Assembly: GCF_030811555.1 (NCBI RefSeq)
Contig: NZ_JAUSQZ010000001.1
Location: forward strand, 6,569,241 to 6,633,240
Origin: Kineosporia succinea
GTDB taxonomy: Bacteria; Actinomycetota; Actinomycetes; Actinomycetales; Kineosporiaceae
Reading direction: 5' to 3'
Length of the DNA stretch: 64,000 bases
A program made the translations under genes and the position numbers. Every line of letters begins with the position of its first letter. Position 1 is the stretch's first letter. Below the pieces are notes generated by a model that was not told the origin of the DNA, did not search any database, and saw nothing but the letters and a program-made list of their open reading frames with translations. Positions 1-64,000 of this stretch are shown here, piece by piece.

Positions 1-1
1 C

Positions 2-286
2 TATCCGGCGATGCTGGCGCACCACATCGACCTCGGCATCACGCCCGAGATGCAGTTCCGCTTCACGTCGCTGATGCGCCTGGCCGCCGACGACGCCGGT
101 CTGCCCGCCGACCCGGAGTTCCGCGCGGCGCTGGTCGGATATCTGGAATGGGGCACCCGCCTGGCCATGTCGAACTCCCGGCCCGGCGCGGCGGTGGTGC
201 GGCAAGCACCCGTGCCCCGCTGGGGCTGGGGTGTGGCCCCGCCCTACCGGCCTGACCCCGGCGCCGACGCCGACCAGGCCGAGTGA
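2..286 (+). CDS. group II truncated hemoglobin, C-terminal part
   Basis: The reading frame is already open at the first base, so the N-terminus lies outside the window; about 94 residues remain. The tail has features I associate with actinobacterial group II truncated hemoglobins: HHIDLGIT, then LEWGTRLA, then a proline/tryptophan ending PVPRWGWG. The family binds heme and O2, and roles in redox or NO handling have been proposed. The heme-binding half is not visible, so the call rests on the C-terminal motif alone. The gene converges on the lactate dehydrogenase, with a strong hairpin between them. Confidence 0.7.
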   Translation, partial: YPAMLAHHIDLGITPEMQFRFTSLMRLAADDAGLPADPEFRAALVGYLEWGTRLAMSNSRPGAAVVRQAPVPRWGWGVAPPYRPDPGADADQAE

Positions 287-310
287 CATTCCCTGACGAG
301 GCTTCACCCC

Positions 311-343
311 GGCGAAGGCCCGGCGAAGGCCCGGCGAAGGCCC
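311..343. repeat. three tandem copies of an 11-bp unit
   Basis: GGCGAAGGCCC occurs three times head to tail just after the hemoglobin stop codon, in the convergent intergenic gap. No gene uses it. Confidence 0.8.
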
Positions 344-438
344 GGATCGCCGGATCCGGGCCCACGACGCCCGCCGCCCGGCCCTCGGTGGCCTCGGCCC
401 GGCGTCGTGGTCGGTGTACCGCGATTGCGGTAGAGCAG

Positions 439-479
439 CCACACACCCCCTATGCCTCGGGGGTATAGGGGGTGTGTGG
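439..479. terminator. 18-bp stem hairpin in a convergent gap
   Basis: Bases 439-456 pair with 462-479 over 18 bp with one G-T wobble and a 5-nt loop. The hairpin lies five bases past the lactate dehydrogenase stop and downstream of the hemoglobin gene, so it could terminate both. There is no T-tract on either side, which is common for high-GC actinobacteria. The inner 14 bp of stem recurs at 58009-58041. Confidence 0.7.
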
Positions 480-483
480 GTGG

Positions 484-1722
484 TCAGGTGCGGCGGATGG
501 GGCCGAGTCGTTGGAGTTGGGTGACGTGGTGGGGTTGGAGTTCGTCGAGGGTGTGGGCGCCGAGGAGTTTCATGGTGCGCACGATCTGGTCGGTGAGGAT
601 CTCGATGCTCTTGTCCACGCCTTGGCGTCCGCCGGCCATGAGGCCGTAGAGGTAGGCGCGGCCGATGAGGGTGAAGCGGGCGCCCAGGGCGATGCAGGCG
701 ACGATGTCGGCGCCGTTCATGATGCCGGTGTCGACGACGATCTCGACGTCCTTGCCGATTTCGCGGGCGACGTCGGGCAGGAGGTGGAAGGGGATGGGGG
801 CGCGGTCGAGCTGGCGGCCGCCGTGGTTGGACAGGACGATCCCGTCGACGCCGAGGGAGGCGAGTTTGCGGGCGTCTTGGAGGTTCTGCACGCCCTTGAT
901 CGCGATCTTGCCGGGCCACATCTGGCGGATGATGCTCAGGTCTTCGTAGGAGATGGTGGGGTCCATCGCGAAGTCCAGCAGTTCGGCGACGGTGCCGCCG
1001 GTCGCGGACAGCGACGCGAATTCGAGTTTGGGGGTGGTGAGGAAGTCGTACCACCACCAGGGGCGGGGGATCGCGTTCAGGATCGTGCCGGCCGTCAGCT
1101 GCGGCGGGATCGAGAATCCGTTGCGCCGGTCGCGCAGGCGGGCTCCGGCCACGGGGGTGTCGACGGTGAAGAACAGGGTGTCGAAACCGGCGGCGGCGGC
1201 GCGTTCGACCAGGGCGTAGGAGATCTCGCGTTGTTTCATCACGTACAGCTGGAACCAGTTACGGCCCGCCGGGTTGGCGGCCTTGACGTCCTCGATCGAG
1301 GTGGTGCCCAGGGTGGAGAGGCAGAACGGGATGCCCGCGGCGGCCGAGGCCCCGGCGCCGGCGATCTCGCCCTCGGTCTGCATCAGCCGGGTGAAGCCGG
1401 TGGGCGCGATCCCGAACGGCAGCGCGGACGGGCCGCCGAACACGGTCGTGGAGGTGTCGACACGGGCCACGTCACGTAGCACGCCCGGGTGGAACTCGAC
1501 ATCCTCGAACGCCTGGCGGGCCCGGGACAGCGACAGCTCGGCCTCGGCGGCGCCGTCGGTGTAGTCGAACGCGGCCCGTGGGGTACGTCTGCGGGCGATC
1601 GTCCGCAGGTCGTCGATCGTCAGGGCCTTGTCGAGACGGCGCTTACGGCCGTTGAACTCCGGCTTCCTGAACTCCATCAGCTCGAAGATCTCAGCAGGCT
1701 TGGGAACCTGGCGTTGGACCAC
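484..1722 (-). CDS. lldD: FMN-dependent L-lactate/alpha-hydroxy-acid dehydrogenase
   Basis: This 412-residue protein belongs to the FMN alpha-hydroxy-acid dehydrogenase family, a TIM barrel that oxidises L-lactate or similar 2-hydroxy acids and feeds electrons to the respiratory chain. Visible landmarks are RNWFQLYV (FMN contact region), [11 protein letters not shown] (active-site lysine region), SNHGGRQLD (catalytic histidine and substrate arginine) and [13 protein letters not shown] near the C-terminal phosphate site. Length and full-length similarity suggest the actinobacterial LldD/LldD2 group. The start is the ATG at 1722 after a GGAG-type ribosome site. Substrate is not certain; glycolate or mandelate relatives share these motifs. 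Confidence 0.85.
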
Positions 1723-1852
1723 CGTGACACTCCTTCATGGCGCGACGTCTCGGTGACCATATTATCGATAGGAGCTTCTGACCAGGGGGTCTTCTGGTGG
1801 TCAACGCCACCCGGAGACCCCCGGCGCGCGACATGCACCCGTCCGGGCGGGG
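1723..1852. promoter_or_regulatory. lldD upstream region with imperfect dyad
   Basis: Upstream of lldD lies TATTATCGATA (about 1759-1769), then TGACCAG and CTGGTGGTCA separated by a short spacer (about 1778-1802). The TGACCA/TGGTCA dyad resembles GntR-type LldR operators, but spacing is imperfect. No regulator gene is adjacent, so the assignment is weak. Confidence 0.3.
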
Positions 1853-2662
1853 TCAGCCGAGCTGCACACCCGCCCGCCGCAGCAGCTCCCGCGCGTGCCG
1901 CAACAGCGGCGCGTCCACCATCCGGCCCTCGAACGTGAACACCCCCGGCTCGTCACGGGCGGCGTCCAGCAACCGCCGCGCCCGCTCGACCTCGGCCGCC
2001 GGCGGGCGGTAACCGTCGCGCACCACCCCGACCTGGCTGGGATGGATGCAGGCCGTGCCGTCGAAACCGCTGGCCGCCGCGTCGACCACCTCGGTGCGCA
2101 GCCCGGCCAGATCACGGATGTCCAGGTGCACCGCGTCGAGCTTGAAGCGCCCGTAGGCCCCCGCCGCGATCAGGACCGCCGAACGGGCCGCCGCCGCGAC
2201 GTCGCGGTACGTGCCGTCGTAACGGCGGCTCGCGGTCCCGCCCAGCCCGGCGACCAGGTCCTCCGCACCCCACATCAGGCCCACACAGTTGCCGGCCCGC
2301 GCGATGGACGCCGCCTCCACCACCCCCAGCGGCGTCTCCACCAGCGCCACCACGTCGAACGGCTCCAGCGACGAGACCTCTTGCGCCGACGACGTCTTCG
2401 CGAGCATCACCGTGGTGTAGGCCGTGGCCTGCAGCGCCTGCAGGTCCCAGGCGTGCTCGGGCGTCGAGGCCGGGTTCACGCGCACCACGGTCGAGGAGGG
2501 ATCGAGCGGATGGTCGACCAGCGCCTGCCGGGCCGTCGCCTTGCCCTCGGCCGAGACCGCGTCCTCCAGGTCGAGGATCACCACATCGGCCGCCGCCGCG
2601 GCCTTGGCGAAGCGGTCCGGCCGATCCGCCGGGCAGAACAACCACGCCGGACCCGGATTCAC
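1853..2662 (-). CDS. citE: CitE-like 3-hydroxyacyl-CoA lyase
   Basis: A 269-residue HpcH/HpaI-aldolase superfamily protein of the stand-alone CitE type. It shows the family blocks DVVILDLEDAV (metal-binding Glu/Asp), VRVNP, VALVETPLGV, GAEDLVAGLG and GTACIHPSQV. The family cleaves 3-hydroxy-3-methyl-acyl-CoA esters such as HMG-CoA or citramalyl-CoA to acetyl-CoA and a keto acid. It is the last gene of a maoC-accD-acd operon and its ATG overlaps the maoC stop. The same order (citE, maoC, acyl-CoA dehydrogenase, accD1) is known at the M. tuberculosis leucine locus (Rv2498c region, from memory), which points to HMG-CoA lyase activity in leucine breakdown. Confidence 0.85.
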   Translation of the reverse strand: MNPGPAWLFCPADRPDRFAKAAAAADVVILDLEDAVSAEGKATARQALVDHPLDPSSTVVRVNPASTPEHAWDLQALQATAYTTVMLAKTSSAQEVSSLEPFDVVALVETPLGVVEAASIARAGNCVGLMWGAEDLVAGLGGTASRRYDGTYRDVAAAARSAVLIAAGAYGRFKLDAVHLDIRDLAGLRTEVVDAAASGFDGTACIHPSQVGVVRDGYRPPAAEVERARRLLDAARDEPGVFTFEGRMVDAPLLRHARELLRRAGVQLG

Positions 2663-3129
2663 GGCTGCCTCCGCACCAGCGTCGCCCGGGTCGCGCGCGC
2701 CACCACCACGTCGTGCTGATTACGCCCCACGTGCTCCAGACTCACGATGCCCTCCCCGGGCCGCGACGCCGACTCCCGTTTCGACAGGACCACGGTGGAC
2801 GCGTAGAGCGTGTCCCCGATGAACAGCGGCTGGGGAAAGGCGATCTCGCTGAACCCCAGGTTGGCCACCAGGGTACCCTCGGTCAGCTGCGCCACCGACA
2901 GCCCCACGATCGTCGCCAGCGTGAACATCGAGTTGACCAGCCGCTGCCCGAACGGCTCCTGCGTCGCCGCGAAGGCCGCGTCCAGGTGCAGCGACTGCGT
3001 GTTCATGGTCAGGGTGGTGAACAGCACGTTGTCGGCCTCGGTGACCGTGCGCCCGGGCCGGTGCCGGTAGCGCGTACCGACCTCGAACTCCTCGAAGTAC
3101 AGCCCCCGTTGCTCCACCTCACGCACCAC
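2659..3129 (-). CDS. maoC: MaoC-family enoyl-CoA hydratase
   Basis: MaoC/hot-dog-fold protein of about 156 residues. Family features are GRTVTEADNVLFTTLTMN with the catalytic Asp, followed by a histidine in SLHLDAAF, and ANLGFSEIAFPQPLFIGDTL. It probably hydrates 3-methylglutaconyl-CoA or a similar enoyl-CoA made by the upstream carboxylase and dehydrogenase. The frame stays open back to an ATG at 3180, but family proteins begin near the GLYFEEFEVG block, and tandem GTG codons at 3129 and 3126 overlap the end of the 44-codon gene before it. I therefore prefer a GTG start. Its stop overlaps the citE start by four bases. Confidence 0.8.
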   Translation of the reverse strand: MVREVEQRGLYFEEFEVGTRYRHRPGRTVTEADNVLFTTLTMNTQSLHLDAAFAATQEPFGQRLVNSMFTLATIVGLSVAQLTEGTLVANLGFSEIAFPQPLFIGDTLYASTVVLSKRESASRPGEGIVSLEHVGRNQHDVVVARATRATLVRRQP

Positions 3130-3253
3130 GGCGCATCCCCAGAGCCTGCTGACGTTGCCGGCGCCAGTCGCCCAGGGCATCCCCCGACGGTCTCAGCCTG
3201 GGCAGCAAGGCAGCCACCACGGCCGCCACCACGTCGTCCGGAACCTCGCTCAT
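3119..3253 (-). CDS. 44-residue protein, possible acyl-CoA carboxylase epsilon-like subunit
   Basis: A very short gene placed exactly between accD and maoC. Its ATG overlaps the accD stop as ATGA (3250-3253), and its TGA lies inside the start region of maoC, so it looks translationally coupled on both sides. The 44-residue product has an acidic N-terminal patch (SEVPDD), an Ala/Val-rich helix and a basic C-terminal DWRRQRQQ segment. Actinobacterial acyl-CoA carboxylase epsilon subunits are short proteins with a helical start and a C-terminal W-R motif, so I suggest that role by position and shape. Sequence similarity is too slight to be sure. Confidence 0.55.
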   Translation of the reverse strand: MSEVPDDVVAAVVAALLPRLRPSGDALGDWRRQRQQALGMRRGA

Positions 3254-4791
3254 ACCGGTCTCACCCCGTGCCTCTTCTCCACCCGTTGCCGTACTTTCCC
3301 GGCCAACATCCCCAGCCGCCGGGCCAATTCGTCACGCAGCGCAGCCGGATCGACCACCGCGTCGATCACCAGTTCCGAGGCCAGCCGCAGCAGATCGACG
3401 TCCTCCTCGTACTCCTCCTTACGCGCCGCCACGAACGCGGCCCGCTCCGACTCGTCCGCGATCTCGGCGATCCGGTTCGCGTACACCGCCCGCACCGCCG
3501 GGTCGGGCCCCATCACCGCGATCCGGGCCGTGGGCAGTGCCAGGCAGGCGTCCGGCTCGAAGCCGGGCCCGTTCATCGCGTAGAGCCCGGCCCCGTAGGC
3601 CTTCCGCACGATCACCGAGATCTGCGGAACCGTCGCCTCGGCCACCGCCGTGATCATCTTGGCGCCGTGCCGGATGATGCCCTGGCGTTCCACGTCCTTG
3701 CCGATCATGAACCCGGGCACGTCGGCCAGGTACACCAGCGGCAGGTTGAACGCGTCGCAGAACTCCACGAAACGCGCCGTCTTGTCGGCCGAGTCGACGA
3801 ACAGCACCCCGCCGCGCACCACCGAGTTGCTGGCCACGATCCCGACCGGCATGCCCTCGATGCGCCCCAGCCCGGTCACGATCTCGGCCGCGAACGAGGG
3901 TTTGACCTCGAAGAAGCTGTCGGCGTCGACGATCCCGTCGATCACCTCGTGAATGTCGAAGGGCACCTGCTCCTGGGCGGGAACGGTGGTGTCGTCCAGT
4001 TCCGACGAGGGACGCGCGGACTGCGTCTCGGGGGGCGGTTCCCTCCAGCACGTGGGCAGGTAGGAGAAGAAGTCACGGGCCTGCTCGATCGCGTCCGCGT
4101 CGTCGCTGGCGAGAAGGTCGCCGCAGCCGGAGATCTCGGTGTGCATCCGCGCACCGCCCATCTCCTCCAGGGTGACCTTCTCCCCCACGGTGACCTCGGC
4201 CATCCGCGGCGAGCCGAGGTACATGCTGGCGTTGCCGTCGACCATCACGACGATGTCGCAGAACGCCGGGATGTAGGCCCCACCCGCCGCCGACGGGCCG
4301 AACAGGCAGCAGATCTGGGGCACCTTGCCCGACAGCTTGACCTGGTTGTGGAAGATGCGCCCGGCCCCGCGCCGGCCCGGGAACAGCGCGACCTGGTCGG
4401 TGATGCGGGCCCCGGCCGAGTCGACCAGCCAGAAGATGGGCAGCTCCTCGCTCAGCGCCCGCTCGGTGATGCGCACGATCTTCTCGACCGTGCGCGCACC
4501 CCACGACCCCGCCTTCACCCCGGTGTCGTTCGCGACCACCAGCGCCGGGCGCCCGTCGACCAAGCAGGCCCCGGTGACCACACCGTCTGCCGGCAGCCCG
4601 GTCGCCAGGGCGTTGGCGAGCTGCCCGTCCTCGACGAACGTGCCCTCGTCGGCCAGCAGCGCGATGCGTTCGCGCACATAGAGTTTGCGCGATCGGGCCA
4701 GCTTGGCCGCGGCCGACGCCGTCGGGCCCAGCGTGGCCGAGCGGGCCCGGTCGAGCTCCTTGCGCGAGGGCAGGGCCTCGGCCGGCGTCAC
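3250..4791 (-). CDS. accD: acyl-CoA carboxylase carboxyltransferase (beta) subunit
   Basis: A 513-residue biotin-dependent carboxyltransferase with the two crotonase-like halves of the AccD/PccB/MccB family. Visible blocks are ERIALLADEGTFVE, FWLVDSAGARI, GPSAAGGAYIPAFCD in the N half, and YLADVPGFMIGKDVERQG, RKAYGAGLYAMNG and GPDPAVRAVYANRI in the C half. The context (acyl-CoA dehydrogenase before, MaoC and CitE after) points to methylcrotonyl-CoA carboxylation in leucine degradation. It starts at a GTG behind a GGGAGG ribosome site. No biotin carboxylase/biotin carrier subunit is encoded here, although it normally sits next to this gene; it must come from elsewhere. Confidence 0.9.
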   Translation of the reverse strand: MTPAEALPSRKELDRARSATLGPTASAAAKLARSRKLYVRERIALLADEGTFVEDGQLANALATGLPADGVVTGACLVDGRPALVVANDTGVKAGSWGARTVEKIVRITERALSEELPIFWLVDSAGARITDQVALFPGRRGAGRIFHNQVKLSGKVPQICCLFGPSAAGGAYIPAFCDIVVMVDGNASMYLGSPRMAEVTVGEKVTLEEMGGARMHTEISGCGDLLASDDADAIEQARDFFSYLPTCWREPPPETQSARPSSELDDTTVPAQEQVPFDIHEVIDGIVDADSFFEVKPSFAAEIVTGLGRIEGMPVGIVASNSVVRGGVLFVDSADKTARFVEFCDAFNLPLVYLADVPGFMIGKDVERQGIIRHGAKMITAVAEATVPQISVIVRKAYGAGLYAMNGPGFEPDACLALPTARIAVMGPDPAVRAVYANRIAEIADESERAAFVAARKEEYEEDVDLLRLASELVIDAVVDPAALRDELARRLGMLAGKVRQRVEKRHGVRPV

Positions 4792-4858
4792 CGCCGTGCC
4801 TCCCTCGGCCGGACCGGGCCGAGCAGCCCCCCGGGATCAGCCACGGTCCGCCGCCGCG

Positions 4859-6046
4859 TCATTCGACCTCCAGCCCGAGCCCCCGGCTGATGACCAGCCG
4901 CTGCACCTCGGACGTGCCCTCGCCGATCTCGAGAATCTTGGCGTCCCGGTAGAAACGGGCCACCGGATACTCTTCCATGAACCCGTACCCCCCGAAAACC
5001 TGTGTGGCCACGCGGGTCGCGTCGACCGCCGCCTCACTGCTGAACAGCTTGGCCATGGCCGCAGCCTGTTTCACCACCCGCGACGGCGCCCCCTCGTCCT
5101 TCAGGGCCGCGGCCCGGTAGGTCAGCAGGGCCGACGCCTCGATCGCCGTCGCCAGGTCGGCCAGGCTGAACGCCACCGCCTGCCGCGACCCGATCGGCCG
5201 CCCGAACGTCTCCCGCTCGCCCGCGTACTTCAGCGCCGCCTCCAGGCAGCCCCGGGCCAGTCCCACCGCCAGCGCCGAGATCGCGATGCGCCCGTCGTCG
5301 AGAATGGCCAGGAACTGGTGGAATCCGCGACCCTGCACGCCCAGCAGCGCCGATCCGGGCACCCGCACACCGTCGAGGGTCAGCGGGTGGGTGTCCGAGA
5401 TCCGCCAGCCCAGCTTGTCGTACGCCGGGCCGGCCTCGAAACCGGCTGTGCCGGAGGGCACCAGGAACGTGGAGATCGACCCGTCGTCGTGCCGGGCCGT
5501 CACCGAGACCACCGACGTGACCGAACTGCCGGAGTTGGTGATGAACTGCTTCGACCCGTCGATGACCCACTCGTCGCCGTCCCGGCGCACCCGGGTGCGG
5601 GTGCCGCCGGCGTCCGAGCCGGCGCCGGGCTCGGTCAGGCCGAACGCCGCCAGGGTGCGCCCGGCGACAAGATCGGGCAGCCAGTGCTCCTTCTGGGCGT
5701 CGTCGCCGAAGGTCAGGATCGGGTTGATCCCCAGCCCGACGCCCGCCGAAAGAGTGATGCCGATCGACTGGTCGACGCGTCCCAGCTCTTCGATGGCGAC
5801 GCAGAGGCTGGTGAAGTCGCCACCCGAGCCACCGTACTTCTCCGGGGCGGTGAGGCCGAACAGCCCCAGATCGCCCATCTTGTGCACCAGGTCGACCGGG
5901 AAGTGGTGGGTGCGATCCCACTCCGCGACGTAGGGGGCGATCTCCCGTTGCGCGAACGCCCGCACACTGGCACGGAAGATCTCGTGTTCGGCCGAGAGCT
6001 CGAAGCGGCCAGCTCGTTCTGGGTCCACGAACTCAACGGTACCCAT
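4859..6046 (-). CDS. acyl-CoA dehydrogenase, isovaleryl-CoA type
   Basis: A 395-residue FAD acyl-CoA dehydrogenase. It carries the FAD/substrate blocks AAFGLTEPGAGSDAGGTRT and VFGGYGFMEEYPVARFYRD, and the family ending ILEIGEGTSEVQRLVISRGL. The ATG at 6046 (MGTVEFVDPERAG) is chosen over longer readings because family N-termini begin near here and the upstream sequence is the divergent promoter region. It is the first gene of the minus-strand operon acd-accD-small gene-maoC-citE. With AccD it should turn isovaleryl-CoA to methylcrotonyl-CoA and on to methylglutaconyl-CoA; other branched short-chain acyl-CoAs are possible. Confidence 0.88.
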   Translation of the reverse strand: MGTVEFVDPERAGRFELSAEHEIFRASVRAFAQREIAPYVAEWDRTHHFPVDLVHKMGDLGLFGLTAPEKYGGSGGDFTSLCVAIEELGRVDQSIGITLSAGVGLGINPILTFGDDAQKEHWLPDLVAGRTLAAFGLTEPGAGSDAGGTRTRVRRDGDEWVIDGSKQFITNSGSSVTSVVSVTARHDDGSISTFLVPSGTAGFEAGPAYDKLGWRISDTHPLTLDGVRVPGSALLGVQGRGFHQFLAILDDGRIAISALAVGLARGCLEAALKYAGERETFGRPIGSRQAVAFSLADLATAIEASALLTYRAAALKDEGAPSRVVKQAAAMAKLFSSEAAVDATRVATQVFGGYGFMEEYPVARFYRDAKILEIGEGTSEVQRLVISRGLGLEVE

Positions 6047-6075
6047 GGGGTGCCGTCGCGGGCTACATTGTGCGT

Positions 6076-6100
6076 GATCCGCCTCACCCAAGGGCGGATC
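6076..6100. promoter_or_regulatory. inverted repeat in divergent acd/bkd promoter region
   Basis: GATCCGCC (6076-6083) is repeated in inverted orientation as GGCGGATC (6093-6100) with a 9-nt spacer. It is in the 138-bp region between the two divergent catabolic operons, where one operator could serve both. The cognate regulator is not identified. Confidence 0.4.
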
Positions 6101-6184
6101 GGCTACGTCCTCGGGCTCCCCGGCGGCCACCCATCGCTGCGGGGTCCGGCACCTGACCTGGTGAGTGGATGCAAGGAGGATGCA

Positions 6185-7267
6185 ATGGAGCAACCTGCGA
6201 ACCCCGCGGACCCCGTCCGGCTCCTGGAGCCCGACGGCACACTTCGCGACGACCCGTCCGGTCTGGACGTCACCCCCGAACTCGTGCGTGACCTGTACCG
6301 CTGGATGCGCCTGACCCGCCGCCTCGACACCGAGGCGTTCTCCCTGCAGCGCCACGGCGAGCTCGGCCTCTGGGCACCGAGTCTCGGCCAGGAGGCCGCG
6401 CAGGTCGGGTCCATCACCGCACTACGCCCCACCGACCACGTCTTCCCGAGCTACCGCGAGCACGCCGCCGCGCTGGTGCGGGGCGTGACCCCGGCGCAGA
6501 TGCTCGAGCAGTGGCGGGGTGTGTCGGGCTGCGGCTGGGACCCGGCGGCCCTCCACCTGCACGCCTACACGGTGGTTCTCGCGGCCCATCTGCCCCACGC
6601 CACCGGCTACGCCATGGGGGTGCAGCGCGACGGCACGGACGAGGTGGTCACCGCGTACTTCGGCGACGGCGCCTCGAGTCAGGGCGACGCGAACGAGGCC
6701 TTCAACTGGGCGGCCGCCTGCAACGCGCCGGTGCTGTTCTTCGCGCAGAACAACCAGTACGCGATCTCGACGCCGACCCGCCTGCAGATGCGCACGCCGA
6801 TGCACCGGCGGGCCCGGGGTTTCGGCCTGGAGTCGTACCTGGTCGACGGCAACGACGTGCTCGCGGTGCACGCCGTCACCCGGGAGGCCGTGGCCCACAT
6901 CCGGTCCGGGGCCGGGCCCGTGCTGATCGAGGCGCTGACCTACCGCGCCGGCCCGCACACCAGCTCCGACGACCCCACGCGCTACCGCGACCAGGCCGAG
7001 GCCGACGCCTGGCTGGCGCGGGATCCGGTGGCGAGGGTCGAGAAACTCCTCGACGCGCGGAACTGGTGGGAGCCCGGGTGGCGGGAGGCGCTGGACCAGG
7101 AGTGCGACCGGCTCGGTGCCGAGCTGCGCTCGGCCGTGCAGGCTTTCGGCCCGGTCGAGCTGGGTGACCTGTTCGACACCGTGCTGAGCACCCGCACCGA
7201 TCTGCTGAACGCGCAGAAGGCCGACTACGGCGACTTCGTCGCGGGATTCGAGGAGGTGGCGTCATGA
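6185..7267 (+). CDS. bkdA: branched-chain 2-oxoacid dehydrogenase E1 alpha
   Basis: A 360-residue thiamine-diphosphate E1 alpha subunit. The TPP motif runs from YFGDGASSQGD to FFAQNNQYAIST (GDG followed about 27 residues later by NN), and the phosphorylation-loop region RAGPHTSSDDPTRYR is typical of the BCKDH/PDH alpha family. The ATG at 6185 follows an excellent AAGGAGGA ribosome site, so the much longer upstream frame is not the gene. It begins a tightly coupled operon with E1 beta and E2, divergent from the leucine-degradation genes, which favours a branched-chain oxoacid over pyruvate as substrate. Confidence 0.9.
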   Translation: MEQPANPADPVRLLEPDGTLRDDPSGLDVTPELVRDLYRWMRLTRRLDTEAFSLQRHGELGLWAPSLGQEAAQVGSITALRPTDHVFPSYREHAAALVRGVTPAQMLEQWRGVSGCGWDPAALHLHAYTVVLAAHLPHATGYAMGVQRDGTDEVVTAYFGDGASSQGDANEAFNWAAACNAPVLFFAQNNQYAISTPTRLQMRTPMHRRARGFGLESYLVDGNDVLAVHAVTREAVAHIRSGAGPVLIEALTYRAGPHTSSDDPTRYRDQAEADAWLARDPVARVEKLLDARNWWEPGWREALDQECDRLGAELRSAVQAFGPVELGDLFDTVLSTRTDLLNAQKADYGDFVAGFEEVAS

Positions 7268-8241
7268 CCCGGCTGAGTCTGTCCGCGGCGCTGAACTCGG
7301 GCCTGCGGCACGTGCTGGAAGAAGACCCGAAGGCCGTGATCCTGGGCGAGGACGTGGGTCCGCTCGGGGGCGTGTTCCGGGTGACCGACGGCCTGAGCAA
7401 GGATTTCGGCTCCGACCGGGTGATCGACACGCCGCTGGCCGAGTCGTCGATCGTCGGCACCGCGATCGGCCTGGCCATGCGCGGCTACCACCCGATCTGC
7501 GAGATCCAGTTCGACGGGTTCGTCTACCCGGCCTTCAACCAGATCGTGTCGCAGCTGGCCAAGATGCGGGCCCGCACCGCCGGGAAGGTGCCGCTGCCGG
7601 TCGTCGTGCGGATCCCGTGCGGCGGCGGCATCGGCGCGGTCGAGCACCACAGTGAGAGCAACGAGGCCTATTTCGCCCACACGGCCGGGCTGCGCGTGGT
7701 GATCTGCTCCGACCCGCAGAGCGGCCACTACATGCTGCGCCAGGCCATGATGAGCGGCGACCCGGTGATCTTCTACGAGCCGAAACGCCGCTACTGGGAG
7801 AAGGGCGAGGTGTCCTCCGACCTGCGGCTGGCACCGGCTTTCGACCGGGCGGTCGTGGCCCGGCCGGGCACCGACGCCACCGTCGTCTGCTACGGCGGGA
7901 TGGTCTCGACGTGCCTGGAGGCCGCCGCCACCGCACACGAGGAGGGGCACGAGCTCGAGGTCATCGACCTGCGCTCGTTGTCACCGCTCGACCTGGACAC
8001 GGTGACCGCGTCGGTCCGGAAGACGGGGCGCTGCCTGGTGGTTCACGAGGCCCCGGGCTTCGCCGGGCTGGGTGCGGAGGTGGTCAGCGGGGTCACCGAG
8101 CGCTGCTTCTACCACCTCGAGGCGCCGGTGCTGCGGGTGACGGGCTTCGACATGCCCTACCCCTCGGCCAAGTACGAGAACCAGTACCTGCCCGACGCCG
8201 ACCGCGTGCTCGCGGCGGTGGACAAGCTGCTGGAGTTCTGA
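7264..8241 (+). CDS. bkdB: branched-chain 2-oxoacid dehydrogenase E1 beta
   Basis: A 325-residue transketolase-like beta subunit pairing with the preceding E1 alpha; the ATG overlaps that gene's stop as ATGA. Landmarks are LGEDVGPLGGVFRVTDGL, the FDGFVYPAFNQIVSQLAKMR interface segment, GGGIGAVEHHSESNEAYFAH and the C-terminal ALVVHEAP-type block seen here as CLVVHEAPGFAGLGAEV. Together the subunits decarboxylate the 2-oxo acid and pass the acyl group to E2. Confidence 0.92.
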   Translation: MTRLSLSAALNSGLRHVLEEDPKAVILGEDVGPLGGVFRVTDGLSKDFGSDRVIDTPLAESSIVGTAIGLAMRGYHPICEIQFDGFVYPAFNQIVSQLAKMRARTAGKVPLPVVVRIPCGGGIGAVEHHSESNEAYFAHTAGLRVVICSDPQSGHYMLRQAMMSGDPVIFYEPKRRYWEKGEVSSDLRLAPAFDRAVVARPGTDATVVCYGGMVSTCLEAAATAHEEGHELEVIDLRSLSPLDLDTVTASVRKTGRCLVVHEAPGFAGLGAEVVSGVTERCFYHLEAPVLRVTGFDMPYPSAKYENQYLPDADRVLAAVDKLLEF

Positions 8242-8242
8242 G

Positions 8243-9538
8243 ATGCCCAGTGAGTTCAAGCTTCCCGACGTCGGCGAGGGCCTGACCGAGGCCGAGATCG
8301 TCACCTGGCGGGTGGCGGTCGGCGACACGGTCGCGATCAACGACCCGCTGGTCGAGATCGAGACCGCGAAATCCCTGGTGGAGCTGCCGTCCCCGTTCGC
8401 CGGCACGGTCGGCGAACTCCTCGTCCCGGCGGGCGAGCTCGTGCCGGTGGGCACGCCCATCGTCACGATCACCGACGCGGCCGAGACCGACAACGAGCCG
8501 ATCGGTGTTCCGGACGACGAGACACCCCCGTCCACGCTGGTCGGTTACGGGCCGGGACACAGCCGTGGCCGCTCGCGCCGCCGTCCTCCCCCGGCGACCC
8601 CGAAACCCGAGGCGACCGCGCCGGTGACCGACGCGTCCACCATTGAAACCCCCGGAACCACCCGGCCCCGGGCCAAGCCACCCGTGCGCAAACTCGCCCG
8701 TGACCTCGGTATCGAGCTCGCGGCGGTCACGCCCAGCGGCACCGGCGGCATCATCACCCGTGAGGACGTGGTGGCGGCTGCGGCACTCCCGGAACCTCCG
8801 GCGGACCTCGTCGAGGACACCCCTCAGGCCGTCGTGGCCGGCGACGGCGACGAGCACGTCCCGGTGAGAGGTGTGCGGGCGGCGACGGCCGCGGCGATGA
8901 CGGCGAGCGCGTTCACGGCTCCGCACGTGACCGTCTTTCACACGGTGGATGTGTCGAGGTCGGTCAAGCTGGTCGCAAAGCTGCGGGAGGACAAGGCCTT
9001 CGAGGGGTCCCGGGTGACGATCATGCTGCTGGCGGCGCGGGCCCTGTGCCTGACCGCCCGCGAGTTCCCCGACCTGAACGCGACGTTCGGCGAGGGCGAG
9101 ATCCTGCGTCATCCGCGGGTGCATCTGGGGGTGGCGACAGCGGCCGAGCGGGGGCTGCTGGTGCCGGCGATCCCCGATGCGGGCGCGCTGGGCCTGCCCG
9201 GCCTGGCCCGCGAGGTCACCCGGATGACGGAGCTGGCGCGTTCGGGCAAGGCCTCCCCGGCGCAGTTGTCGGGCAGCACGGTCACGCTGACGAACATTGG
9301 TGTGTTCGGCGTGGATTCGGGGACGCCGATCCTGAACCCGGGCCAGAGCGCGATCCTGTGCCTGGGCTCGGTGCGGCGGGTGCCGGCCGAGCACAAGGGC
9401 CGCGTCGAGCTGCGCTGGATGACACAGCTGGCGATGTCGTTCGACCACCGGATCATCGACGGCCAGCAGGGCGCCCAGGCGCTGGCGCGGGTCGGGGCGA
9501 TCCTGCGCGATCCCCGGCGGGAGCTGCTGATGGTGTGA
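8243..9538 (+). CDS. bkdC: dihydrolipoamide acyltransferase E2
   Basis: A 431-residue E2 with one N-terminal lipoyl domain (residues 1-80; lipoylated Lys43 in EIETAKSLVE), a proline/arginine-rich linker, a peripheral subunit-binding domain (KPPVRKLARDLGIEL...GGIITREDVV, about 145-180), and a C-terminal catalytic domain ending in the SFDHRIIDGQQGA motif with active-site His and Asp. It starts two bases after the E1 beta stop. No E3 gene follows; the shared lipoamide dehydrogenase must be elsewhere. Confidence 0.92.
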   Translation: MPSEFKLPDVGEGLTEAEIVTWRVAVGDTVAINDPLVEIETAKSLVELPSPFAGTVGELLVPAGELVPVGTPIVTITDAAETDNEPIGVPDDETPPSTLVGYGPGHSRGRSRRRPPPATPKPEATAPVTDASTIETPGTTRPRAKPPVRKLARDLGIELAAVTPSGTGGIITREDVVAAAALPEPPADLVEDTPQAVVAGDGDEHVPVRGVRAATAAAMTASAFTAPHVTVFHTVDVSRSVKLVAKLREDKAFEGSRVTIMLLAARALCLTAREFPDLNATFGEGEILRHPRVHLGVATAAERGLLVPAIPDAGALGLPGLAREVTRMTELARSGKASPAQLSGSTVTLTNIGVFGVDSGTPILNPGQSAILCLGSVRRVPAEHKGRVELRWMTQLAMSFDHRIIDGQQGAQALARVGAILRDPRRELLMV

Positions 9539-9541
9539 GGG

Positions 9542-9730
9542 TCAGGGCACCGGGCGCCAGGTGACGCCGTCCCACCAGGCCCGGCCGTCGGGCGACATCT
9601 GCACCGGCTGCTGCTGTCCGACGGCCGGGACGGAACTCCAGGCCGGGCCGCCGTCAGCCGTGATCACGGGGTGGAACGGGGCGTCGTGCAGCACGATCTC
9701 GACCACCCGGTCCTGCTGAACCGACGCCAC
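9542..9730 (-). CDS. 62-residue hypothetical protein with W-DG-W motif
   Basis: A short protein reading from a GTG behind a GGAG site. The C-terminus SPDGRAWWDGVTWRPVP is the small tryptophan motif often found at the ends or starts of actinobacterial membrane or unknown proteins (DUF2510-like). It converges on the E2 gene, with the stop codons four bases apart. Function unknown. The codon usage is as GC-biased as its neighbours, which supports translation. Confidence 0.55.
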   Translation of the reverse strand: MASVQQDRVVEIVLHDAPFHPVITADGGPAWSSVPAVGQQQPVQMSPDGRAWWDGVTWRPVP

Positions 9731-9800
9731 CGAAATCTCCCACCCAGCGACTTCTCCCCCGGAAGATCCGCAGCCTAGGGCATTGCGGGGCCCGCCCGCT

Positions 9801-10481
9801 CTACGCCCCGACGGCCTCGATGTTCGGTTCCGGCACCACGTTGCGCCGCTTCCACACGAAGAACCCGGTCAGCGTGAACACGCCGTAGAACAGGTACATC
9901 AGCCCGGACGCGTAGTACCCGGCCGAGAACAGCAACGGCACGCCGACCACGTCGACGGCCACCCAGATGAGCCAGAACTCGGTCCAGCCCTTGGCCATGC
10001 CGTAGGTGGCCAGGATCGAGCCGACGAAGATCCAGGCGTCGGACCAGACCGGCTCGTACGAGCCGAGCGCGCGGAAGATCGGCGTCAGCAGCAGCGTGCC
10101 GGCGATCATGCCCGCGATCAGGGCCAGGCGCGTCGGCCAGGAGGCCCAGCGCGGTTCGATCATCACCTCGTGGCCGCCGGCCGGACCGGACGGACGGCGC
10201 GTCCAGCGGTACCAGCCGTAGATCGAGACCAGCACGAACATCACCTGGCGGCCGGCCTGGCCGAGCAGGTTGACCGGATTGGGGGTGCCGAACGCGGCGC
10301 CCATGAAGACGGTGAAGAGCAGCACGTTGCCGACGATGCCGACCGGCCACGCCCAGGCCTTGCGGCGCATCCCGCCCAGGGCGCTGAGCAGGCCGAACAG
10401 GTTGCCGATCACCTCGCGCCACAGAATGGTCTGGCTGCCGATGTGCAGCTGTGCGTCGAACAGCCAGTCGATCAGGCCCAC
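9801..10481 (-). CDS. pnuC: PnuC-family nicotinamide riboside/vitamin transporter
   Basis: A 226-residue polytopic membrane protein with about seven transmembrane segments. The PnuC signature is seen in WAWPVGIVGNVLLF, QAGRQVMFVLVSIYGWYRW and the late WLIWVAVDVVGVPLLF segment. PnuC proteins are facilitated-diffusion carriers for nicotinamide riboside; close relatives carry thiamine or riboflavin. The GTG start at 10481 sits 8 nt after GGAGGA. I looked upstream for FMN or TPP riboswitch cores and saw none, so the substrate is open, with nicotinamide riboside as default. Confidence 0.85.
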   Translation of the reverse strand: MGLIDWLFDAQLHIGSQTILWREVIGNLFGLLSALGGMRRKAWAWPVGIVGNVLLFTVFMGAAFGTPNPVNLLGQAGRQVMFVLVSIYGWYRWTRRPSGPAGGHEVMIEPRWASWPTRLALIAGMIAGTLLLTPIFRALGSYEPVWSDAWIFVGSILATYGMAKGWTEFWLIWVAVDVVGVPLLFSAGYYASGLMYLFYGVFTLTGFFVWKRRNVVPEPNIEAVGA

Positions 10482-10596
10482 TTTGCGGTCCTCCGCGCAT
10501 CACGTCCGGTGCGCACGAATGCGCGCGCACGAACGCCCACAACCCGCTCGCGGGCTCCGGCATTCCGGGGAGCGCCGCAGGTCACACTGCCACGAC

Positions 10597-10646
10597 CCGA
10601 TGGTGGACGCGTGCGCGCACCGGTGCGCGCACGCGTCCACCATCGG
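10597..10646. terminator. 50-bp perfect palindrome after the ABC-F gene
   Basis: Bases 10597-10621 are the exact reverse complement of 10622-10646, with no spacer. It starts eight bases past the ABC-F stop on the minus strand, so it is most simply its terminator. It carries the GGTGGACG base sequence seen in three other hairpins of this window. Confidence 0.75.
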
Positions 10647-10653
10647 ATGTGGA

Positions 10654-12264
10654 TCAGCTGGGCCGCTGATGCATGTGGCCGTGGCCGTCGAGCTCGACGA
10701 CCGTGGTGACACCGATCCGCCCGAGGAACGCCGCGTCGTGGCTGACGACCAGCAGCGCGCCGCGGTAGGCGTCGAGGGCCTCGGCCAGCTGCTCGACGCT
10801 GGTGATGTCCAGGTTGTTCGTCGGCTCGTCGAGGATCAGCAGCTGGGCCGGCGGCTCGGCCAGCAGGAGCCGGGCCAGCGCGACACGGAACCGCTCGCCA
10901 CCGGACAGCGTGCTGACCGGGCGGCCCGTGCTGTCGCCCCGCAGCAGGAGCCGGGCCAGCTGGTTGCGGATCGTTCCCGCGGACAGCGCGGGAGCGACCG
11001 CCTGCACGTTGCCGATCGCGTCGGCCTGCTCGTCGAGGCCGTCGAGGCGCTGCGGCAGGAACCCGACGCGCTCGGTCAGGAGACGGCCGTGCGGACGCCC
11101 GGGAACCGGTTCGGTGCCCTGGACGAGGTGATGCAGCAACGTCGACTTGCCCGTGCCGTTGCCCCCGGCCAGCGCCACCCGCTCCGGGCCGCGGATCACG
11201 AGGGTGCGGTCGCCGTCGCGCAGTTCGGCCAGGTCACGGCCGCGCGGGACGTCGGGATCGGGCAGCGTCAGGTGGATGTGCTCGTCGTCGCGCACCCGGG
11301 CGTCCGCCGCGTCCACCAGCGCCTGGGCCACCTGCACCTTGTCGTCGAGGGTGCCGCGCAGGGCCCCGGCCGAGACCTGCGCCCGGCTGGCCCGGTTGCC
11401 CGCCAGGATCTTCGGGATCCCGCCGTCCCTCGCGGTCTTGCGGGCGGTGCGCTCGCGGCGGGCCAGCTTGGTCTCGGCCTCGACGCGCTGGCGTTTCTCG
11501 GCCCTGAGGGTCTGCTGGGCCGAGCGCGCGGCCTGCACGGCGGCGGACTGGTCCCGTTCCTGGTGTTCCTTCCATGCACTGTACGGACCGCCGAACGTGG
11601 TGAGAGCGCCGCCGTACAGCTCGGCGGTGTGCTCCATGTGCTCGAGGAGCTCGAGGTCGTGACTGACCACGACGAGGGTGCCCGGCCACTGGTCGACGAA
11701 CTGCGTGAGCTGGGCGCGGGTGGACCGGTCGAGATTGTTCGTGGGTTCGTCGAGCAGGGTGACGGCGGTGCGGCGCAGCCGCAGGCCGGTGATCGCGATC
11801 AGCATGGCCTCACCGCCGGAGACCTCGGTGACGCGGCGGCCGAGATCGGCGGCGGAGAAGCCGATCTGGTGCAGGGCCTCGTCGGCGCGGGACTCGATGT
11901 CCCAGTCGTCGCCGACGGCGTCGAAGTGGTGCTCGTCGACCGCGCCGGACTCGATGGCGTGCAGGGCGTCGAGAGTGCTCTGGATGCCGAGCAGGTCGGC
12001 GACGGTCGTGCCGTGGCGCAGAGTCAGGGTCTGCGGCAGGTAGCCGACCTCGCCGGTGACGTCGACGTGCCCGGCGCCGGGGTGCAGCTCACCGGCGATC
12101 AGGCGCAGCAGCGTGGACTTCCCGGCGCCGTTGCGGCCGATCAGGCCGGTGCGGCCGGTGGTGAAGGTGCCGTTGACGCCGGCCAGCGCCACACTGCCGT
12201 CGGGCCACGCGAAGGTCAGGTCGTGCAGGGTGACAGCGGATTTCGGGGAGTTCTTCGCAGACAT
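10654..12264 (-). CDS. ABC-F family ATPase
   Basis: A 536-residue soluble protein with two ABC ATPase cassettes and no membrane segments, i.e. the ABC-F type that acts on the ribosome rather than in transport. Cassette 1 has Walker A GLIGRNGAGKST, signature VSGGEA and Walker B VTLLDEPTNN; cassette 2 has ALAGGNGTGKST, LSGGERFR and LLILDEPTNN. A charged linker rich in Arg/Lys/Glu (about residues 235-290) joins them. Members either give antibiotic resistance by ribosome protection or are housekeeping translation factors; sequence alone does not decide which. The first signature VSGGEAM departs from the usual SGGQ/SGGE-R form. Confidence 0.88.
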   Translation of the reverse strand: MSAKNSPKSAVTLHDLTFAWPDGSVALAGVNGTFTTGRTGLIGRNGAGKSTLLRLIAGELHPGAGHVDVTGEVGYLPQTLTLRHGTTVADLLGIQSTLDALHAIESGAVDEHHFDAVGDDWDIESRADEALHQIGFSAADLGRRVTEVSGGEAMLIAITGLRLRRTAVTLLDEPTNNLDRSTRAQLTQFVDQWPGTLVVVSHDLELLEHMEHTAELYGGALTTFGGPYSAWKEHQERDQSAAVQAARSAQQTLRAEKRQRVEAETKLARRERTARKTARDGGIPKILAGNRASRAQVSAGALRGTLDDKVQVAQALVDAADARVRDDEHIHLTLPDPDVPRGRDLAELRDGDRTLVIRGPERVALAGGNGTGKSTLLHHLVQGTEPVPGRPHGRLLTERVGFLPQRLDGLDEQADAIGNVQAVAPALSAGTIRNQLARLLLRGDSTGRPVSTLSGGERFRVALARLLLAEPPAQLLILDEPTNNLDITSVEQLAEALDAYRGALLVVSHDAAFLGRIGVTTVVELDGHGHMHQRPS

Positions 12265-12600
12265 GGGGAGCGTCTCTTTCCTCTCCCGGGCAGCCGGAAC
12301 CGGCCGGGCGGGAGGCAGGCACGTGTCATGACAGGACCACGGACACGAACGTGCTGGTGAGGAACACGCAGAAGGCGTGCGTCAGAAGGCCGCCCGCAGA
12401 CGGGCGACGGCCACCGGCAGTTCGGTGGCTAGTTGTCAGGCACCTCGATCAGCTCCACGTCGGCGACCGTAACAGTCACCCGCTCCGGGCGCCTCCGATT
12501 TATGCACCGGACGAAACACCCGCCGGTCACCACCCGTCATCCGTACGCAACAGTCCGCTCCTACGGTCGAGGGATCGTCCCCCGATGAGGAGCGTGATCC
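12265..12600. other. divergent intergenic region, 336 bases
   Basis: Separates the ABC-F gene from the NCS1 permease. It contains a small GCCCG-TCTG-CGGGC hairpin (about 12395) upstream of ABC-F and an AGGAG ribosome site before the permease start. I see no convincing leader peptide. Confidence 0.5.
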
Positions 12601-14229
12601 TTGACGAGCGAGATCACTGCCGCCCCCGACGTACGGTCGGCCACGCACGAGACCCTCGAGGACTACACGCTGCGGTTCGCGCCGCGCAGCTACCGCCGCT
12701 GGAGCACCGGCGTGGTGGCCGTGTCGGCCCTGGGTGGCATCGCCTACCTGGCCGACTTCGCGATCGGCGCGAACATCGGCATCTCCTACGGCACCACGAA
12801 CGCGCTGTGGGGCATCGCGGTGTTCGCGGTCGTCATCTTCGCGACCGGTTTCCCGCTGGCCTACTACGCGGCCCGCTACAACCTCGACCTCGACCTGATC
12901 ACGCGCGGAAGTGGTTTCGGCTACTACGGTTCCGTGGTCTCGAACGTCATCTTCGCCTCGTTCACGTTCATCTTCTTCGCGCTCGAGGGCTCGATCATGG
13001 CGCAGGGCCTGAACCTGGGCCTGGGCATGCCGTTGTGGCTGGGCTACGCGGTGAGCACGATCCTGATCTTCCCGCTCGTCATCTACGGCATGAAAGTGCT
13101 GGCCACGCTGCAGGTCTGGACGACCCCGCTGTGGCTGGTGCTGATGGTCGCGCCGTTCGTGTACCTGCTGTTCAGCCACCCGGAGTCCGTCGGCGCGTTC
13201 TTCGACTACCAGGGTGACAGCGACTCCACCAACCTGGGATCGATCATGCTGGCCGCCGGGGTGTGCCTGAGCCTGATCGCGCAGATCGCCGAGCAGATCG
13301 ACTACCTGCGCTTCATGCCCCCGAAAACCCCGTCCAACGCGAGGCGCTGGTGGCTGGCGATGATCACGGCCGGGCCCGGCTGGGTCTTCTTCGGCGCGAT
13401 CAAGCAGGCGGTCGGGCTGTTCCTGGCCGTGTACCTGATCGCCAACCTGAGTGACGGGGCGGGCATCGCCAACCAGCCCGTCCACCAGTTCCTGGAGATC
13501 TACGAGGACATCGTGCCGCACGCGGCCGCCCTGACGCTGGCCGTGGTGCTGGTGGTGATCAGCCAGATCAAGATCAACGTCACCAACGCCTACTCCGGCT
13601 CGCTGGCCTGGACGAACTCGTACACCCGGGTCACGCGGCACTACCCGGGCCGGCTGGTGTTCCTGGCCTTCAACCTGGCCGTCGCACTGGTGCTGATGGA
13701 AGCCAACATGTTCGACTTCCTCAACACCATTCTCGGCTTCTACGCCAACTGCGGCATGGCCTGGGTGGTCGTCGTGGCCTCCGACATCGTCTTCAACAAG
13801 TACCTCCTCGGCCTCTCCCCCAAGCAACCGGAGTTCCGCCGGGGCATGCTCTACGCGGTCAATCCGGTCGGTTTCGGCTCGATGCTGCTGGCCGCGGGCA
13901 TCTCGATCATCGTGTTCTTCGGCGGTTTCGGCGAGACCGTCAAGCCGTACTCCCCGCTGGTCGCGATCGGCCTGGCCCTGGTGCTGCCGCCGGTGTTCGC
14001 GGTGGCGACGAAGGGCCGCTACTACCTGCGCCGCACCGACGACGGCATCGACCTGCCGATGTACGACGAGTACGGCAACCCCTCCGGCGCGGTCCTCACC
14101 TGCCACGTGTGCCAGCAGGACTACGAACGCCCGGACATGGCAGCCTGTTTCACCCACGACGCGCACGTCTGCTCGCTGTGCCTGAGCACGGACAAGGTCG
14201 GTGACCACGTCCTCCCGGCCCAGACCTGA
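12601..14229 (+). CDS. NCS1-family cytosine/purine permease with Cys-rich tail
   Basis: A 542-residue membrane protein of the nucleobase:cation symporter-1 family, with about twelve hydrophobic segments spanning residues 40-470. Family cues are FAIGANIG near TM1 and the IGFYANCGMAWVVVVASD-like late segment. The TTG start follows AGGAG by eight bases. The last 70 residues are cytoplasmic and unusual: CHVCQQDYERPDMAACFTHD then VCSLCLSTD, a C-x2-C ... C ... C-x2-C array that looks like a small zinc ribbon. A nucleobase, allantoin or hydantoin is a likely cargo given the pyrimidine/hydantoin operon 3 kb away. Confidence 0.82.
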   Translation: MTSEITAAPDVRSATHETLEDYTLRFAPRSYRRWSTGVVAVSALGGIAYLADFAIGANIGISYGTTNALWGIAVFAVVIFATGFPLAYYAARYNLDLDLITRGSGFGYYGSVVSNVIFASFTFIFFALEGSIMAQGLNLGLGMPLWLGYAVSTILIFPLVIYGMKVLATLQVWTTPLWLVLMVAPFVYLLFSHPESVGAFFDYQGDSDSTNLGSIMLAAGVCLSLIAQIAEQIDYLRFMPPKTPSNARRWWLAMITAGPGWVFFGAIKQAVGLFLAVYLIANLSDGAGIANQPVHQFLEIYEDIVPHAAALTLAVVLVVISQIKINVTNAYSGSLAWTNSYTRVTRHYPGRLVFLAFNLAVALVLMEANMFDFLNTILGFYANCGMAWVVVVASDIVFNKYLLGLSPKQPEFRRGMLYAVNPVGFGSMLLAAGISIIVFFGGFGETVKPYSPLVAIGLALVLPPVFAVATKGRYYLRRTDDGIDLPMYDEYGNPSGAVLTCHVCQQDYERPDMAACFTHDAHVCSLCLSTDKVGDHVLPAQT

Positions 14230-14235
14230 GACCCC

Positions 14236-15369
14236 CTACAGCAGCTCGAGAACCGTCGCGTTCGCCTGCCCGCCGCCCTCACACATCGTCTGGAGGCCGT
14301 ACCGAATCCCGTTGTCGCGCAGGTGATGCACCATCGTCGTCATCAGCCGGGCGCCCGAGGCACCCAGCGGATGACCGAGCGCGATCGCCCCGCCGTTGGG
14401 GTTGAGCAGCTTCGGGTCGGCGCCGAACTCGGCCAGCCAGGCCAGCGGCACCGATGCGAACGCCTCGTTGACCTCGAACGCACCGATCTCGTCCAGCCGC
14501 AGCCCCGACCGCTGAAGTACCTTGTGGGTGGCGGGGATCGGCCCGGTCAGCATCATCACCGGGTCCGAGCCCGCCACCACGGCCGTGTGCACCCGGGCCA
14601 GCGGTTCCAGGCCCAGTTCACGGGCTTTCGCACTCGTGGTCATCAGCAGGGCAGCCGAACCGTCAGAGATCTGGGACGCGTTGGCCGCCGAGATCACCCC
14701 GGTCGCCTTGAAGGGCGTCTTGAGTTGGGCGAGCTGATCGAGGGTGCCACCGCGTCGAATCCCCTCGTCCGCCGCCACCTCACCCCAGGGGGCCAGCTGA
14801 TCGACGAAACGCCCGGCATCGCTCGCGGCCGCCGCGCGCTCGTGCGAACCAAGGGCGAACTCGTCGAGTTGGGTACGCCCGAACCCCCAGCGCTGGGCGA
14901 TCATCTCCGCGCCGATCCCCTGGTTCGGCACCACGCCGCCGTACCGCTCGTGAAAGCGCGGCCCGAGCATGTCCTGCCCCGCCGCCGACGACCCCATGGG
15001 CACCCGGCTCATCGACTCCACGCCGCCCGCGACCACCACGTCGTACTGTCCCGCGATCAACCCGGCCGCCGCGAAATGCACCGCCTGCTGCGAAGACCCG
15101 CACTGCCGGTCCACCGTGACGCCCGGCACCGACTCGGGCCACCCGGCCGCGAGCACGGCGGTGCGCGCGATGTCCCCCGTCTGCTCCCCCGCCTGCGACA
15201 CACAGCCCCAGATCACGTCGTCGACCAGCGCCGGATCCACCCCGGCCCGCCCGGTGAGCGCGTTCAGCACGTGAGCGGACAGATCCACCGGATGCACCCC
15301 GGCCAGCCCCCCACCCCGCTTGCCCACCGGCGTACGCACGGCTTCGACGATCACGGCATCACGCGTCAT
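14236..15369 (-). CDS. acetyl-CoA acetyltransferase (thiolase)
   Basis: A 377-residue thiolase. The acyl-accepting cysteine is Cys90 in DRQCGSSQQA; the other active-site blocks are NGGAIALGHPLGASGAR (His) and TMCEGGGQANA (second Cys). It condenses two acetyl-CoA or cleaves 3-ketoacyl-CoA. The ATG at 15369 is chosen because a GGGAGG ribosome site precedes it. It converges on the NCS1 permease with only six bases between stops and appears monocistronic. Confidence 0.9.
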   Translation of the reverse strand: MTRDAVIVEAVRTPVGKRGGGLAGVHPVDLSAHVLNALTGRAGVDPALVDDVIWGCVSQAGEQTGDIARTAVLAAGWPESVPGVTVDRQCGSSQQAVHFAAAGLIAGQYDVVVAGGVESMSRVPMGSSAAGQDMLGPRFHERYGGVVPNQGIGAEMIAQRWGFGRTQLDEFALGSHERAAAASDAGRFVDQLAPWGEVAADEGIRRGGTLDQLAQLKTPFKATGVISAANASQISDGSAALLMTTSAKARELGLEPLARVHTAVVAGSDPVMMLTGPIPATHKVLQRSGLRLDEIGAFEVNEAFASVPLAWLAEFGADPKLLNPNGGAIALGHPLGASGARLMTTMVHHLRDNGIRYGLQTMCEGGGQANATVLELL

Positions 15370-15607
15370 TGCGGCCTCCCTAAGCACGGTCAGGCATGGT
15401 CAAGCACGGTCAGCCATGCATGGTCCGGCAAGGCCCAACGCTCCGTTGCCCGACCTTTGTCACACGGCATTGCAGCACGCTGTCCCGACCCCGTTTCAGG
15501 TCCAGGTCTCCAGGATACGAACGAAGGACGCCTCGGCACCCCTGGCCGACCTCCCTCCCGACCATCGACGGACGGCTGACGATCGACACCTGAGCCGCGC
15601 ACCTCCC

Positions 15608-15725
15608 AGGTACACCAACTCAGGTGCGCTGACTCAGGCACTCCGACTCGGGTGCACCAACTCAGGCGCGCCAACTTCAGGCACTCCGACTCGGGTGCAC
15701 CAACTCAGATACGCCAACTCAGGTA
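15608..15725. repeat. degenerate tandem repeat, 43-bp period
   Basis: A 31-bp block starting CAGGCACTCCGACTCGGG is exactly repeated at 15635-15665 and 15678-15708. The shorter word CCAACTCAG recurs before, within and after these copies, so the array is longer but degraded. Confidence 0.8.
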
Positions 15726-15999
15726 GGCCGCCCCGGCCTGGTCTGCAACGACCCGGACCAGAGGCCCCACCTCCACCGCTCCGAGCTGCAGCACCTCGCT
15801 TCGCCACACCCACAACCATGCCCTCCAAGTGCCACCCTGCCCACCACACCTTCGCCATCACTCCCTGGCCTCGCACATCGTTCCCCCGCTCCCCTGGCCC
15901 GGCACGCAATTGCGTCAGCGCAGCACCGGTCTCCATCGCTCCACCCCGGCCACCCCAGGCCACCCCGGCTACCCCACCGCCCGAGCAACCCGGCCCTGA

Positions 16000-16140
16000 G
16001 CACCCCGGCACCCCGGCACCCCGGCACCCCGGCACCCCGGCACCCCGGCACCCCGGCACCCCGGCACCCCGGCACCCCGGCACCCCGGCACCCCGGCACC
16101 CCGGCACCCCGGCACCCCGGCACCCCGGCACCCCGGCACC
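16000..16140. repeat. 8-bp tandem array, GGCACCCC x about 17.6
   Basis: An uninterrupted 141-bp run of the octamer GGCACCCC. Because eight is not a multiple of three, it keeps frames open by repeating an eight-residue peptide (for example PGTPAPRH), which explains spurious long frames. Confidence 0.95.
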
Positions 16141-16149
16141 GAAGATCGT

Positions 16150-16181
16150 GATGCTTTCGATTATCGATAGTCGAAAGCATC
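16150..16181. promoter_or_regulatory. 32-bp near-perfect palindrome
   Basis: GATGCTTTCGA and TCGAAAGCATC flank a central TATCGATA; one internal base pair is mismatched (T16161/G16170). It lies ten bases after the octamer array and about 300 bp upstream of the LysR start. It may be an operator or the base of an extruding structure. Confidence 0.45.
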
Positions 16182-16483
16182 GGATTTCCCCGCTGGGGCG
16201 GCTGCAGTCCACATCCGGCCTCTTGCCGCTCAGACCGAGCGAAACATGAGTGTCCGCGGCCAGGAGCAGGGCACCACCAACGCGACTGGGCAACCGCACC
16301 GACTGGGCAGCAGCCCGCGCGATAGAGCGGCCCCGGAGGTTGGGCATCGCGATGGCAGAAGCGCCACCCACGGGCTCGGCGTCCCCGCCCACGTGCCGGG
16401 GTCCCCATGGAACGAGCGCCTGGCACGAGCTTGGCTTCGCCACGGCGTCTCCCGGTGGAAACACCTCGGGGATAGGGTCGGCC

Positions 16484-17398
16484 ATGACCAAGGCGTTCAC
16501 CTTGCTGCAGTTGCGCTACTTCGTGGTCACCGCCCGGCTCGGCAACATGACGGCCTCGGCGCGGGAGCTGCACATGACGCAGTCGGCGCTGTCCTCGGCG
16601 ATCGGGCAGCTCGAGGCGTCGATGGGGGCGGCGTTGTTCCGGCGGGTGCCGCGGCGGGGGCTCGAGCTGACGGACGCGGGGCGCCGGCTGCTCGACGAGT
16701 GCCTACCGCTGATCGAGGAGGTCGACCGGCTGCCGTCGGCCGTGCGCGGGGACGAGGCGGGCGCGGCCGGAAGCCTGGTGGTCGGGGTGTACGAGCCGCT
16801 GGCCTCGCACGATCTGCCCCGGCTGCTGCGGGAATTCGGGGACCGGCACCCCGCCGTGGACGTGCACCTGCTGGAGGGCGATCAGGAGGCCACGCGCCGC
16901 GCGGTCACCGACGGGCTGTGCGAGGTGGCGCTGATGTACGACATGGCGATCGGGCCGGGCATCGACTACGAGCCGCTGGAGGTGCTGCCCGCTCACGTCA
17001 TCGTGGCGTCGGACCATCCGCTGGCCGACCGCACCGAGGTCGGCCTGCGGGAGCTGGACGGTGAGCCGCTGATCCTGCTCGACCTGCCGTCCACCCGCGA
17101 CTACATCCAGGACGTGTTCGCGGCGGCCGGGGTGACGCCGCGCATCCGGCACCGGTTCCGGGGGTACGAGGCGGTGCGGGCGTTCGTCGGGGACGGGCAC
17201 GGGTACGCGGTGCTGAACCGGCGCCTGGCCCACGGGCTGACGCACAACGGCGGGTCGGTCACCGCACTCGACATCAGCGACGAGGTTCCGGCCGTGCGGA
17301 TCGTGCTGGCCACCCGCACGGGTACCCGGCCGACCCGGCGGGCCCGGGAGTTCCGGGCGATGTGCGGGGAGTTCTACGGGAACGCACCGTTGACTTAA
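16484..17398 (+). CDS. LysR-family regulator
   Basis: A 304-residue LysR regulator. The N-terminal winged helix-turn-helix spans residues 1-60 (LLQLRYFVVTARLGNMTASARELHMTQSALSSAIGQLE split around the recognition helix), followed by a periplasmic-binding-protein-like effector domain. ATG 16484 is preferred over an upstream in-frame start because the LysR domain begins immediately. It is followed in the same direction by the amidase/dihydropyrimidinase/LLM operon after a 217-bp gap that contains a 17-bp palindrome, so it probably controls pyrimidine or hydantoin breakdown. Confidence 0.85.
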   Translation: MTKAFTLLQLRYFVVTARLGNMTASARELHMTQSALSSAIGQLEASMGAALFRRVPRRGLELTDAGRRLLDECLPLIEEVDRLPSAVRGDEAGAAGSLVVGVYEPLASHDLPRLLREFGDRHPAVDVHLLEGDQEATRRAVTDGLCEVALMYDMAIGPGIDYEPLEVLPAHVIVASDHPLADRTEVGLRELDGEPLILLDLPSTRDYIQDVFAAAGVTPRIRHRFRGYEAVRAFVGDGHGYAVLNRRLAHGLTHNGGSVTALDISDEVPAVRIVLATRTGTRPTRRAREFRAMCGEFYGNAPLT

Positions 17399-17429
17399 CA
17401 GATGTTTCGTCGATGCTAATTCTGCAAGT

Positions 17430-17446
17430 CATCGATCTGATCGATG
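17430..17446. promoter_or_regulatory. 17-bp perfect palindrome before the pyrimidine operon
   Basis: CATCGATC-T-GATCGATG, a perfect 8-1-8 dyad, lies 170 bp upstream of the amidase start and 32 bp after the lysR stop. It shares ATCGAT with the 16150-16181 palindrome. Confidence 0.5.
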
Positions 17447-17615
17447 GACCGGTCGACGGAACCTGTTGGACCTCCCCATCGGTAGTCACAACAATCAGCG
17501 GCTTACGGTGCGGCCCGGGAGCGGCCCGACACCCGGGCACCGCTCACCGGGCCGGCCCGCCGGCTGTACCACCGCGTCCTCAAGCAACTGCCCCGAAGCC
17601 AGCAGGAGGAACCGC

Positions 17616-18464
17616 ATGACGACCGTACGCATCGCCCTGACCCAGCTCACCTGGCCGGGCGACAAACAGGCCATGCTCGACAAGCACGAACAGGCCGCCC
17701 GCGACGCCGCCGCCCAGGGCGCTCAGGTCGTGGGCTTCCAAGAACTGTTCTACGGGCCGTATTTCGGCATCACGCAGGACAAGAAGTACTACGAGTACGC
17801 CGAACCCGACGACGGTCCGGTCGTGCAGCGTTTCACGGCCCTGGCCAGGGAACTCGGCGTGGTGATGATCCTGCCGATCTACGAGGAGGAACAGCCCGGC
17901 GTCTACTACAACACCGCGCTGGTCGTCGAGAAGGACGGCACGGTGCTCGGCAAGTACCGCAAGCACCACATCCCGCAGGTGGAGAAGTTCTGGGAGAAGT
18001 TCTACTTCCGTCCCGGCAACCTGGGCTACCCGGTGTTCGAGACCTCGGTCGGCCGCATCGGCGTGCTGATCTGCTACGACCGGCACTTCCCGGAGGCCTG
18101 GCGGGCCCTCGGGCTGAACGGCGCGCAGATCGTTTTCAACCCCAACGCGTCCAAACCCGGCCTGTCGAACCGTCTCTGGGAACTCGAGCAGCCCACCGCG
18201 GCCGCCGCGAACGGGTACTTCGTGGCCGTTCCGAACCGGGTCGGCGCCGAGACCAACGAGTTCGGCGACGAGGCCGTGGACTTCTACGGAACCTCGTACG
18301 TGGCCGACCCGCGCGGCAACTACGTCGGCGAGATCGGCAGCTCGGGCAAGGAGGAGCTGCTCATCCGCGACCTCGACCTGGACCTGGTGCGCACCGCCCG
18401 CGACGAGTGGCAGTTCTACCGCGACCGCCGCCCGGACAGCTACGGGAAGCTGGTGCAGCCGTGA
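17616..18464 (+). CDS. nitrilase-superfamily amidohydrolase (beta-ureidopropionase/N-carbamoyl amidase)
   Basis: A 282-residue carbon-nitrogen hydrolase. The catalytic triad is visible as Glu43 (FQELFYG), Lys116 (GKYRKHHIP) and Cys153 (LICYDRHFPE). Active-site loops resemble N-carbamoylputrescine amidase and N-carbamoyl-beta-alanine amidohydrolase. It starts at ATG 17616 behind AGGAGGA, and its stop overlaps the dihydropyrimidinase start. The pairing indicates the last step of reductive pyrimidine degradation: hydrolysis of N-carbamoyl-beta-amino acids to beta-alanine, CO2 and ammonia. Confidence 0.88.
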   Translation: MTTVRIALTQLTWPGDKQAMLDKHEQAARDAAAQGAQVVGFQELFYGPYFGITQDKKYYEYAEPDDGPVVQRFTALARELGVVMILPIYEEEQPGVYYNTALVVEKDGTVLGKYRKHHIPQVEKFWEKFYFRPGNLGYPVFETSVGRIGVLICYDRHFPEAWRALGLNGAQIVFNPNASKPGLSNRLWELEQPTAAAANGYFVAVPNRVGAETNEFGDEAVDFYGTSYVADPRGNYVGEIGSSGKEELLIRDLDLDLVRTARDEWQFYRDRRPDSYGKLVQP

Positions 18465-19864
18465 CCCGTACCCTGATCAGCGGCGGCACCCTGATCTCCG
18501 CGACCGGCTCCCACACCGCCGACGTGCTCATCGACGGCGAGACGATCGCCGCCGTCCTGAGCCCCGGCACGACCATCGAGGCCGACGAGACCATCGACGC
18601 CACCGGCACTTACGTGCTGCCCGGCGGCGTCGACGTCCACACCCACATGCAGATGCCCTTCGGCGGCACCGAGGCCAGCGACACGTTCGAGACCGGCACC
18701 CGGGCCGCGGCCTGGGGCGGCACCACCACCATCGTCGACTTCGTGGTGCAACGCACCGGCGAGGACGTTCTCGCCGCCCTGGAGGACTGGCACACCAAGG
18801 CCGACGGCAACTGCTTCGTCGACTACGGCTTCCACATGATCCTCGGCGGCGTCGACGAGTCCAGCCTCAAGGCCATGGACCAGCTCGTCGCGCACGAGGG
18901 CATCACGAGTTTCAAGTTGTTCATGGCCTATCCGGGCGTGTTCCTCTCGGACGACGCGCAGATCCTGCGGGCCATGCAGCGCGCCGGCGACAACGGCGCC
19001 ATGATCATGATGCATGCCGAGAACGGCACCGCCATCGACGAACTCGTGCGCCAGGCCCTGGCCCGCGGCGACACCGACCCGAAGTTCCACAGCCTGACCC
19101 GCCCGGTACAGCTCGAGGCCGAGGCCACCAACCGCGCGATCCTGCTGGCCGAGGTGGCCGGCGGCACCCCCCTGTACGTCGTGCACGTGTCCGCGAGCCA
19201 GGCCCTGGCGCGCATCGGCGAGGCCCGGGCCACCGGGGCCAACGTCTTCGCCGAGACCTGCCCGCAGTACCTCTATCTCAGCCTCGAGGACCATCTCGCG
19301 GCCCCGGGTTTCGAGGGCGCCAAGTACGCCTGCTCGACCCCGCTGCGCACCAAGCACGAGCCGCACGCCGACGACCTGTGGCGCGGCCTGCGCACCGACG
19401 ACCTGGCCGTGGTCTCCACCGACCACTGCCCGTTCTGCTTCAACGACCAGAAACAGCTCGGCCTGGGCGACTTCTCGAAGATCCCCAACGGCATGGGCGG
19501 CGTCGAGCACCGCATGGACCTCGTGCACCAGGGCGTCGTCGACGGCAAGCTGTCGCTGCAGCGCTGGGTCGAGACCTGTTCCACCACCCCGGCCCGGATG
19601 TTCGGCATGTACCCCCGCAAGGGTGTGATCGCCCCGGGCTCGGACGCCGACGTCGTGCTCTACGACCCGGCCGCCCCGACCCGCGTCAGCGTCGAGACCC
19701 ACCACATGAACATCGACTACTCGGCGTTCGAGGGCTTCGAGCTGACCGGCGGGGTGCGCACCGTGATCGCCCGCGGGCGAACCGTTCTCGACCGGGGCAC
19801 CTTCACCGGCGTCCAGGGCCACGGGCAGTACGTGAAACGCGAACTCTCCCAGTACCTGCGCTGA
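18461..19864 (+). CDS. hydA: dihydropyrimidinase/hydantoinase
   Basis: A 467-residue metal-dependent amidohydrolase. Metal ligands are His60 and His62 (VDVHTHMQ), the carboxylated lysine Lys152 (SFKLFMAYPGV), histidines in MMHAENG and VVHVSASQ, and the Asp in STDHCPF. It opens the ring of 5,6-dihydrouracil/dihydrothymine or hydantoins. Its GTG overlaps the amidase stop as GTGA, so the two successive steps are translationally coupled. The following LLM oxidoreductase is in the same operon. Confidence 0.92.
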   Translation: MTRTLISGGTLISATGSHTADVLIDGETIAAVLSPGTTIEADETIDATGTYVLPGGVDVHTHMQMPFGGTEASDTFETGTRAAAWGGTTTIVDFVVQRTGEDVLAALEDWHTKADGNCFVDYGFHMILGGVDESSLKAMDQLVAHEGITSFKLFMAYPGVFLSDDAQILRAMQRAGDNGAMIMMHAENGTAIDELVRQALARGDTDPKFHSLTRPVQLEAEATNRAILLAEVAGGTPLYVVHVSASQALARIGEARATGANVFAETCPQYLYLSLEDHLAAPGFEGAKYACSTPLRTKHEPHADDLWRGLRTDDLAVVSTDHCPFCFNDQKQLGLGDFSKIPNGMGGVEHRMDLVHQGVVDGKLSLQRWVETCSTTPARMFGMYPRKGVIAPGSDADVVLYDPAAPTRVSVETHHMNIDYSAFEGFELTGGVRTVIARGRTVLDRGTFTGVQGHGQYVKRELSQYLR

Positions 19865-19876
19865 ACGGGGCTTCTC

Positions 19877-20905
19877 ATGGATTTCGGCGTCGTGCTGCAG
19901 AACACCACTCCCTCGGCGCGGGTCGTCGAGCTGGCCCGCCAGGCCGAGCTCGGCGGCTTCACCCACGCCTGGACGTTCGACTCACACCTGCTGTGGCAGG
20001 AGCCGTACGTGGTCTACTCGGCGATCCTGGCCGCCACCCGCCGCATCGTGGTCGGCCCGATGGTGACCAACCCGATCACCCGCGACGTCACCGTCACCGC
20101 CTCGTCGCTGGCCACACTCAACGAGATGTACGGCCCGCGCACGATCTGCGGCATCGGGCGGGGTGACTCGGCCGTGCGCACCCTGGCCGGCAGGCCCAGC
20201 ACGCTGGCCACGCTCCGCGAAAGTGTCTCAGTCATCAGGGAACTGGCCAACGGACGCCCGGCACGGGTCGGGGAGCGAACGGTCACCTTTCCGTGGGCGG
20301 TGCCCACGGGTGATCACGACCGCACCCAGGTCTGGGTCGCCGCGTACGGGCCGAAGGCGCTGGAACTGACCGGGCAGGTCGCCGACGGCTACATCCTGCA
20401 GCTGGCCGATCCGGACATCGCGGCCTGGATGATCGCGTCGGTGCGCAAGGCGGCCGCGGACGCCGGGCGCGACCCGGCGTCGGTGAAGATCTGTGTGGCC
20501 GCCCCCGCGTACGTGGGTGACGACCTGGAGCACGCCCGGGACCAGTGCCGGTGGTTCGGCGGCATGGTCGGCAACCATGTGGCCGACATCGTGGAGCGGT
20601 ACGGCTCGTCCGGGTCGGTGCCGGCCGCGCTGACCGACTACATCAAGGGCCGTCAGGGCTACGACTACAACGAGCACGGGCGGGCCGGGAACACCCACGC
20701 CGACTTCGTGCCCGACGAGGTCGTCGACCGGTTCTGCGTGCTGGGCGGGGTGGACGCGCACATCGCGCGGATGCGGGAGCTGCGGGCGCTGGGCGTGGAC
20801 CAGTTCGCGCTGTACCTGCAGCACGACGCCAAGGAGTCGACGCTGTGGTCCTACGCCGACCGGGTGCTGCCCGCGCTGGCCGACCCGGTGCAGGCGGTGT
20901 CCTGA
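19877..20905 (+). CDS. LLM-class F420/flavin-dependent oxidoreductase
   Basis: A 342-residue bacterial-luciferase-like TIM barrel with the F420-type start MDFGVVLQ, TFDSHLLWQEPYVVYSAILA and GIGRGDSAVRTL. Its closest relatives, from memory, are a family (TIGR03842-like) that recurs beside dihydropyrimidinase genes. It begins 12 bases after hydA, so a redox step on pyrimidine bases or a ring-opening partner is likely, although the precise reaction is not known to me. Confidence 0.82.
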   Translation: MDFGVVLQNTTPSARVVELARQAELGGFTHAWTFDSHLLWQEPYVVYSAILAATRRIVVGPMVTNPITRDVTVTASSLATLNEMYGPRTICGIGRGDSAVRTLAGRPSTLATLRESVSVIRELANGRPARVGERTVTFPWAVPTGDHDRTQVWVAAYGPKALELTGQVADGYILQLADPDIAAWMIASVRKAAADAGRDPASVKICVAAPAYVGDDLEHARDQCRWFGGMVGNHVADIVERYGSSGSVPAALTDYIKGRQGYDYNEHGRAGNTHADFVPDEVVDRFCVLGGVDAHIARMRELRALGVDQFALYLQHDAKESTLWSYADRVLPALADPVQAVS

Positions 20906-20940
20906 CCGGGGATCCGCCCCCGCCCGGGTGAGGACGAAAG

Positions 20941-20976
20941 GTGGACGCCCCCACTCCCGTGAGTAGGGGCGTCCAC
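20941..20976. terminator. bidirectional terminator hairpin
   Basis: GTGGACGCCCC pairs with GGGGCGTCCAC (11 bp), and ACTC/GAGT closes the top around a CCGT loop. It sits in the 78-bp convergent gap between the LLM gene and aztD and can serve both. Confidence 0.85.
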
Positions 20977-20983
20977 TAAGGAT

Positions 20984-22180
20984 TTACAGGGCGGCCGCGA
21001 TCTCGTTCGGCACGCCGTCGAGCGTCACCGACGCCGTGACCTCGCCCGTCGTCAGATCGACCGCGTGCACGGTCTTCTTCGCCGGCTCGGTCACGTACGC
21101 GGTGTCACCGTTCGCGATGATCGCCGGGTGCGCGTCCTGCCACTGCGCCGGTCCCTCCCAGGCGTCCACGACCGGGAACTCCTTGACCAGGTCCCCGCTC
21201 TTCGGGTCGAGCACGTGGATCGAGCCGTCGGTGGACAGGATGTAGGCCAGGTCCCCCGGGCCGCGGGCGACGTCACGGAAGGTGTACTGCACGTTGTCGG
21301 GCAGGTCGACGACCTCGTAGTCGTGCCCGGCCGTGTCGATCAGGGTGACCGCGTTGAGCAGGTAGCCCTCGGCGTCCGGGTCGTTCTTGTAGTCACCGAC
21401 GACGATCGGGCTGGTCTCGGAGACGAACGCGTTGCCCATGCGCCCGTACGTGTCCGGGGCCTTGAACTTCTCGAACTCGCCGTCGTGGTAGAGCAGCGCA
21501 CCGTTCTCGCACCCGAAGATCACAGCCTCACCGGCGGCCGTGCCCTCGCCGTGGATCCCGGGGCAGTCCTTGCTCGCCACGCTCTCCTTCCAGGCGTCGC
21601 CGTCCGCGGTCAGGGCCCGGGCCCCGGAACGGGAGGTCTCGTCGCCCACGGTCGTGACCAGCGTGCCGTCCTCGAGCTGGATCGAGACACCGTGGTGCGG
21701 GGCGTCCGCGGTGTACGTCTTCGCCTGCGGCAGAGTGTCCTTCGCGGCGGCGAGCTCGGCAGTCTCGATGATCGTGGTGGTGCCGGTGCCGTCGTCGAAG
21801 AGCACCGTCCGGCCGGCGTGCCGCACCACGTGCCCGGGCGTCGTCGCCTTGTACTCCAGGCTCGTCAGCTCCGGGGTCGCGGTGTCGAGCAGCTGGAAAC
21901 CGTCGGCGGTGGTGATGAACACGTGCTTGCCGTCACCGGCCGCGTTGAGCCGGGTGAACTCCTCCGACTCGAACTGCTGGACGACCTCGAGGGTGCTCGC
22001 GTCGAGCACCGCGATCCCGCCCTCGTAGGAGACGGCGACGCGTCCGCCGGCGCCGGCGGGAAGCTCGGCGGCGGAGCCCGCCGACGCCGCCCCGGAACTG
22101 CCCGACGAGCAGGCGGTGGCCAGCAAGGTGAGTCCCACCAGGGCCGCCAGGCCGCTGAACCGGGTACTTCTGGTCATCAT
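20984..22180 (-). CDS. aztD: zinc chaperone AztD-like lipoprotein
   Basis: A 398-residue secreted lipoprotein (lipobox ending at Cys24 in LLATACSSG) with a repetitive all-beta sequence typical of a seven-bladed propeller. The AztD-type blocks TTPGHVVRHAGRTVLFDDGTG, APHHGVSIQLEDG and PGIHGEG supply histidines for zinc. AztD proteins pass zinc to the substrate-binding protein AztC outside the cell. It is the last gene of the aztB - AztD-like - aztC - aztD operon. Unlike the paralogue upstream, it lacks the HxDHxHYY histidine cluster. Confidence 0.8.
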   Translation of the reverse strand: MMTRSTRFSGLAALVGLTLLATACSSGSSGAASAGSAAELPAGAGGRVAVSYEGGIAVLDASTLEVVQQFESEEFTRLNAAGDGKHVFITTADGFQLLDTATPELTSLEYKATTPGHVVRHAGRTVLFDDGTGTTTIIETAELAAAKDTLPQAKTYTADAPHHGVSIQLEDGTLVTTVGDETSRSGARALTADGDAWKESVASKDCPGIHGEGTAAGEAVIFGCENGALLYHDGEFEKFKAPDTYGRMGNAFVSETSPIVVGDYKNDPDAEGYLLNAVTLIDTAGHDYEVVDLPDNVQYTFRDVARGPGDLAYILSTDGSIHVLDPKSGDLVKEFPVVDAWEGPAQWQDAHPAIIANGDTAYVTEPAKKTVHAVDLTTGEVTASVTLDGVPNEIAAAL

Positions 22181-22214
22181 GATTCTCTTTCTGTGGGTGG
22201 TGTTGTCGAACGTT

Positions 22215-23120
22215 TCAGGGCGAGAGGCCGGTGGCGATCCGCTCGGTGTTGGCGCGCATCATCTGCACGTAGGTCTCGGCGCCCCCGCCGGGGGCGGTCA
22301 GCGACTCGGTGAACAGTTCCACCACGGCGACGTCGACGTCCGCCTCGCTCGCCAGCACCTGCACGAGCCGGTCGGGCTGCGACGACTCCGCGAAGATGGT
22401 CGGCACCCCGGCCTTCTCGACGGCCTCGGTCAGGTCGCGCAGGTCGGCGGCGCTGGGCGCGGCGAGGGTGGTGCCGCCCGGGATCACGGCGCCGATCACC
22501 TCGAAGCCGAAACGCTGCGCCAGGTAACCAAAGACGTGGTGGTTGGTGACGAGGGCCCGGCGCTCGTCCGGGATCGCGGCGAACGCGGTGGTCATGTCCG
22601 CGTCGAGCCGCGTGAGTTCGGCGCGGTAGGCGTCGGCGCGCGTCCTCAGCCGGGCGGGGTCGATGCCGTCGATGGTGGACGCGGTGGTCTCGAGTGCGTC
22701 CACGACGTCCAGGACGGTCGCGGGGTCGGTCCAGAAGTGCGGGTCCGGATTCCCCTCGGCGTCCCCGGAGGCGTACGGCACGACCTCGATCTCGTCCCCG
22801 GCGACCAGCTGCGGCGCACCGGCTTCCGCGGCCCGGTCGAGGTGCTGCTGCAGCCCCTCCTCCAGGCCGAGGCCGTTGGAGACGACGAGGTCCGCGTCGT
22901 CCAGGGCCGCGGCCTGCCGGGCCGAGATCTCGAACGAGTGGGGGTCGGCGTTCGGCTGCATGAGCGTGGTGACCTCGACCTGGTCGCCGAGCACCTGCTG
23001 CACCACGTCACCGAGGATGTTCGTGGTGACGACCACCCGCGGCCCGTCACCACTTCCGGCCTGCCCGCACCCGGCCAGGGCGAAAGCCCCGACCACCGCC
23101 ATCGCGGCCAGGCGCCTCAT
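22215..23120 (-). CDS. aztC: zinc ABC transporter substrate-binding lipoprotein
   Basis: A 301-residue cluster A-I (ZnuA/AztC-type) binding protein with lipobox Cys18 (FALAGCGQ). Zinc ligands are expected among PNADPHSFE, PDPHFWTDP and TNHHVFGYLAQRFGF, plus the late SSQPDR region. The long His-rich loop of ZnuA is absent, as in AztC. Its ATG overlaps the stop of the preceding AztD-like gene. It delivers zinc to the AztB/AztA membrane complex. Confidence 0.88.
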   Translation of the reverse strand: MRRLAAMAVVGAFALAGCGQAGSGDGPRVVVTTNILGDVVQQVLGDQVEVTTLMQPNADPHSFEISARQAAALDDADLVVSNGLGLEEGLQQHLDRAAEAGAPQLVAGDEIEVVPYASGDAEGNPDPHFWTDPATVLDVVDALETTASTIDGIDPARLRTRADAYRAELTRLDADMTTAFAAIPDERRALVTNHHVFGYLAQRFGFEVIGAVIPGGTTLAAPSAADLRDLTEAVEKAGVPTIFAESSQPDRLVQVLASEADVDVAVVELFTESLTAPGGGAETYVQMMRANTERIATGLSP

Positions 23121-24280
23121 CGCCCGGTCTCCGCGAGATGAACCGGCTTGGTCGGCATTTCGAGCTCCCGGGCCACGCGGGCCTCATCGGCGTAGTCGAT
23201 CTCGTACACCCCATCGGTTCCGTTCACGTAGGCGCGCTGCGCGTCGACGGTGAGCTGGACGTTCTCGCCCAGGTCGAGCGGCCCGGTCGAGGCCAGCCGC
23301 CTGCCCGACCCCGCGTCGTAGACCTGCACGGTGTCGTCCTCGCCGACCGCGACCACGTGGCCGCCGGCGTCGTCCACGGCCGCCGCCGCGACCACCCGCG
23401 TCGTGGTCGGCAGCCACTGCCAGGTCTCCTCACGGGTGTCCAGCAGCCAGATGCCGCTGCCGTCGCCGAGCCCGGCGACGGTCGGGCGGCCCTTGCGCCC
23501 GTCGAACGAGGTGGCCGGCGCGGCGGCCCCCTCGGGGTAGGGAATGGCGGTCAGCACCGGCTTCTCGCCGTCGAGGGTCGCGAGCACCGCACCGTCGGCA
23601 CAGCCGACCACCAGCCCGACCCGTGTGGTGACGGTGCCGGAGGGATCCGGGCAGCCGACCGAGGCGAGCTTCCCGCCCCGGGCGTCCACCGCGTCCACCG
23701 TCGAGGTGTTCCGGCTCACCAGGGCGCCCTCACCCAGCGGGGCCACGAGGCCCTGGTGCGGCTCTCCTCTCAGCCGGAGCTTCTCGGTGATCGTGCCCCG
23801 CGAGAGCGCCTGGTTGTCCAGCAGCACCGCCTCCCCCGAGTCCGGGAAGAAGACGCCGGTGGTGCCGGCTGTGGAGAGCATCCCGGTCGAGACCGCGGCC
23901 ACGCCCTCACCGGTGACGCGGCCGAGCGTGCGTGGCTGCGACCGGTAGTAGTGGAAATGGTCGACGTGGTCCCAGGTCCAGACGCCGCTGTCGACGACGC
24001 TCACACCCGATCCGTCGGCCGCGAACACGTAACGGCCGTCACTGCTGACCTTCTCGGCCGGGGTGAGGCTGCCCAGGTCGGTCTCGGTACCCGCGAGCAG
24101 GTCGAGCATCGAGGCCCGGCCGTCCTCGTCGATCGCGACGAGATGCAGCTGCGGCTCGGCCACCTCGGCGGCTCCGGCGACGGCGCCGTGTCCGGTGGGC
24201 CCGGGCTCCGGTGCGGACTCGGAGGAGCACCCGGCCAGCAGCAGGAGGGACAGGGCGAGAACGGGAGTTCGTCGGCGCAT
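23117..24280 (-). CDS. second AztD-like lipoprotein
   Basis: A 387-residue lipoprotein (lipobox Cys18, LLLLAGCSSES) with the same propeller-like build as aztD. It carries the cluster WTWDHVDHFHYYRSQ (four clustered histidine/aspartate ligands), while the GHVVxHxG and HHGVS motifs present in the other copy are missing. ATG 24280 is chosen because a signal peptide starts there; the open frame upstream is only the antisense of aztB in another frame. It lies two bases after aztB and overlaps aztC, so all are co-transcribed. It is probably a partner or specialised zinc chaperone. Confidence 0.75.
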   Translation of the reverse strand: MRRRTPVLALSLLLLAGCSSESAPEPGPTGHGAVAGAAEVAEPQLHLVAIDEDGRASMLDLLAGTETDLGSLTPAEKVSSDGRYVFAADGSGVSVVDSGVWTWDHVDHFHYYRSQPRTLGRVTGEGVAAVSTGMLSTAGTTGVFFPDSGEAVLLDNQALSRGTITEKLRLRGEPHQGLVAPLGEGALVSRNTSTVDAVDARGGKLASVGCPDPSGTVTTRVGLVVGCADGAVLATLDGEKPVLTAIPYPEGAAAPATSFDGRKGRPTVAGLGDGSGIWLLDTREETWQWLPTTTRVVAAAAVDDAGGHVVAVGEDDTVQVYDAGSGRRLASTGPLDLGENVQLTVDAQRAYVNGTDGVYEIDYADEARVARELEMPTKPVHLAETGR

Positions 24281-24282
24281 GG

Positions 24283-25164
24283 TCACTTTCCGGAGGAGTC
24301 GAGGGCGAGCAGCGAGGGCTCGACGGCGACCGCGGGGGCACGGCGGCGGGTGGCGCGCAGCAGCTGGGCGAGGGTGCCCGAGAGCGCGGCCAGCCCGATC
24401 GCCGAGGCGGCGATTGAAGCTCCGGCGGCGGTGCCCGCGTACCAGGAGCACAGCAGGCCGACGACGACGGCGACGACGCCGGCGATCACGGCCAGAACCA
24501 TCCGGGCCGGAAGGGTTCTCGTCCAGGGCCCGGCTGCGACCGCGGGAGCCAGCAGCAGACCGACCACCAGCAGCGTGCCGACCGCCTGGAACGACGACAC
24601 CACGGCCAGCGTCACCAGCCCGACGAGCACCAGGTGGGCCAGTTGCGGGCGCAGGCCCAGGGTTTTCGCGATCCGTGCGTCGAACGCCGCCGCCACGAAG
24701 CTGCGGTGGAAGGCGATCGTGGTCGCGACCGCCACCACCGTGACGACCAGCAGTCCCAGCAGGTCCTGGTCGTCGACGGCCAGGATGTCGCCGAACAGCA
24801 TGGCCGTGGCGTCGGTGGCGAACGTGCGCGAGTGCGACACGATGATGACGCCGAGCGAGAGCATGCCGACGAACAGCAGCCCGATGCTGGTGTCGTACGA
24901 CAGCCGGCCGCGGCGCTGCAGCACGCCGATGAGCGCGCTCATCGTGACGGCGCTCACCGCGCCGCCGAGCATCACCGGCGCACCGACGACGGTGGCCAGC
25001 GCGACGCCGGGCAGCATGCCGTGACCGATCGCCTCGCCGAGGAACGCCATGCCGCGGATCACCACCCAGGTGCCGACGACGCCGCAGATCACCGCGACGA
25101 GAGCACCACCCAGGAGGGCCCGCAGGACGAAGCCCACGCTGAAAGGATCGGTCAACCACTGCAC
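24283..25164 (-). CDS. aztB: zinc ABC transporter permease
   Basis: A 293-residue polytopic permease of the ZnuB/AztB family, with about eight hydrophobic helices and the family block GRLSYDTSIGLLFVGMLSLGVII plus GDILAVDDQD. I place the start at GTG 25164 (VQWLTDPFSVGF) because AztB proteins begin at this WLTDPF segment, and a TAGTGT -10 box ends seven bases before it, which fits leaderless translation. A GTG at 25182 would sit inside the promoter. It is the first gene of the minus-strand zinc operon. Confidence 0.88.
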   Translation of the reverse strand: MQWLTDPFSVGFVLRALLGGALVAVICGVVGTWVVIRGMAFLGEAIGHGMLPGVALATVVGAPVMLGGAVSAVTMSALIGVLQRRGRLSYDTSIGLLFVGMLSLGVIIVSHSRTFATDATAMLFGDILAVDDQDLLGLLVVTVVAVATTIAFHRSFVAAAFDARIAKTLGLRPQLAHLVLVGLVTLAVVSSFQAVGTLLVVGLLLAPAVAAGPWTRTLPARMVLAVIAGVVAVVVGLLCSWYAGTAAGASIAASAIGLAALSGTLAQLLRATRRRAPAVAVEPSLLALDSSGK

Positions 25165-25171
25165 AGCCGGG

Positions 25172-25177
25172 ACACTA
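25172..25177 (-). promoter_or_regulatory. aztB -10 box, leaderless
   Basis: TAGTGT fits the actinobacterial TANNNT -10 consensus. Seven bases separate it from the GTG start codon, so transcription should begin at or next to that codon. Confidence 0.55.
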
Positions 25178-25183
25178 CACACA

Positions 25184-25196
25184 AACGATAATCGTT
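25184..25196. promoter_or_regulatory. Zur box
   Basis: AACGAT-A-ATCGTT, a perfect 6-1-6 dyad inside a wider GAGAACGATTATCGTTTGTG sequence (minus-strand sense), matches actinobacterial Zur operators. It lies between the divergent aztB and aztA start regions and can shut both when zinc is sufficient. Confidence 0.8.
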
Positions 25197-25217
25197 CTCA
25201 ATCTCGGGTGCGGCGGG

Positions 25218-25223
25218 TAGGGT
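25218..25223 (+). promoter_or_regulatory. aztA -10 box, leaderless
   Basis: TAGGGT (TANNNT) ends five bases before the GTG at 25229 and eight before the ATG at 25232, again consistent with a leaderless mRNA. Confidence 0.5.
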
Positions 25224-25228
25224 GACCG

Positions 25229-25852
25229 GTGATGAACACCGAACCCGCCGTCCGCGCCCGCGATCTGCACTTCGCCTTCGACGACACGCCCGTGCTGCAC
25301 GGCGTCGACATCGACCTTCCCTGGGGTGCGGTGACCGCCGTGGCCGGGCCCAACGGCGCCGGCAAGTCCACGCTCGTCGAGATCCTCGCCGGTGTGCGCA
25401 CTCCCGGTTCCGGCTCGGTCGAGCGGGCGGACGCGGTGGCCCTGGTCGTGCAGCGCCCGGCCGCACCGGACACGCTGCCCCTGACGGTGCGCGACGTGGT
25501 GACGATGGGCACGTGGGACGCGCGGCGCACCCGGTCCCAGCGGCGCTCGCAGGTCGAAGAGGCGCTGCAGCGCGTGGATCTCGCGGATCTGGCCGATCGC
25601 CCGTTCCCGGCGCTGTCGGGCGGCCAGCGTCAGCGCGCCCTGCTGGCGCAGGGAATCGCCCGGCAGGCGCGCATCTTCCTGCTCGACGAACCGGCCAACG
25701 GCCTCGACACCGCCAGCCGGGCGCGCACCCGCGCGATGCTCGCGGCCGAGGCCGCGCGGGGCGCGGCCGTCGCCTGCGTGACGCACGACGACGTCTCGAT
25801 CCAGGCGGCCGACCTCGTGGTGCGACTCGAGAACGGGCGCCGGGTGCTCTGA
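25229..25852 (+). CDS. aztA: zinc ABC transporter ATP-binding protein
   Basis: A 207-residue ABC ATPase: Walker A GPNGAGKST, Q-loop region VVQRPAAPDT, signature LSGGQRQRALLAQ, Walker B IFLLDEPANGLD and switch histidine VTHD. Divergence from aztB across a Zur box, together with short size, supports assignment as the AztA component energising zinc uptake. GTG 25229 and ATG 25232 are adjacent alternative starts. Confidence 0.88.
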   Translation: MMNTEPAVRARDLHFAFDDTPVLHGVDIDLPWGAVTAVAGPNGAGKSTLVEILAGVRTPGSGSVERADAVALVVQRPAAPDTLPLTVRDVVTMGTWDARRTRSQRRSQVEEALQRVDLADLADRPFPALSGGQRQRALLAQGIARQARIFLLDEPANGLDTASRARTRAMLAAEAARGAAVACVTHDDVSIQAADLVVRLENGRRVL

Positions 25853-25866
25853 CCGACGCCCCGAAA

Positions 25867-25892
25867 GGGACGCGTCAGGCTCGACGCGTCCC
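25867..25892. terminator. bidirectional terminator
   Basis: GGGACGCGTC and GACGCGTCCC form a perfect 10-bp stem with a 6-nt loop in the convergent gap between aztA and the HNH gene. Confidence 0.85.
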
Positions 25893-25894
25893 GT

Positions 25895-26338
25895 TCAGTG
25901 GCCCAGCATCTGTTCCCACGAGGGAATGAACGGCGTGCGGCGCAGGGGCATCCCGGCCTGGGCGGGCGTGCGGTCACGCTTGCGCTGGTTGCACCGCTGG
26001 CAGGCGGCGACGGTGTTGAGCCACGAGTCGACGCCACCGTGCGAACGTGGCAGCACGTGGTCGACCGTGCTCGCCCGCGCGCCGCAGTAGGCGCAGGTGT
26101 GGTCGTCGCGTTCGAGCAGACCTCGCCGGCTCCAGGCCGGCCGGGTCTTATGTCGCCAGCGCATGGTCACGTACCGCAGCAGCCTCACCACCTTCGGCCG
26201 CGGCCAGGGACCCAGCGGGCGGCCGTCGGCGGCCTCCTCGACCACCGCGACCTGCCGCACGAGCATCCGCACCGCGTGGGGCAGTGAGACGTAGTGCAGA
26301 CGTTCGTAGGAAGCATTCAGTACGAGCACCCCGGACAC
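25895..26338 (-). CDS. HNH endonuclease
   Basis: A 147-residue HNH nuclease-fold protein. The zinc-knuckle and catalytic core is visible as CAYCGARASTVDHVLPRSHGG followed by NTVAACQRCNQRKRDRTP (two C-x2-C pairs and the HNH-type His/Asn/His positions). The N-terminal VLNASYERLHYVSLPHAVRM block is conserved in a common actinobacterial HNH family of unknown role. The GTG start at 26338 follows GAGGAGAGG; longer readings would run through the tRNA. Confidence 0.85.
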   Translation of the reverse strand: MSGVLVLNASYERLHYVSLPHAVRMLVRQVAVVEEAADGRPLGPWPRPKVVRLLRYVTMRWRHKTRPAWSRRGLLERDDHTCAYCGARASTVDHVLPRSHGGVDSWLNTVAACQRCNQRKRDRTPAQAGMPLRRTPFIPSWEQMLGH

Positions 26339-26365
26339 CGGCACCCTCTCCTCGTGAAAAAGCCG

Positions 26366-26439
26366 TGCCTGAGGAGGGATTCGAACCCCCAACCCCCACA
26401 TCCTGAATGTGGTGCCTCTACCGGTTGGGCTACACAGGC
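26366..26439 (-). tRNA. tRNA-like, anticodon CAG (Leu), short variable arm
   Basis: A 74-nt cloverleaf: acceptor GCCTGTG/CTCAGGC with one T-T mismatch, D arm GCCC...AGGC, anticodon stem CCACA/TGTGG around loop TTCAGGA (anticodon CAG), 5-nt variable loop, T arm GGGGG TTCGAAT CCCTC and discriminator A73. CCA is not encoded. CAG reads leucine codon CUG, yet bacterial tRNA-Leu normally has a long class II variable arm, which is missing. It could be a specialised, noncanonical or decayed tRNA. Confidence 0.8.
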
Positions 26440-26519
26440 GTCATCGAACCGGTCACGACCGAAAAGCCGCTCCCGCCCGGAAGAACCATGACATGCCGGA
26501 ATCCGGCCGGGCCACCGAA

Positions 26520-27434
26520 TTAACGCGCCGCCCGGTAGCTGACCTCGGCCAGCTCCACCATCCGGTGCGCCCACAGCAGCACCGCCGCACCGCTCGCCCA
26601 GCAGGCCAGCGTCATCAGGCCCAGCCGCACCCCGACCACCGGGCGTCGCACCGTGGGCTCCAGCAGCTCGCGCACCCGCTCGACCACGTCACCTCCGGAA
26701 GCGGCGAGCGCCGGGCCGGAGGAACCCAGCGCGGCTGCCCCGACAGCCCGCGCCACCACCCGCTCCGAGCCGACCTCTCGCACCGCGCAGGCGTCGGCCC
26801 AGCGTTCGACCGCCCCGTCGACCGCCCGGGACACGGGGCGCAGCAACGGGTTCGCGGCGGCGGCGAGCCGGGCCAACTGCACGTAGACGTGGTGCCGATG
26901 CCGCAGGTGGGCGCGTTCGTGAGCGAGCAGGGCCCGGCGCCCGGGACCGTCGAGGGTGCGCAGCAGCCCGGTCGTCACCACGATCCGCGCGGAGCGGCCG
27001 GGCACCGCCCAGGCCTGCACGCTCGGGTCGTCCACGGCCGAGATCCCCTCCACGAGAGGCAGACCCGCCGCGAGAGCCGAGGTGCGGCGGGCACTGGCGG
27101 CCACCCGCGCGGCGTGAGCGCCCGCGCGGGCCAGCATGACCAGGGCGACGAGGCCGAGCCCGAGGCCCACGGCGGGCGGGATCGGGCAGACGCGGTGCAG
27201 GTAGGACACGGACCAGTCGTGGGGGTGGATCGCGGGGAAGGTCGTGACGGTGCCGAGGTAGGCGGCCATGAGGAGCAGGGCCGCAGTGATGCCCGAGACG
27301 GTCGCGGCGAAAGCCGTCAGCAGCACGGTGGCCAGCGCCGGCGGCAGGGCCCGGGCCGGGCGGCTGACGGCGTAGGCGCTGAGACCTGCCATCGGGGGCA
27401 CCATCGCCAGGCCCAGCATGAGCGCCCGGATCAC
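26520..27434 (-). CDS. M56-family membrane metalloprotease (BlaR1-like)
   Basis: A 304-residue membrane protein with hydrophobic segments at about 1-22, 32-62 and 88-104 and one near the C-terminus. The zinc-protease motif is His172-Glu-x-x-His176 (AHERAHLRHRHH). Its gene start overlaps the stop of an upstream BlaI-type repressor, the standard BlaI/BlaR1-like signalling pair. No penicillin-binding sensor domain is attached, so the stimulus is unknown; cell-wall stress is the usual theme. Confidence 0.82.
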   Translation of the reverse strand: MIRALMLGLAMVPPMAGLSAYAVSRPARALPPALATVLLTAFAATVSGITAALLLMAAYLGTVTTFPAIHPHDWSVSYLHRVCPIPPAVGLGLGLVALVMLARAGAHAARVAASARRTSALAAGLPLVEGISAVDDPSVQAWAVPGRSARIVVTTGLLRTLDGPGRRALLAHERAHLRHRHHVYVQLARLAAAANPLLRPVSRAVDGAVERWADACAVREVGSERVVARAVGAAALGSSGPALAASGGDVVERVRELLEPTVRRPVVGVRLGLMTLACWASGAAVLLWAHRMVELAEVSYRAAR

Positions 27435-27805
27435 GACCGGTCCAGGAGATCACGCAGGATGCGGGAGGAGTCTTCGTCGAGGGTGTCGACGAAACGTGAC
27501 AGCACGCTGGCCCGGTCGACGCCCTCGTGCAGGAGTTTCTGCATCTGGTGGGCGGTCAGGCCGGCCTCGGACTCGGCGCGGGTGCCGTTGAGCGAGTAGG
27601 CGTAGGCGCGGCCGCGCGGTTCGCGCACGACGGCCTGCTTGGCGTGCAGCCGGGTCAGGGTGGTGAGCACCGTGGTGTAGGCCAGCGACTCGCCGAGTTC
27701 GGCCTGCACCTCGGCCGGGGTGAGGGGCACCCGGGAGGCAGCCAGGCAGGCCACGATCTCCTTCTCCAGGGCCCCGCTGCGCCGTGGATTGCTGCGTCCG
27801 GCCAT
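27431..27805 (-). CDS. BlaI/MecI/CopY-family repressor
   Basis: A 124-residue winged-helix repressor (LEKEIVACLAASRVPLTPAEVQAEL, then TTVLTTLTRLHAKQAVVREPRGRAYAY) with a C-terminal dimerisation helix region. It overlaps the M56 gene by four bases. M56 proteolysis would release repression. It faces the iron operon across a 154-bp region, but no clear BlaI dyad was found there. Confidence 0.87.
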   Translation of the reverse strand: MAGRSNPRRSGALEKEIVACLAASRVPLTPAEVQAELGESLAYTTVLTTLTRLHAKQAVVREPRGRAYAYSLNGTRAESEAGLTAHQMQKLLHEGVDRASVLSRFVDTLDEDSSRILRDLLDRS

Positions 27806-27901
27806 GACGTCAGTATCTCACTTTGCCGTCGATGCAACGCTCACAGGGGGCTTTCACCTCGGGAGATGCCGGGATCACGCCTCTTGCCAAGATCCTGTGG
27901 A

Positions 27902-27920
27902 TTAGGTAAGCCTTACCTCC
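27902..27920. promoter_or_regulatory. DtxR/IdeR iron box
   Basis: TTAGGTAAGCCTTACCTCC contains a perfect AGGTAAG-C-CTTACCT dyad (27904-27918), close to the DtxR/IdeR consensus. It is about 40 bp upstream of efeU, so the iron operon should be repressed when iron is plentiful. Confidence 0.8.
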
Positions 27921-27959
27921 GCAACTATTGCTGAATAGTTCTCACGAGGAGGAGGACCC

Positions 27960-28799
27960 GTGTTCGCCAACTATCTGATCGGCCTGCGTGAGGGCCTCGA
28001 GGCCGCCCTGGTGGTGAGCATCCTCGTGGCCTATCTGGTCAAGGCCGGGCGCCGCGACCGGCTCGCCCTGGTCGCCGCCGGGGTGCTGCTCGCGATCGCG
28101 CTCAGCGTCGCGTTCGGCGCCTTCCTGACGTACACCTCCACCACCCTGCTGCAGGACTTCAAGCAGCAGGAGCTGTTCGGCGGCACCCTCTCGGCGATCG
28201 CCGTGGTCTTCGTGACCGCGATGGTCTTCTGGATGCGCAAGACCGCCCGGAACCTGCGCGCCGAGCTCGACGGCAGGCTCACCCAGGCGCTCGAGGTGGG
28301 TGCCTGGGCCGTGGCCCTGACCGCGTTCCTCGCCGTCGGGCGCGAGGGCCTGGAGACCGCGCTGTTCTTCTGGTCGGCGGTGCAGGCCGCGGGCAGCACC
28401 ACCAGTCCCGTGGTCGGTTTCAGCCTCGGCATCGTGACCGCCGTGGTGCTGGCCTGGCTGCTGTACAACCGCACCCTGAAGCTGAACCTGGCCCGGTTCT
28501 TCACCTGGACCGGCGCCGGGCTGATCGTCATCGCCGCGGGCGTGCTGGCCTACGCCGTGCACGACCTGCAGGAGGCCGGCGTCATCCCGGGCCTTTACTC
28601 GCTGGCGTTCGACATCAGCGCGGTGATCCCGCCCAGCTCCTGGTACGGAACCCTGCTCAAGGGCGTCCTCAATCTCAGCCCGCAGACCACCTGGGCGCAG
28701 GCCATCGCCTGGACCGCCTACTTCGTCCCCGTCATGACTCTCTTCGTGCTCGGCACCCGCCGCGCCGGAATCCGGAAGCAGGAAACCACGCATGCCTGA
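27960..28799 (+). CDS. efeU: FTR1-family iron permease
   Basis: A 279-residue polytopic membrane protein with two REGLE iron-binding motifs in transmembrane helices (LREGLEAALVV near residue 10 and GREGLETALFF near residue 127), the hallmark of FTR1/EfeU ferric iron channels. The start follows GAGGAGGAGG. It heads efeU-efeO-efeB and overlaps efeO by eight bases. Confidence 0.93.
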   Translation: MFANYLIGLREGLEAALVVSILVAYLVKAGRRDRLALVAAGVLLAIALSVAFGAFLTYTSTTLLQDFKQQELFGGTLSAIAVVFVTAMVFWMRKTARNLRAELDGRLTQALEVGAWAVALTAFLAVGREGLETALFFWSAVQAAGSTTSPVVGFSLGIVTAVVLAWLLYNRTLKLNLARFFTWTGAGLIVIAAGVLAYAVHDLQEAGVIPGLYSLAFDISAVIPPSSWYGTLLKGVLNLSPQTTWAQAIAWTAYFVPVMTLFVLGTRRAGIRKQETTHA

Positions 28800-29952
28800 A
28801 GCCCTCTACAAGACTGTCGCGGCGGCAGGCGTTCTCGCGACCCTGGCCGCCTGCTCGTCCACCAGCGGCACCACGGCGACCAGCGGCTCCGACGGCCCGA
28901 TCACCGTCAAGGCCGGCGACAGCAACTGCGACGTCTCCACCACCGACATCGCCGCGGGCCGCCACACCTTCAGCGTCACCAACAGCGCCGGCCAGGTCAC
29001 CGAGGTCTACGTCTACGCCGAGGGCGACCGCATCATGGGCGAGGTCGAGAACATCGGCCCGGCCCTGTCGCGTGAGCTGATCGTCGACCTGCCCGCCGGT
29101 TCCTACGAGGTGGCCTGCAAGCCGGGCATGGTCGGCAACGGCAACCGCACCGCCCTCACCGTCTCCGGCCCGGCCGCCTCGCCGCAGAGCCTCGACGAGA
29201 ACCTGTAGAGCGCCGTCGACGAGTACAAGAAGTACGTCAACAGCGAGGCCGCGGCGCTGGTCGGCACCACCACGACGTTCACCGACGCCATCGGCAAGGA
29301 CGACCTCGACGCGGCCAAGGAGGCCTACCCGGCCGCACGTCTGCACTACGAGCGCATCGAGCCGATCGCCGAGAGCTTCGGTGACCTCGACCCGCTCATC
29401 GACATGCGCATCGACGACGCCACCGACGGAACGGATTTCACCGGTTTCCACGCCCTCGAGCAGCTGCTGTTCGAGAAGAAGACCCTCGACGGCGCCCCGG
29501 CCCTGGCCGAGCAGCTGAACGAGAACGTGGCCGAGCTGCAGACCCTGATCAAGGACGTGGACTTCACCCCTCTGGTCATGGGCAACGGTGCCAAGTCGCT
29601 GCTCGACGAGGTCGCCAAGAGCAAGGTGACGGGTGAGGAGGAGCGCTACTCGCGCATCGACCTGGTCGACTTCGCGGGCAACGTCGACGGCGCCCGCTAC
29701 GTCTACACCGCGCTGCGCCCGGCCCTGCTGGAGAAGGACGCGGAGCTGGTCAAGACCCTCGACGAGCGCTTCCCGGCCCTGGTCGACCTGCTCGAGACCC
29801 ACCGCGCCGAGGAGGGCGACGCCGGCTACGTCGCCGGCAGCCCGTACGTCTCCTACGACGACCTGAGCAAGGACGACGTGAAGGCTCTCGCGGTCGAGGT
29901 GGACGCGATCTCGGAGCCCCTCGGTCAGATCAGCGGGGTCGTCACGAAGTGA
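28792..29952 (+). pseudogene. efeO: EfeO iron-binding lipoprotein, interrupted by in-frame TAG
   Basis: The frame encodes a lipoprotein signal (lipobox Cys21), then a cupredoxin-like domain (about residues 35-125), then, after a TAG at 29206-29208, an uninterrupted M75/imelysin-type EfeO domain (VDEYKKYV ... HALEQLLFEKK ... SRIDLVDFAGN) to 29952. The two pieces are in the same frame and together have the length of a normal two-domain EfeO. The first in-frame ATG after the stop (29404) is inside the M75 domain, so the second half has no sensible own start or signal. A nonsense mutation, readthrough or a sequencing error are the options. Neighbours efeU and efeB are intact. Confidence 0.85.
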
Positions 29953-31190
29953 GTGAGGTCCCCGCAAGAACTCCACGGCTGAGCCGTCGCCGCCTTTTCG
30001 GCCTGCTCGGGGGCACCGGTGCCCTGGGTGCGGCAGCCGGGGTCGTCGCCACCCGATCAATGGTGGACGACCCGGTCACCTCGGGCGGTGACGTCGTGGA
30101 GTTCTTCGGGGACCACCAGGCCGGGATCGTCACCCCGGCCCAGGACCGGCTGCACTTCGCCACGTTCGACCTCAGTCCGGTCGCCAAGCGCGATCAGCTG
30201 ATCGAGCTGCTGACCGAGTGGACCAACGCGTCGCTGCGCATGACCGCCGGCCAGGACGTCGGCAGCGGCTCGGTCACCGGCGACCCGGGCGCGCCGCCCG
30301 ACGACACCGGAGAGGCCCTGGGCCTGTCACCCGCCCGCCTCACGATCACCGTCGGCTTCGGAACCACCCTGTTCGACGGCCGTTTCGGCCTGGCCGACCG
30401 GCGCCCCGAGCAGCTCGCCGACCTGCCCACGTTCGCCGGCGACGCGCTGAGGTCCGAGATCAGCGGCGGCGACCTGTGCGTGCAGGCCTGCTCGAACGAC
30501 CCGCAGGTCGCCGTGCACGCCATCCGCAACCTGGCCCGCATCGCCCGCGGCACCGCCAGCGTGCGCTGGTCGCAGCTGGGCTTCGGCCGCACGAGCAGCA
30601 CCACCACCGCCCAGCAGACCCCCCGCAACATGATGGGTTTCAAGGACGGCACGGCCAACCTCAAGGCCGAGGACACCGACCTGATGGCCGAGCACGTCTG
30701 GGCCCAGCCGGGCGACGGCCAGGACTGGATGACCGGCGGCTCCTACCTCGTCGCCCGCCGCATCCGCATGCTCATCGAGCCCTGGGACTCCACCCCGCTC
30801 ACCGAGCAGGAACGCGTCATCGGCCGCACCAAGGGCACGGGTGCCCCGATCGGCAAGAGCGCCGAGTTCGACACCACCGACCTGGGCCGGCTCGACCCGA
30901 ACTCCCACGTGCGCCTGGCCCACCCCGACAACAACGCCGGCGCCCGGATCCTGCGCCGCGGCTACTCCTTCACCGACGGCACCGACGACCTCGGCCGCCT
31001 CGACGCCGGCCTGTTCTTCCTCGCCTACCAGCGCGACCCGCGCACCCAGTTCGTCACGATCCAGAACTCCCTGGCGGGCAACAACAACGACGCGCTCAAC
31101 GAGTACCTGCAGCACGTCGGCAGCGGCCTGTTCGCCTGCCCGCCCGGGGTGAAGGCCGGCGAGCACTGGGGTCAGGCGCTGTTCGGCTAG
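29949..31190 (+). CDS. efeB: EfeB deferrochelatase/DyP peroxidase
   Basis: A 413-residue dye-decolorising-type heme peroxidase with a twin-arginine signal (LSRRRLFGLLGGTGALG). The DyP hallmark GFKDGTAN carries the catalytic Asp, and the late LAHPDNN...GYSFTDG segment is near the proximal heme side. EfeB works with EfeU and EfeO to release or oxidise iron outside the membrane. Its GTG overlaps the efeO stop, so translation may depend on ribosomes that read the efeO C-terminal half; the TAG in efeO could therefore lower EfeB too. Confidence 0.92.
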   Translation: MSEVPARTPRLSRRRLFGLLGGTGALGAAAGVVATRSMVDDPVTSGGDVVEFFGDHQAGIVTPAQDRLHFATFDLSPVAKRDQLIELLTEWTNASLRMTAGQDVGSGSVTGDPGAPPDDTGEALGLSPARLTITVGFGTTLFDGRFGLADRRPEQLADLPTFAGDALRSEISGGDLCVQACSNDPQVAVHAIRNLARIARGTASVRWSQLGFGRTSSTTTAQQTPRNMMGFKDGTANLKAEDTDLMAEHVWAQPGDGQDWMTGGSYLVARRIRMLIEPWDSTPLTEQERVIGRTKGTGAPIGKSAEFDTTDLGRLDPNSHVRLAHPDNNAGARILRRGYSFTDGTDDLGRLDAGLFFLAYQRDPRTQFVTIQNSLAGNNNDALNEYLQHVGSGLFACPPGVKAGEHWGQALFG

Positions 31191-31215
31191 AAGATGATCG
31201 GCGACCGCCCGCGGC

Positions 31216-32070
31216 TCAGTTCGTGCCGGAAGACGAAAACCCTTCAACGGCACCGCCGGTCAGGAACTCGCGCGCTCCCCGCAGACGCACGTCGAGCCGG
31301 GCCTGGGTGGCGGTGCTGTCGAGCCGGACGTCGATCGGCCCGGGCACCGCGGTGTCCGCGCGGAGACCAGTGGGCAGCTTCGTCTCGTCGAGCCCGTCGC
31401 GGCGGGCGATGAGCACGCCCAGTTCGTGGCGGCTGACGGCGTCGGTACCGGCCAGATGATGGACGCCCGAAGCGTCCTGGTCTCCCAGCTCCAGCAGGGC
31501 GGTGGCCAGGTCGGTGACGTGCACGGCGCAGCGCAGCTCGTCGGTGAACAGCACGCCCGAACGCGATCCGTCGGCCAGGCCGTGCACGAAACGTTCGGTC
31601 ATCGACTCGTGGCGGCCCACGATCAGCGAGGTCCGGGCGATCACCGAGGCCGGGTCGAGCCCGGCCACCGCCACCTCGGCCGCCGCCTTCGCCGCGCCGT
31701 AGGCACTCACCGGGTCGGGCTTCGCCGTCTCGTCGTAGGGGCCGGCGAGGCCGGAGAAGATCGCCTCGCTCGAGACGTGCACCAGCCGGGCCCCGACCTC
31801 GCGGGCGGCCGCGGCCACGTGCATGGCGCCGTCGGCGGTGGTGCTCCAGTCCGACTGCCGGTAGGCGGCGTTCACGACCAGCGAGGGACGCACGGACGCC
31901 AGGAGGGCGGCCACCTCACCCCGGTCGGTGATGTCGAGACGGTGCCACCGGGCCGCAGCCCCACCGGGCGACGTCAGATAGGTCGCCGCGACCGTCCGGC
32001 CCTGCTGCAGACCGAGCCGCACGAGCTCGCGGCCGAGGAATCCACTGCCACCGACGACCAGGAGGTCCAC
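31216..32070 (-). CDS. NAD(P)-dependent sugar-nucleotide reductase/epimerase (RmlD-like)
   Basis: A 284-residue extended short-chain dehydrogenase. The Rossmann motif VVGGSGFLGREL is at the start, with the dTDP-4-dehydrorhamnose-reductase-like blocks VVNAAYRQSDW, VHVSSEAIFSG and YGAAKAAAE (YxxxK catalytic pair). The GTG at 32070 is chosen because the Rossmann strand follows at once. It is divergent from a SorC regulator. It could reduce a nucleotide sugar or have a related NAD(P) role; no sugar cluster is adjacent. Confidence 0.8.
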   Translation of the reverse strand: MDLLVVGGSGFLGRELVRLGLQQGRTVAATYLTSPGGAAARWHRLDITDRGEVAALLASVRPSLVVNAAYRQSDWSTTADGAMHVAAAAREVGARLVHVSSEAIFSGLAGPYDETAKPDPVSAYGAAKAAAEVAVAGLDPASVIARTSLIVGRHESMTERFVHGLADGSRSGVLFTDELRCAVHVTDLATALLELGDQDASGVHHLAGTDAVSRHELGVLIARRDGLDETKLPTGLRADTAVPGPIDVRLDSTATQARLDVRLRGAREFLTGGAVEGFSSSGTN

Positions 32071-32171
32071 GTGGTTAGCCCATCTGTCAGAATAGAAATT
32101 CAGTATTGGCCCGACATGCGCTACGGTCGGCGGAACTGTCGGCCCACCGTCACGAAGTCCGAGGATCACCG

Positions 32172-33176
32172 GTGACCAGCACACCTGCGCACGAGCCGTC
32201 CGAGCAGACGCGTGACCTCGAGCCGGAACAGCTGCGGCTGCTCGTGCGCGTCGCCCGGCTCTACCACGAGCAGGGCGTGCGCCAGCCGCAGATCGCCGCC
32301 GACCTGCACATCTCGCAGCCGCGGGTGTCCCGGCTGCTGAAGCAGGCCACGAAGCTCGGCATCGTGCACACGGTCGTGACCGTGCCCACCGGCGTGCACT
32401 CCGACGTCGAGGAGCAGGTGCGCACAGCCTACGGGCTGCGCGACGTGGTGGTCGCCGAGGTCCCGCCCGGCGAGGAGGACCGGCACCTGCAGGTTCTCGC
32501 CTCGTCCGCGGCCGCCTACCTCGACGCGACGCTCAGCGGTGGCGACGACATCGGCATCTCGGCCTGGAGCGCGAGCCTGCTGGCGACTGTGGAGGCGATG
32601 CGCCCCAAGCGCCCGGCCGTCGCGCGCATCGTCAGTCAGGTGCTGGGCGGCATCGGCGACCCGAACGCCCAGGTCCGGGCGACGCGTCTGCTGAGCCGCT
32701 TCGCCGAGGTCACCGGAGGGCAGCCGGTGTTCATGCCGACGCCCGGTCTGGTCGGCAGCTCGCAGCTGCGCGAGGCGCTGACGGCCGATCCGTCGGTGGC
32801 CGGGATCGTGCGCTCGTGGGAGCAGCTGACCCTGCTGCTGGTCGGCATCGGCGGGCTGAGCCCGTCGCCCCTGCTGCGCAGCAGCGGCAACGCGATCACC
32901 GACGAGGAACAGCGCGAGCTGCGTGAGGCGAAGGCCGTGGGTGACGTGTGCCTGCGCTACATCGACGCCGAGGGCCGGCTCGTGGACTCGGCGTTCGACC
33001 AGCGCGTCGTGGGGATCACGCCCGGCCAGATCATGCGCATCGAACGGCGGGTCGGGGTGGCCGGCGGCGCCGAGAAGCACACCGCGATCCGGGCCGCCCT
33101 GCTCGGCGGCTGGGTGAACGTGCTCGTCACCGACCTGGAGTCGGCCTCGTTCCTGCTCGACCACAAGCCCAGCTGA
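32172..33176 (+). CDS. SorC-family transcriptional regulator
   Basis: A 334-residue regulator with an N-terminal helix-turn-helix (ARLYHEQGVRQPQIAADL then SQPRVSRLLKQA, about residues 25-65) and a C-terminal sugar-phosphate-binding SorC domain (GDDIGISAW, PGLVGSS, GIGGLSPSPLLRSSG). Such proteins respond to phosphorylated sugars. It is divergent from the reductase-like gene and ends at a strong terminator. Confidence 0.87.
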   Translation: MTSTPAHEPSEQTRDLEPEQLRLLVRVARLYHEQGVRQPQIAADLHISQPRVSRLLKQATKLGIVHTVVTVPTGVHSDVEEQVRTAYGLRDVVVAEVPPGEEDRHLQVLASSAAAYLDATLSGGDDIGISAWSASLLATVEAMRPKRPAVARIVSQVLGGIGDPNAQVRATRLLSRFAEVTGGQPVFMPTPGLVGSSQLREALTADPSVAGIVRSWEQLTLLLVGIGGLSPSPLLRSSGNAITDEEQRELREAKAVGDVCLRYIDAEGRLVDSAFDQRVVGITPGQIMRIERRVGVAGGAEKHTAIRAALLGGWVNVLVTDLESASFLLDHKPS

Positions 33177-33217
33177 AAGGGTGGACGCCGCGGTCACCAC
33201 GGCGTCCACCCTTTCAG
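33173..33217. terminator. perfect 18-bp stem terminator
   Basis: Bases 33173-33190 pair exactly with 33200-33217 around a 9-nt loop. The stem starts within the sorC stop region and ends two bases before the MFS stop, so it ends both convergent transcripts. It contains the GGTGGACG element. Confidence 0.92.
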
Positions 33218-33219
33218 TT

Positions 33220-34821
<1,602 letters not shown>

Positions 34822-35424
34822 TCACGGTTTCAGAAAGCTGTGGAGCAGGGCGACGGTCTTCTCGACCTGCGGCACCGGCGACTCCCCCGACTCCGGTGTC
34901 TTGGACCAGCAGCCCAGCCCGGTGCGCATGGCCGAGAAGGCCATCCCGGCGATCAGCGCGGGCGTGCTGTGCTCGGGTTCCAGGCCCAGACGCGTTGCCA
35001 CGGCCTCGCCCACCGACCGCTCGAAGGTGTCGAAGTTCGCCAGCATCGCGGCCATCACGGCCGGGTGCGCCTGCGCGAGTTCCATGACCTGGCCCAGGTC
35101 TTCACGCCCGGGCGGGTTGCTCTCGAGCTCCTTCACCAGCAGCCGGGTGAGGTCGCGCAGTACCTGCACCGGTTCCTGACCGGGTTCGGCCAGGAACTCG
35201 GACAGGGCGTCGTCGGGAAGGGCCCGCGGGCCGGCGATGACCGCGGCCTCCTTCGAGGCGAAGTAGTTGAAGAAGGTGCGCCGGGACACCCCGGACTCGG
35301 CGCTGATCATGTCGACGGTGACGTGATCGAAGCCGTGCCGCGCGACGAGCCGCAGCGTGGCCTCGTGAATCTCCCGCGCCGTCGCCTGCTTACGGCGAGA
35401 CCGCAGGTCCCCCTCATTGGTCAT
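34822..35424 (-). CDS. TetR-family regulator
   Basis: A 200-residue TetR regulator: HTH in ATLRLVARHGFDHVTVDMISAESGVSRRTFFNYF (recognition helix at RRTFFNYF), then a helical ligand domain. ATG 35424 is right before the domain. A perfect TTGCACA-T-TGTGCAA dyad lies 12-26 bp upstream, probably its own operator; the gene and the MFS exporter then share control. Confidence 0.87.
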   Translation of the reverse strand: MTNEGDLRSRRKQATAREIHEATLRLVARHGFDHVTVDMISAESGVSRRTFFNYFASKEAAVIAGPRALPDDALSEFLAEPGQEPVQVLRDLTRLLVKELESNPPGREDLGQVMELAQAHPAVMAAMLANFDTFERSVGEAVATRLGLEPEHSTPALIAGMAFSAMRTGLGCWSKTPESGESPVPQVEKTVALLHSFLKP

Positions 35425-35435
35425 ACGTTCAAGTA

Positions 35436-35450
35436 TTGCACATTGTGCAA
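35436..35450. promoter_or_regulatory. TetR autoregulatory operator
   Basis: TTGCACA-T-TGTGCAA is a perfect 7-1-7 dyad immediately upstream of the tetR start codon, where it would overlap the promoter. Confidence 0.7.
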
Positions 35451-35618
35451 GTTCTGCACACGAGGCACCGTGCTCGTTCGCCAGAGCGTCGATCGCGGCC
35501 GGGCAGGAACAGCGGTGGCCCGCCGCACCGCGGCGCGTCGTTCGTCTCGCGCATCGACGAGCCCGGACCACGACGACCCGCTCCACCTGGTCTCGTGATC
35601 AGGCCGTGCTCCCCGTGA

Positions 35619-37388
35619 TCACGCGCGCATCGCCCCGGCCCAGCTCCGCACCGGGGCGAGGCCGACCGGCTGGATGTCGCTCACGTCGATCGTCAGCCGG
35701 AACACCCGCCCCTGACGACGGCTGTTGCCCGGGTCGAAGAAGCTCAGGCACACGTCCCAGCAGTCGTGGTCGGCCCGGCCGTACGGGCTGCGCTCCACCC
35801 CGATCCGGTCGAGCACCAGCCCGGCCGCGGCCGCCTCGGTGAACACGGAGGCCGCCTGCACCACGTTGGTCGCCGCGTAGTTACGGGCCCGGTCGGCGCC
35901 GCTGACACCGGGATTGCGCAGGTCGTGGCGAACCCGGGCCAGGAACTCCCGCAACCCGGCCGGGTTTCCGGCCCCCGCCCCGAGCGCGCCCCGCACCAGT
36001 CCTTCCTCCGACCAGCCGTGCAGGTGCCGGCCCGCCTCCACCTCGACCACCGGGACCACCTGCCCCGACAGCAGTTCCACACGACGCCCGCACAGCCGCC
36101 CCGCCACCGCGACCTGTCCCTCGAGCAGCGCCACGAGCCTTTCGTGCGCCTCGTCGGGGTGGGCCCCCACGGCCTCCAGGGCGTACAGCGGCGTGTGGTC
36201 CTGACTCGTCGTCCAGATCAGCGAGGTGATGTCACCGGGCACGGTGCGCAGGTGCGCGGCCATCTGCAGCACGTCGTCGGGCTGGGCCGGGAACACCACC
36301 CGGCCGGTGCTCACCGGCGGCATCCTCTGCGCGAACGCCTCTTTCCGCGCCGGCGACCCGAAGTCGTACCCGAGCTTTCCCAGGGCGAAGACCAGGCCGG
36401 GCTCCTGAACCCCGGTCAAGCTGAGCGTCACCCTCTCCCCGGCCGCCGCGGCCGGTGGGCCGGGTGACCCGGCGACCGGAGCGTCCACCATCGGGCCCCG
36501 CGAACTGCTGCCGGACAGCACCTGACGCATCGCGCCGGGAATGTCGAGCAGCCCCGACAGCCCGCGCTCGGGCTCACCGTGACACCGCTCGGCCGGGATC
36601 GGCACGGCCGTGTCGATCAGGGCCTGCCGCACCGCCGGCGGATCGACCGCGAGACCGTACCGGCGCTGCAGGCTGAGCAGGAGACCCGCGACACCCGTGA
36701 CGATCGGCGTCGAGCAGCTGGTGCCCTTCTGTACCTCGGTACCGCCGCCGGGTCTCGCGCCGGTGATGTTGCCCCCGGGGGCCACGATGCCGTGATCCCG
36801 GTACCGCGGCCCGAAGTTGCTGAACTTGTACATCTGGCCGTCGTCGTCCATCGCCCCGACCGTCAGCACCGTCGGCAGGGTCGACGGCGACAGCTGCACC
36901 TCGCCGTAGTTGTTGCCCGCCGGGGCGATCACCAGCACGCCCGCCTCTTCGGCCGAGGCCACGGCCCGGCGGATCAGGTCGACGTGGGCTCCCGAGGTCG
37001 AGGGCAGGGCGATGCCGAAGTGGACGACGTGCACCCCGGCATTCATCAGGGTGTCGAACGCCCGCACCAGGTTGAGCTGGTCCGTCAGGTCATGGAGGTC
37101 GCGGCCGGCCGTCACGACCAGCCCCCGGCACCGCGGCGCGACACCGGGAACCGGACGCTCACCCTGCCCGAAGATCTGCGAGGCGATGAACGTGCCGTGG
37201 CGGTGGAGGTAGTCCTCCACGGTCGTGGGCGCGAGCCAGGGCGGATCGATCAGCTCCAGGTCCGCCCCGGCGAAGGCCTCGTGGGAGGAGTCCACCACGC
37301 CCTCGATCAGGCCGATCCGGATCTCCGGATCGCCCCTCGTCTCCCGCCACAGGTCTCTCAGGCCGGGAATGTCAGCTGCCGCCACCAT
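35619..37388 (-). CDS. PatA/PatG-like subtilisin protease, Asp-to-Glu variant
   Basis: A 589-residue cytosolic S8 protease with a second domain like the C-terminal part of cyanobactin PatA/PatG proteases (block FALGKLGYDFGSPARKEAF near residue 350). His64 (HRHGTFIAS), oxyanion Asn159 (APAGNN) and Ser224 (KGTSCSTP) are present, but the triad Asp is Glu29 (IGLIEGVVDSSH). No signal peptide is visible. It is the last gene of the two-precursor cluster. It may be the macrocyclase-like partner or a catalytically altered scaffold. I saw no clear capping-helix insertion between positions 29 and 64 that would mark a PatG macrocyclase. Confidence 0.78.
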   Translation of the reverse strand: MVAAADIPGLRDLWRETRGDPEIRIGLIEGVVDSSHEAFAGADLELIDPPWLAPTTVEDYLHRHGTFIASQIFGQGERPVPGVAPRCRGLVVTAGRDLHDLTDQLNLVRAFDTLMNAGVHVVHFGIALPSTSGAHVDLIRRAVASAEEAGVLVIAPAGNNYGEVQLSPSTLPTVLTVGAMDDDGQMYKFSNFGPRYRDHGIVAPGGNITGARPGGGTEVQKGTSCSTPIVTGVAGLLLSLQRRYGLAVDPPAVRQALIDTAVPIPAERCHGEPERGLSGLLDIPGAMRQVLSGSSSRGPMVDAPVAGSPGPPAAAAGERVTLSLTGVQEPGLVFALGKLGYDFGSPARKEAFAQRMPPVSTGRVVFPAQPDDVLQMAAHLRTVPGDITSLIWTTSQDHTPLYALEAVGAHPDEAHERLVALLEGQVAVAGRLCGRRVELLSGQVVPVVEVEAGRHLHGWSEEGLVRGALGAGAGNPAGLREFLARVRHDLRNPGVSGADRARNYAATNVVQAASVFTEAAAAGLVLDRIGVERSPYGRADHDCWDVCLSFFDPGNSRRQGRVFRLTIDVSDIQPVGLAPVRSWAGAMRA

Positions 37389-37445
37389 GCCGCCACCTCA
37401 CCCTCCTTCTCCGGCCGTTCAGGCCCGCCCAGCTGTTCAGGTGCG

Positions 37446-37724
37446 TCAGGCCCAGATCCGGCCGCGACGGGTTCCCGCCGGGCGGGGAATCACCCCCTCC
37501 TGCGCGCTGCGCTCGACCCACATCCCGTAGTCCACCAGCCCGCTGTCGAGATGGTGGTCGGTCGGGATCGGCACCGGGCGCGGCGTGCCCGCGGTCGGCG
37601 GGGTGGTCAGCCCCCGCCGGGGCACGGACGCCCGCGGGCCGGGCCCCGGGGTCGCCGTGACCTTCGGCTCGGGCGTCTTCTCCACCTCGGGAACGACTTT
37701 GCGCTTGGTCTTGGGTGGGGTCAC
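37446..37724 (-). CDS. 92-residue small protein of RiPP cluster, PatC-like (tentative)
   Basis: A proline- and lysine-rich N-terminal half (TPPKTKRKVVPEVEKTPEPK) followed by a short conserved-looking block LDSGLVDYGMWVERSAQEGV. Cyanobactin clusters carry tiny PatC/TenC-type proteins with a similar GLxDYGxW element; I recall this only approximately. The GTG start overlaps the previous gene's stop as GTGA, so it is co-translated. Function unknown, even in characterised clusters where it is often dispensable. Confidence 0.6.
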   Translation of the reverse strand: MTPPKTKRKVVPEVEKTPEPKVTATPGPGPRASVPRRGLTTPPTAGTPRPVPIPTDHHLDSGLVDYGMWVERSAQEGVIPRPAGTRRGRIWA

Positions 37725-37921
37725 GTGGCCCTCATGCGGTAGTAGGACGGGTAGGCGAAGTACTGCGGGTCGTTGAAGTTCGCGCCGTGCAGCAACCGCA
37801 TGCGCATGGCGACCCGTTGCTCGGGGGTACCGTGACCGACGTCGACGATGCGGTGCGGCTCGAAGAACGACGGACGGTGCACCGGCGCGACCTGGGGCGG
37901 GGTGAGGCTCGGCCCGCTCAC
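37721..37921 (-). CDS. 66-residue small protein of RiPP cluster, PatB-like (tentative)
   Basis: Begins SGPSLTPPQVAPVHRPSFF and continues IVDVGHGTPEQRVAMRMRLL, ending NFNDPQYFAYPSYYRMRAT. The PPQVAPVHR opening echoes the leader of the precursor peptides (APQLVAPVTRR). PatB/AcyB-type proteins in cyanobactin operons are of this size and have an HGxx...NPxxxxxP ending in my memory. I choose GTG 37921 because it overlaps the protease stop as GTGA; a GTG at 37933 is the alternative. Confidence 0.6.
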   Translation of the reverse strand: MSGPSLTPPQVAPVHRPSFFEPHRIVDVGHGTPEQRVAMRMRLLHGANFNDPQYFAYPSYYRMRAT

Positions 37922-39972
37922 GACTCCGGCCACGACCGCACCTCTCCGAGCGTGACCGGCTGCACGTCGCTGACGTCGATGGTGAACCGGAACACGCGCT
38001 TGGCCCGGCGGCTGTTCTCCGGGTCGAAGAAGCGCAGACGCACGTCCCAGCAGTCGCTGTCCTGACGGCCGAACGGGCTCTTCTCGACGGTGATCGTGTC
38101 GAGCACCAGGCCCATCGCCAGAGCGCTCGCGAAGGTCTGCGCGGCCTGGAAGGCGTTGGTGGCGGCGAAGTTCAGCGCCCGGTCGCGGGAGGTGGCACCC
38201 AGGTTGCGCAGGTCGTAGTAGATGCGGCTGAGGAAGTCGCGCAGGCTGGTCGCGACCGTCTCGGCGGGGGCGGTGTCACCGGGCTGGTCGAGCGCGATCT
38301 GGGTGGCGCCGGCCACCAGCCGGTTGACCTCCCAGCCGTAAAGACCGCGGCGCTGGCGCAGGTCGAGCACCGGGACCACCTGGCCGGAGAACAGTTTCGC
38401 GTTCTGGCCGGACATCGCGCCGGGAATCGCGACCCGCTCGATGAAGTTCTCCGCCTCCTCCACGTCGACCTCACCCGCCAGCAGGCGGATCAGCAGGTCG
38501 TAGATATCGGCGGCGTATGGGCCCGACGGTTCCAGCGCGTAGATCGGCGTCAGCTCGAGGTTGAGCGTCCAGATCAGGGCGCTGGCCTCGGACGGGTTGG
38601 TGCGCAGGTGGTCGACCATCTGCCGGGCGTCGTAGGGGTTGGCCGGGACGGCGATGCCGTCGATCAGCACCGGGTCCATGAGCTGCTTGAACGAGTCGCG
38701 GCGGGCCTCGGTGCCGAAGTCGTAGCCGAGGGTGCCGAGGGCGTAGACCAGCTGTCGGCCCGGGTCCTCCAGATCGGCGGAGAGGACGACCTCCGGGGTG
38801 GGCGCCTTCGTCACCGGGGCAGGCACTGTCGTGGACGGGACGACGCCGGCGGTCACCAGGTCCTGGAACGACGGGGTGGGCATGACGGTGGGCCCGGCGA
38901 CGGCCCGGGGGGCCTCACCACAGCCGCAGCCGGGGGCGGCGCTCAGGACGACCGCCTCGGGCCGGAGCGGCGTTTCGGGGCTCGACGTGGTCGCGGTGGT
39001 CTGTGTCGTCGCGAGGTTCCGTGTCGCGGCGGGGGTATGTGTCGTCGCGGGGGTCTGTGTTCCGGAAAGCTGAGTGGTCAAGGCGGTCAGTGCTCCTTCG
39101 ATGTCGAGAACGCCGGCGAGACAGCGCTCGCAGCCTTCATTTCCGTCGCTGGTGGTGCTGCCTGCGTTGCTGCCTTCGGTGACACAGGAGGACGCGGTGG
39201 CCAGCAGGAGCCTTCGCACCCCCGACGGGTCGGGGCGGCTCCCGAGCCGTACCTGCTCGGCCAGCAGCAGGGCCGCCACCCCGGCCACGACGGGAGTGGC
39301 CAGACTCGTGCCCGTACGCCGGGCGGTTCCGCCGCCCGGAACCGCGGTGAGAAGGTTCTCTCCGGGAGCCATCAGCCCCTGGTCGCGGTAGGCAGGCCCC
39401 CAGTTGCTCATGGCCAGGGGCTTGCCGAGCTCGTCGAGGGCACCCACCGCGAGCACGCCGGGCAACGAGGCCGGCACGTGGTTGCAGGCGCACCCGTCGT
39501 TGCCCGCGGCCGCGACCACGAGCACGTTCTCCTGGGCGCACAGCCGCACGGCCCGGCTCAGCGGGTCGTCGGACTCACCGCTGGGGCTGAACTGCCCACC
39601 ACTGACGTTGATGACGTGGGCACCTCGCTCCACGGCCAGCTCGATGCCCCGGGCCAGCTCGAGCTGGGACGTCTTGTCCCGCCGCGCCGAGAACGCCGGT
39701 ACCGACAGCCCCCGGCACCTCGGGGCCACACCTCGCACCGCACTGCCCGGCTGGCCGAACAGGACGCTGGCCACGGCCGTTCCGTGCCGGCCGGGGCGGG
39801 TCGCGGTGCCCTCGGCCGGCCAGACCCCGGTCAGCACGTCGATGGTGGCGCCGGCCAGCGCCGGATGGTCCCGGGCGACAGGCCCGTCCACCACCGCGAC
39901 CAGAATGTTCTCGTCGCCCGTGGTCTGCGCCCAGAGCCGTTCCAGCCCGGGGACGCGTTCGAGATCAGTCAT
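37918..39972 (-). CDS. PatA/PatG-like subtilisin protease with complete triad
   Basis: A 684-residue S8 protease with triad Asp29 (LVAVVDGPVARDHPAL), His63 (GRHGTAVAS) and Ser223 (GTSLATP), and oxyanion Asn158. VDGPV is the form of the Asp motif I recall for PatA. A Cys-rich insertion (residues 160-163 and about 265-285) and a Thr-rich linker (about 290-340) lead to a C-terminal PatA/PatG-type domain (VYALGTLGYDFGTEARRDSF). ATG 39972 follows CAGGAG; a longer GTG start at 40029 is possible. It should cleave the leader from the precursors encoded just upstream. Confidence 0.82.
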   Translation of the reverse strand: MTDLERVPGLERLWAQTTGDENILVAVVDGPVARDHPALAGATIDVLTGVWPAEGTATRPGRHGTAVASVLFGQPGSAVRGVAPRCRGLSVPAFSARRDKTSQLELARGIELAVERGAHVINVSGGQFSPSGESDDPLSRAVRLCAQENVLVVAAAGNDGCACNHVPASLPGVLAVGALDELGKPLAMSNWGPAYRDQGLMAPGENLLTAVPGGGTARRTGTSLATPVVAGVAALLLAEQVRLGSRPDPSGVRRLLLATASSCVTEGSNAGSTTSDGNEGCERCLAGVLDIEGALTALTTQLSGTQTPATTHTPAATRNLATTQTTATTSSPETPLRPEAVVLSAAPGCGCGEAPRAVAGPTVMPTPSFQDLVTAGVVPSTTVPAPVTKAPTPEVVLSADLEDPGRQLVYALGTLGYDFGTEARRDSFKQLMDPVLIDGIAVPANPYDARQMVDHLRTNPSEASALIWTLNLELTPIYALEPSGPYAADIYDLLIRLLAGEVDVEEAENFIERVAIPGAMSGQNAKLFSGQVVPVLDLRQRRGLYGWEVNRLVAGATQIALDQPGDTAPAETVATSLRDFLSRIYYDLRNLGATSRDRALNFAATNAFQAAQTFASALAMGLVLDTITVEKSPFGRQDSDCWDVRLRFFDPENSRRAKRVFRFTIDVSDVQPVTLGEVRSWPES

Positions 39973-40056
39973 CTGCGGCTCCTGAAAGAACGGCTCCGGA
40001 ACAGGCGGCCCCGGGACGGGTGGTGACAAGCACCCGCCCCGGGGTCACGTCATCCG

Positions 40057-40194
40057 TTACTCGTCGTCGTCACCGGCGAACGGCGGGAGGTACGGCGGCA
40101 GCACCAGGAGCGAGAGGGAAGCGCCTCCCTCGACGGGGGCGGCACCGGTGGGCCTGCGGGTCACCGGAGCGGTGAGCTGCGGCATCGTGTTCAT
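40057..40194 (-). CDS. cyanobactin-like precursor peptide 1 (45 residues)
   Basis: The leader contains PQLTAPVTRR, the recognition block EGGASLS is at residues 22-28, the variable segment is LLVLPPYLPP (29-38) and the ending is FAGDDDE (39-45). FAGDDAE is the well-known C-terminal recognition sequence of many cyanobactin precursors. Start ATG 40194 has an AAAGGAC site. The core has no Cys, Ser or Thr, so heterocycles are not expected; Pro at its last position suits PatG-type cyclisation. It lies 84 bp upstream of the triad-complete protease. Confidence 0.85.
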   Translation of the reverse strand: MNTMPQLTAPVTRRPTGAAPVEGGASLSLLVLPPYLPPFAGDDDE

Positions 40195-40319
40195 CGGACT
40201 GTCCTTTCGTCGAAACGGACGGGCCGGCCAGGACACGACCTGGGGTGCCCGGCCCCTGAATCGGTTACGGCGTGCTGATCAGCTCACGAAAGACGCTCCC
40301 GCGGGCGCCTTTCGGGGAA

Positions 40320-40472
40320 TCACTCGTCGTCGTCACCGGCGAACGGCGGGAAGGGCGCCGGGAAGAACATCGACAGCGACGCCCCACCCTCGGCGCTGGC
40401 GGTACCGGCCACCCGGCGGGTCACCGGGGCGACGAGCTGCGGAGCGAGACCGGCGTTCGTGTGCGTGGACAT
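40320..40472 (-). CDS. cyanobactin-like precursor peptide 2 (50 residues)
   Basis: Same plan as precursor 1: leader with LAPQLVAPVTRR, recognition block EGGASLS (28-34), variable core MFFPAPFPP (35-43) and ending FAGDDDE (44-50). ATG 40472 has AAGGAGAA six bases upstream. Leader and flanks match precursor 1 closely while the core differs almost completely, the classic pattern of RiPP precursor duplication with core diversification. It is the first gene of the operon. Confidence 0.85.
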   Translation of the reverse strand: MSTHTNAGLAPQLVAPVTRRVAGTASAEGGASLSMFFPAPFPPFAGDDDE

Positions 40473-40991
40473 ATGACTTCTCCTTCTTTCGGATGCGGAT
40501 TGACTCATCGACCTCCCGTCTCTCCCAGCCGTTTTCGGGCAGGATGAGGAACTGACGGGCGGACGCGTGCGGCGACACCACACAGCGGGCAGCGCGAGAC
40601 ACCGGACCGGTGGAGACCCGGACCGGCGGCACCGCACGGCGGAGGGCGTCGATCAGTGAAACGAGAAGAGATGAAGCGTGCTGGACGACAACCGGGGCAC
40701 TGGCAGGGGAACGCACCTCGAGGGACGCACGAAGCTCACCTGATTCCCCGTTCTGGAGACTGCCGTTCCCGACGAAGACAACGCTAACATGACCGTCGGT
40801 GATCGGAAACCGCTACGCCCGAGTTGTCGCGAGCCAGCCGTGCAGGGCTGCATCATCACCGAAACTCACGTCATCAATAGGCTTTCAGCCTGGTGATCCC
40901 TGTTCTCACAGGAGCCGCACGGCGACGATGATGCGTGAATCTTGCAGCAGTGCACACCTAGCGTGATACCTGCCCGTAGTCCAGCAGCGAC
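40473..40991. other. upstream region of the RiPP cluster, 519 bases
   Basis: No credible gene. It should contain the precursor promoter and the end of the LysR transcript (a weak AGGCT/AGCCT hairpin near 40880). I did not find an unambiguous -35/-10 pair or operator. Confidence 0.5.
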
Positions 40992-41921
40992 TCAGTCCCG
41001 CAGCTGGAGCACCGGCGGCAGCACCGGGTTCGCCAGCGCGGCCTGGCCCAGCGCCTCCCGGAAGGCCTGCACCGCACGATGTTTCGACCGCCCCTTGCGC
41101 ACCGCCGTGAAAAGCACCCGCTGCTGATCCCCCGGCAGCGCGACCAGCTGCGTCCCCCCGAGATGCTCGGCCCCGACCAGCGACGGGATGAACGCGACTG
41201 CGTGCCCCATCCGCACCAGATGGGCGTGCAGCACCGGGTCCGGGCTCTCGAACCGCACCCGGGGCTCGAAACCGGCCTGACGGCAGAGCAGGTCGGCCCA
41301 GGTGCGGGCCGGGCTGTACGACGGGTCGAGCGCCCACGGCGCATCGGCGAGATCGGCCAGGGACTGCGGGCGCGCCGCCAGAAGCCCTTCACCCGGCAAC
41401 GCCAGCCGCAGGCCGTCCCGGACGAGGTCGACCCGGTCGACGCCCGGCCGCACCGGTTCCGGCAGCCCCGGGTACTCCTCCCCCAGGATCAGGTCGAAGT
41501 CGTGAGCCAGCAGCCCTTCGTAGGCCGAGCCGACCTCCCGCTGGGTGATCTCCACCTCCAGCATCGGATGCGTCTGGCTCAGCAGGGTCAGCGCGACCGG
41601 CAGGATGCTCAGCAGCACGGTCTGGAAGGAGGCCACCCGCAGCACCCCACGCACGTCGGGCAGGGCGGCCGACAGCTCGGCCTCGGCCAGCTCGAGCTGC
41701 TCGAGGATCACCTCCGTGTGCTTGACCAGAGTCAGCGCCTCGTCGGTCAGACGGACGCGCCGCCCGACCTTCTCGAGCAGCTGCACCCCGGCCTCCCGCT
41801 CGAGCAACGACAACTGCTGAGAAATTGCGGACGGAGTGTACGAAAGCACCCGGGCAACCTCGGCGAGTGTCCCAGAACGGTTCAACTCATGCAGAATTCG
41901 CAACCGGGACAGGTTGAGCAT
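40992..41921 (-). CDS. LysR-family regulator
   Basis: A 309-residue LysR regulator with its winged HTH at residues 1-60 (LRILHELNRSGTLAEVARVL, YTPSAISQQLSLLE) and an effector domain with FDLILGEEYPGLP. It is divergent from an EamA/RhtA exporter over an 86-bp gap, the usual layout for control of the exporter by an amino acid or related ligand. Confidence 0.87.
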   Translation of the reverse strand: MLNLSRLRILHELNRSGTLAEVARVLSYTPSAISQQLSLLEREAGVQLLEKVGRRVRLTDEALTLVKHTEVILEQLELAEAELSAALPDVRGVLRVASFQTVLLSILPVALTLLSQTHPMLEVEITQREVGSAYEGLLAHDFDLILGEEYPGLPEPVRPGVDRVDLVRDGLRLALPGEGLLAARPQSLADLADAPWALDPSYSPARTWADLLCRQAGFEPRVRFESPDPVLHAHLVRMGHAVAFIPSLVGAEHLGGTQLVALPGDQQRVLFTAVRKGRSKHRAVQAFREALGQAALANPVLPPVLQLRD

Positions 41922-42007
41922 CGAACGCCTCGCTTAAGCTGACCTAACGCTTTCCGGTGACTAACGTTCACTAGACTAAATGAACTCTCCACCTTGATGC
42001 TGTTCAC

Positions 42008-42931
42008 ATGCCCGCAACACCCCTGACCGGCCCCCGTGCGTCCAGTCCCGCCCTGCTCCTCGTTCTCGGCTCCTGCTTCTCCCTGCAGTTCGGCGCCGGT
42101 TTCGCCACCCAGCTCTTCCCGTTCCTGGGCAGCTGGGGCACCACGATGCTCCGCCTCGGCCTGGCGTCACTCGTGCTCCTGGCCTTCACCCGGCCGGCCG
42201 TGCGGCAGTGGAGCCGGATCCAGTGGCGCGCCACCCTCGCACTCGGGATCTCGCTCGCGGGCATGAACGGCTTCTTCTACGCCGCGATGGAGCGCCTCCC
42301 TCTCGGAACCGCCGTCTCCATCGAGTTTCTCGGCCCCCTGACCCTGGCGGCCGTCCTCAGTCGCCGGGCCCGGGAACTGGCCTGGGTCGGCGTGGCCCTG
42401 GGCGGCATGGTGCTGCTCGCGATCGAGAGCCTCACCACCACAACGGCACTCGACCCGCTCGGCGTCTTCTTCGCTCTGATCGCCGCCGCGTTCTGGGCGC
42501 TCTACATCCAGACCGGGGCCAAGGTCGGCATTCTCGTGCCGGGCACCGGAGGCCTGGCCGTCGCCCTGGCCGTGGGCACCCTCGCCGTCGCACCCTTCGG
42601 CCTGCACGGCGCCCTCGGCGTGGTCGGGAACCCGCACCTGCTGCTCATCGGCCTGGGCACGGCCCTGCTCGCCTCGGTGATCCCCTACACCCTGGAACTG
42701 GCCGCGATGCGCCGTATTCCGCGCAACGTGTTCGGCATCCTGCTGAGCCTCGAGCCGGTCGCGGCCACCCTGGTCGGCTGGATGCTGCTCGACCAGCACG
42801 CCGGTCCGCTGCGCCTGGCCGCCGTGGCCCTGGTGGTCGCGGCCAGCGTGGGCACGAGCCTGATCAAGCCCGTGGACAACGATCAGCCGGCCAGGACCAG
42901 CCCGAGCGTCACCGCCGCCGGAACGAACTGA
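42008..42931 (+). CDS. EamA/RhtA-family exporter
   Basis: A 307-residue ten-helix protein of the drug/metabolite transporter superfamily with two EamA repeats. Motifs MERLPLGTAVSIEFLGPLTLA and MRRIPRNVFGILLSLEPVAA are typical of the RhtA threonine/homoserine exporter group. It may export amino acids under the divergent LysR. It overlaps the convergent DUF1304 gene by 49 bp at the 3' end. Confidence 0.86.
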   Translation: MPATPLTGPRASSPALLLVLGSCFSLQFGAGFATQLFPFLGSWGTTMLRLGLASLVLLAFTRPAVRQWSRIQWRATLALGISLAGMNGFFYAAMERLPLGTAVSIEFLGPLTLAAVLSRRARELAWVGVALGGMVLLAIESLTTTTALDPLGVFFALIAAAFWALYIQTGAKVGILVPGTGGLAVALAVGTLAVAPFGLHGALGVVGNPHLLLIGLGTALLASVIPYTLELAAMRRIPRNVFGILLSLEPVAATLVGWMLLDQHAGPLRLAAVALVVAASVGTSLIKPVDNDQPARTSPSVTAAGTN

Positions 42932-43275
42932 CCCACCGCGGACTTCAGGTAGCTGCGCCCGGTGCTGATCAGCACCAGCCCGGCCAGCGCCATGCAGCCG
43001 GTCCCGAACACCACCAGGGTCTTGCCCACGATCAGCGCGTCGCCGTCGGCCTGCAGCAGCACCAGCCCGACGGCGACGCCGATCGCCAGCGCCAGGTTGT
43101 AGAACCCCTGGTTGTAGGCCATCGGCCGGATCGTCTCGGCGTCCTGCTGGCTCGGGATGTTGAACCGCGCGTACACCGCCGGCCGAGTCCACAGCACGCT
43201 CTCCAGCACGAATGCCGTCACATGGAACAGCACCGCCAGCACGCCCACGATCGTCGCCGCGATCAGCACGGTCAC
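42883..43275 (-). CDS. DUF1304 membrane protein
   Basis: A 130-residue protein with four hydrophobic helices and the DUF1304 features HVTAFVLESVLWTRP, MAYNQGFYNLALAIG and TGRSYLKSAVGQ. Function unknown. It is divergent from a TetR gene over a region with two copies of a palindromic operator and is therefore probably controlled by it. Confidence 0.82.
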   Translation of the reverse strand: MTVLIAATIVGVLAVLFHVTAFVLESVLWTRPAVYARFNIPSQQDAETIRPMAYNQGFYNLALAIGVAVGLVLLQADGDALIVGKTLVVFGTGCMALAGLVLISTGRSYLKSAVGQFVPAAVTLGLVLAG

Positions 43276-43305
43276 TCCTCAGCCCTCGAAACCGTCACAA
43301 ATTCT

Positions 43306-43346
43306 GAACCGATCGGTTCGGATTGATACTCTGGACCGATCGGTTC
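43306..43346. promoter_or_regulatory. paired TetR operators
   Basis: GAACCGATCGGTTC (43306-43319, perfect 14-bp palindrome) and GACCGATCGGTTC (43334-43346) are centred 27 bp apart in the divergent DUF1304/tetR region. The repeated sequence CCGATCGGTTCGG is identical in both. This strongly suggests a TetR-type operator pair. Confidence 0.75.
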
Positions 43347-43370
43347 GGAATGTCAACGCAAGGGAACCCC

Positions 43371-43955
43371 GTGGCACGCAGCAAGGAGTTCGACGACCTG
43401 ACCGCGGTCACGGCCGCCCGGGACGTGTTCTGGGAGCGGGGCTACGCCTCCACCTCACTGGCCCAGCTGCAGACGGCGACCGGCCTGAGCAAGTCCAGCC
43501 TGTACGAGACCTACGGCAGCAAGCGGGAACTCTTCACCCGCGCCGCCGAGAACTACCTCGAGCGCGTCGTGCTCCCCCGCCTCGCTCCCCTGGAAGAGCC
43601 CGGCGCCGACCTCGAGACCCTGGCCGCCTACTTCTCCGGCCTGGCCACCTTTTTCCGGGCCGCCCCTGACCGCATCGCCCGCCGCGGCTGCCTCCTGCTG
43701 AACACGGCCATGGACCTCAATGACCTCGACGACGACGCGGCCGCCCTCGTGACCGGCTACCGGCAGCGGGTGTTCGACGCGTTCGCGGGGGTGCTGCGCC
43801 GCAGCGAAGTACCCGACCCGGACCACCGGGCCGAGATCCTGACCGCCGCCCAGATCGGCCTGATGGTCACGTCCCGCCTTGACCCCGCCCTCGCGGCCTC
43901 TGCGGCCGAAGCCCTGACCCAGGATGTGAACCCGCGCAACCACACGATCGACTAG
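43371..43955 (+). CDS. TetR-family regulator
   Basis: A 194-residue TetR regulator with the HTH AARDVFWERGYASTSLAQLQTATGLSKSSLYETYGSKRELF split around helix 3 and a C-terminal domain with CLLLNTAMDLN. GTG 43371 follows AAGGGAA and the domain begins just after. It is predicted to bind the paired CCGATCGG operators immediately upstream and so to regulate itself and the DUF1304 gene. Confidence 0.86.
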   Translation: MARSKEFDDLTAVTAARDVFWERGYASTSLAQLQTATGLSKSSLYETYGSKRELFTRAAENYLERVVLPRLAPLEEPGADLETLAAYFSGLATFFRAAPDRIARRGCLLLNTAMDLNDLDDDAAALVTGYRQRVFDAFAGVLRRSEVPDPDHRAEILTAAQIGLMVTSRLDPALAASAAEALTQDVNPRNHTID

Positions 43956-44063
43956 CTGCGCAGAGGCGGGGCCTGTCACCTTCGGCGACAACTGACCGGG
44001 TCAGCCGATCCCGCGCTGATCGCCGACGCGTCTTGCCGGTCGGCACACCGTGCGACCGGGGAT

Positions 44064-44096
44064 GGTGGACAGGCACGGGCCCGGTAGCTGTCCACC
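44064..44096. terminator. GTGGAC-type hairpin
   Basis: GGTGGACAG (44064-44072) pairs with CTGTCCACC (44088-44096) in the convergent gap between tetR and the secreted-protein gene. The loop includes GGGCCC. Confidence 0.7.
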
Positions 44097-44118
44097 GGGC
44101 CCGCCCCCTCATGCTTCT

Positions 44119-44493
44119 TCAGCAGGGGTTGATCGCTCCGCGGCTGATGCCGTCGGAGTTGAGCGGGAGGTTGTCGTCGGAGTACCACCCCTGCGTGTCC
44201 GTCCCGGAGATGCGCAGGTGCGTCCAGGAGTTGCCGTAGTCGTTATAGACGTAGCAGTGGTAATACAGCAGCGTTCCCGAGGAGATCTGGGTGACGTTTC
44301 CACAAGCCGAGTACGGGCCGACCTTCAGGTTGTACGTGCCCAGGGACCGGCCGGAGCCGGCGTCCGGATTGCTCCAGCTCCAGCCGGAACACGTGACGGC
44401 GGCCTGGCTGGCGGTGGCGCCCGCCACGCCGGACGCCACCGCGATGCCGGTTGCCATCAGCACCGCCGCGACTCTGTTTCGGATCCTTCGCAT
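44119..44493 (-). CDS. small secreted protein with four cysteines
   Basis: 124 residues. A Sec signal peptide (basic MRRIRNR, hydrophobic core, ATASQA cleavage region near residue 31) leads to a roughly 90-residue mature domain rich in Trp, Tyr, Ser and Gly, with four cysteines (VTCSG, YSACGN, YYHCYV and the last residue). The block WTHLRISGTDTQGWYSDDNL resembles SH3-like cell-wall modules of streptomycete secreted proteins. Start ATG 44493 has a GGAGG site. Function unknown. Confidence 0.72.
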   Translation of the reverse strand: MRRIRNRVAAVLMATGIAVASGVAGATASQAAVTCSGWSWSNPDAGSGRSLGTYNLKVGPYSACGNVTQISSGTLLYYHCYVYNDYGNSWTHLRISGTDTQGWYSDDNLPLNSDGISRGAINPC

Positions 44494-44794
44494 GTTGCGT
44501 CCTCCACGTCAGGGGTGAGTGCACCGGGTCGTGATCCCAGTGCACCTGACATTGGATCGCAAATGTCCGGTATGTACGATATCGCAGCGATGTCGCGCCA
44601 TCACATCCCTGCCCTATTCTCACGGCAACCAGATGTCCACGAGCTGATTCGTCACGCGCCGGCTCCGGGGCCGGATTCCGGCCACTGCTCGGCGCCCCAC
44701 GCCTGAAATCGCTCCGCTGCCCCGAACCCCGCTCACGGGAGCACCCTCACGCCAGGCACGCTCGCCTACCCCTCCGGGGGTGCCTGTTGCCGAA
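44494..44794. other. intergenic region, 301 bases
   Basis: Lies between the HTH gene (44795 stop) and the secreted-protein start, both on the minus strand. It includes a GTGCAC ... GTGCAC inverted repeat (about 44519-44546) just upstream of the secreted-protein gene. Nothing else identified. Confidence 0.4.
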
Positions 44795-45661
44795 TCAGCC
44801 CGGACGCTGAGCGCCCTCGCCGGCGTCACAGATTTGCGTGACCTGAGCCTGGCTCCGCCCGATCCAGCCGGCCACCTCGGTCACACCCTTCCACCGCCCG
44901 GCGGCGTCCCGCTTCACATGCCGACGCACCAGGTCGTCGCGGATCTGCGTCACCACCCGCCGACGCACCTGCGCCGCGATGATGGAAGAAGCCACCGCGA
45001 AGTACCGTTCCCGCACCTCGTCCAGGCTCCCGTCCAGCCGGATCCCCCGCTCGGCCGCCAGCTTTCGCAACCCGTCGTCGTCGCGGGCCTTGAGCTCGGC
45101 CGGGGGCAGCAGGGCCTTGGTACGGGCGGCGAAGAACTCGTCAGGCTGCCAGTGACCGGCCTTCTGCAGCCCCCGCCGGGCCCCGGGATCGAAGCACGTC
45201 AGTACCCAGGCCAGCTCGGCCCGCTGCTGCCTGAGCTCCACCAGCCTGCCGTCAGCCTCGTTTGCCACCCCTGCGGCCAGCCTCAGCCGAGCCGGAACCT
45301 CAGACGCCGTCGCCGCACCCCCGAGTTCCCGCACGGCCCAGGCCGTTTCCCGCTCCATGATGGCCTCTTCGTCCGGCACGCGCAGCCCCGACCGGGTGTG
45401 CCCCGCGGTCTCTTTCGGCGGTGCCGCAGGCAACGGCAATCCCCGGAGTTCCTTGACCAGGCCCGAGCGCAGCTCCCGTCCCTGCTTACGTTTGCCCGAG
45501 ATCGTCTGCCGGGACGTGCCCAGCAGGCTCGCGATCGTCTCCACGCCCCAGCCGGCGTCGTCGGTGAGCGCGGCGACGTACGCGCTGAGCATCGGTGCCC
45601 GGGTGCGGTCGGCGTGCAGTTCGCGCAGAAGCCTGACGGCGTCAGTGGTGTCAGCGTCCAT
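44795..45661 (-). CDS. hypothetical protein with two helix-turn-helix motifs
   Basis: A 288-residue protein I do not recognise. An N-terminal HTH-like segment (VETIASLLGTSRQTISGKRKQG, about residues 40-61) and a C-terminal one (VAGWIGRSQAQVTQICDAG, about 265-283) flank a charged, helical middle. This looks like DNA-binding at both ends. ATG 45661 is preceded by TAGGCT (45671-45676) nine bases before, suggesting almost no 5' leader. It sits next to the rRNA operon terminator. Confidence 0.65.
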   Translation of the reverse strand: MDADTTDAVRLLRELHADRTRAPMLSAYVAALTDDAGWGVETIASLLGTSRQTISGKRKQGRELRSGLVKELRGLPLPAAPPKETAGHTRSGLRVPDEEAIMERETAWAVRELGGAATASEVPARLRLAAGVANEADGRLVELRQQRAELAWVLTCFDPGARRGLQKAGHWQPDEFFAARTKALLPPAELKARDDDGLRKLAAERGIRLDGSLDEVRERYFAVASSIIAAQVRRRVVTQIRDDLVRRHVKRDAAGRWKGVTEVAGWIGRSQAQVTQICDAGEGAQRPG

Positions 45662-46010
45662 GATGCGCCGAGCCTATGCGGTCTCGATGGTGGACGTTGC
45701 GGTACCGTCCCGGGCTCACCTCACCATTCCGTGCGGGCCTGGTCGGTCAAAGTGGTGGTCGGGGCCGGATATTGGCTCCATCATGCCGGTCGGATCACGT
45801 CGGGCCGGGTCAGGGGCTGTGATGGACGGGGCCTCGGCGGCCTTCCTGAGCCTTCCTGGGCCTTCCTGGACGGGCGGGGTGATGCTGGTGCGGCCTGGCC
45901 GCGCCAAGATCACCCGGTCCTGGTTCTCCCTGGGAAGCAAACGCAGAAGTGGCGGCCCGCGCCGCCTTCTTTCGAAGGCGGGGGCCGCCACTTCTGTCTT
46001 TCAATGATTG
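45662..46010. other. 349-base intergenic region downstream of 5S rRNA
   Basis: Contains the rRNA terminator and a short GCCTTCCTGG direct repeat (about 45850-45870). No gene seen. Confidence 0.5.
45943..45995. terminator. rRNA operon terminator
   Basis: CAGAAGTGGCGGCC (45943-45956) pairs with GGCCGCCACTTCTG (45982-45995); inside, CCGCCTTC (45961-45968) pairs with GAAGGCGG (45973-45980). The nested stem lies about 15 bases past the 5S end and is followed on the minus strand by a T-rich stretch. Confidence 0.88.
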
Positions 46011-46128
46011 TCCGGCGATGTCCTACTCTCCCACACCGTAACCAGTGCAGTACCATCGGCGCAGGCAGGCTTAGCTTCCGGGTTCGGAATGAGACCGGGC
46101 GTTTCCCTGCCGCTATGATCGCCGTAAC
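46011..46128 (-). rRNA. rrf: 5S rRNA
   Basis: The minus strand begins GTTACGGCGATCATAGCGG, contains CCGAACCCGGAAGCTAAG and ends with GGAGAGTAGGACATCGCCGG, the classic 5S sequence. Ends are estimated to within a few bases. Confidence 0.95.
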
Positions 46129-46220
46129 TCTACCGGCACAACCAGCCACCCTCAGGGTGGGCGTGGTCGTTTCCCGTGAACCGCATAGTGGACGTGAACA
46201 ATCTTTACGCGCTCAACTCA

Positions 46221-51308
<5,088 letters not shown>

Positions 51309-51918
51309 TAATCTTCTAGGAAGACTTTTAGCGAAGTGTTGCAAGAATCCTGACCGAAAGAACCAGACCCGAACCGAACACCTCGACGGGGGTCGAGATA
51401 TCCGAAGCCTGATCCATCAGCCAAGAAGACCATCCCAATCGGGACAATCATTTGGCATCGGTTGTTCAGATGCACTGTTGAGTTCTCAAGGAGCGGACGC
51501 TCAGAACTTCCGGCCTTTCGGCGTTCCGTCCTGGCGACGTGTTAAACATTAGAGCGTTTCCAGCACCCCGGTCAAATCCGCGTTTCCAGCGAATTCAGCC
51601 GAGATAGAGCTCTTCCCTCAATGCGGAAAGCACCATGAAGAGAGCCCACCCCGAGAGGCGTGCGACATTCACCGATGCCTTTGATCAAGAGAAGAAGGTT
51701 TACGGCCCCAGGACCGGCCACTTGGTGTCCGGTGCTCCTGCGGCGCTCGCTGTTCACGGCTGTGACCGGCGAAAAACCCTTAGAGAACATTACCAGGCCT
51801 CCGGCCCGTGCCCAACCACCTCAGGTCACGACCCCGCAACGGCCCAACGATCCCGCCCGGCAGCCCCACCGCGACGAAGGCCCACTGCGATCAGCCACGG
51901 GCAACCCACCCAGGCGGG
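51309..51918. other. rRNA leader and promoter region, 610 bases
   Basis: Contains the 16S leader with the TTGAGAACTCAACAGTGC antitermination-like segment (about 51473-51500), the promoter at 51546-51575, and further upstream sequence next to the hypothetical gene. No protein gene seen. Confidence 0.6.
51546..51575 (-). promoter_or_regulatory. rRNA operon promoter
   Basis: On the minus strand, -35 TTGACC (51570-51575) and -10 TAATGT (51546-51551) are 18 bases apart, about 240 bp upstream of 16S. This is the best sigma-70-like promoter in the leader; additional promoters are possible. Confidence 0.7.
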
Positions 51919-52530
51919 TCAGTGCTCCCGCAACGGCCGGTCGTCGTCGCCGTGGAAGTACCGCACGTCCATGTCCCACAGCTCTTTCTGCAGCTGGTGA
52001 GCGAGCGTCAGCCCCTGCGAGACCCAGGTGTCGACCGGCACGGGGCAGCCCTTCCAGTCCACCAGCCCGTACTGCTCGAAGATCTCGTTCCACGCCCTCA
52101 GGCGCATGATCAGCGCCGCGCTCACCCCGAGCTCCGCCAGGTCCACCGGCCCGGTGAACCCGAACGGCCGGTTCCAGAGCGGATCGGTCACCCCGTACTC
52201 GGCCATGACCATCACCGCGACGGGACGCGCCTCGGCCGGCTGCCTCACCGGACGGCGCCGTCGGTGCCCGTGGGGCCGACGACCCGCCCTGATCTCCCCC
52301 AGCAGCTCGCCCAGACGCGCGTCGTCCGCAGCCAGGACAGGCAGGTCGGGGTGCTGACCGAGATGGCGGTTGAGCAGGTCCGGCGTCGCCTGCGGACCCA
52401 GCACCTCGACCACGTGCTCGCGCATGACGGTGAGCACGTCGTCCGTGATCTCACCGCGCTCGTGACCGTCCTCGGTGAGCAGCCAGGCGCGCAAGGCGTC
52501 GAGACCCTCACCGTCGCTCGTGGCCTCCAC
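51919..52530 (-). CDS. hypothetical protein
   Basis: About 203 residues in a frame with strong third-position GC. The C-terminal 97 residues (from MVMAEYGVTDPLW at 52212) look like a stand-alone actinobacterial family with RLRAWNEIFEQYG and ending DVRYFHGDDDRPLRE; the N-terminal part (DALRAWLLTEDGHERGEI, DLLNRHLGQHPDLPVLAADD) may be a second domain or a longer N-terminus. GTG 52530 is my choice, ATG 52212 the short alternative. Function unknown. Confidence 0.5.
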   Translation of the reverse strand: MEATSDGEGLDALRAWLLTEDGHERGEITDDVLTVMREHVVEVLGPQATPDLLNRHLGQHPDLPVLAADDARLGELLGEIRAGRRPHGHRRRRPVRQPAEARPVAVMVMAEYGVTDPLWNRPFGFTGPVDLAELGVSAALIMRLRAWNEIFEQYGLVDWKGCPVPVDTWVSQGLTLAHQLQKELWDMDVRYFHGDDDRPLREH

Positions 52531-52849
52531 CCGTCCGATCCTGACATCCGTCTGGTTCAGGTTCGGATCAGGGGTCCGATCCAGGCCTGCCACATCCGCG
52601 CGGACGCTCCTGCCTCGCGCGTGGCCGGTTCCACGTGCGCGCCTGCTTCCACCCGGCACCTCGGCCTGCTCGCCGAGCCCGGCGCCAGCCTCCCCCGCAA
52701 CGCTGCGCCACCTCGGGCTGAACGCGATTCGGCAGGTCAGCGTGGGGTCCGGGGCCACGCCGAGGGGCGGGGTGGATCCACCGACGATACGTTCCGTCGA
52801 GTTGATCGATCCCGCCGGGCCCCCGGCGTGAGCGGAAGGAGAGCTCGAC
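52531..52849. other. 319-base upstream region of glycosyltransferase operon
   Basis: I see no gene or clear regulatory element; the ribosome site AAGGAGAG of the first glycosyltransferase gene is at the right edge. Confidence 0.4.
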
Positions 52850-53920
52850 GTGCGCGTCGCCCTGCTGGCCCACCTGCACCACCCGATCGCCGAGCCGTAC
52901 GCAGGCGGCCTGGAGATGCACACCGCCCTGGTGGCGGACGAGCTCGTACGACGCGGCCACGACGTGACCCTGTTCGCCCGGGAGCACAGCCGCACCCGGG
53001 CCCGGCTGGTGCCGGTGCTGGACGGGCAGCGCGGCCCCTCGCGGGCCCTGCGCACCCCCGACCACGTGCTCGACCAGGGCCTGGCCCGGGCGATCGAGGA
53101 GGTCGAATCCGGTGACTTCGACGTCGTTCTCAACAACTCCCTGAACCCGCAGCCGTACACCGAGCTCCACCACCGGGCCGTGCTCACCCTGCTCCACACG
53201 CCGCCCACGCTCGAGCGGGTCAACGCGATCATCGACGACCCGGCCTGGCGCCCCGGGCCCCGGCACGCGTTCGCCGCCGTGTCCCGGTACAACGCCCGGG
53301 CCTGGCGCACCCGGCTGCCGAACGTCGGCTGCGTCACCAACGGGATCAATCTCTCGCACTGGCGTCCCTCCATGAAACCCGAACCGGACCTGGCGATCTG
53401 GTCGGCCCGGATCACCCCGGAGAAGGGCCTGCACCTGGCGATCGACGCGGCCCGCGGCGCCGGGATGCGGCTCGAGATCAGCGGCCCGGTGGCCGATCGC
53501 GAGTACTTCGACGAGTGCATCGCCCCCCGGCTGGGCCCGGACACGATCCTGCGCGGCCTGCTGAACCACCGTGAGCTCGCGGCCGTCAGTGCCCGCGCCG
53601 CGGTGTTCCTGGCCACCCCGCTCTGGGACGAGCCGTTCGGCCTGGCCATGGTCGAGGCGATGGCCTGCGGCACCCCGGTGGCCGCCCTGCCCAACGGCGC
53701 CTGCCCCGAAGTGGTGCTGCCCACCGGTGGTTTCGTCGCCGCCCGGCCCACCGCCGGGGCCCTCGCCACCGCGATCGCCGAGGCCCGCACCCTCGACCGG
53801 GCGCGGGTGCACCGGCACGCGCAGCGTTTCGACGCGCGCATCATGCTCGACCGCTACGAGGACGTGCTGTCACGCCTGGCCGCGCAGCCGGCCCCGCTGC
53901 CCGAGCCCCTGACCGCCTGA
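52850..53920 (+). CDS. glycosyltransferase family 4
   Basis: A 356-residue GT-B glycosyltransferase. The N-terminal acceptor lobe has AGGLEMHTALVADELVRRGHDVTLF; the C-terminal nucleotide-sugar lobe has WSARITPEKGLHLAIDAA and the E-x7-E motif at PLWDEPFGLAMVEAMACGTPV. It starts at GTG 52850 behind AAGGAGAG and leads a three-gene glycosyltransferase operon, so it probably helps build a glycolipid, exopolysaccharide or glycosylated metabolite. Confidence 0.87.
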   Translation: MRVALLAHLHHPIAEPYAGGLEMHTALVADELVRRGHDVTLFAREHSRTRARLVPVLDGQRGPSRALRTPDHVLDQGLARAIEEVESGDFDVVLNNSLNPQPYTELHHRAVLTLLHTPPTLERVNAIIDDPAWRPGPRHAFAAVSRYNARAWRTRLPNVGCVTNGINLSHWRPSMKPEPDLAIWSARITPEKGLHLAIDAARGAGMRLEISGPVADREYFDECIAPRLGPDTILRGLLNHRELAAVSARAAVFLATPLWDEPFGLAMVEAMACGTPVAALPNGACPEVVLPTGGFVAARPTAGALATAIAEARTLDRARVHRHAQRFDARIMLDRYEDVLSRLAAQPAPLPEPLTA

Positions 53921-53928
53921 GGCGCCTC

Positions 53929-54933
53929 GTGAGACCCATTCTGTACTACGTCCACCATCAGGGTTCAGGGCACTGGCGCCGCGCGCTCGCGGTGGCCGAG
54001 CACCTGCCCGTCCCGGTGGTCTTCGCATCGTCGGCGCCCCCGCCGCGCGACCTGCCGGATGCCTGCGACTACCTGCCCCTGCCCCTCGACGCACCGGCCC
54101 GCGACGCGGACGGCCACGACGCGCACGGGCATCTGCACTGGGCGCCCAGACACCACGAGGGCCTGCTCGCGCGGCACCGTTTCCTGCTCGACGCCGTCGC
54201 CTCGCACCGGCCCTCGATGGCGATGGTGGACGTGTCGGTCGAGATCGCGGTGACGCTGCGGGTGAGCGGGGTGCCGGTGACCGCGGTGCGCCTGCCCGGC
54301 ACCCGCGACGACCCGCCCCACCAGCTGGGTTTCGGGCTCGCCGACCAGGTCGTCATGCCGGTCCCGGCGACATGGGGCCTGCACGACGGCCTGCCTTGCA
54401 CCCACGCGGTCGGCCTGGTCACCGCGGCCCGGGAACCACTGCCCCCGACCGCGAACGGACGCCCGACGGCCGTGGTCGTGGTCGGCACCGGGGGTTCCCG
54501 GCTGGACCGGGCGGCCTGCGAGCTGATCGCCGGCGACCTGCCCGGCCACGACGTGATCGCCCTCGGCCCGCAGGGCGTCCCGGGCCTCCCGAACCTCACG
54601 TTCACCGGGCGCGTCGCCGACACCGCGCCCTACCTGGGCCGGGCCACGGTCGTCATCGGCAACACCGGCCTGGGCACGCTCGGCGAGGTGGTCGCCGCCC
54701 GGCGGCCGTTCGTGACGCTGCCCGAGGACCGGCCCTTCGGCGAACAGGCCGTCACCGCGCGCCAGCTCGACGAGCACGGGGAGGCCGTGGTGCTGCACCG
54801 GATGCCCGGGCCCGGAGGGTGGGCCGAGGCCGTCGCGAAGGCACAGGCCCTGGGCGCGCCGCAGGCGCAGGCCGACGGGGCGTCCCGGCTGGCCCGGCTG
54901 ATCGAGGAGAACCTGATGGCGGTGGCCCGATGA
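53929..54933 (+). CDS. GT28/MurG-like glycosyltransferase
   Basis: A 334-residue GT-B protein whose opening YYVHHQGSGHWRRALAVAEHL resembles MurG/MGT-type acceptor lobes, while the C-terminal lobe has VVVVGTGGSRLD and ATVVIGNTGLGTLGEVVAARRPFVTLPE, the donor-binding region of family 28. GTG 53929 lies eight bases after the GT4 stop. It is followed with an ATGA overlap by a GT2 gene. Confidence 0.8.
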   Translation: MRPILYYVHHQGSGHWRRALAVAEHLPVPVVFASSAPPPRDLPDACDYLPLPLDAPARDADGHDAHGHLHWAPRHHEGLLARHRFLLDAVASHRPSMAMVDVSVEIAVTLRVSGVPVTAVRLPGTRDDPPHQLGFGLADQVVMPVPATWGLHDGLPCTHAVGLVTAAREPLPPTANGRPTAVVVVGTGGSRLDRAACELIAGDLPGHDVIALGPQGVPGLPNLTFTGRVADTAPYLGRATVVIGNTGLGTLGEVVAARRPFVTLPEDRPFGEQAVTARQLDEHGEAVVLHRMPGPGGWAEAVAKAQALGAPQAQADGASRLARLIEENLMAVAR

Positions 54934-55751
54934 GCAGCAGCCCGACGGGCGTTGCCGTGGTCACGATCGTGGCCGGGCGCCGCGACCACCTCGCCCGGCA
55001 GCTGCAGGGCCTGCAACGCCAGACCCGCCCGGCCGACGAACTCGTCGTCGTGCGCATGGACTCGCGCGACCTGTGCCTGCCCACGCGCCCGGCCTCCAGG
55101 GTCACCGTGATCGACCTGCCCGAGCGCGAGCGCCTGCACCTGGCCGCGGCGCGCAACCTGGGCGTGCGGGCGGCGGCCAGTGCGGCCGTGGTGCTGCTCG
55201 ACGTCGACTGCATTCCGGGCAGCCGGCTGGTCGAGGCCTGCGCGGACACGCTCCAGCAGGTCGACGGGCTGGTCACCGGCCCGCTGCGCTACCTGGCCGA
55301 GGGGCAGCCGGGCGGGACCTGGACCGAGCCGCAGTTGCGGGCGGCCTCGCACCAGCACGCGGCCCGGCCGGCGCCCGATCCCGGCGATCTGGTGCGTGAC
55401 GACCGGCACGAGCTGGCCTGGACCACCTCACTGGCGCTGCGCCGGGAGTCGTTCGAGCGGATCGGCGGTTTCGACGAGCGGTTCACCGGGTACGGCGGCG
55501 AGGACACCGACTTCGCGGTCCGCGCGCACGGGGCCGGGCTGGGTGTGTGGTGGCACGGGGACGTCGTGGCCTATCACCAGCACCACCCCACGCAGAACCC
55601 GCCGGTGCAGCACTTGGACGACATCGTGCGCAACGCGGCTCTGTTCCGGGGGATCCACGGCTGGTACCCGATGAGCGGCTGGCTCGAGGAGTTCGCCCGG
55701 CGGGACCTGGTCGAGTTCGATCCGGACGCCGGGGTGCTCCGGCTGCGCTGA
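54930..55751 (+). CDS. glycosyltransferase family 2
   Basis: A 273-residue GT-A enzyme. The start VVTIVAGRRDHLARQLQGLQ and VVLLDVDCIPG (the DxD metal motif DVD) are typical of family 2, and GFDERFTGYGGEDTDFAVR is the galactosyltransferase-like ED motif. It overlaps the previous gene by four bases. Acceptor unknown. Confidence 0.86.
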   Translation: MSSSPTGVAVVTIVAGRRDHLARQLQGLQRQTRPADELVVVRMDSRDLCLPTRPASRVTVIDLPERERLHLAAARNLGVRAAASAAVVLLDVDCIPGSRLVEACADTLQQVDGLVTGPLRYLAEGQPGGTWTEPQLRAASHQHAARPAPDPGDLVRDDRHELAWTTSLALRRESFERIGGFDERFTGYGGEDTDFAVRAHGAGLGVWWHGDVVAYHQHHPTQNPPVQHLDDIVRNAALFRGIHGWYPMSGWLEEFARRDLVEFDPDAGVLRLR

Positions 55752-55860
55752 GGGCGCGATGACGTCGCGCTGCGGTTGTGCTGACCCCCGGGTGGCTTTT
55801 CCCGGAGCGGGGTGATCCAATGGGAACGACCGTTCCGTCCTTTTGCTGAAGGAGAGTCCC

Positions 55861-56289
55861 GTGGCCTCGAAGCGATCCTGGGGATCGACGCTGGCGCAGG
55901 CCGCGCTCGGCGGCGCCCTGGTCTACGCCGGCGTCTCGCACCTGACCGTGGCCCGCCAGGAGTTCCAGGCGCAGGTACCCTCGTGGTTCCCGGTCGATCC
56001 CGACCTGGTGGTGGTCGGGTCGGGTGTGGTCGAGATCGGGCTGGGCGCGGCGCTGCTCGGCACCTGGCGCCAGCCCGCGCGCTCGCGCCTCGGCATGGTC
56101 GCGGCCGCATTCTTCGTGGCGGTCTTCCCGGGCAACATCGCCCAGTACACCGAGCACCGAGACGCGTTCGGCCTCGACACCGACACCAAGCGCGCGGTGC
56201 GCCTGGCGTTCCAGCCGCTGCTGGTGGCCTGGGCGCTGCGCGCGACGCGGCGCCACCGGCCCGCCTCCTACGCGAATCCGCCGACGTAG
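55861..56289 (+). CDS. DoxX-like membrane protein
   Basis: A 142-residue protein with four hydrophobic helices. LGGALVYAGVSHLTVARQEFQAQVPSWFP, VVEIGLGAALL and FPGNIAQYTEHRDAFGLDT are features of the DoxX/DUF4267-like group, whose role is unclear (oxidative or thiol stress in some). GTG 55861 follows AAGGAGAG. The 3' end overlaps the LRR gene by 22 bp. Confidence 0.75.
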   Translation: MASKRSWGSTLAQAALGGALVYAGVSHLTVARQEFQAQVPSWFPVDPDLVVVGSGVVEIGLGAALLGTWRQPARSRLGMVAAAFFVAVFPGNIAQYTEHRDAFGLDTDTKRAVRLAFQPLLVAWALRATRRHRPASYANPPT

Positions 56290-57845
56290 ACGTTCTTCTC
56301 GCGCAGTTCGTCCACGCCGGTGAGCCGGGCCGGGTCGCTGCCCTCCAGATCGACGCCGAGCAGTTTCGGCATGCGGGTGAGCGGACGCAGGTCGGTGACG
56401 GGATTGCCGCCGAGCCACAGTTCGTCCACCGTCGGGAGCCTTTCCAGCGAGTTGGCGCGGGTCATGCGGTTGTTCGCGATGTCGAGCATGCGCAGGGAGG
56501 GCAGCGCGGTCAGCGCACGCACGTCGCTGACCTGGTTGCCGCGCAGGGTGAGGCGGCCCAGGGAGGTGGCGCTCGCGAGGGGTGTGACATCGGTGATGCC
56601 GTTCTCCCCGGCGTCGAGTTCGGTCATCTGAGTGAGGGTGGAGAGGGGACTCAGGTCGGTGATGCGGTTGCTGGAAAGGCCCAGGTCGGTCAGCGACGTG
56701 AGGCCGGCGAGCGGGTAGAGGTCACGGACCTGGTTGTGCGACAGACCCAGGCTGCGCAGTTGGGTGAGAGCCGTCAGCGGGGTCAGGTCCTGCACCTGGT
56801 TGTTCGTGAGTCTCAGGCCGGTCAGGCCAGGAGCCTTGGCCAGAGGGGTGAGGTCGCTGATCTCGTTGGACTGCAGGTCGAGCGTGCCGAGGTTGGGCAG
56901 GTGCTCCAGGCCGGTGAGCGAGCGGACGATCCCACCTGTCGCGGTGTTGCCGTTGCAGTCCAGCGAGAAGAGGGAGTTGAGCTGGCGTTCGGTGGCCTTG
57001 CCGTTGGCGTCGTCGAGGTCGAGGTTCTGGGCGACGCACGCGGCCAGCCCGGGATCGGGGAACAGGTCGGCCGGGGTGATGCGGCTGCCGAGGCGCTGGT
57101 AGGTCCAGAAGCCGCCGCCGGCCGCGAGCGCCAGCACGGTGAGCAGGACGGCGGGCCGGGTGGCCCCGGTGCCGAGGAGGTTTCGGGCTGGGCCGCGTGG
57201 GATATCGCGTTCAGTTCCCGGCTTCTTGACGGTGGACGCGCGGCGCACCACCACAGCGGCCGGCACCAGAGTGGTTGCGAGGGCGACGAGCACACCGGCC
57301 GCGGCCAGCGGACGCATGGCCTCCCCACCCCGGTACAGCAGCGGATTCAGGGCACCCGCGATCAGCGCGAGGCCATACCCACCCGACAGGACCACCGCGT
57401 AGACCGTGGCCAGGGAGGCGAGGACGCGGTCGCCGGTCCTCAGGGCGATGCCGCCGAGCACCAGCCCGACCCCCACCGCGGACAGGCCGGCCGGCGCCAT
57501 GACCCGTGCCAGATTGGTGACGACCTGGTCGAGGCCGAAGTCGAGGCGCAGGATGCGCAGGGCGTCCCAGCGGTGGGTGAGGTAGGCACCGAGGACGATG
57601 AGGACGGTCCCGGCGAGGATCCAGTCCAGGGCGCGGTGGGTCTTCGTCACCACGACGAGCCAGGGGGCCGCGCAGCACACGAGCATCACCGCGAGCATGG
57701 TCACGCCCGCCTGGTGGGTGAACTGCCACAGCACTGCGGCGAGCGCGATCCCGGCGCCGAGGACCAGCACGGTCAGGGTGGTGAACCAGCCGAGCCGGGC
57801 GGGAGGCGCCTGGGGTGCTTGCTCGGTGGCGACGGGTGACGACAT
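56268..57845 (-). CDS. membrane protein with leucine-rich repeats
   Basis: A 525-residue protein. Residues 1-230 contain about six to seven transmembrane helices, and one further helix lies near 245 (VLLTVLALAAGGGFW). The C-terminal part, about 290-510, has roughly nine internalin-type 22-residue leucine-rich repeats (for example ITDLSPLSTLTQMTELDAGEN), presumably outside the cell. ATG 57845 is chosen with ATG 57854 as alternative. Such membrane LRR proteins bind protein partners; the ligand is unknown. It is divergent from a two-component kinase. Confidence 0.78.
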   Translation of the reverse strand: MSSPVATEQAPQAPPARLGWFTTLTVLVLGAGIALAAVLWQFTHQAGVTMLAVMLVCCAAPWLVVVTKTHRALDWILAGTVLIVLGAYLTHRWDALRILRLDFGLDQVVTNLARVMAPAGLSAVGVGLVLGGIALRTGDRVLASLATVYAVVLSGGYGLALIAGALNPLLYRGGEAMRPLAAAGVLVALATTLVPAAVVVRRASTVKKPGTERDIPRGPARNLLGTGATRPAVLLTVLALAAGGGFWTYQRLGSRITPADLFPDPGLAACVAQNLDLDDANGKATERQLNSLFSLDCNGNTATGGIVRSLTGLEHLPNLGTLDLQSNEISDLTPLAKAPGLTGLRLTNNQVQDLTPLTALTQLRSLGLSHNQVRDLYPLAGLTSLTDLGLSSNRITDLSPLSTLTQMTELDAGENGITDVTPLASATSLGRLTLRGNQVSDVRALTALPSLRMLDIANNRMTRANSLERLPTVDELWLGGNPVTDLRPLTRMPKLLGVDLEGSDPARLTGVDELREKNVYVGGFA

Positions 57846-58008
57846 GGGACGCATTCTGCCGGGTCCGATGAGCACGTCCCGGGAGGATTCGTGGGGATTC
57901 GGTGAAGATCGGGGTCCCGGTTCAGCCTCGCGTTCTGTGTGGTTCCAGCGGTGCCGGAGACCCTGCTCGTATCGCCGTGGGCTCGGCGGCGGAAGCCGGG
58001 GCAGCAGA

Positions 58009-58041
58009 ACACCCCCTATGCCGAAAGGGTATAGGGGGTGT
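58009..58041. repeat. second copy of the CCCCCTATGCC hairpin
   Basis: ACACCCCCTATGCC (58009-58022) pairs with GGTATAGGGGGTGT (58028-58041) around a 5-nt loop. Both arms are identical to the inner 14 bp of the stem at 439-479; only the loop differs. Here it lies in a divergent promoter region rather than at gene ends. Confidence 0.8.
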
Positions 58042-58159
58042 CTCTTCCTCGCCCAGGCCGTCGAACGAGCCGTGGGGCCCGCGGCTTGCACGGTGCCGGG
58101 CAGCGACGACCTCGCATGTCGCCGCCCTCCAGGCATCCCCCGCGAACAGGGTGCCACGC

Positions 58160-58177
58160 CTACTACCCCGGTAGCAG
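58160..58177. promoter_or_regulatory. putative response-regulator site upstream of kinase
   Basis: CTACTAC-CCCG-GTAGCAG, a 7-4-7 inverted repeat with one mismatch. It has the same sequence and spacing as 60432-60449 upstream of the RND pump. Confidence 0.6.
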
Positions 58178-58246
58178 CCGAGGCCGGTTGGCCGTACGAC
58201 TCGCGGACGACGAGAAGACGCAGGTCCGCCCGTTACCGTGGCCGGT

Positions 58247-59704
58247 ATGCAGTTGTCCGTCGCTGATCACGTCCGCAGGGCGACGGCGCGCCACCCCCAC
58301 CTCGTCGACCTGGCGACGGCGAGCGTGCTCGTGCTGCTCATTCTGGTGGCCTGGGTCAAGGGGCCCACCCCGGCCGCTCCGGCCGAGCCGCAGCCACTGC
58401 CCGCTCTGTTGTTCTCCCTGGGGCTGACGTTCAGCGCGGTCTCGCTACGGGGGTTCCGGCCGCGACTGGTCGCCGTCGCCTCGGCCGCGGCCTACTGCGC
58501 CTTCGTGATCGTCACCGGCTCGCACGAGCCCGCGCTCGTGATGGCCCAGCCGTTCGTCGCCTACACGCTGGCCTTGAAGGTCCCCCGCACCACCGCCCGC
58601 CAGATCACCGGCGTCGCGGCGCTGACGATGTACCTGGTGGACGCGGTGGTCGTCGGCGACTCGCTGTGGCACGACCAGAGCATCGGCATCCTGCTGTGGA
58701 CCGCCGTCGGCCTGGCCGCCGGCGAGGCCACCCGCAACCGCCGGGCGTACATCGCGGCGGTGGAGGAACGCGCCCGCCGCGCGGAGCAGACCCGCGAGGA
58801 CGAGGCCCGGCGCCGGGTCATGCAGGAGCGGGTGCGCATCGCGCGGGAGCTGCACGACGTGGTCGCGCACCACATCGCCGTCATCAACGTGCAGGCCGGG
58901 GCGGTCAGTCACCTGCTCGACCGGCGGCCGGAGGCGATCCGGCCGGCCGTCAACCACATTCGCGAGGCGTGCGACACGGTGCTGACCGAGTTGTCGTCGA
59001 TCGTCGGGGTGCTGCGCCAGCCCGGCGACCCGCTGTCCACCGAGCCCGCCCCGGGTCTGCACCGCCTGCCCGACCTGCTGGAGTCGATGGCCGCGGCCGG
59101 GCTCGCGGTGGACTCCACCACCCGGGGCCACGAGCGCGACCTGCCCGCGGTGACGGATCTGGCGGCGTACCGGGTGATTCAGGAAGCCCTGACCAATGCC
59201 CACAAGTACGGCACCGGGCGCACACGGCTCGAGATCGGCTACGGACCGCAGGAGATCGCGATCCTGGTGACGAACGAGCTCGGCGCCCGGGTGGCCGGCG
59301 GGCCGGGCCCCGAAGGGGGCGGGGCAGGGTCCGGGAGCAGCGGCTGGTCGATCGCCGGGCCGGGCGGCGGGCAGAACGGCGGACGCGTCGGGGCACCGGG
59401 CCTCCCGGCCGGCGGTGGGTACGGCCTCATCGGGATGAGCGAGCGCGTGGCCGCGGCCCAGGGCGCGCTCACCACGAGGATCACCGACGAGGGCCAGTTC
59501 GTGGTCGAGGTCGCGATGCCGGTCCCGGCCCCCGTCACCCCACCCGTCACTGAACCCGTCGCTGAACCCGTTACCGCACCTACCGCTGCACCCGGCCTCA
59601 CACTTCCCGGATCGGACACGTCTTCCCGGGAGGGTGGGCCGGTCCGGACCCCCTCTCACAGCGGCACCACCCCGAACACCGGCACGTTTCAGGGACACTC
59701 ATGA
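58247..59704 (+). CDS. NarL-type sensor histidine kinase
   Basis: A 485-residue kinase. Four to five membrane helices occupy about 22-160, followed by a HisKA_3 dimerisation domain with phospho-acceptor His203 (IARELHDVVAHH) and an HATPase domain (VIQEALTNAHKYG, GYGLIGMSERV). A Gly-rich insertion lies before the last ATPase motif and a Pro/Thr-rich tail follows. TACCGT (58234-58239) is a TANNNT box seven bases before ATG 58247, supporting that start and a leaderless mRNA. It overlaps its response regulator by four bases. Confidence 0.88.
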   Translation: MQLSVADHVRRATARHPHLVDLATASVLVLLILVAWVKGPTPAAPAEPQPLPALLFSLGLTFSAVSLRGFRPRLVAVASAAAYCAFVIVTGSHEPALVMAQPFVAYTLALKVPRTTARQITGVAALTMYLVDAVVVGDSLWHDQSIGILLWTAVGLAAGEATRNRRAYIAAVEERARRAEQTREDEARRRVMQERVRIARELHDVVAHHIAVINVQAGAVSHLLDRRPEAIRPAVNHIREACDTVLTELSSIVGVLRQPGDPLSTEPAPGLHRLPDLLESMAAAGLAVDSTTRGHERDLPAVTDLAAYRVIQEALTNAHKYGTGRTRLEIGYGPQEIAILVTNELGARVAGGPGPEGGGAGSGSSGWSIAGPGGGQNGGRVGAPGLPAGGGYGLIGMSERVAAAQGALTTRITDEGQFVVEVAMPVPAPVTPPVTEPVAEPVTAPTAAPGLTLPGSDTSSREGGPVRTPSHSGTTPNTGTFQGHS

Positions 59705-60381
59705 CCATCCGCGTCCTGCTCGCCGACGACCAGGCGCTGATCCGCGCCGGTTACCGGCTCATCCTCGACACCGAGCCGGACATCGAGGTCGTCGGCGAGG
59801 CCCTCGACGGCCGCCAGGCCTACGAGATGGCCCGCGCCCACCGGGTCGACGTCATTCTCATGGACATCCGGATGCCCGGCCTCGACGGCATCGAGGCCAC
59901 CCGTCTGGTCGCGGCCGACGAGAACCTGGCCGGCGTGCGCATTCTCGTGCTCACCACGTTCGAGAACGACGAGAACGTGCTGCACGCCCTGCGGGCCGGG
60001 GCCAGCGGCTTCCTGGGCAAGAACGTCGGGCCCGACGAGCTGCTCGCCGGGGTGCGCACGGTCGCGGCCGGCGAGGCCCTGCTCTCGCCCCGGGCCACCC
60101 GCGGCCTGGTCGGTCACCTGCTCAGCCTGCCCAGCGGCGTCACCCCACCGGCCCTGCCCGAGCTCGAGCACCTGACCGCCCGCGAGCACGAGGTCACCGT
60201 GCTGGCCGCGTACGGGTTCTCGAACGACGACATCGCCGAGCGGCTGGGCGTCTCCGTGCTGACCGCGAAAACGCACGTGCACCGGGCCATGACCAAACTC
60301 GGCGTGCGCGACCGGGCCCAGCTGGTGGTGCTGGCCTACCAGCACGGCCTGGCCCGCCCGGGTGAACCACCGGCGCTCTGA
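59701..60381 (+). CDS. NarL/LuxR-family response regulator
   Basis: A 226-residue regulator with receiver domain (acidic pocket Asp9-Asp10, phospho-acceptor Asp55 in LMDIRMPG, switch Thr in LTTFEND, Lys in GFLGKNV) and a C-terminal LuxR HTH (LTAREHEVTVLAAYGFSNDDIAERLGVSVLTAKTHVHRAMTKL in two helices). It should bind the CTRCTAC-N4-GTAGCAG dyads upstream of its own operon and of the RND pump that follows. Confidence 0.9.
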   Translation: MTIRVLLADDQALIRAGYRLILDTEPDIEVVGEALDGRQAYEMARAHRVDVILMDIRMPGLDGIEATRLVAADENLAGVRILVLTTFENDENVLHALRAGASGFLGKNVGPDELLAGVRTVAAGEALLSPRATRGLVGHLLSLPSGVTPPALPELEHLTAREHEVTVLAAYGFSNDDIAERLGVSVLTAKTHVHRAMTKLGVRDRAQLVVLAYQHGLARPGEPPAL

Positions 60382-60431
60382 CCCCGCCTCGACGCCACCT
60401 CGCCTACTCACACGGTACCGACGACGCGGCC

Positions 60432-60449
60432 CCCTGCTACAGAAGTAGC
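60432..60449. promoter_or_regulatory. putative response-regulator site upstream of RND pump
   Basis: CTGCTAC-AGAA-GTAGCAG is a perfect 7-4-7 inverted repeat (8-4-8 with the flanking C/G), 114 bp before the RND start codon. Confidence 0.65.
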
Positions 60450-60562
60450 AGGCAAGCACCTACCAAGGTCAGATGTGCCGGAAGACCCTGACGAGGAGAC
60501 TGATTCAGGCTTCCCCAGAACCGGTCCGGAAGCCGTGCAGACGTCCCGAATGAGGTCACCAG

Positions 60563-63500
60563 GTGTCGTTCCTGTCCAGAATCAGCGTGGTCAACCGTAA
60601 GCTGGTTGCCCTCATAGCCGTTGTGGTGGTGGGGCTCGGCGTCTACTCCGCCACTGCCCTGAAACAGCAGTTGCTGCCCGATCTGGCCTTTCCCGCCGTC
60701 TCGGTGGTCGCCGCCTACCCGGGCGCCTCGCCCGAGGTGGTCGAGAACCAGGTCACCGTGCCGCTCGAAGACGCCGTCGCCAACCTCGACGGGCTGGAGT
60801 CGTACACCTCGACCTCGCAGCAGGGCCTGTCCATGCTGACCCTGATGTTCGAGTTCGGCACCAGTACCGACGACATGTCCAGCGCCGTGAGCACGGCCGT
60901 GGCCAAGGTCCAGAACCTGCCCACCACGGTCGATCCCGAGGTCGCGACCGGCTCCACGAGCGACCTGCCGACGATGACGCTCGCCGTCACCGGCGGCGGT
61001 GATCAGAACGCGCTCGCCCAGAAGATCCAGACCGACGTCGTGCCGGTGCTCCAGGGCCTCGACGGTGTCAACGAGGTCTCCATCTCCGGCACCACCGACC
61101 AGGTCGTCACCGTCACGCCCGACACCGCCAAGGCCACCGGGGCCGGTCTGAGCACCGAGCAGATCGCCACCGCCCTGCAGTCCATGGGCACCACCTCGGC
61201 CGCCGGATCGGTCTCCGTGTCCGGGCAGGACGTCAGCGTGCAGGTCGGCACCACCGTCGACGCCGTGCGCGACATCCAGAACCTCTGGCTCACCGGCACT
61301 TCCGGTGCCGTGCAGCTGAAAGACGTGGCCGCCGTGAGCTCCGGCGACGCCGAGGTCACCTCGATCACCCGCACCGACGGGCAGCCCAGCCTGGGCCTGG
61401 CCATCACGATGGCCCACAACGGCAGCGCGTCGTCCATCTCCGACGAGGTCCGCGCCGAGCTCCCCGACCTCGAGAAGGCCGTCGGCGCCAGCATCGTCGT
61501 GGTCTCCGACAGCGGCCCGCAGGTGCACGAGGCCGTGCTCGGGCTGCTCGAGGAGGGTGGCCTCGGCCTGCTGATGGCCGTGCTGGTGATCGTGCTGTTC
61601 CTGCGCTCGGCCCGCTCCACCCTGGTGACGGCCGTGTCGATCCCGATGTCGCTGCTCATCGCGCTGATCGTGGTGTGGACCCGCGACTACTCGCTCAACA
61701 TGCTCACCCTGGGCGCGCTCACGATCGCCGTCGGTCGCATCGTCGACGACTCGATCGTGGTGCTGGAGAACATCCAGCGCCACCTCGGGTACGGCGAAGA
61801 GCGCAAGAAGGCGATTCTGGACGCGGTCCGCGAGGTTTCGGCGGCCGTCACCTCGTCCACCCTCACCACGGTCGCGGTGTTCCTGCCGATCGCGTTCGTC
61901 GGCGGTCTGGTGGGTGAGCTGTTCGCCCCGTTCGCCGTCACCATCGCGGTGGCCATGCTGGCGTCGCTGCTCGTGTCGCTCACCATCATCCCGGCGCTCG
62001 CCTACTGGTTCCTGAAAACGCCTGAGGACGCGTCGGGAGTGTCGGCGCAGGAGTACCGCGAGCGCGTGGAGGCTCACGAGCGGGAAGGGCGCCTGCAGCG
62101 CACCTACCTGAAGGTGATCACCTGGGCCGTGAACCGGCGTAAGCGGGTGCTCGCCGGGGCGCTGGTGTTGCTGGTCGCCACGGTCGGTATGGCCGGGGCG
62201 CTGAAGACGAGCTTCCTGGGTGACTCCGAGAGCACGAGTATCACGGTGACGCAGCAGCTTCCGGCCGGCACCGACCTGGAGACCACCGACGCCGCGGCCG
62301 CTCAGGTCGAGAAGATCGTCGGGGGTATGGACGACGTGGAGACCTACCAGGTCTCGATGGGCTCGTCGGGTGGTGGGCTGTTCGCGGCCGCGTCCGGCTC
62401 GAGCACCGCCTCGTACACGCTGACGCTGGCCGAGGGTTCCGACGTGGCCGCCCGGCAGGACGATCTGCGTGAGCGGCTGGGCGCTCTCAGCGACGCGGGC
62501 ACCTTCACGGTGAGCGGTGGCGACAGCCTGAGCTCGGACATCGAGGTGGTCGTCACCGGTGACGACACGGTGCTGACCGAGGCCACCCAGCAGGTCCAGG
62601 GCGCGCTGACCGGGGTCACGCAGGTGCGCGACGTGCGCAGTGACCTGAGCGAGAGCGCACCGCAGATCTCGATCGCCCTCAAGGGCGCACCGGCGGCCTC
62701 GGCCGGTGTCACCGACAGCACCCTCACGCAAGTGCTGACCGCGGCCATCTCCGGGTCGACGGTCAGCCAGGTCACGGTCGGCGGGGTCAGTCAGGACGTG
62801 GTGCTCAGGACGTCGGCGAAGGCACCGACCAGTCTGGCCGCGATCCGGGCACTGCCGATCCCGACGGCCACCGGTGTGGTGGAGCTGGGTGATGTCGCCA
62901 CGGTCTCGAGTGCCCAGGCCCCGACCGAGCGCACCCGCATCGACGGCGAGCGCACCGTCACGGTCACCGCCACCCCGGTCGGGGACGACACGGGCGCGGC
63001 CACCACGGCGGTGACGAAGGCGCTCGACGGGCTGACGCTGCCCGACGGTGCGTCGTACGAGCTCGGGGGTGTCAGCTCCGACCAGGCCGAGAGTTTCCAG
63101 GCGCTGATCCTGGCGATGGTCGTGGCCGTGGCGCTGGTGTTCCTGGTGGTGGTCGCGGTGTTCCGTAGCATCCGCCAGACGATGATCCTGCTGGTGTCGA
63201 TCCCGTTCGCGTTCGTCGGTGGGTTCTTCCTGTTGCTGGTCACGAACACGCCGCTGGGGATCGCCTCGCTCATCGGCATCCTGATGCTGATCGGCATCGT
63301 GGTTACGAACGCGATCGTGCTGGTCGACCTCATCAACCAGTACCGCGAGCGGGGTCTGCCGGTGGCGGAGGCCGTGATCGAGGGTGGTCTGCGGCGGCTG
63401 CGGCCGATCCTGATGACGGCCCTGGCCACGATCTTCGCGCTGATCCCGATGGCGCTGGGCATCACCGGCTCGGGCGGGTTCATCTCCAAGCCGCTGGCCG

Positions 63501-63646
63501 TGGTGGTCATCGGTGGTCTGGTCAGCTCGACGGCCCTGACGCTGGTGCTGATCCCGGTGCTCTACACGATGGTCGAGTCGCGGCGTGACCCGCACCGCCG
63601 GGTCGAGCCCACGCCGGAGAAGGAGAAGGAGCCGGTCGGGGTCTGA
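60563..63646 (+). CDS. RND-family (HAE1-type) efflux pump
   Basis: A 1027-residue AcrB-like protein with twelve membrane helices and two large extracytoplasmic loops. The N-half has LLPDLAFPAVSVVAAYPGASPEVVE and the TM4 proton-relay acidic pair in GRIVDDSIVVLENI; the C-half has the matching PFAFVGGFFLLL and GIVVTNAIVLVDLINQYRERG segments. GTG 60563 is the start. There is no membrane-fusion protein next to it, as often in actinobacterial members. The shared dyad suggests induction by the preceding two-component system. Confidence 0.9.
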   Translation: MSFLSRISVVNRKLVALIAVVVVGLGVYSATALKQQLLPDLAFPAVSVVAAYPGASPEVVENQVTVPLEDAVANLDGLESYTSTSQQGLSMLTLMFEFGTSTDDMSSAVSTAVAKVQNLPTTVDPEVATGSTSDLPTMTLAVTGGGDQNALAQKIQTDVVPVLQGLDGVNEVSISGTTDQVVTVTPDTAKATGAGLSTEQIATALQSMGTTSAAGSVSVSGQDVSVQVGTTVDAVRDIQNLWLTGTSGAVQLKDVAAVSSGDAEVTSITRTDGQPSLGLAITMAHNGSASSISDEVRAELPDLEKAVGASIVVVSDSGPQVHEAVLGLLEEGGLGLLMAVLVIVLFLRSARSTLVTAVSIPMSLLIALIVVWTRDYSLNMLTLGALTIAVGRIVDDSIVVLENIQRHLGYGEERKKAILDAVREVSAAVTSSTLTTVAVFLPIAFVGGLVGELFAPFAVTIAVAMLASLLVSLTIIPALAYWFLKTPEDASGVSAQEYRERVEAHEREGRLQRTYLKVITWAVNRRKRVLAGALVLLVATVGMAGALKTSFLGDSESTSITVTQQLPAGTDLETTDAAAAQVEKIVGGMDDVETYQVSMGSSGGGLFAAASGSSTASYTLTLAEGSDVAARQDDLRERLGALSDAGTFTVSGGDSLSSDIEVVVTGDDTVLTEATQQVQGALTGVTQVRDVRSDLSESAPQISIALKGAPAASAGVTDSTLTQVLTAAISGSTVSQVTVGGVSQDVVLRTSAKAPTSLAAIRALPIPTATGVVELGDVATVSSAQAPTERTRIDGERTVTVTATPVGDDTGAATTAVTKALDGLTLPDGASYELGGVSSDQAESFQALILAMVVAVALVFLVVVAVFRSIRQTMILLVSIPFAFVGGFFLLLVTNTPLGIASLIGILMLIGIVVTNAIVLVDLINQYRERGLPVAEAVIEGGLRRLRPILMTALATIFALIPMALGITGSGGFISKPLAVVVIGGLVSSTALTLVLIPVLYTMVESRRDPHRRVEPTPEKEKEPVGV

Positions 63647-63671
63647 GAACCTCTCCCGCAACGGCACGACC

Positions 63672-63711
63672 GCGCACCGGCGTCACGGCCCCTACCGTGA
63701 CGCCGGTGCGC
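63672..63711. terminator. perfect 17-bp stem terminator
   Basis: Bases 63672-63688 pair exactly with 63695-63711 around a 6-nt loop between the convergent RND and LuxR genes, overlapping the LuxR stop. Confidence 0.88.
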
Positions 63712-64000
63712 TCACGCCCGCCGCCCAGACGGCGATCTCGGTGCGCCGCCCCACACCGAGCTTGGTCAGGATGTGCTCGACGTGCGCCGAGACCGTCTTC
63801 GGGGCGACCACCAGGCGCTCGGCGATCTGGCGGTTGGTCAGGCCGTCGGCGATCAGCCGGGCCACCTCGAACTCGCGGGCCGTCAGGGGGTGCCAGGGCT
63901 GCCCCGGGCGCGGGGAGGCGACCGCGGGGAACACCGTGGCCCCGGTCGCCGCGGCCCGCACCCGGATCTCCTCGCGGTAGCGCGAGGCCTCGGCCCGGCG
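63692..64000 (-). CDS. LuxR-type regulator, C-terminal part
   Basis: The frame is open to the window edge, so only the C-terminal 102 residues are seen. They hold a LuxR HTH (LTAREFEVARLIADGLTNRQIAERL, APKTVSAHVEHILTKLGVGRR). This may be the end of a large AAA/TPR LuxR regulator or of another response regulator. Confidence 0.82.
   Translation of the reverse strand, partial: RRAEASRYREEIRVRAAATGATVFPAVASPRPGQPWHPLTAREFEVARLIADGLTNRQIAERLVVAPKTVSAHVEHILTKLGVGRRTEIAVWAAGVSAPASR

Follow-up and report, generated by a model that had tools for sequence, protein, structure and literature searches.

Cyanobactin-type genes in an actinobacterium raise the question of what so small a gene set could make, and whether its second protease, which carries a changed active site, could still close peptides into rings. 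The locus lies in a 64,000-nucleotide stretch of the Kineosporia succinea genome, hereafter the window. The earlier note, made from the sequence alone, had described six consecutive minus-strand genes at 35619-40472, and we found all six ORFs intact with the boundaries as described:

40320..40472, minus strand: precursor peptide E1, 50 aa (PF19158 29.6 bits, cut-off 25; TIGR04446 27.4 bits, below the cut-off of 35)
40344..40370, minus strand: predicted E1 core MFFPAPFPP, flanked by GASLS and FAGDDDE (from position and related precursors)
40057..40194, minus strand: precursor peptide E2, 45 aa, same layout as E1 (TIGR04446 20.6, cut-off 35; PF19158 14, cut-off 25; both below)
40081..40110, minus strand: predicted E2 core LLVLPPYLPP (from position and related precursors)
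40009..40044, minus strand: 14-bp hairpin in the gap between E2 and protease 1, possible attenuator (from the folding energy of the gap)
37918..39972, minus strand: protease 1, PatA-type (A), canonical Asp-His-Ser, PatG_D and PatG_C domains (TIGR03895, Pfam, A-type clade)
37721..37921, minus strand: PatB/AcyB/McaB family protein (TIGR04220 75.8 bits, cut-off 55, scanned from the alternative start 37933)
37446..37724, minus strand: PatC/TenC/TruC-like protein (TIGR04447 23.1 bits, E 7e-5, cut-off 30)
35619..37388, minus strand: protease 2, PatG-type (G), without the macrocyclisation insert and with Glu29 for the catalytic Asp; His64, Asn159 and Ser224 retained
37302..37304, minus strand: Glu29 codon of protease 2 (subtilisin position 32; sequence and alignment)

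A cyanobactin-type gene set

Both S8 proteases belong to the cyanobactin family, as had been proposed, with TIGR03895 scores of 786.6 bits for protease 1 and 503.4 bits for protease 2 (cut-off 421.05). The S8, PatG_D and PatG_C domains of protease 1 all exceed their Pfam cut-offs and the tree places it in the A-type clade; PatG_C of protease 2 scores 98.9 bits. For the two tiny genes, the 4-base overlaps that had been reported are correct, but their identity had been missed: PatB starts at GTG 37921 and shares GTGA with the protease 1 stop (GTG 37933 being an alternative start), and a second GTGA joins the PatC-like gene to PatB. Because these genes encode PatB and a PatC-like protein, the family call is strengthened; the PatC-like score is below its cut-off, as is E2's; the PatC-like gene lies where expected, and its sister copy scores 24.0 bits. 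Scores under the curated cut-offs (E2, the PatC-like protein and a PatG_D domain) count against the explanation that we favour below.

The order precursors, A, B, C, G is identical in a same-genus genome, and family scores together with this synteny rule out that the ORFs arose by chance or that the two proteases were mis-called. The six genes are firmly a cyanobactin-type set of two E, A, PatB, PatC-like and G. Compared with the same-genus cluster, dN/dS was 0.15 for protease 1, 0.21 for PatB, 0.20 for PatC and 0.45 for protease 2, which is under purifying selection and diverges faster than protease 1. E1, E2 and both proteases each have a Shine-Dalgarno-like stretch upstream, and the 84-nt gap between E2 and protease 1 folds at -48.4 kcal/mol (z -4.4, against -2.8 and -5.0 for the corresponding gaps of sisters).

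Precursor cores and their borders

Both precursors end in FAGDDDE, in agreement with the FAGDD-type endings reported earlier, and recognition sequences surround a variable core in a layout of site, core and FA[GDE] that recurs across loci. Precursors of the same design occur in other actinobacteria, the conservation that had been suggested as a check, and both cores are free of Cys, Ser and Thr, as claimed. We drew the core borders where they stand because EQS-core-FAG occurs three times over in one Nonomuraea precursor, and because two loci from different family groups (L154 and L162) have the identical core IFGGITWKDIP between differing flanks.

PatG requires Pro or thiazoline at the end of the core. 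Pro precedes FAGDDDE in both window cores, and it precedes FA[GDE] in 12 of 13 YcaO-less actinobacterial clusters whose precursor could be read and which have no methyltransferase close by. A rule that the core always ends in Pro when the methyltransferase is missing is broken once, by L161, whose last core residue is Ala and whose 13.5 kb examined contain no methyltransferase.

An insert-less protease 2 with an altered triad

With no insert, and with Glu at the position of the catalytic Asp, protease 2 is, as judged from its sequence, not a standard PatG macrocyclase. The triad is Glu29-His64-Ser224 rather than Asp-His-Ser, and the spacing from the Asp position to His is 34 residues, compared with 69-169 in 29 of 53 G-type sequences. 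The insert, which is named as the macrocyclisation feature of PatG in passages of PMC4663559, is absent from all 26 actinobacterial G proteases examined. Nine insert-less G nevertheless have the canonical Asp-His-Ser-Pro (seven from contigs of uncultured actinobacteria, one from Streptomyces locus L096 and one from Caulobacter), so insert loss does not have to be accompanied by an altered triad, and we rejected the idea that it needs one.

In 9 of the 53 aligned G sequences, all from the clade that includes the window's G, Cys replaces the catalytic Ser, each time with position 225 changed from Pro to Ala (six) or Ser (three); Microtetraspora and Nonomuraea have such Cys enzymes. According to passages of PMC7921005, S221C makes engineered subtilisin prefer an amine to water and P225A restores activity. 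The literature on position 225 is mixed, which counts against a subtiligase reading: early work cited in those passages found Ala to be the sole active substitution, a modified enzyme described there did better with Ser, Asn, Asp, Cys or Gly than with Ala, and a screen reported in passages of PMC9126251 tolerated Ala and Gly alone. No published statement of Asp-to-Glu as a ligation-favouring change was found, and the change may simply weaken the enzyme. From sequence comparison, macrocyclisation by the insert-less G is likely but unproven; in its favour, the predicted model of protease 2 retains the subtilisin fold.

The absent insert would also suit linear products, for which G would trim FAGDDDE and the acyl-enzyme would be hydrolysed to release linear proline-rich peptides; the Pro retained at the core end, in keeping with the PatG requirement, argues against this. 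Linear cyanobactins are indeed described in passages of PMC4663559, but Cys-type enzymes from G's own clade should hydrolyse poorly, judging from passages of PMC7921005, and we regard linear products as unlikely.

Clearly less probable is a non-catalytic or vestigial G, with protease A, or nothing, making both cuts. The replaced Asp and the higher dN/dS of G than of A fit such decay; however, the eight Glu-type G compared all have an open frame and keep His and the oxyanion Asn, with Ser in seven and Cys in L154. Glu is moreover found specifically wherever a methyltransferase-bearing cluster has a protease-type G (six of six), a pattern that random decay would not give. The converse, that Glu occurs only with the methyltransferase, fails for the window, L153 (where only the C-terminal part of the A protease was seen and no precursor was found), L154, L161 and L162.

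Tailoring enzymes without a match and an N-methyltransferase in a sister cluster

The earlier note had proposed a minimal pathway lacking a YcaO cyclodehydratase and a prenyltransferase. YcaO had no match at E <= 0.001 across the whole 8.07 Mb window genome, as against matches in 5 of 14 control genomes, so that the enzyme which defines a TOMM was not found. A PatF-type prenyltransferase was found in none of eight actinobacterial genomes, the window genome included, and in both cyanobacterial controls. With neither enzyme found, cutting and cyclising only fits the gene content; pathways of this heterocyclase-less kind are already known in cyanobacteria from the anacyclamide and prenylagaramide clusters (described in passages of PMC4663559).

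What the earlier proposal had not foreseen is that the minimal state may be derived, because the cluster of a same-genus sister (L035) carries an additional borosin-type N-methyltransferase gene and the window genome had no match to the sister protein. All 25 PDB matches of the L035 enzyme are borosin enzymes (best SonM, E 1.5e-15), and an Oscillatoria copy matches dbOphM (E 3.8e-59); the nearest NCBIfam model of the L035 enzyme is YabN, at 49.1 bits against a cut-off of 525, which counts against the borosin reading. We rejected the idea that the methyltransferase replaces Pro, since L035 has Pro and so do two Oscillatoria loci, whose printed precursors have Pro before FAGDDAE in 9 of 9.

That the cluster is silent or decaying, with no product in this strain, is slightly more improbable still than a vestigial G: the proteases exceed the family cut-off in just two of six same-genus genomes (the window's included), the methyltransferase was not found here and no sigma-70-type promoter turned up in 39900-41000, but every ORF is intact, the four non-precursor genes have dN/dS of 0.15-0.45, and the promoter scan, which also found no T-run terminator, covered the sigma-70 type only.

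Distribution and origin

YcaO-less relatives occur in six actinobacterial genera and several further genomes. Of 205 relatives, the best 80 (79 loci) were kept; the near-identical L103 and L150 (second protease 99.6%) are counted separately. In the tree, from which 4 of 149 S8 domains (fragments or lacking active-site columns) were omitted, actinobacterial A and G of YcaO-less clusters form their own groups with support of 0.999 and 0.972. Among the matches listed for protease 1, those from cyanobacteria go up to 51.8% over full length and 53% in the best segment; these values and the separate groups led us to reject recent transfer from a cyanobacterium. A viral origin was also rejected: a single-protein search of viral contigs gave no relative, and in PHROGs both proteases match over the S8 domain only and PatB has no match. 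A 31-residue match that resembled an FAD-monooxygenase remnant beside the window's TetR gene lies on the strand opposite the TetR start, and TetR accounts for it.

Gene sets of this kind are known chiefly from cyanobacteria. In open-licence literature searched for actinobacterial cyanobactins, hybrids and natural Cys subtilases, cyanobactin-type genes are reported for Saccharopolyspora sp. NFXS83 (PMC10145562), for a Streptomyces called "cyanobactin-like" solely on the PatG C-terminal domain (PMC7369419) and, as a cyanobactin peptidase gene, for Roseomonas oryzae (PMC8776678); active sites are not discussed in the relevant passages of these open-licence papers. New here are the insert-less actinobacterial G, its Glu for Asp, the Cys-type relatives and the borosin-type methyltransferase in some sister clusters.

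Proposed pathway

We consider it probable that the locus encodes a cyanobactin-type pathway that belongs to an actinobacterial lineage and works without YcaO, with G closing rings through an altered triad and an ancestral N-methylation lost. Two short proline-rich peptides are probably excised from larger ones and may be closed into rings. Protease A would cut after GASLS and free the amino end of the core; G would read FAGDDDE and use Ser224 to form an acyl-enzyme at the C-terminal Pro; and the freed amino terminus would displace the enzyme, yielding cyclo-MFFPAPFPP ([M+H]+ 1032.501) and cyclo-LLVLPPYLPP (1103.686), masses that bear out the earlier sums. Since the helices of the insert, and with them the lid, are absent from G, we infer that its Glu-for-Asp triad makes it prefer the amine to water; in same-clade relatives, Cys paired with Ala or Ser would be expected to have this effect. 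If anything takes the place of the lid, PatB and the PatC-like protein are candidates. Backbone N-methylation would be an ancestral step, probably lost in this strain.

Close to evenly balanced, though leaning towards doubt, is the wider reading of an actinobacterial lid-less branch that closes rings with changed catalytic machinery, part of it joined to borosin N-methylation, which the window lost. As part of that reading, the G tree (with low inner support) might be read as starting at Asp-His-Ser-Pro, seen in Streptomyces, passing through Glu-His-Ser-Pro (the window and others) and next Glu-His-Ser-Ala and Glu-His-Cys-Ser, and ending at Asp-His-Cys-Ala/Ser, a natural subtiligase chemistry.

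If true, the borosin-joined part would yield bacterial counterparts of N-methylated rings such as omphalotin. A natural insert-less branch with subtiligase-type substitutions would test the need for the lid and could provide better ring-closing enzymes. Cyanobactin macrocyclases already serve as tools for producing cyclic peptides, and a passage of PMC4663559 states the slowness of PatG as a limit. Split-borosin pathways were without end products as of 2021 (according to a passage of PMC8429565), and clusters of borosin methyltransferase and cyanobactin proteases would predict products of that missing kind. With two Pro-terminated cores, two proteases and two small proteins, the window is a very simple test system.

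Comparison with known systems

Split borosins (SonM/OphMA-type alpha-N-methyltransferases) resemble the sister cluster's methyltransferase and not the window, whose genome has no match; unlike them, the sister enzyme is joined to cyanobactin proteases. The PatG macrocyclase (PDB 4akt) differs from the window's G, which has no insert, Glu for Asp and no oxidase domain. Engineered subtiligase (S221C/P225A) is paralleled by nine relatives of the window's G with S221C plus P225A or P225S; these are natural and lie in RiPP clusters, whereas the window's G itself keeps Ser and Pro. Compared with the anacyclamide, piricyclamide and prenylagaramide systems (Acy, Pir, Pag), the window differs in the lack of a PatF match, in an insert-less G with Glu for Asp and in its actinobacterial host, but shares A, B, C, E and G without a heterocyclase, as well as FAGDD-type tails on precursors that resemble TIGR04446 below its cut-off.

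Gene set of the cluster

The window (6569241-6633240) lies in a genome that is a single contig of 8.07 Mb, and the six consecutive minus-strand genes described in the earlier note are all intact (40472-35619): the precursor genes E1 and E2, two proteases, one PatA-type (A-type) and one PatG-type (termed G), and between the latter two PatB and a PatC-like gene. Both proteases, for which that note had proposed a check against the cyanobactin protease model TIGR03895, score over its cut-off of 421.05 (786.6 and 503.4 bits, respectively). The first tiny gene reached 75.8 bits with the PatB model (cut-off 55) and the second 23.1 bits with the PatC model (cut-off 30), and E1 and E2 scored 27.4 and 20.6 bits with the anacyclamide/piricyclamide precursor model (cut-off 35); Pfam DUF5840 is passed by E1 and not by E2. 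Because active cyanobactin clusters encode A, G, E, B and C, according to a review (PMC4663559), we regard the two tiny genes as the standard small partners; the assignment of the window genes to a cyanobactin-type set is firm.

YcaO and a prenyltransferase had been described as absent, and neither was matched in the entire window genome: the YcaO search returned 0 matches there and was positive in 5 of 14 control genomes, and no PatF-type prenyltransferase was matched. The latter was present in both cyanobacterial control genomes and found in 0 of 8 actinobacterial and 0 of 2 alphaproteobacterial genomes tested.

Precursors and predicted cores

Related precursors consist of a leader motif (..P[VI]xR), a G[VA]xxS-like site, a variable core and FA[GDE] followed by acidic residues, and this site is similar to G(L/V)E(A/P)S, the consensus quoted for PatA in a passage of PMC10885120. 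The Nonomuraea precursor comprises three cassettes (EQS-EWGSFRFP-FAGVEQS-LAWDGSRP-FAGVEQS-VAGNFRVP-FAGEGDE), and an identical 11-residue core, with differing flanks, occurs in loci from two different family groups:

L154, 3358-3516: precursor with IFGGITWKDIP
L162, 3518-3676: precursor with IFGGITWKDIP

Because of this layout, these cassettes and this common core, we delimit the window's predicted cores as MFFPAPFPP and LLVLPPYLPP, as assumed in the earlier note; recomputing the ring masses reproduced the earlier sums ([M+H]+ 1032.501 and 1103.686, respectively). On the best reading, the window pathway would cyclise these cores. In locus L124, a second ORF (8263-8463) has a FAGEGDE ending and no recognisable leader, and is possibly a decayed precursor.

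Genomic setting and distribution

The same gene set is present in a genome of the same genus (G009, locus L035), with tblastn identities of 74% for protease 1, 82% for PatB and 58% for protease 2, and with precursors ending in FPFGPPLLPP-FAGDDDE and FGFPLPLLPP-FAGEGDE. Both clusters are flanked by a LysR gene on one side and a TetR/MFS block on the other. Two further genomes of the genus (L050, L051) contain LysR, FAD-monooxygenase, TetR and MFS genes with no cluster in between, and two others (L048, L049) retain TetR and MFS in a fetched stretch without LysR. In G009, the end of G overlaps by 4 bases with a downstream TP-methylase gene (38.8 bits with Pfam PF00590, cut-off 27.8), after which comes the FAD-monooxygenase gene; both are missing from the corresponding place in the window, whose genome yielded no relative of the methylase, and a single deletion could explain this. 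In the window, the gap separating E2 from protease 1 contains a 14-bp hairpin (z -4.4) and the E1-E2 gap is unremarkable (z -0.87), and the sister cluster has a strong hairpin of differing sequence after each precursor (z -5.0 and -2.8). These hairpins may set precursor output above enzyme output.

The PatB model matched 2/297 genomes of the order (both from the window's genus), 1/396 of the phylum (the window's own), and 12/341, 3/390 and 1/394 in the family groups of Nonomuraea pusilla, Gandjariella and Streptomyces NBRC 110611 (that genome itself), respectively. These counts are lower bounds because in most genomes the first candidates alone were scored; Gandjariella's own genome was missed despite a PatB-like stretch in its locus. 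When named genomes were searched for related proteases, the best 80 of 205 matches corresponded to 79 loci. Among these, no YcaO was seen within the stretch fetched for the clusters of Actinomadura craniellae, Gandjariella thermophila, Streptomyces NBRC 110611, Actinoallomurus purpureus, Microtetraspora fusca and Nonomuraea pusilla. YcaO and SagB are present on seven contigs from uncultured actinobacteria. Two contigs labelled as a Bifidobacterium breve MAG group (L113, L120) encode proteases that are those of other uncultured actinobacteria in the tree, and their labels look doubtful. On Streptomyces plasmids (L039, L040), PatA-related S8 proteases adjoin BTAD-type regulators; the stretch shown has no annotated PatB.

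Active site of the second protease

We aligned 149 S8 domains, and a tree of 145 comprised 92 A-type and 53 G-type domains. A-type domains have an Asp-His spacing of 30-36 and carry Asp, His and Ser with Pro at subtilisin position 225 in 91 of 92 cases (Ala in one). A long insert (spacing 69-169) is present in 29 of the 53 G-type domains, 26 cyanobacterial and three alphaproteobacterial; the remaining 24 are all 23 actinobacterial G and that of Caulobacter. The PatG macrocyclase domain is described as a subtilisin fold plus two helices, the 'macrocyclization' insert (in part of PMC4663559). The window's G lacks the insert (spacing 34) and has Glu29 at the catalytic Asp position, with His64, Asn159 and Ser224 retained; it is therefore non-standard on two tested features.

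Glu occupies this position in 8/53 G (the window, L035, L054, L058, L148, L153, L154 and L088, the last from Oscillatoria princeps, the sole cyanobacterium among them). Glu with a spacing of 34 recurred in all three loci that were added afterwards as a new test (L160-L162), which were read off the printed sequence outside the alignment. L161 also encodes a third, divergent S8 protease immediately after the cluster (7861-9411).

Borosin-type methyltransferases in related clusters

All 25 PDB matches of the G009 methylase (E up to 0.01) are borosin alpha-N-methyltransferases, including SonM (E 1.5e-15), dbOphM, OphA and MroMA; its nearest NCBIfam model, YabN, scored far below cut-off. Copies with 56-59% identity to it occur in L054, L058 and L148, and a further one in L160 (62-68%). 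Distant methylases lie inside the cyanobactin clusters of Oscillatoria princeps (E 3.8e-59 to dbOphM) and Oscillatoria PCC 10802 (tblastn only):

L088, 15188-16021: borosin-type N-methyltransferase gene, Oscillatoria princeps
L090, 12847-13701: borosin-type N-methyltransferase gene, Oscillatoria PCC 10802

Glu is present at position 32 in all six methylase clusters with an S8 domain in G (L035, L054, L058, L148, L088 and L160). Among 48 G that have no methylase in their locus, 3 have Glu, a count that includes the window and excludes the later additions L161 and L162. In YcaO-less actinobacterial clusters, Pro is the last core residue in 12 of the 13 that have a readable precursor and no methylase, the exception being L161 (Ala); in those with a methylase, the last residue is Pro (L035), Met (L054), Thr (L058), Ile (L148) or Ser (L160). 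Both Oscillatoria loci have Pro there in 9/9 printed precursors. In part of the actinobacterial branch, N-methylation might substitute for the core-end Pro, as judged from few, related cases.

Comparison with known systems

Nine of the 53 G have Cys for Ser (L102, L103, L124, L149, L150, L151, L152, L154 and L155), and all nine are also changed at position 225, to Ala (6) or Ser (3); the Ser-type G of L148 likewise has Ala there. Written as the residues at the Asp, His, Ser and 225 positions, the order along the tree is DHSP (Streptomyces), EHSP, EHSA, EHCS and DHCS/DHCA, with several inner supports low (0.19-0.57). PatG_C was not matched in the five Cys-type G scanned of the nine (L102, L124, L151, L152, L154); a GNAT domain was matched in that of L154 and below cut-off in that of L124. 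The Glu-type G of L153 has a GNAT match and no PatG_C match, and those of L096 and L148 retain PatG_C.

Subtiligase is an engineered subtilisin (S221C/P225A), for which Ser and other small polar residues were better than Ala at position 225 in one study (both from sections of PMC7921005) and other work allowed Ala or Gly alone (an excerpt of PMC9126251). A 'PatG-subtiligase' has already been engineered (noted in PMC4663559, same section), and we found no report of a natural counterpart of engineered subtiligase in the literature searched. The novelty lies in the insert-less, re-built active sites and in the relatives' borosin partnership, and less in the actinobacterial occurrence, because cyanobactin-type genes were previously noted in Saccharopolyspora (a passage of PMC10145562). 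An exchange like that of engineered subtiligase, Ser to Cys with Pro225 changed to Ala or Ser, is natural in the G of nine relatives, which are subtilisin-fold RiPP enzymes.
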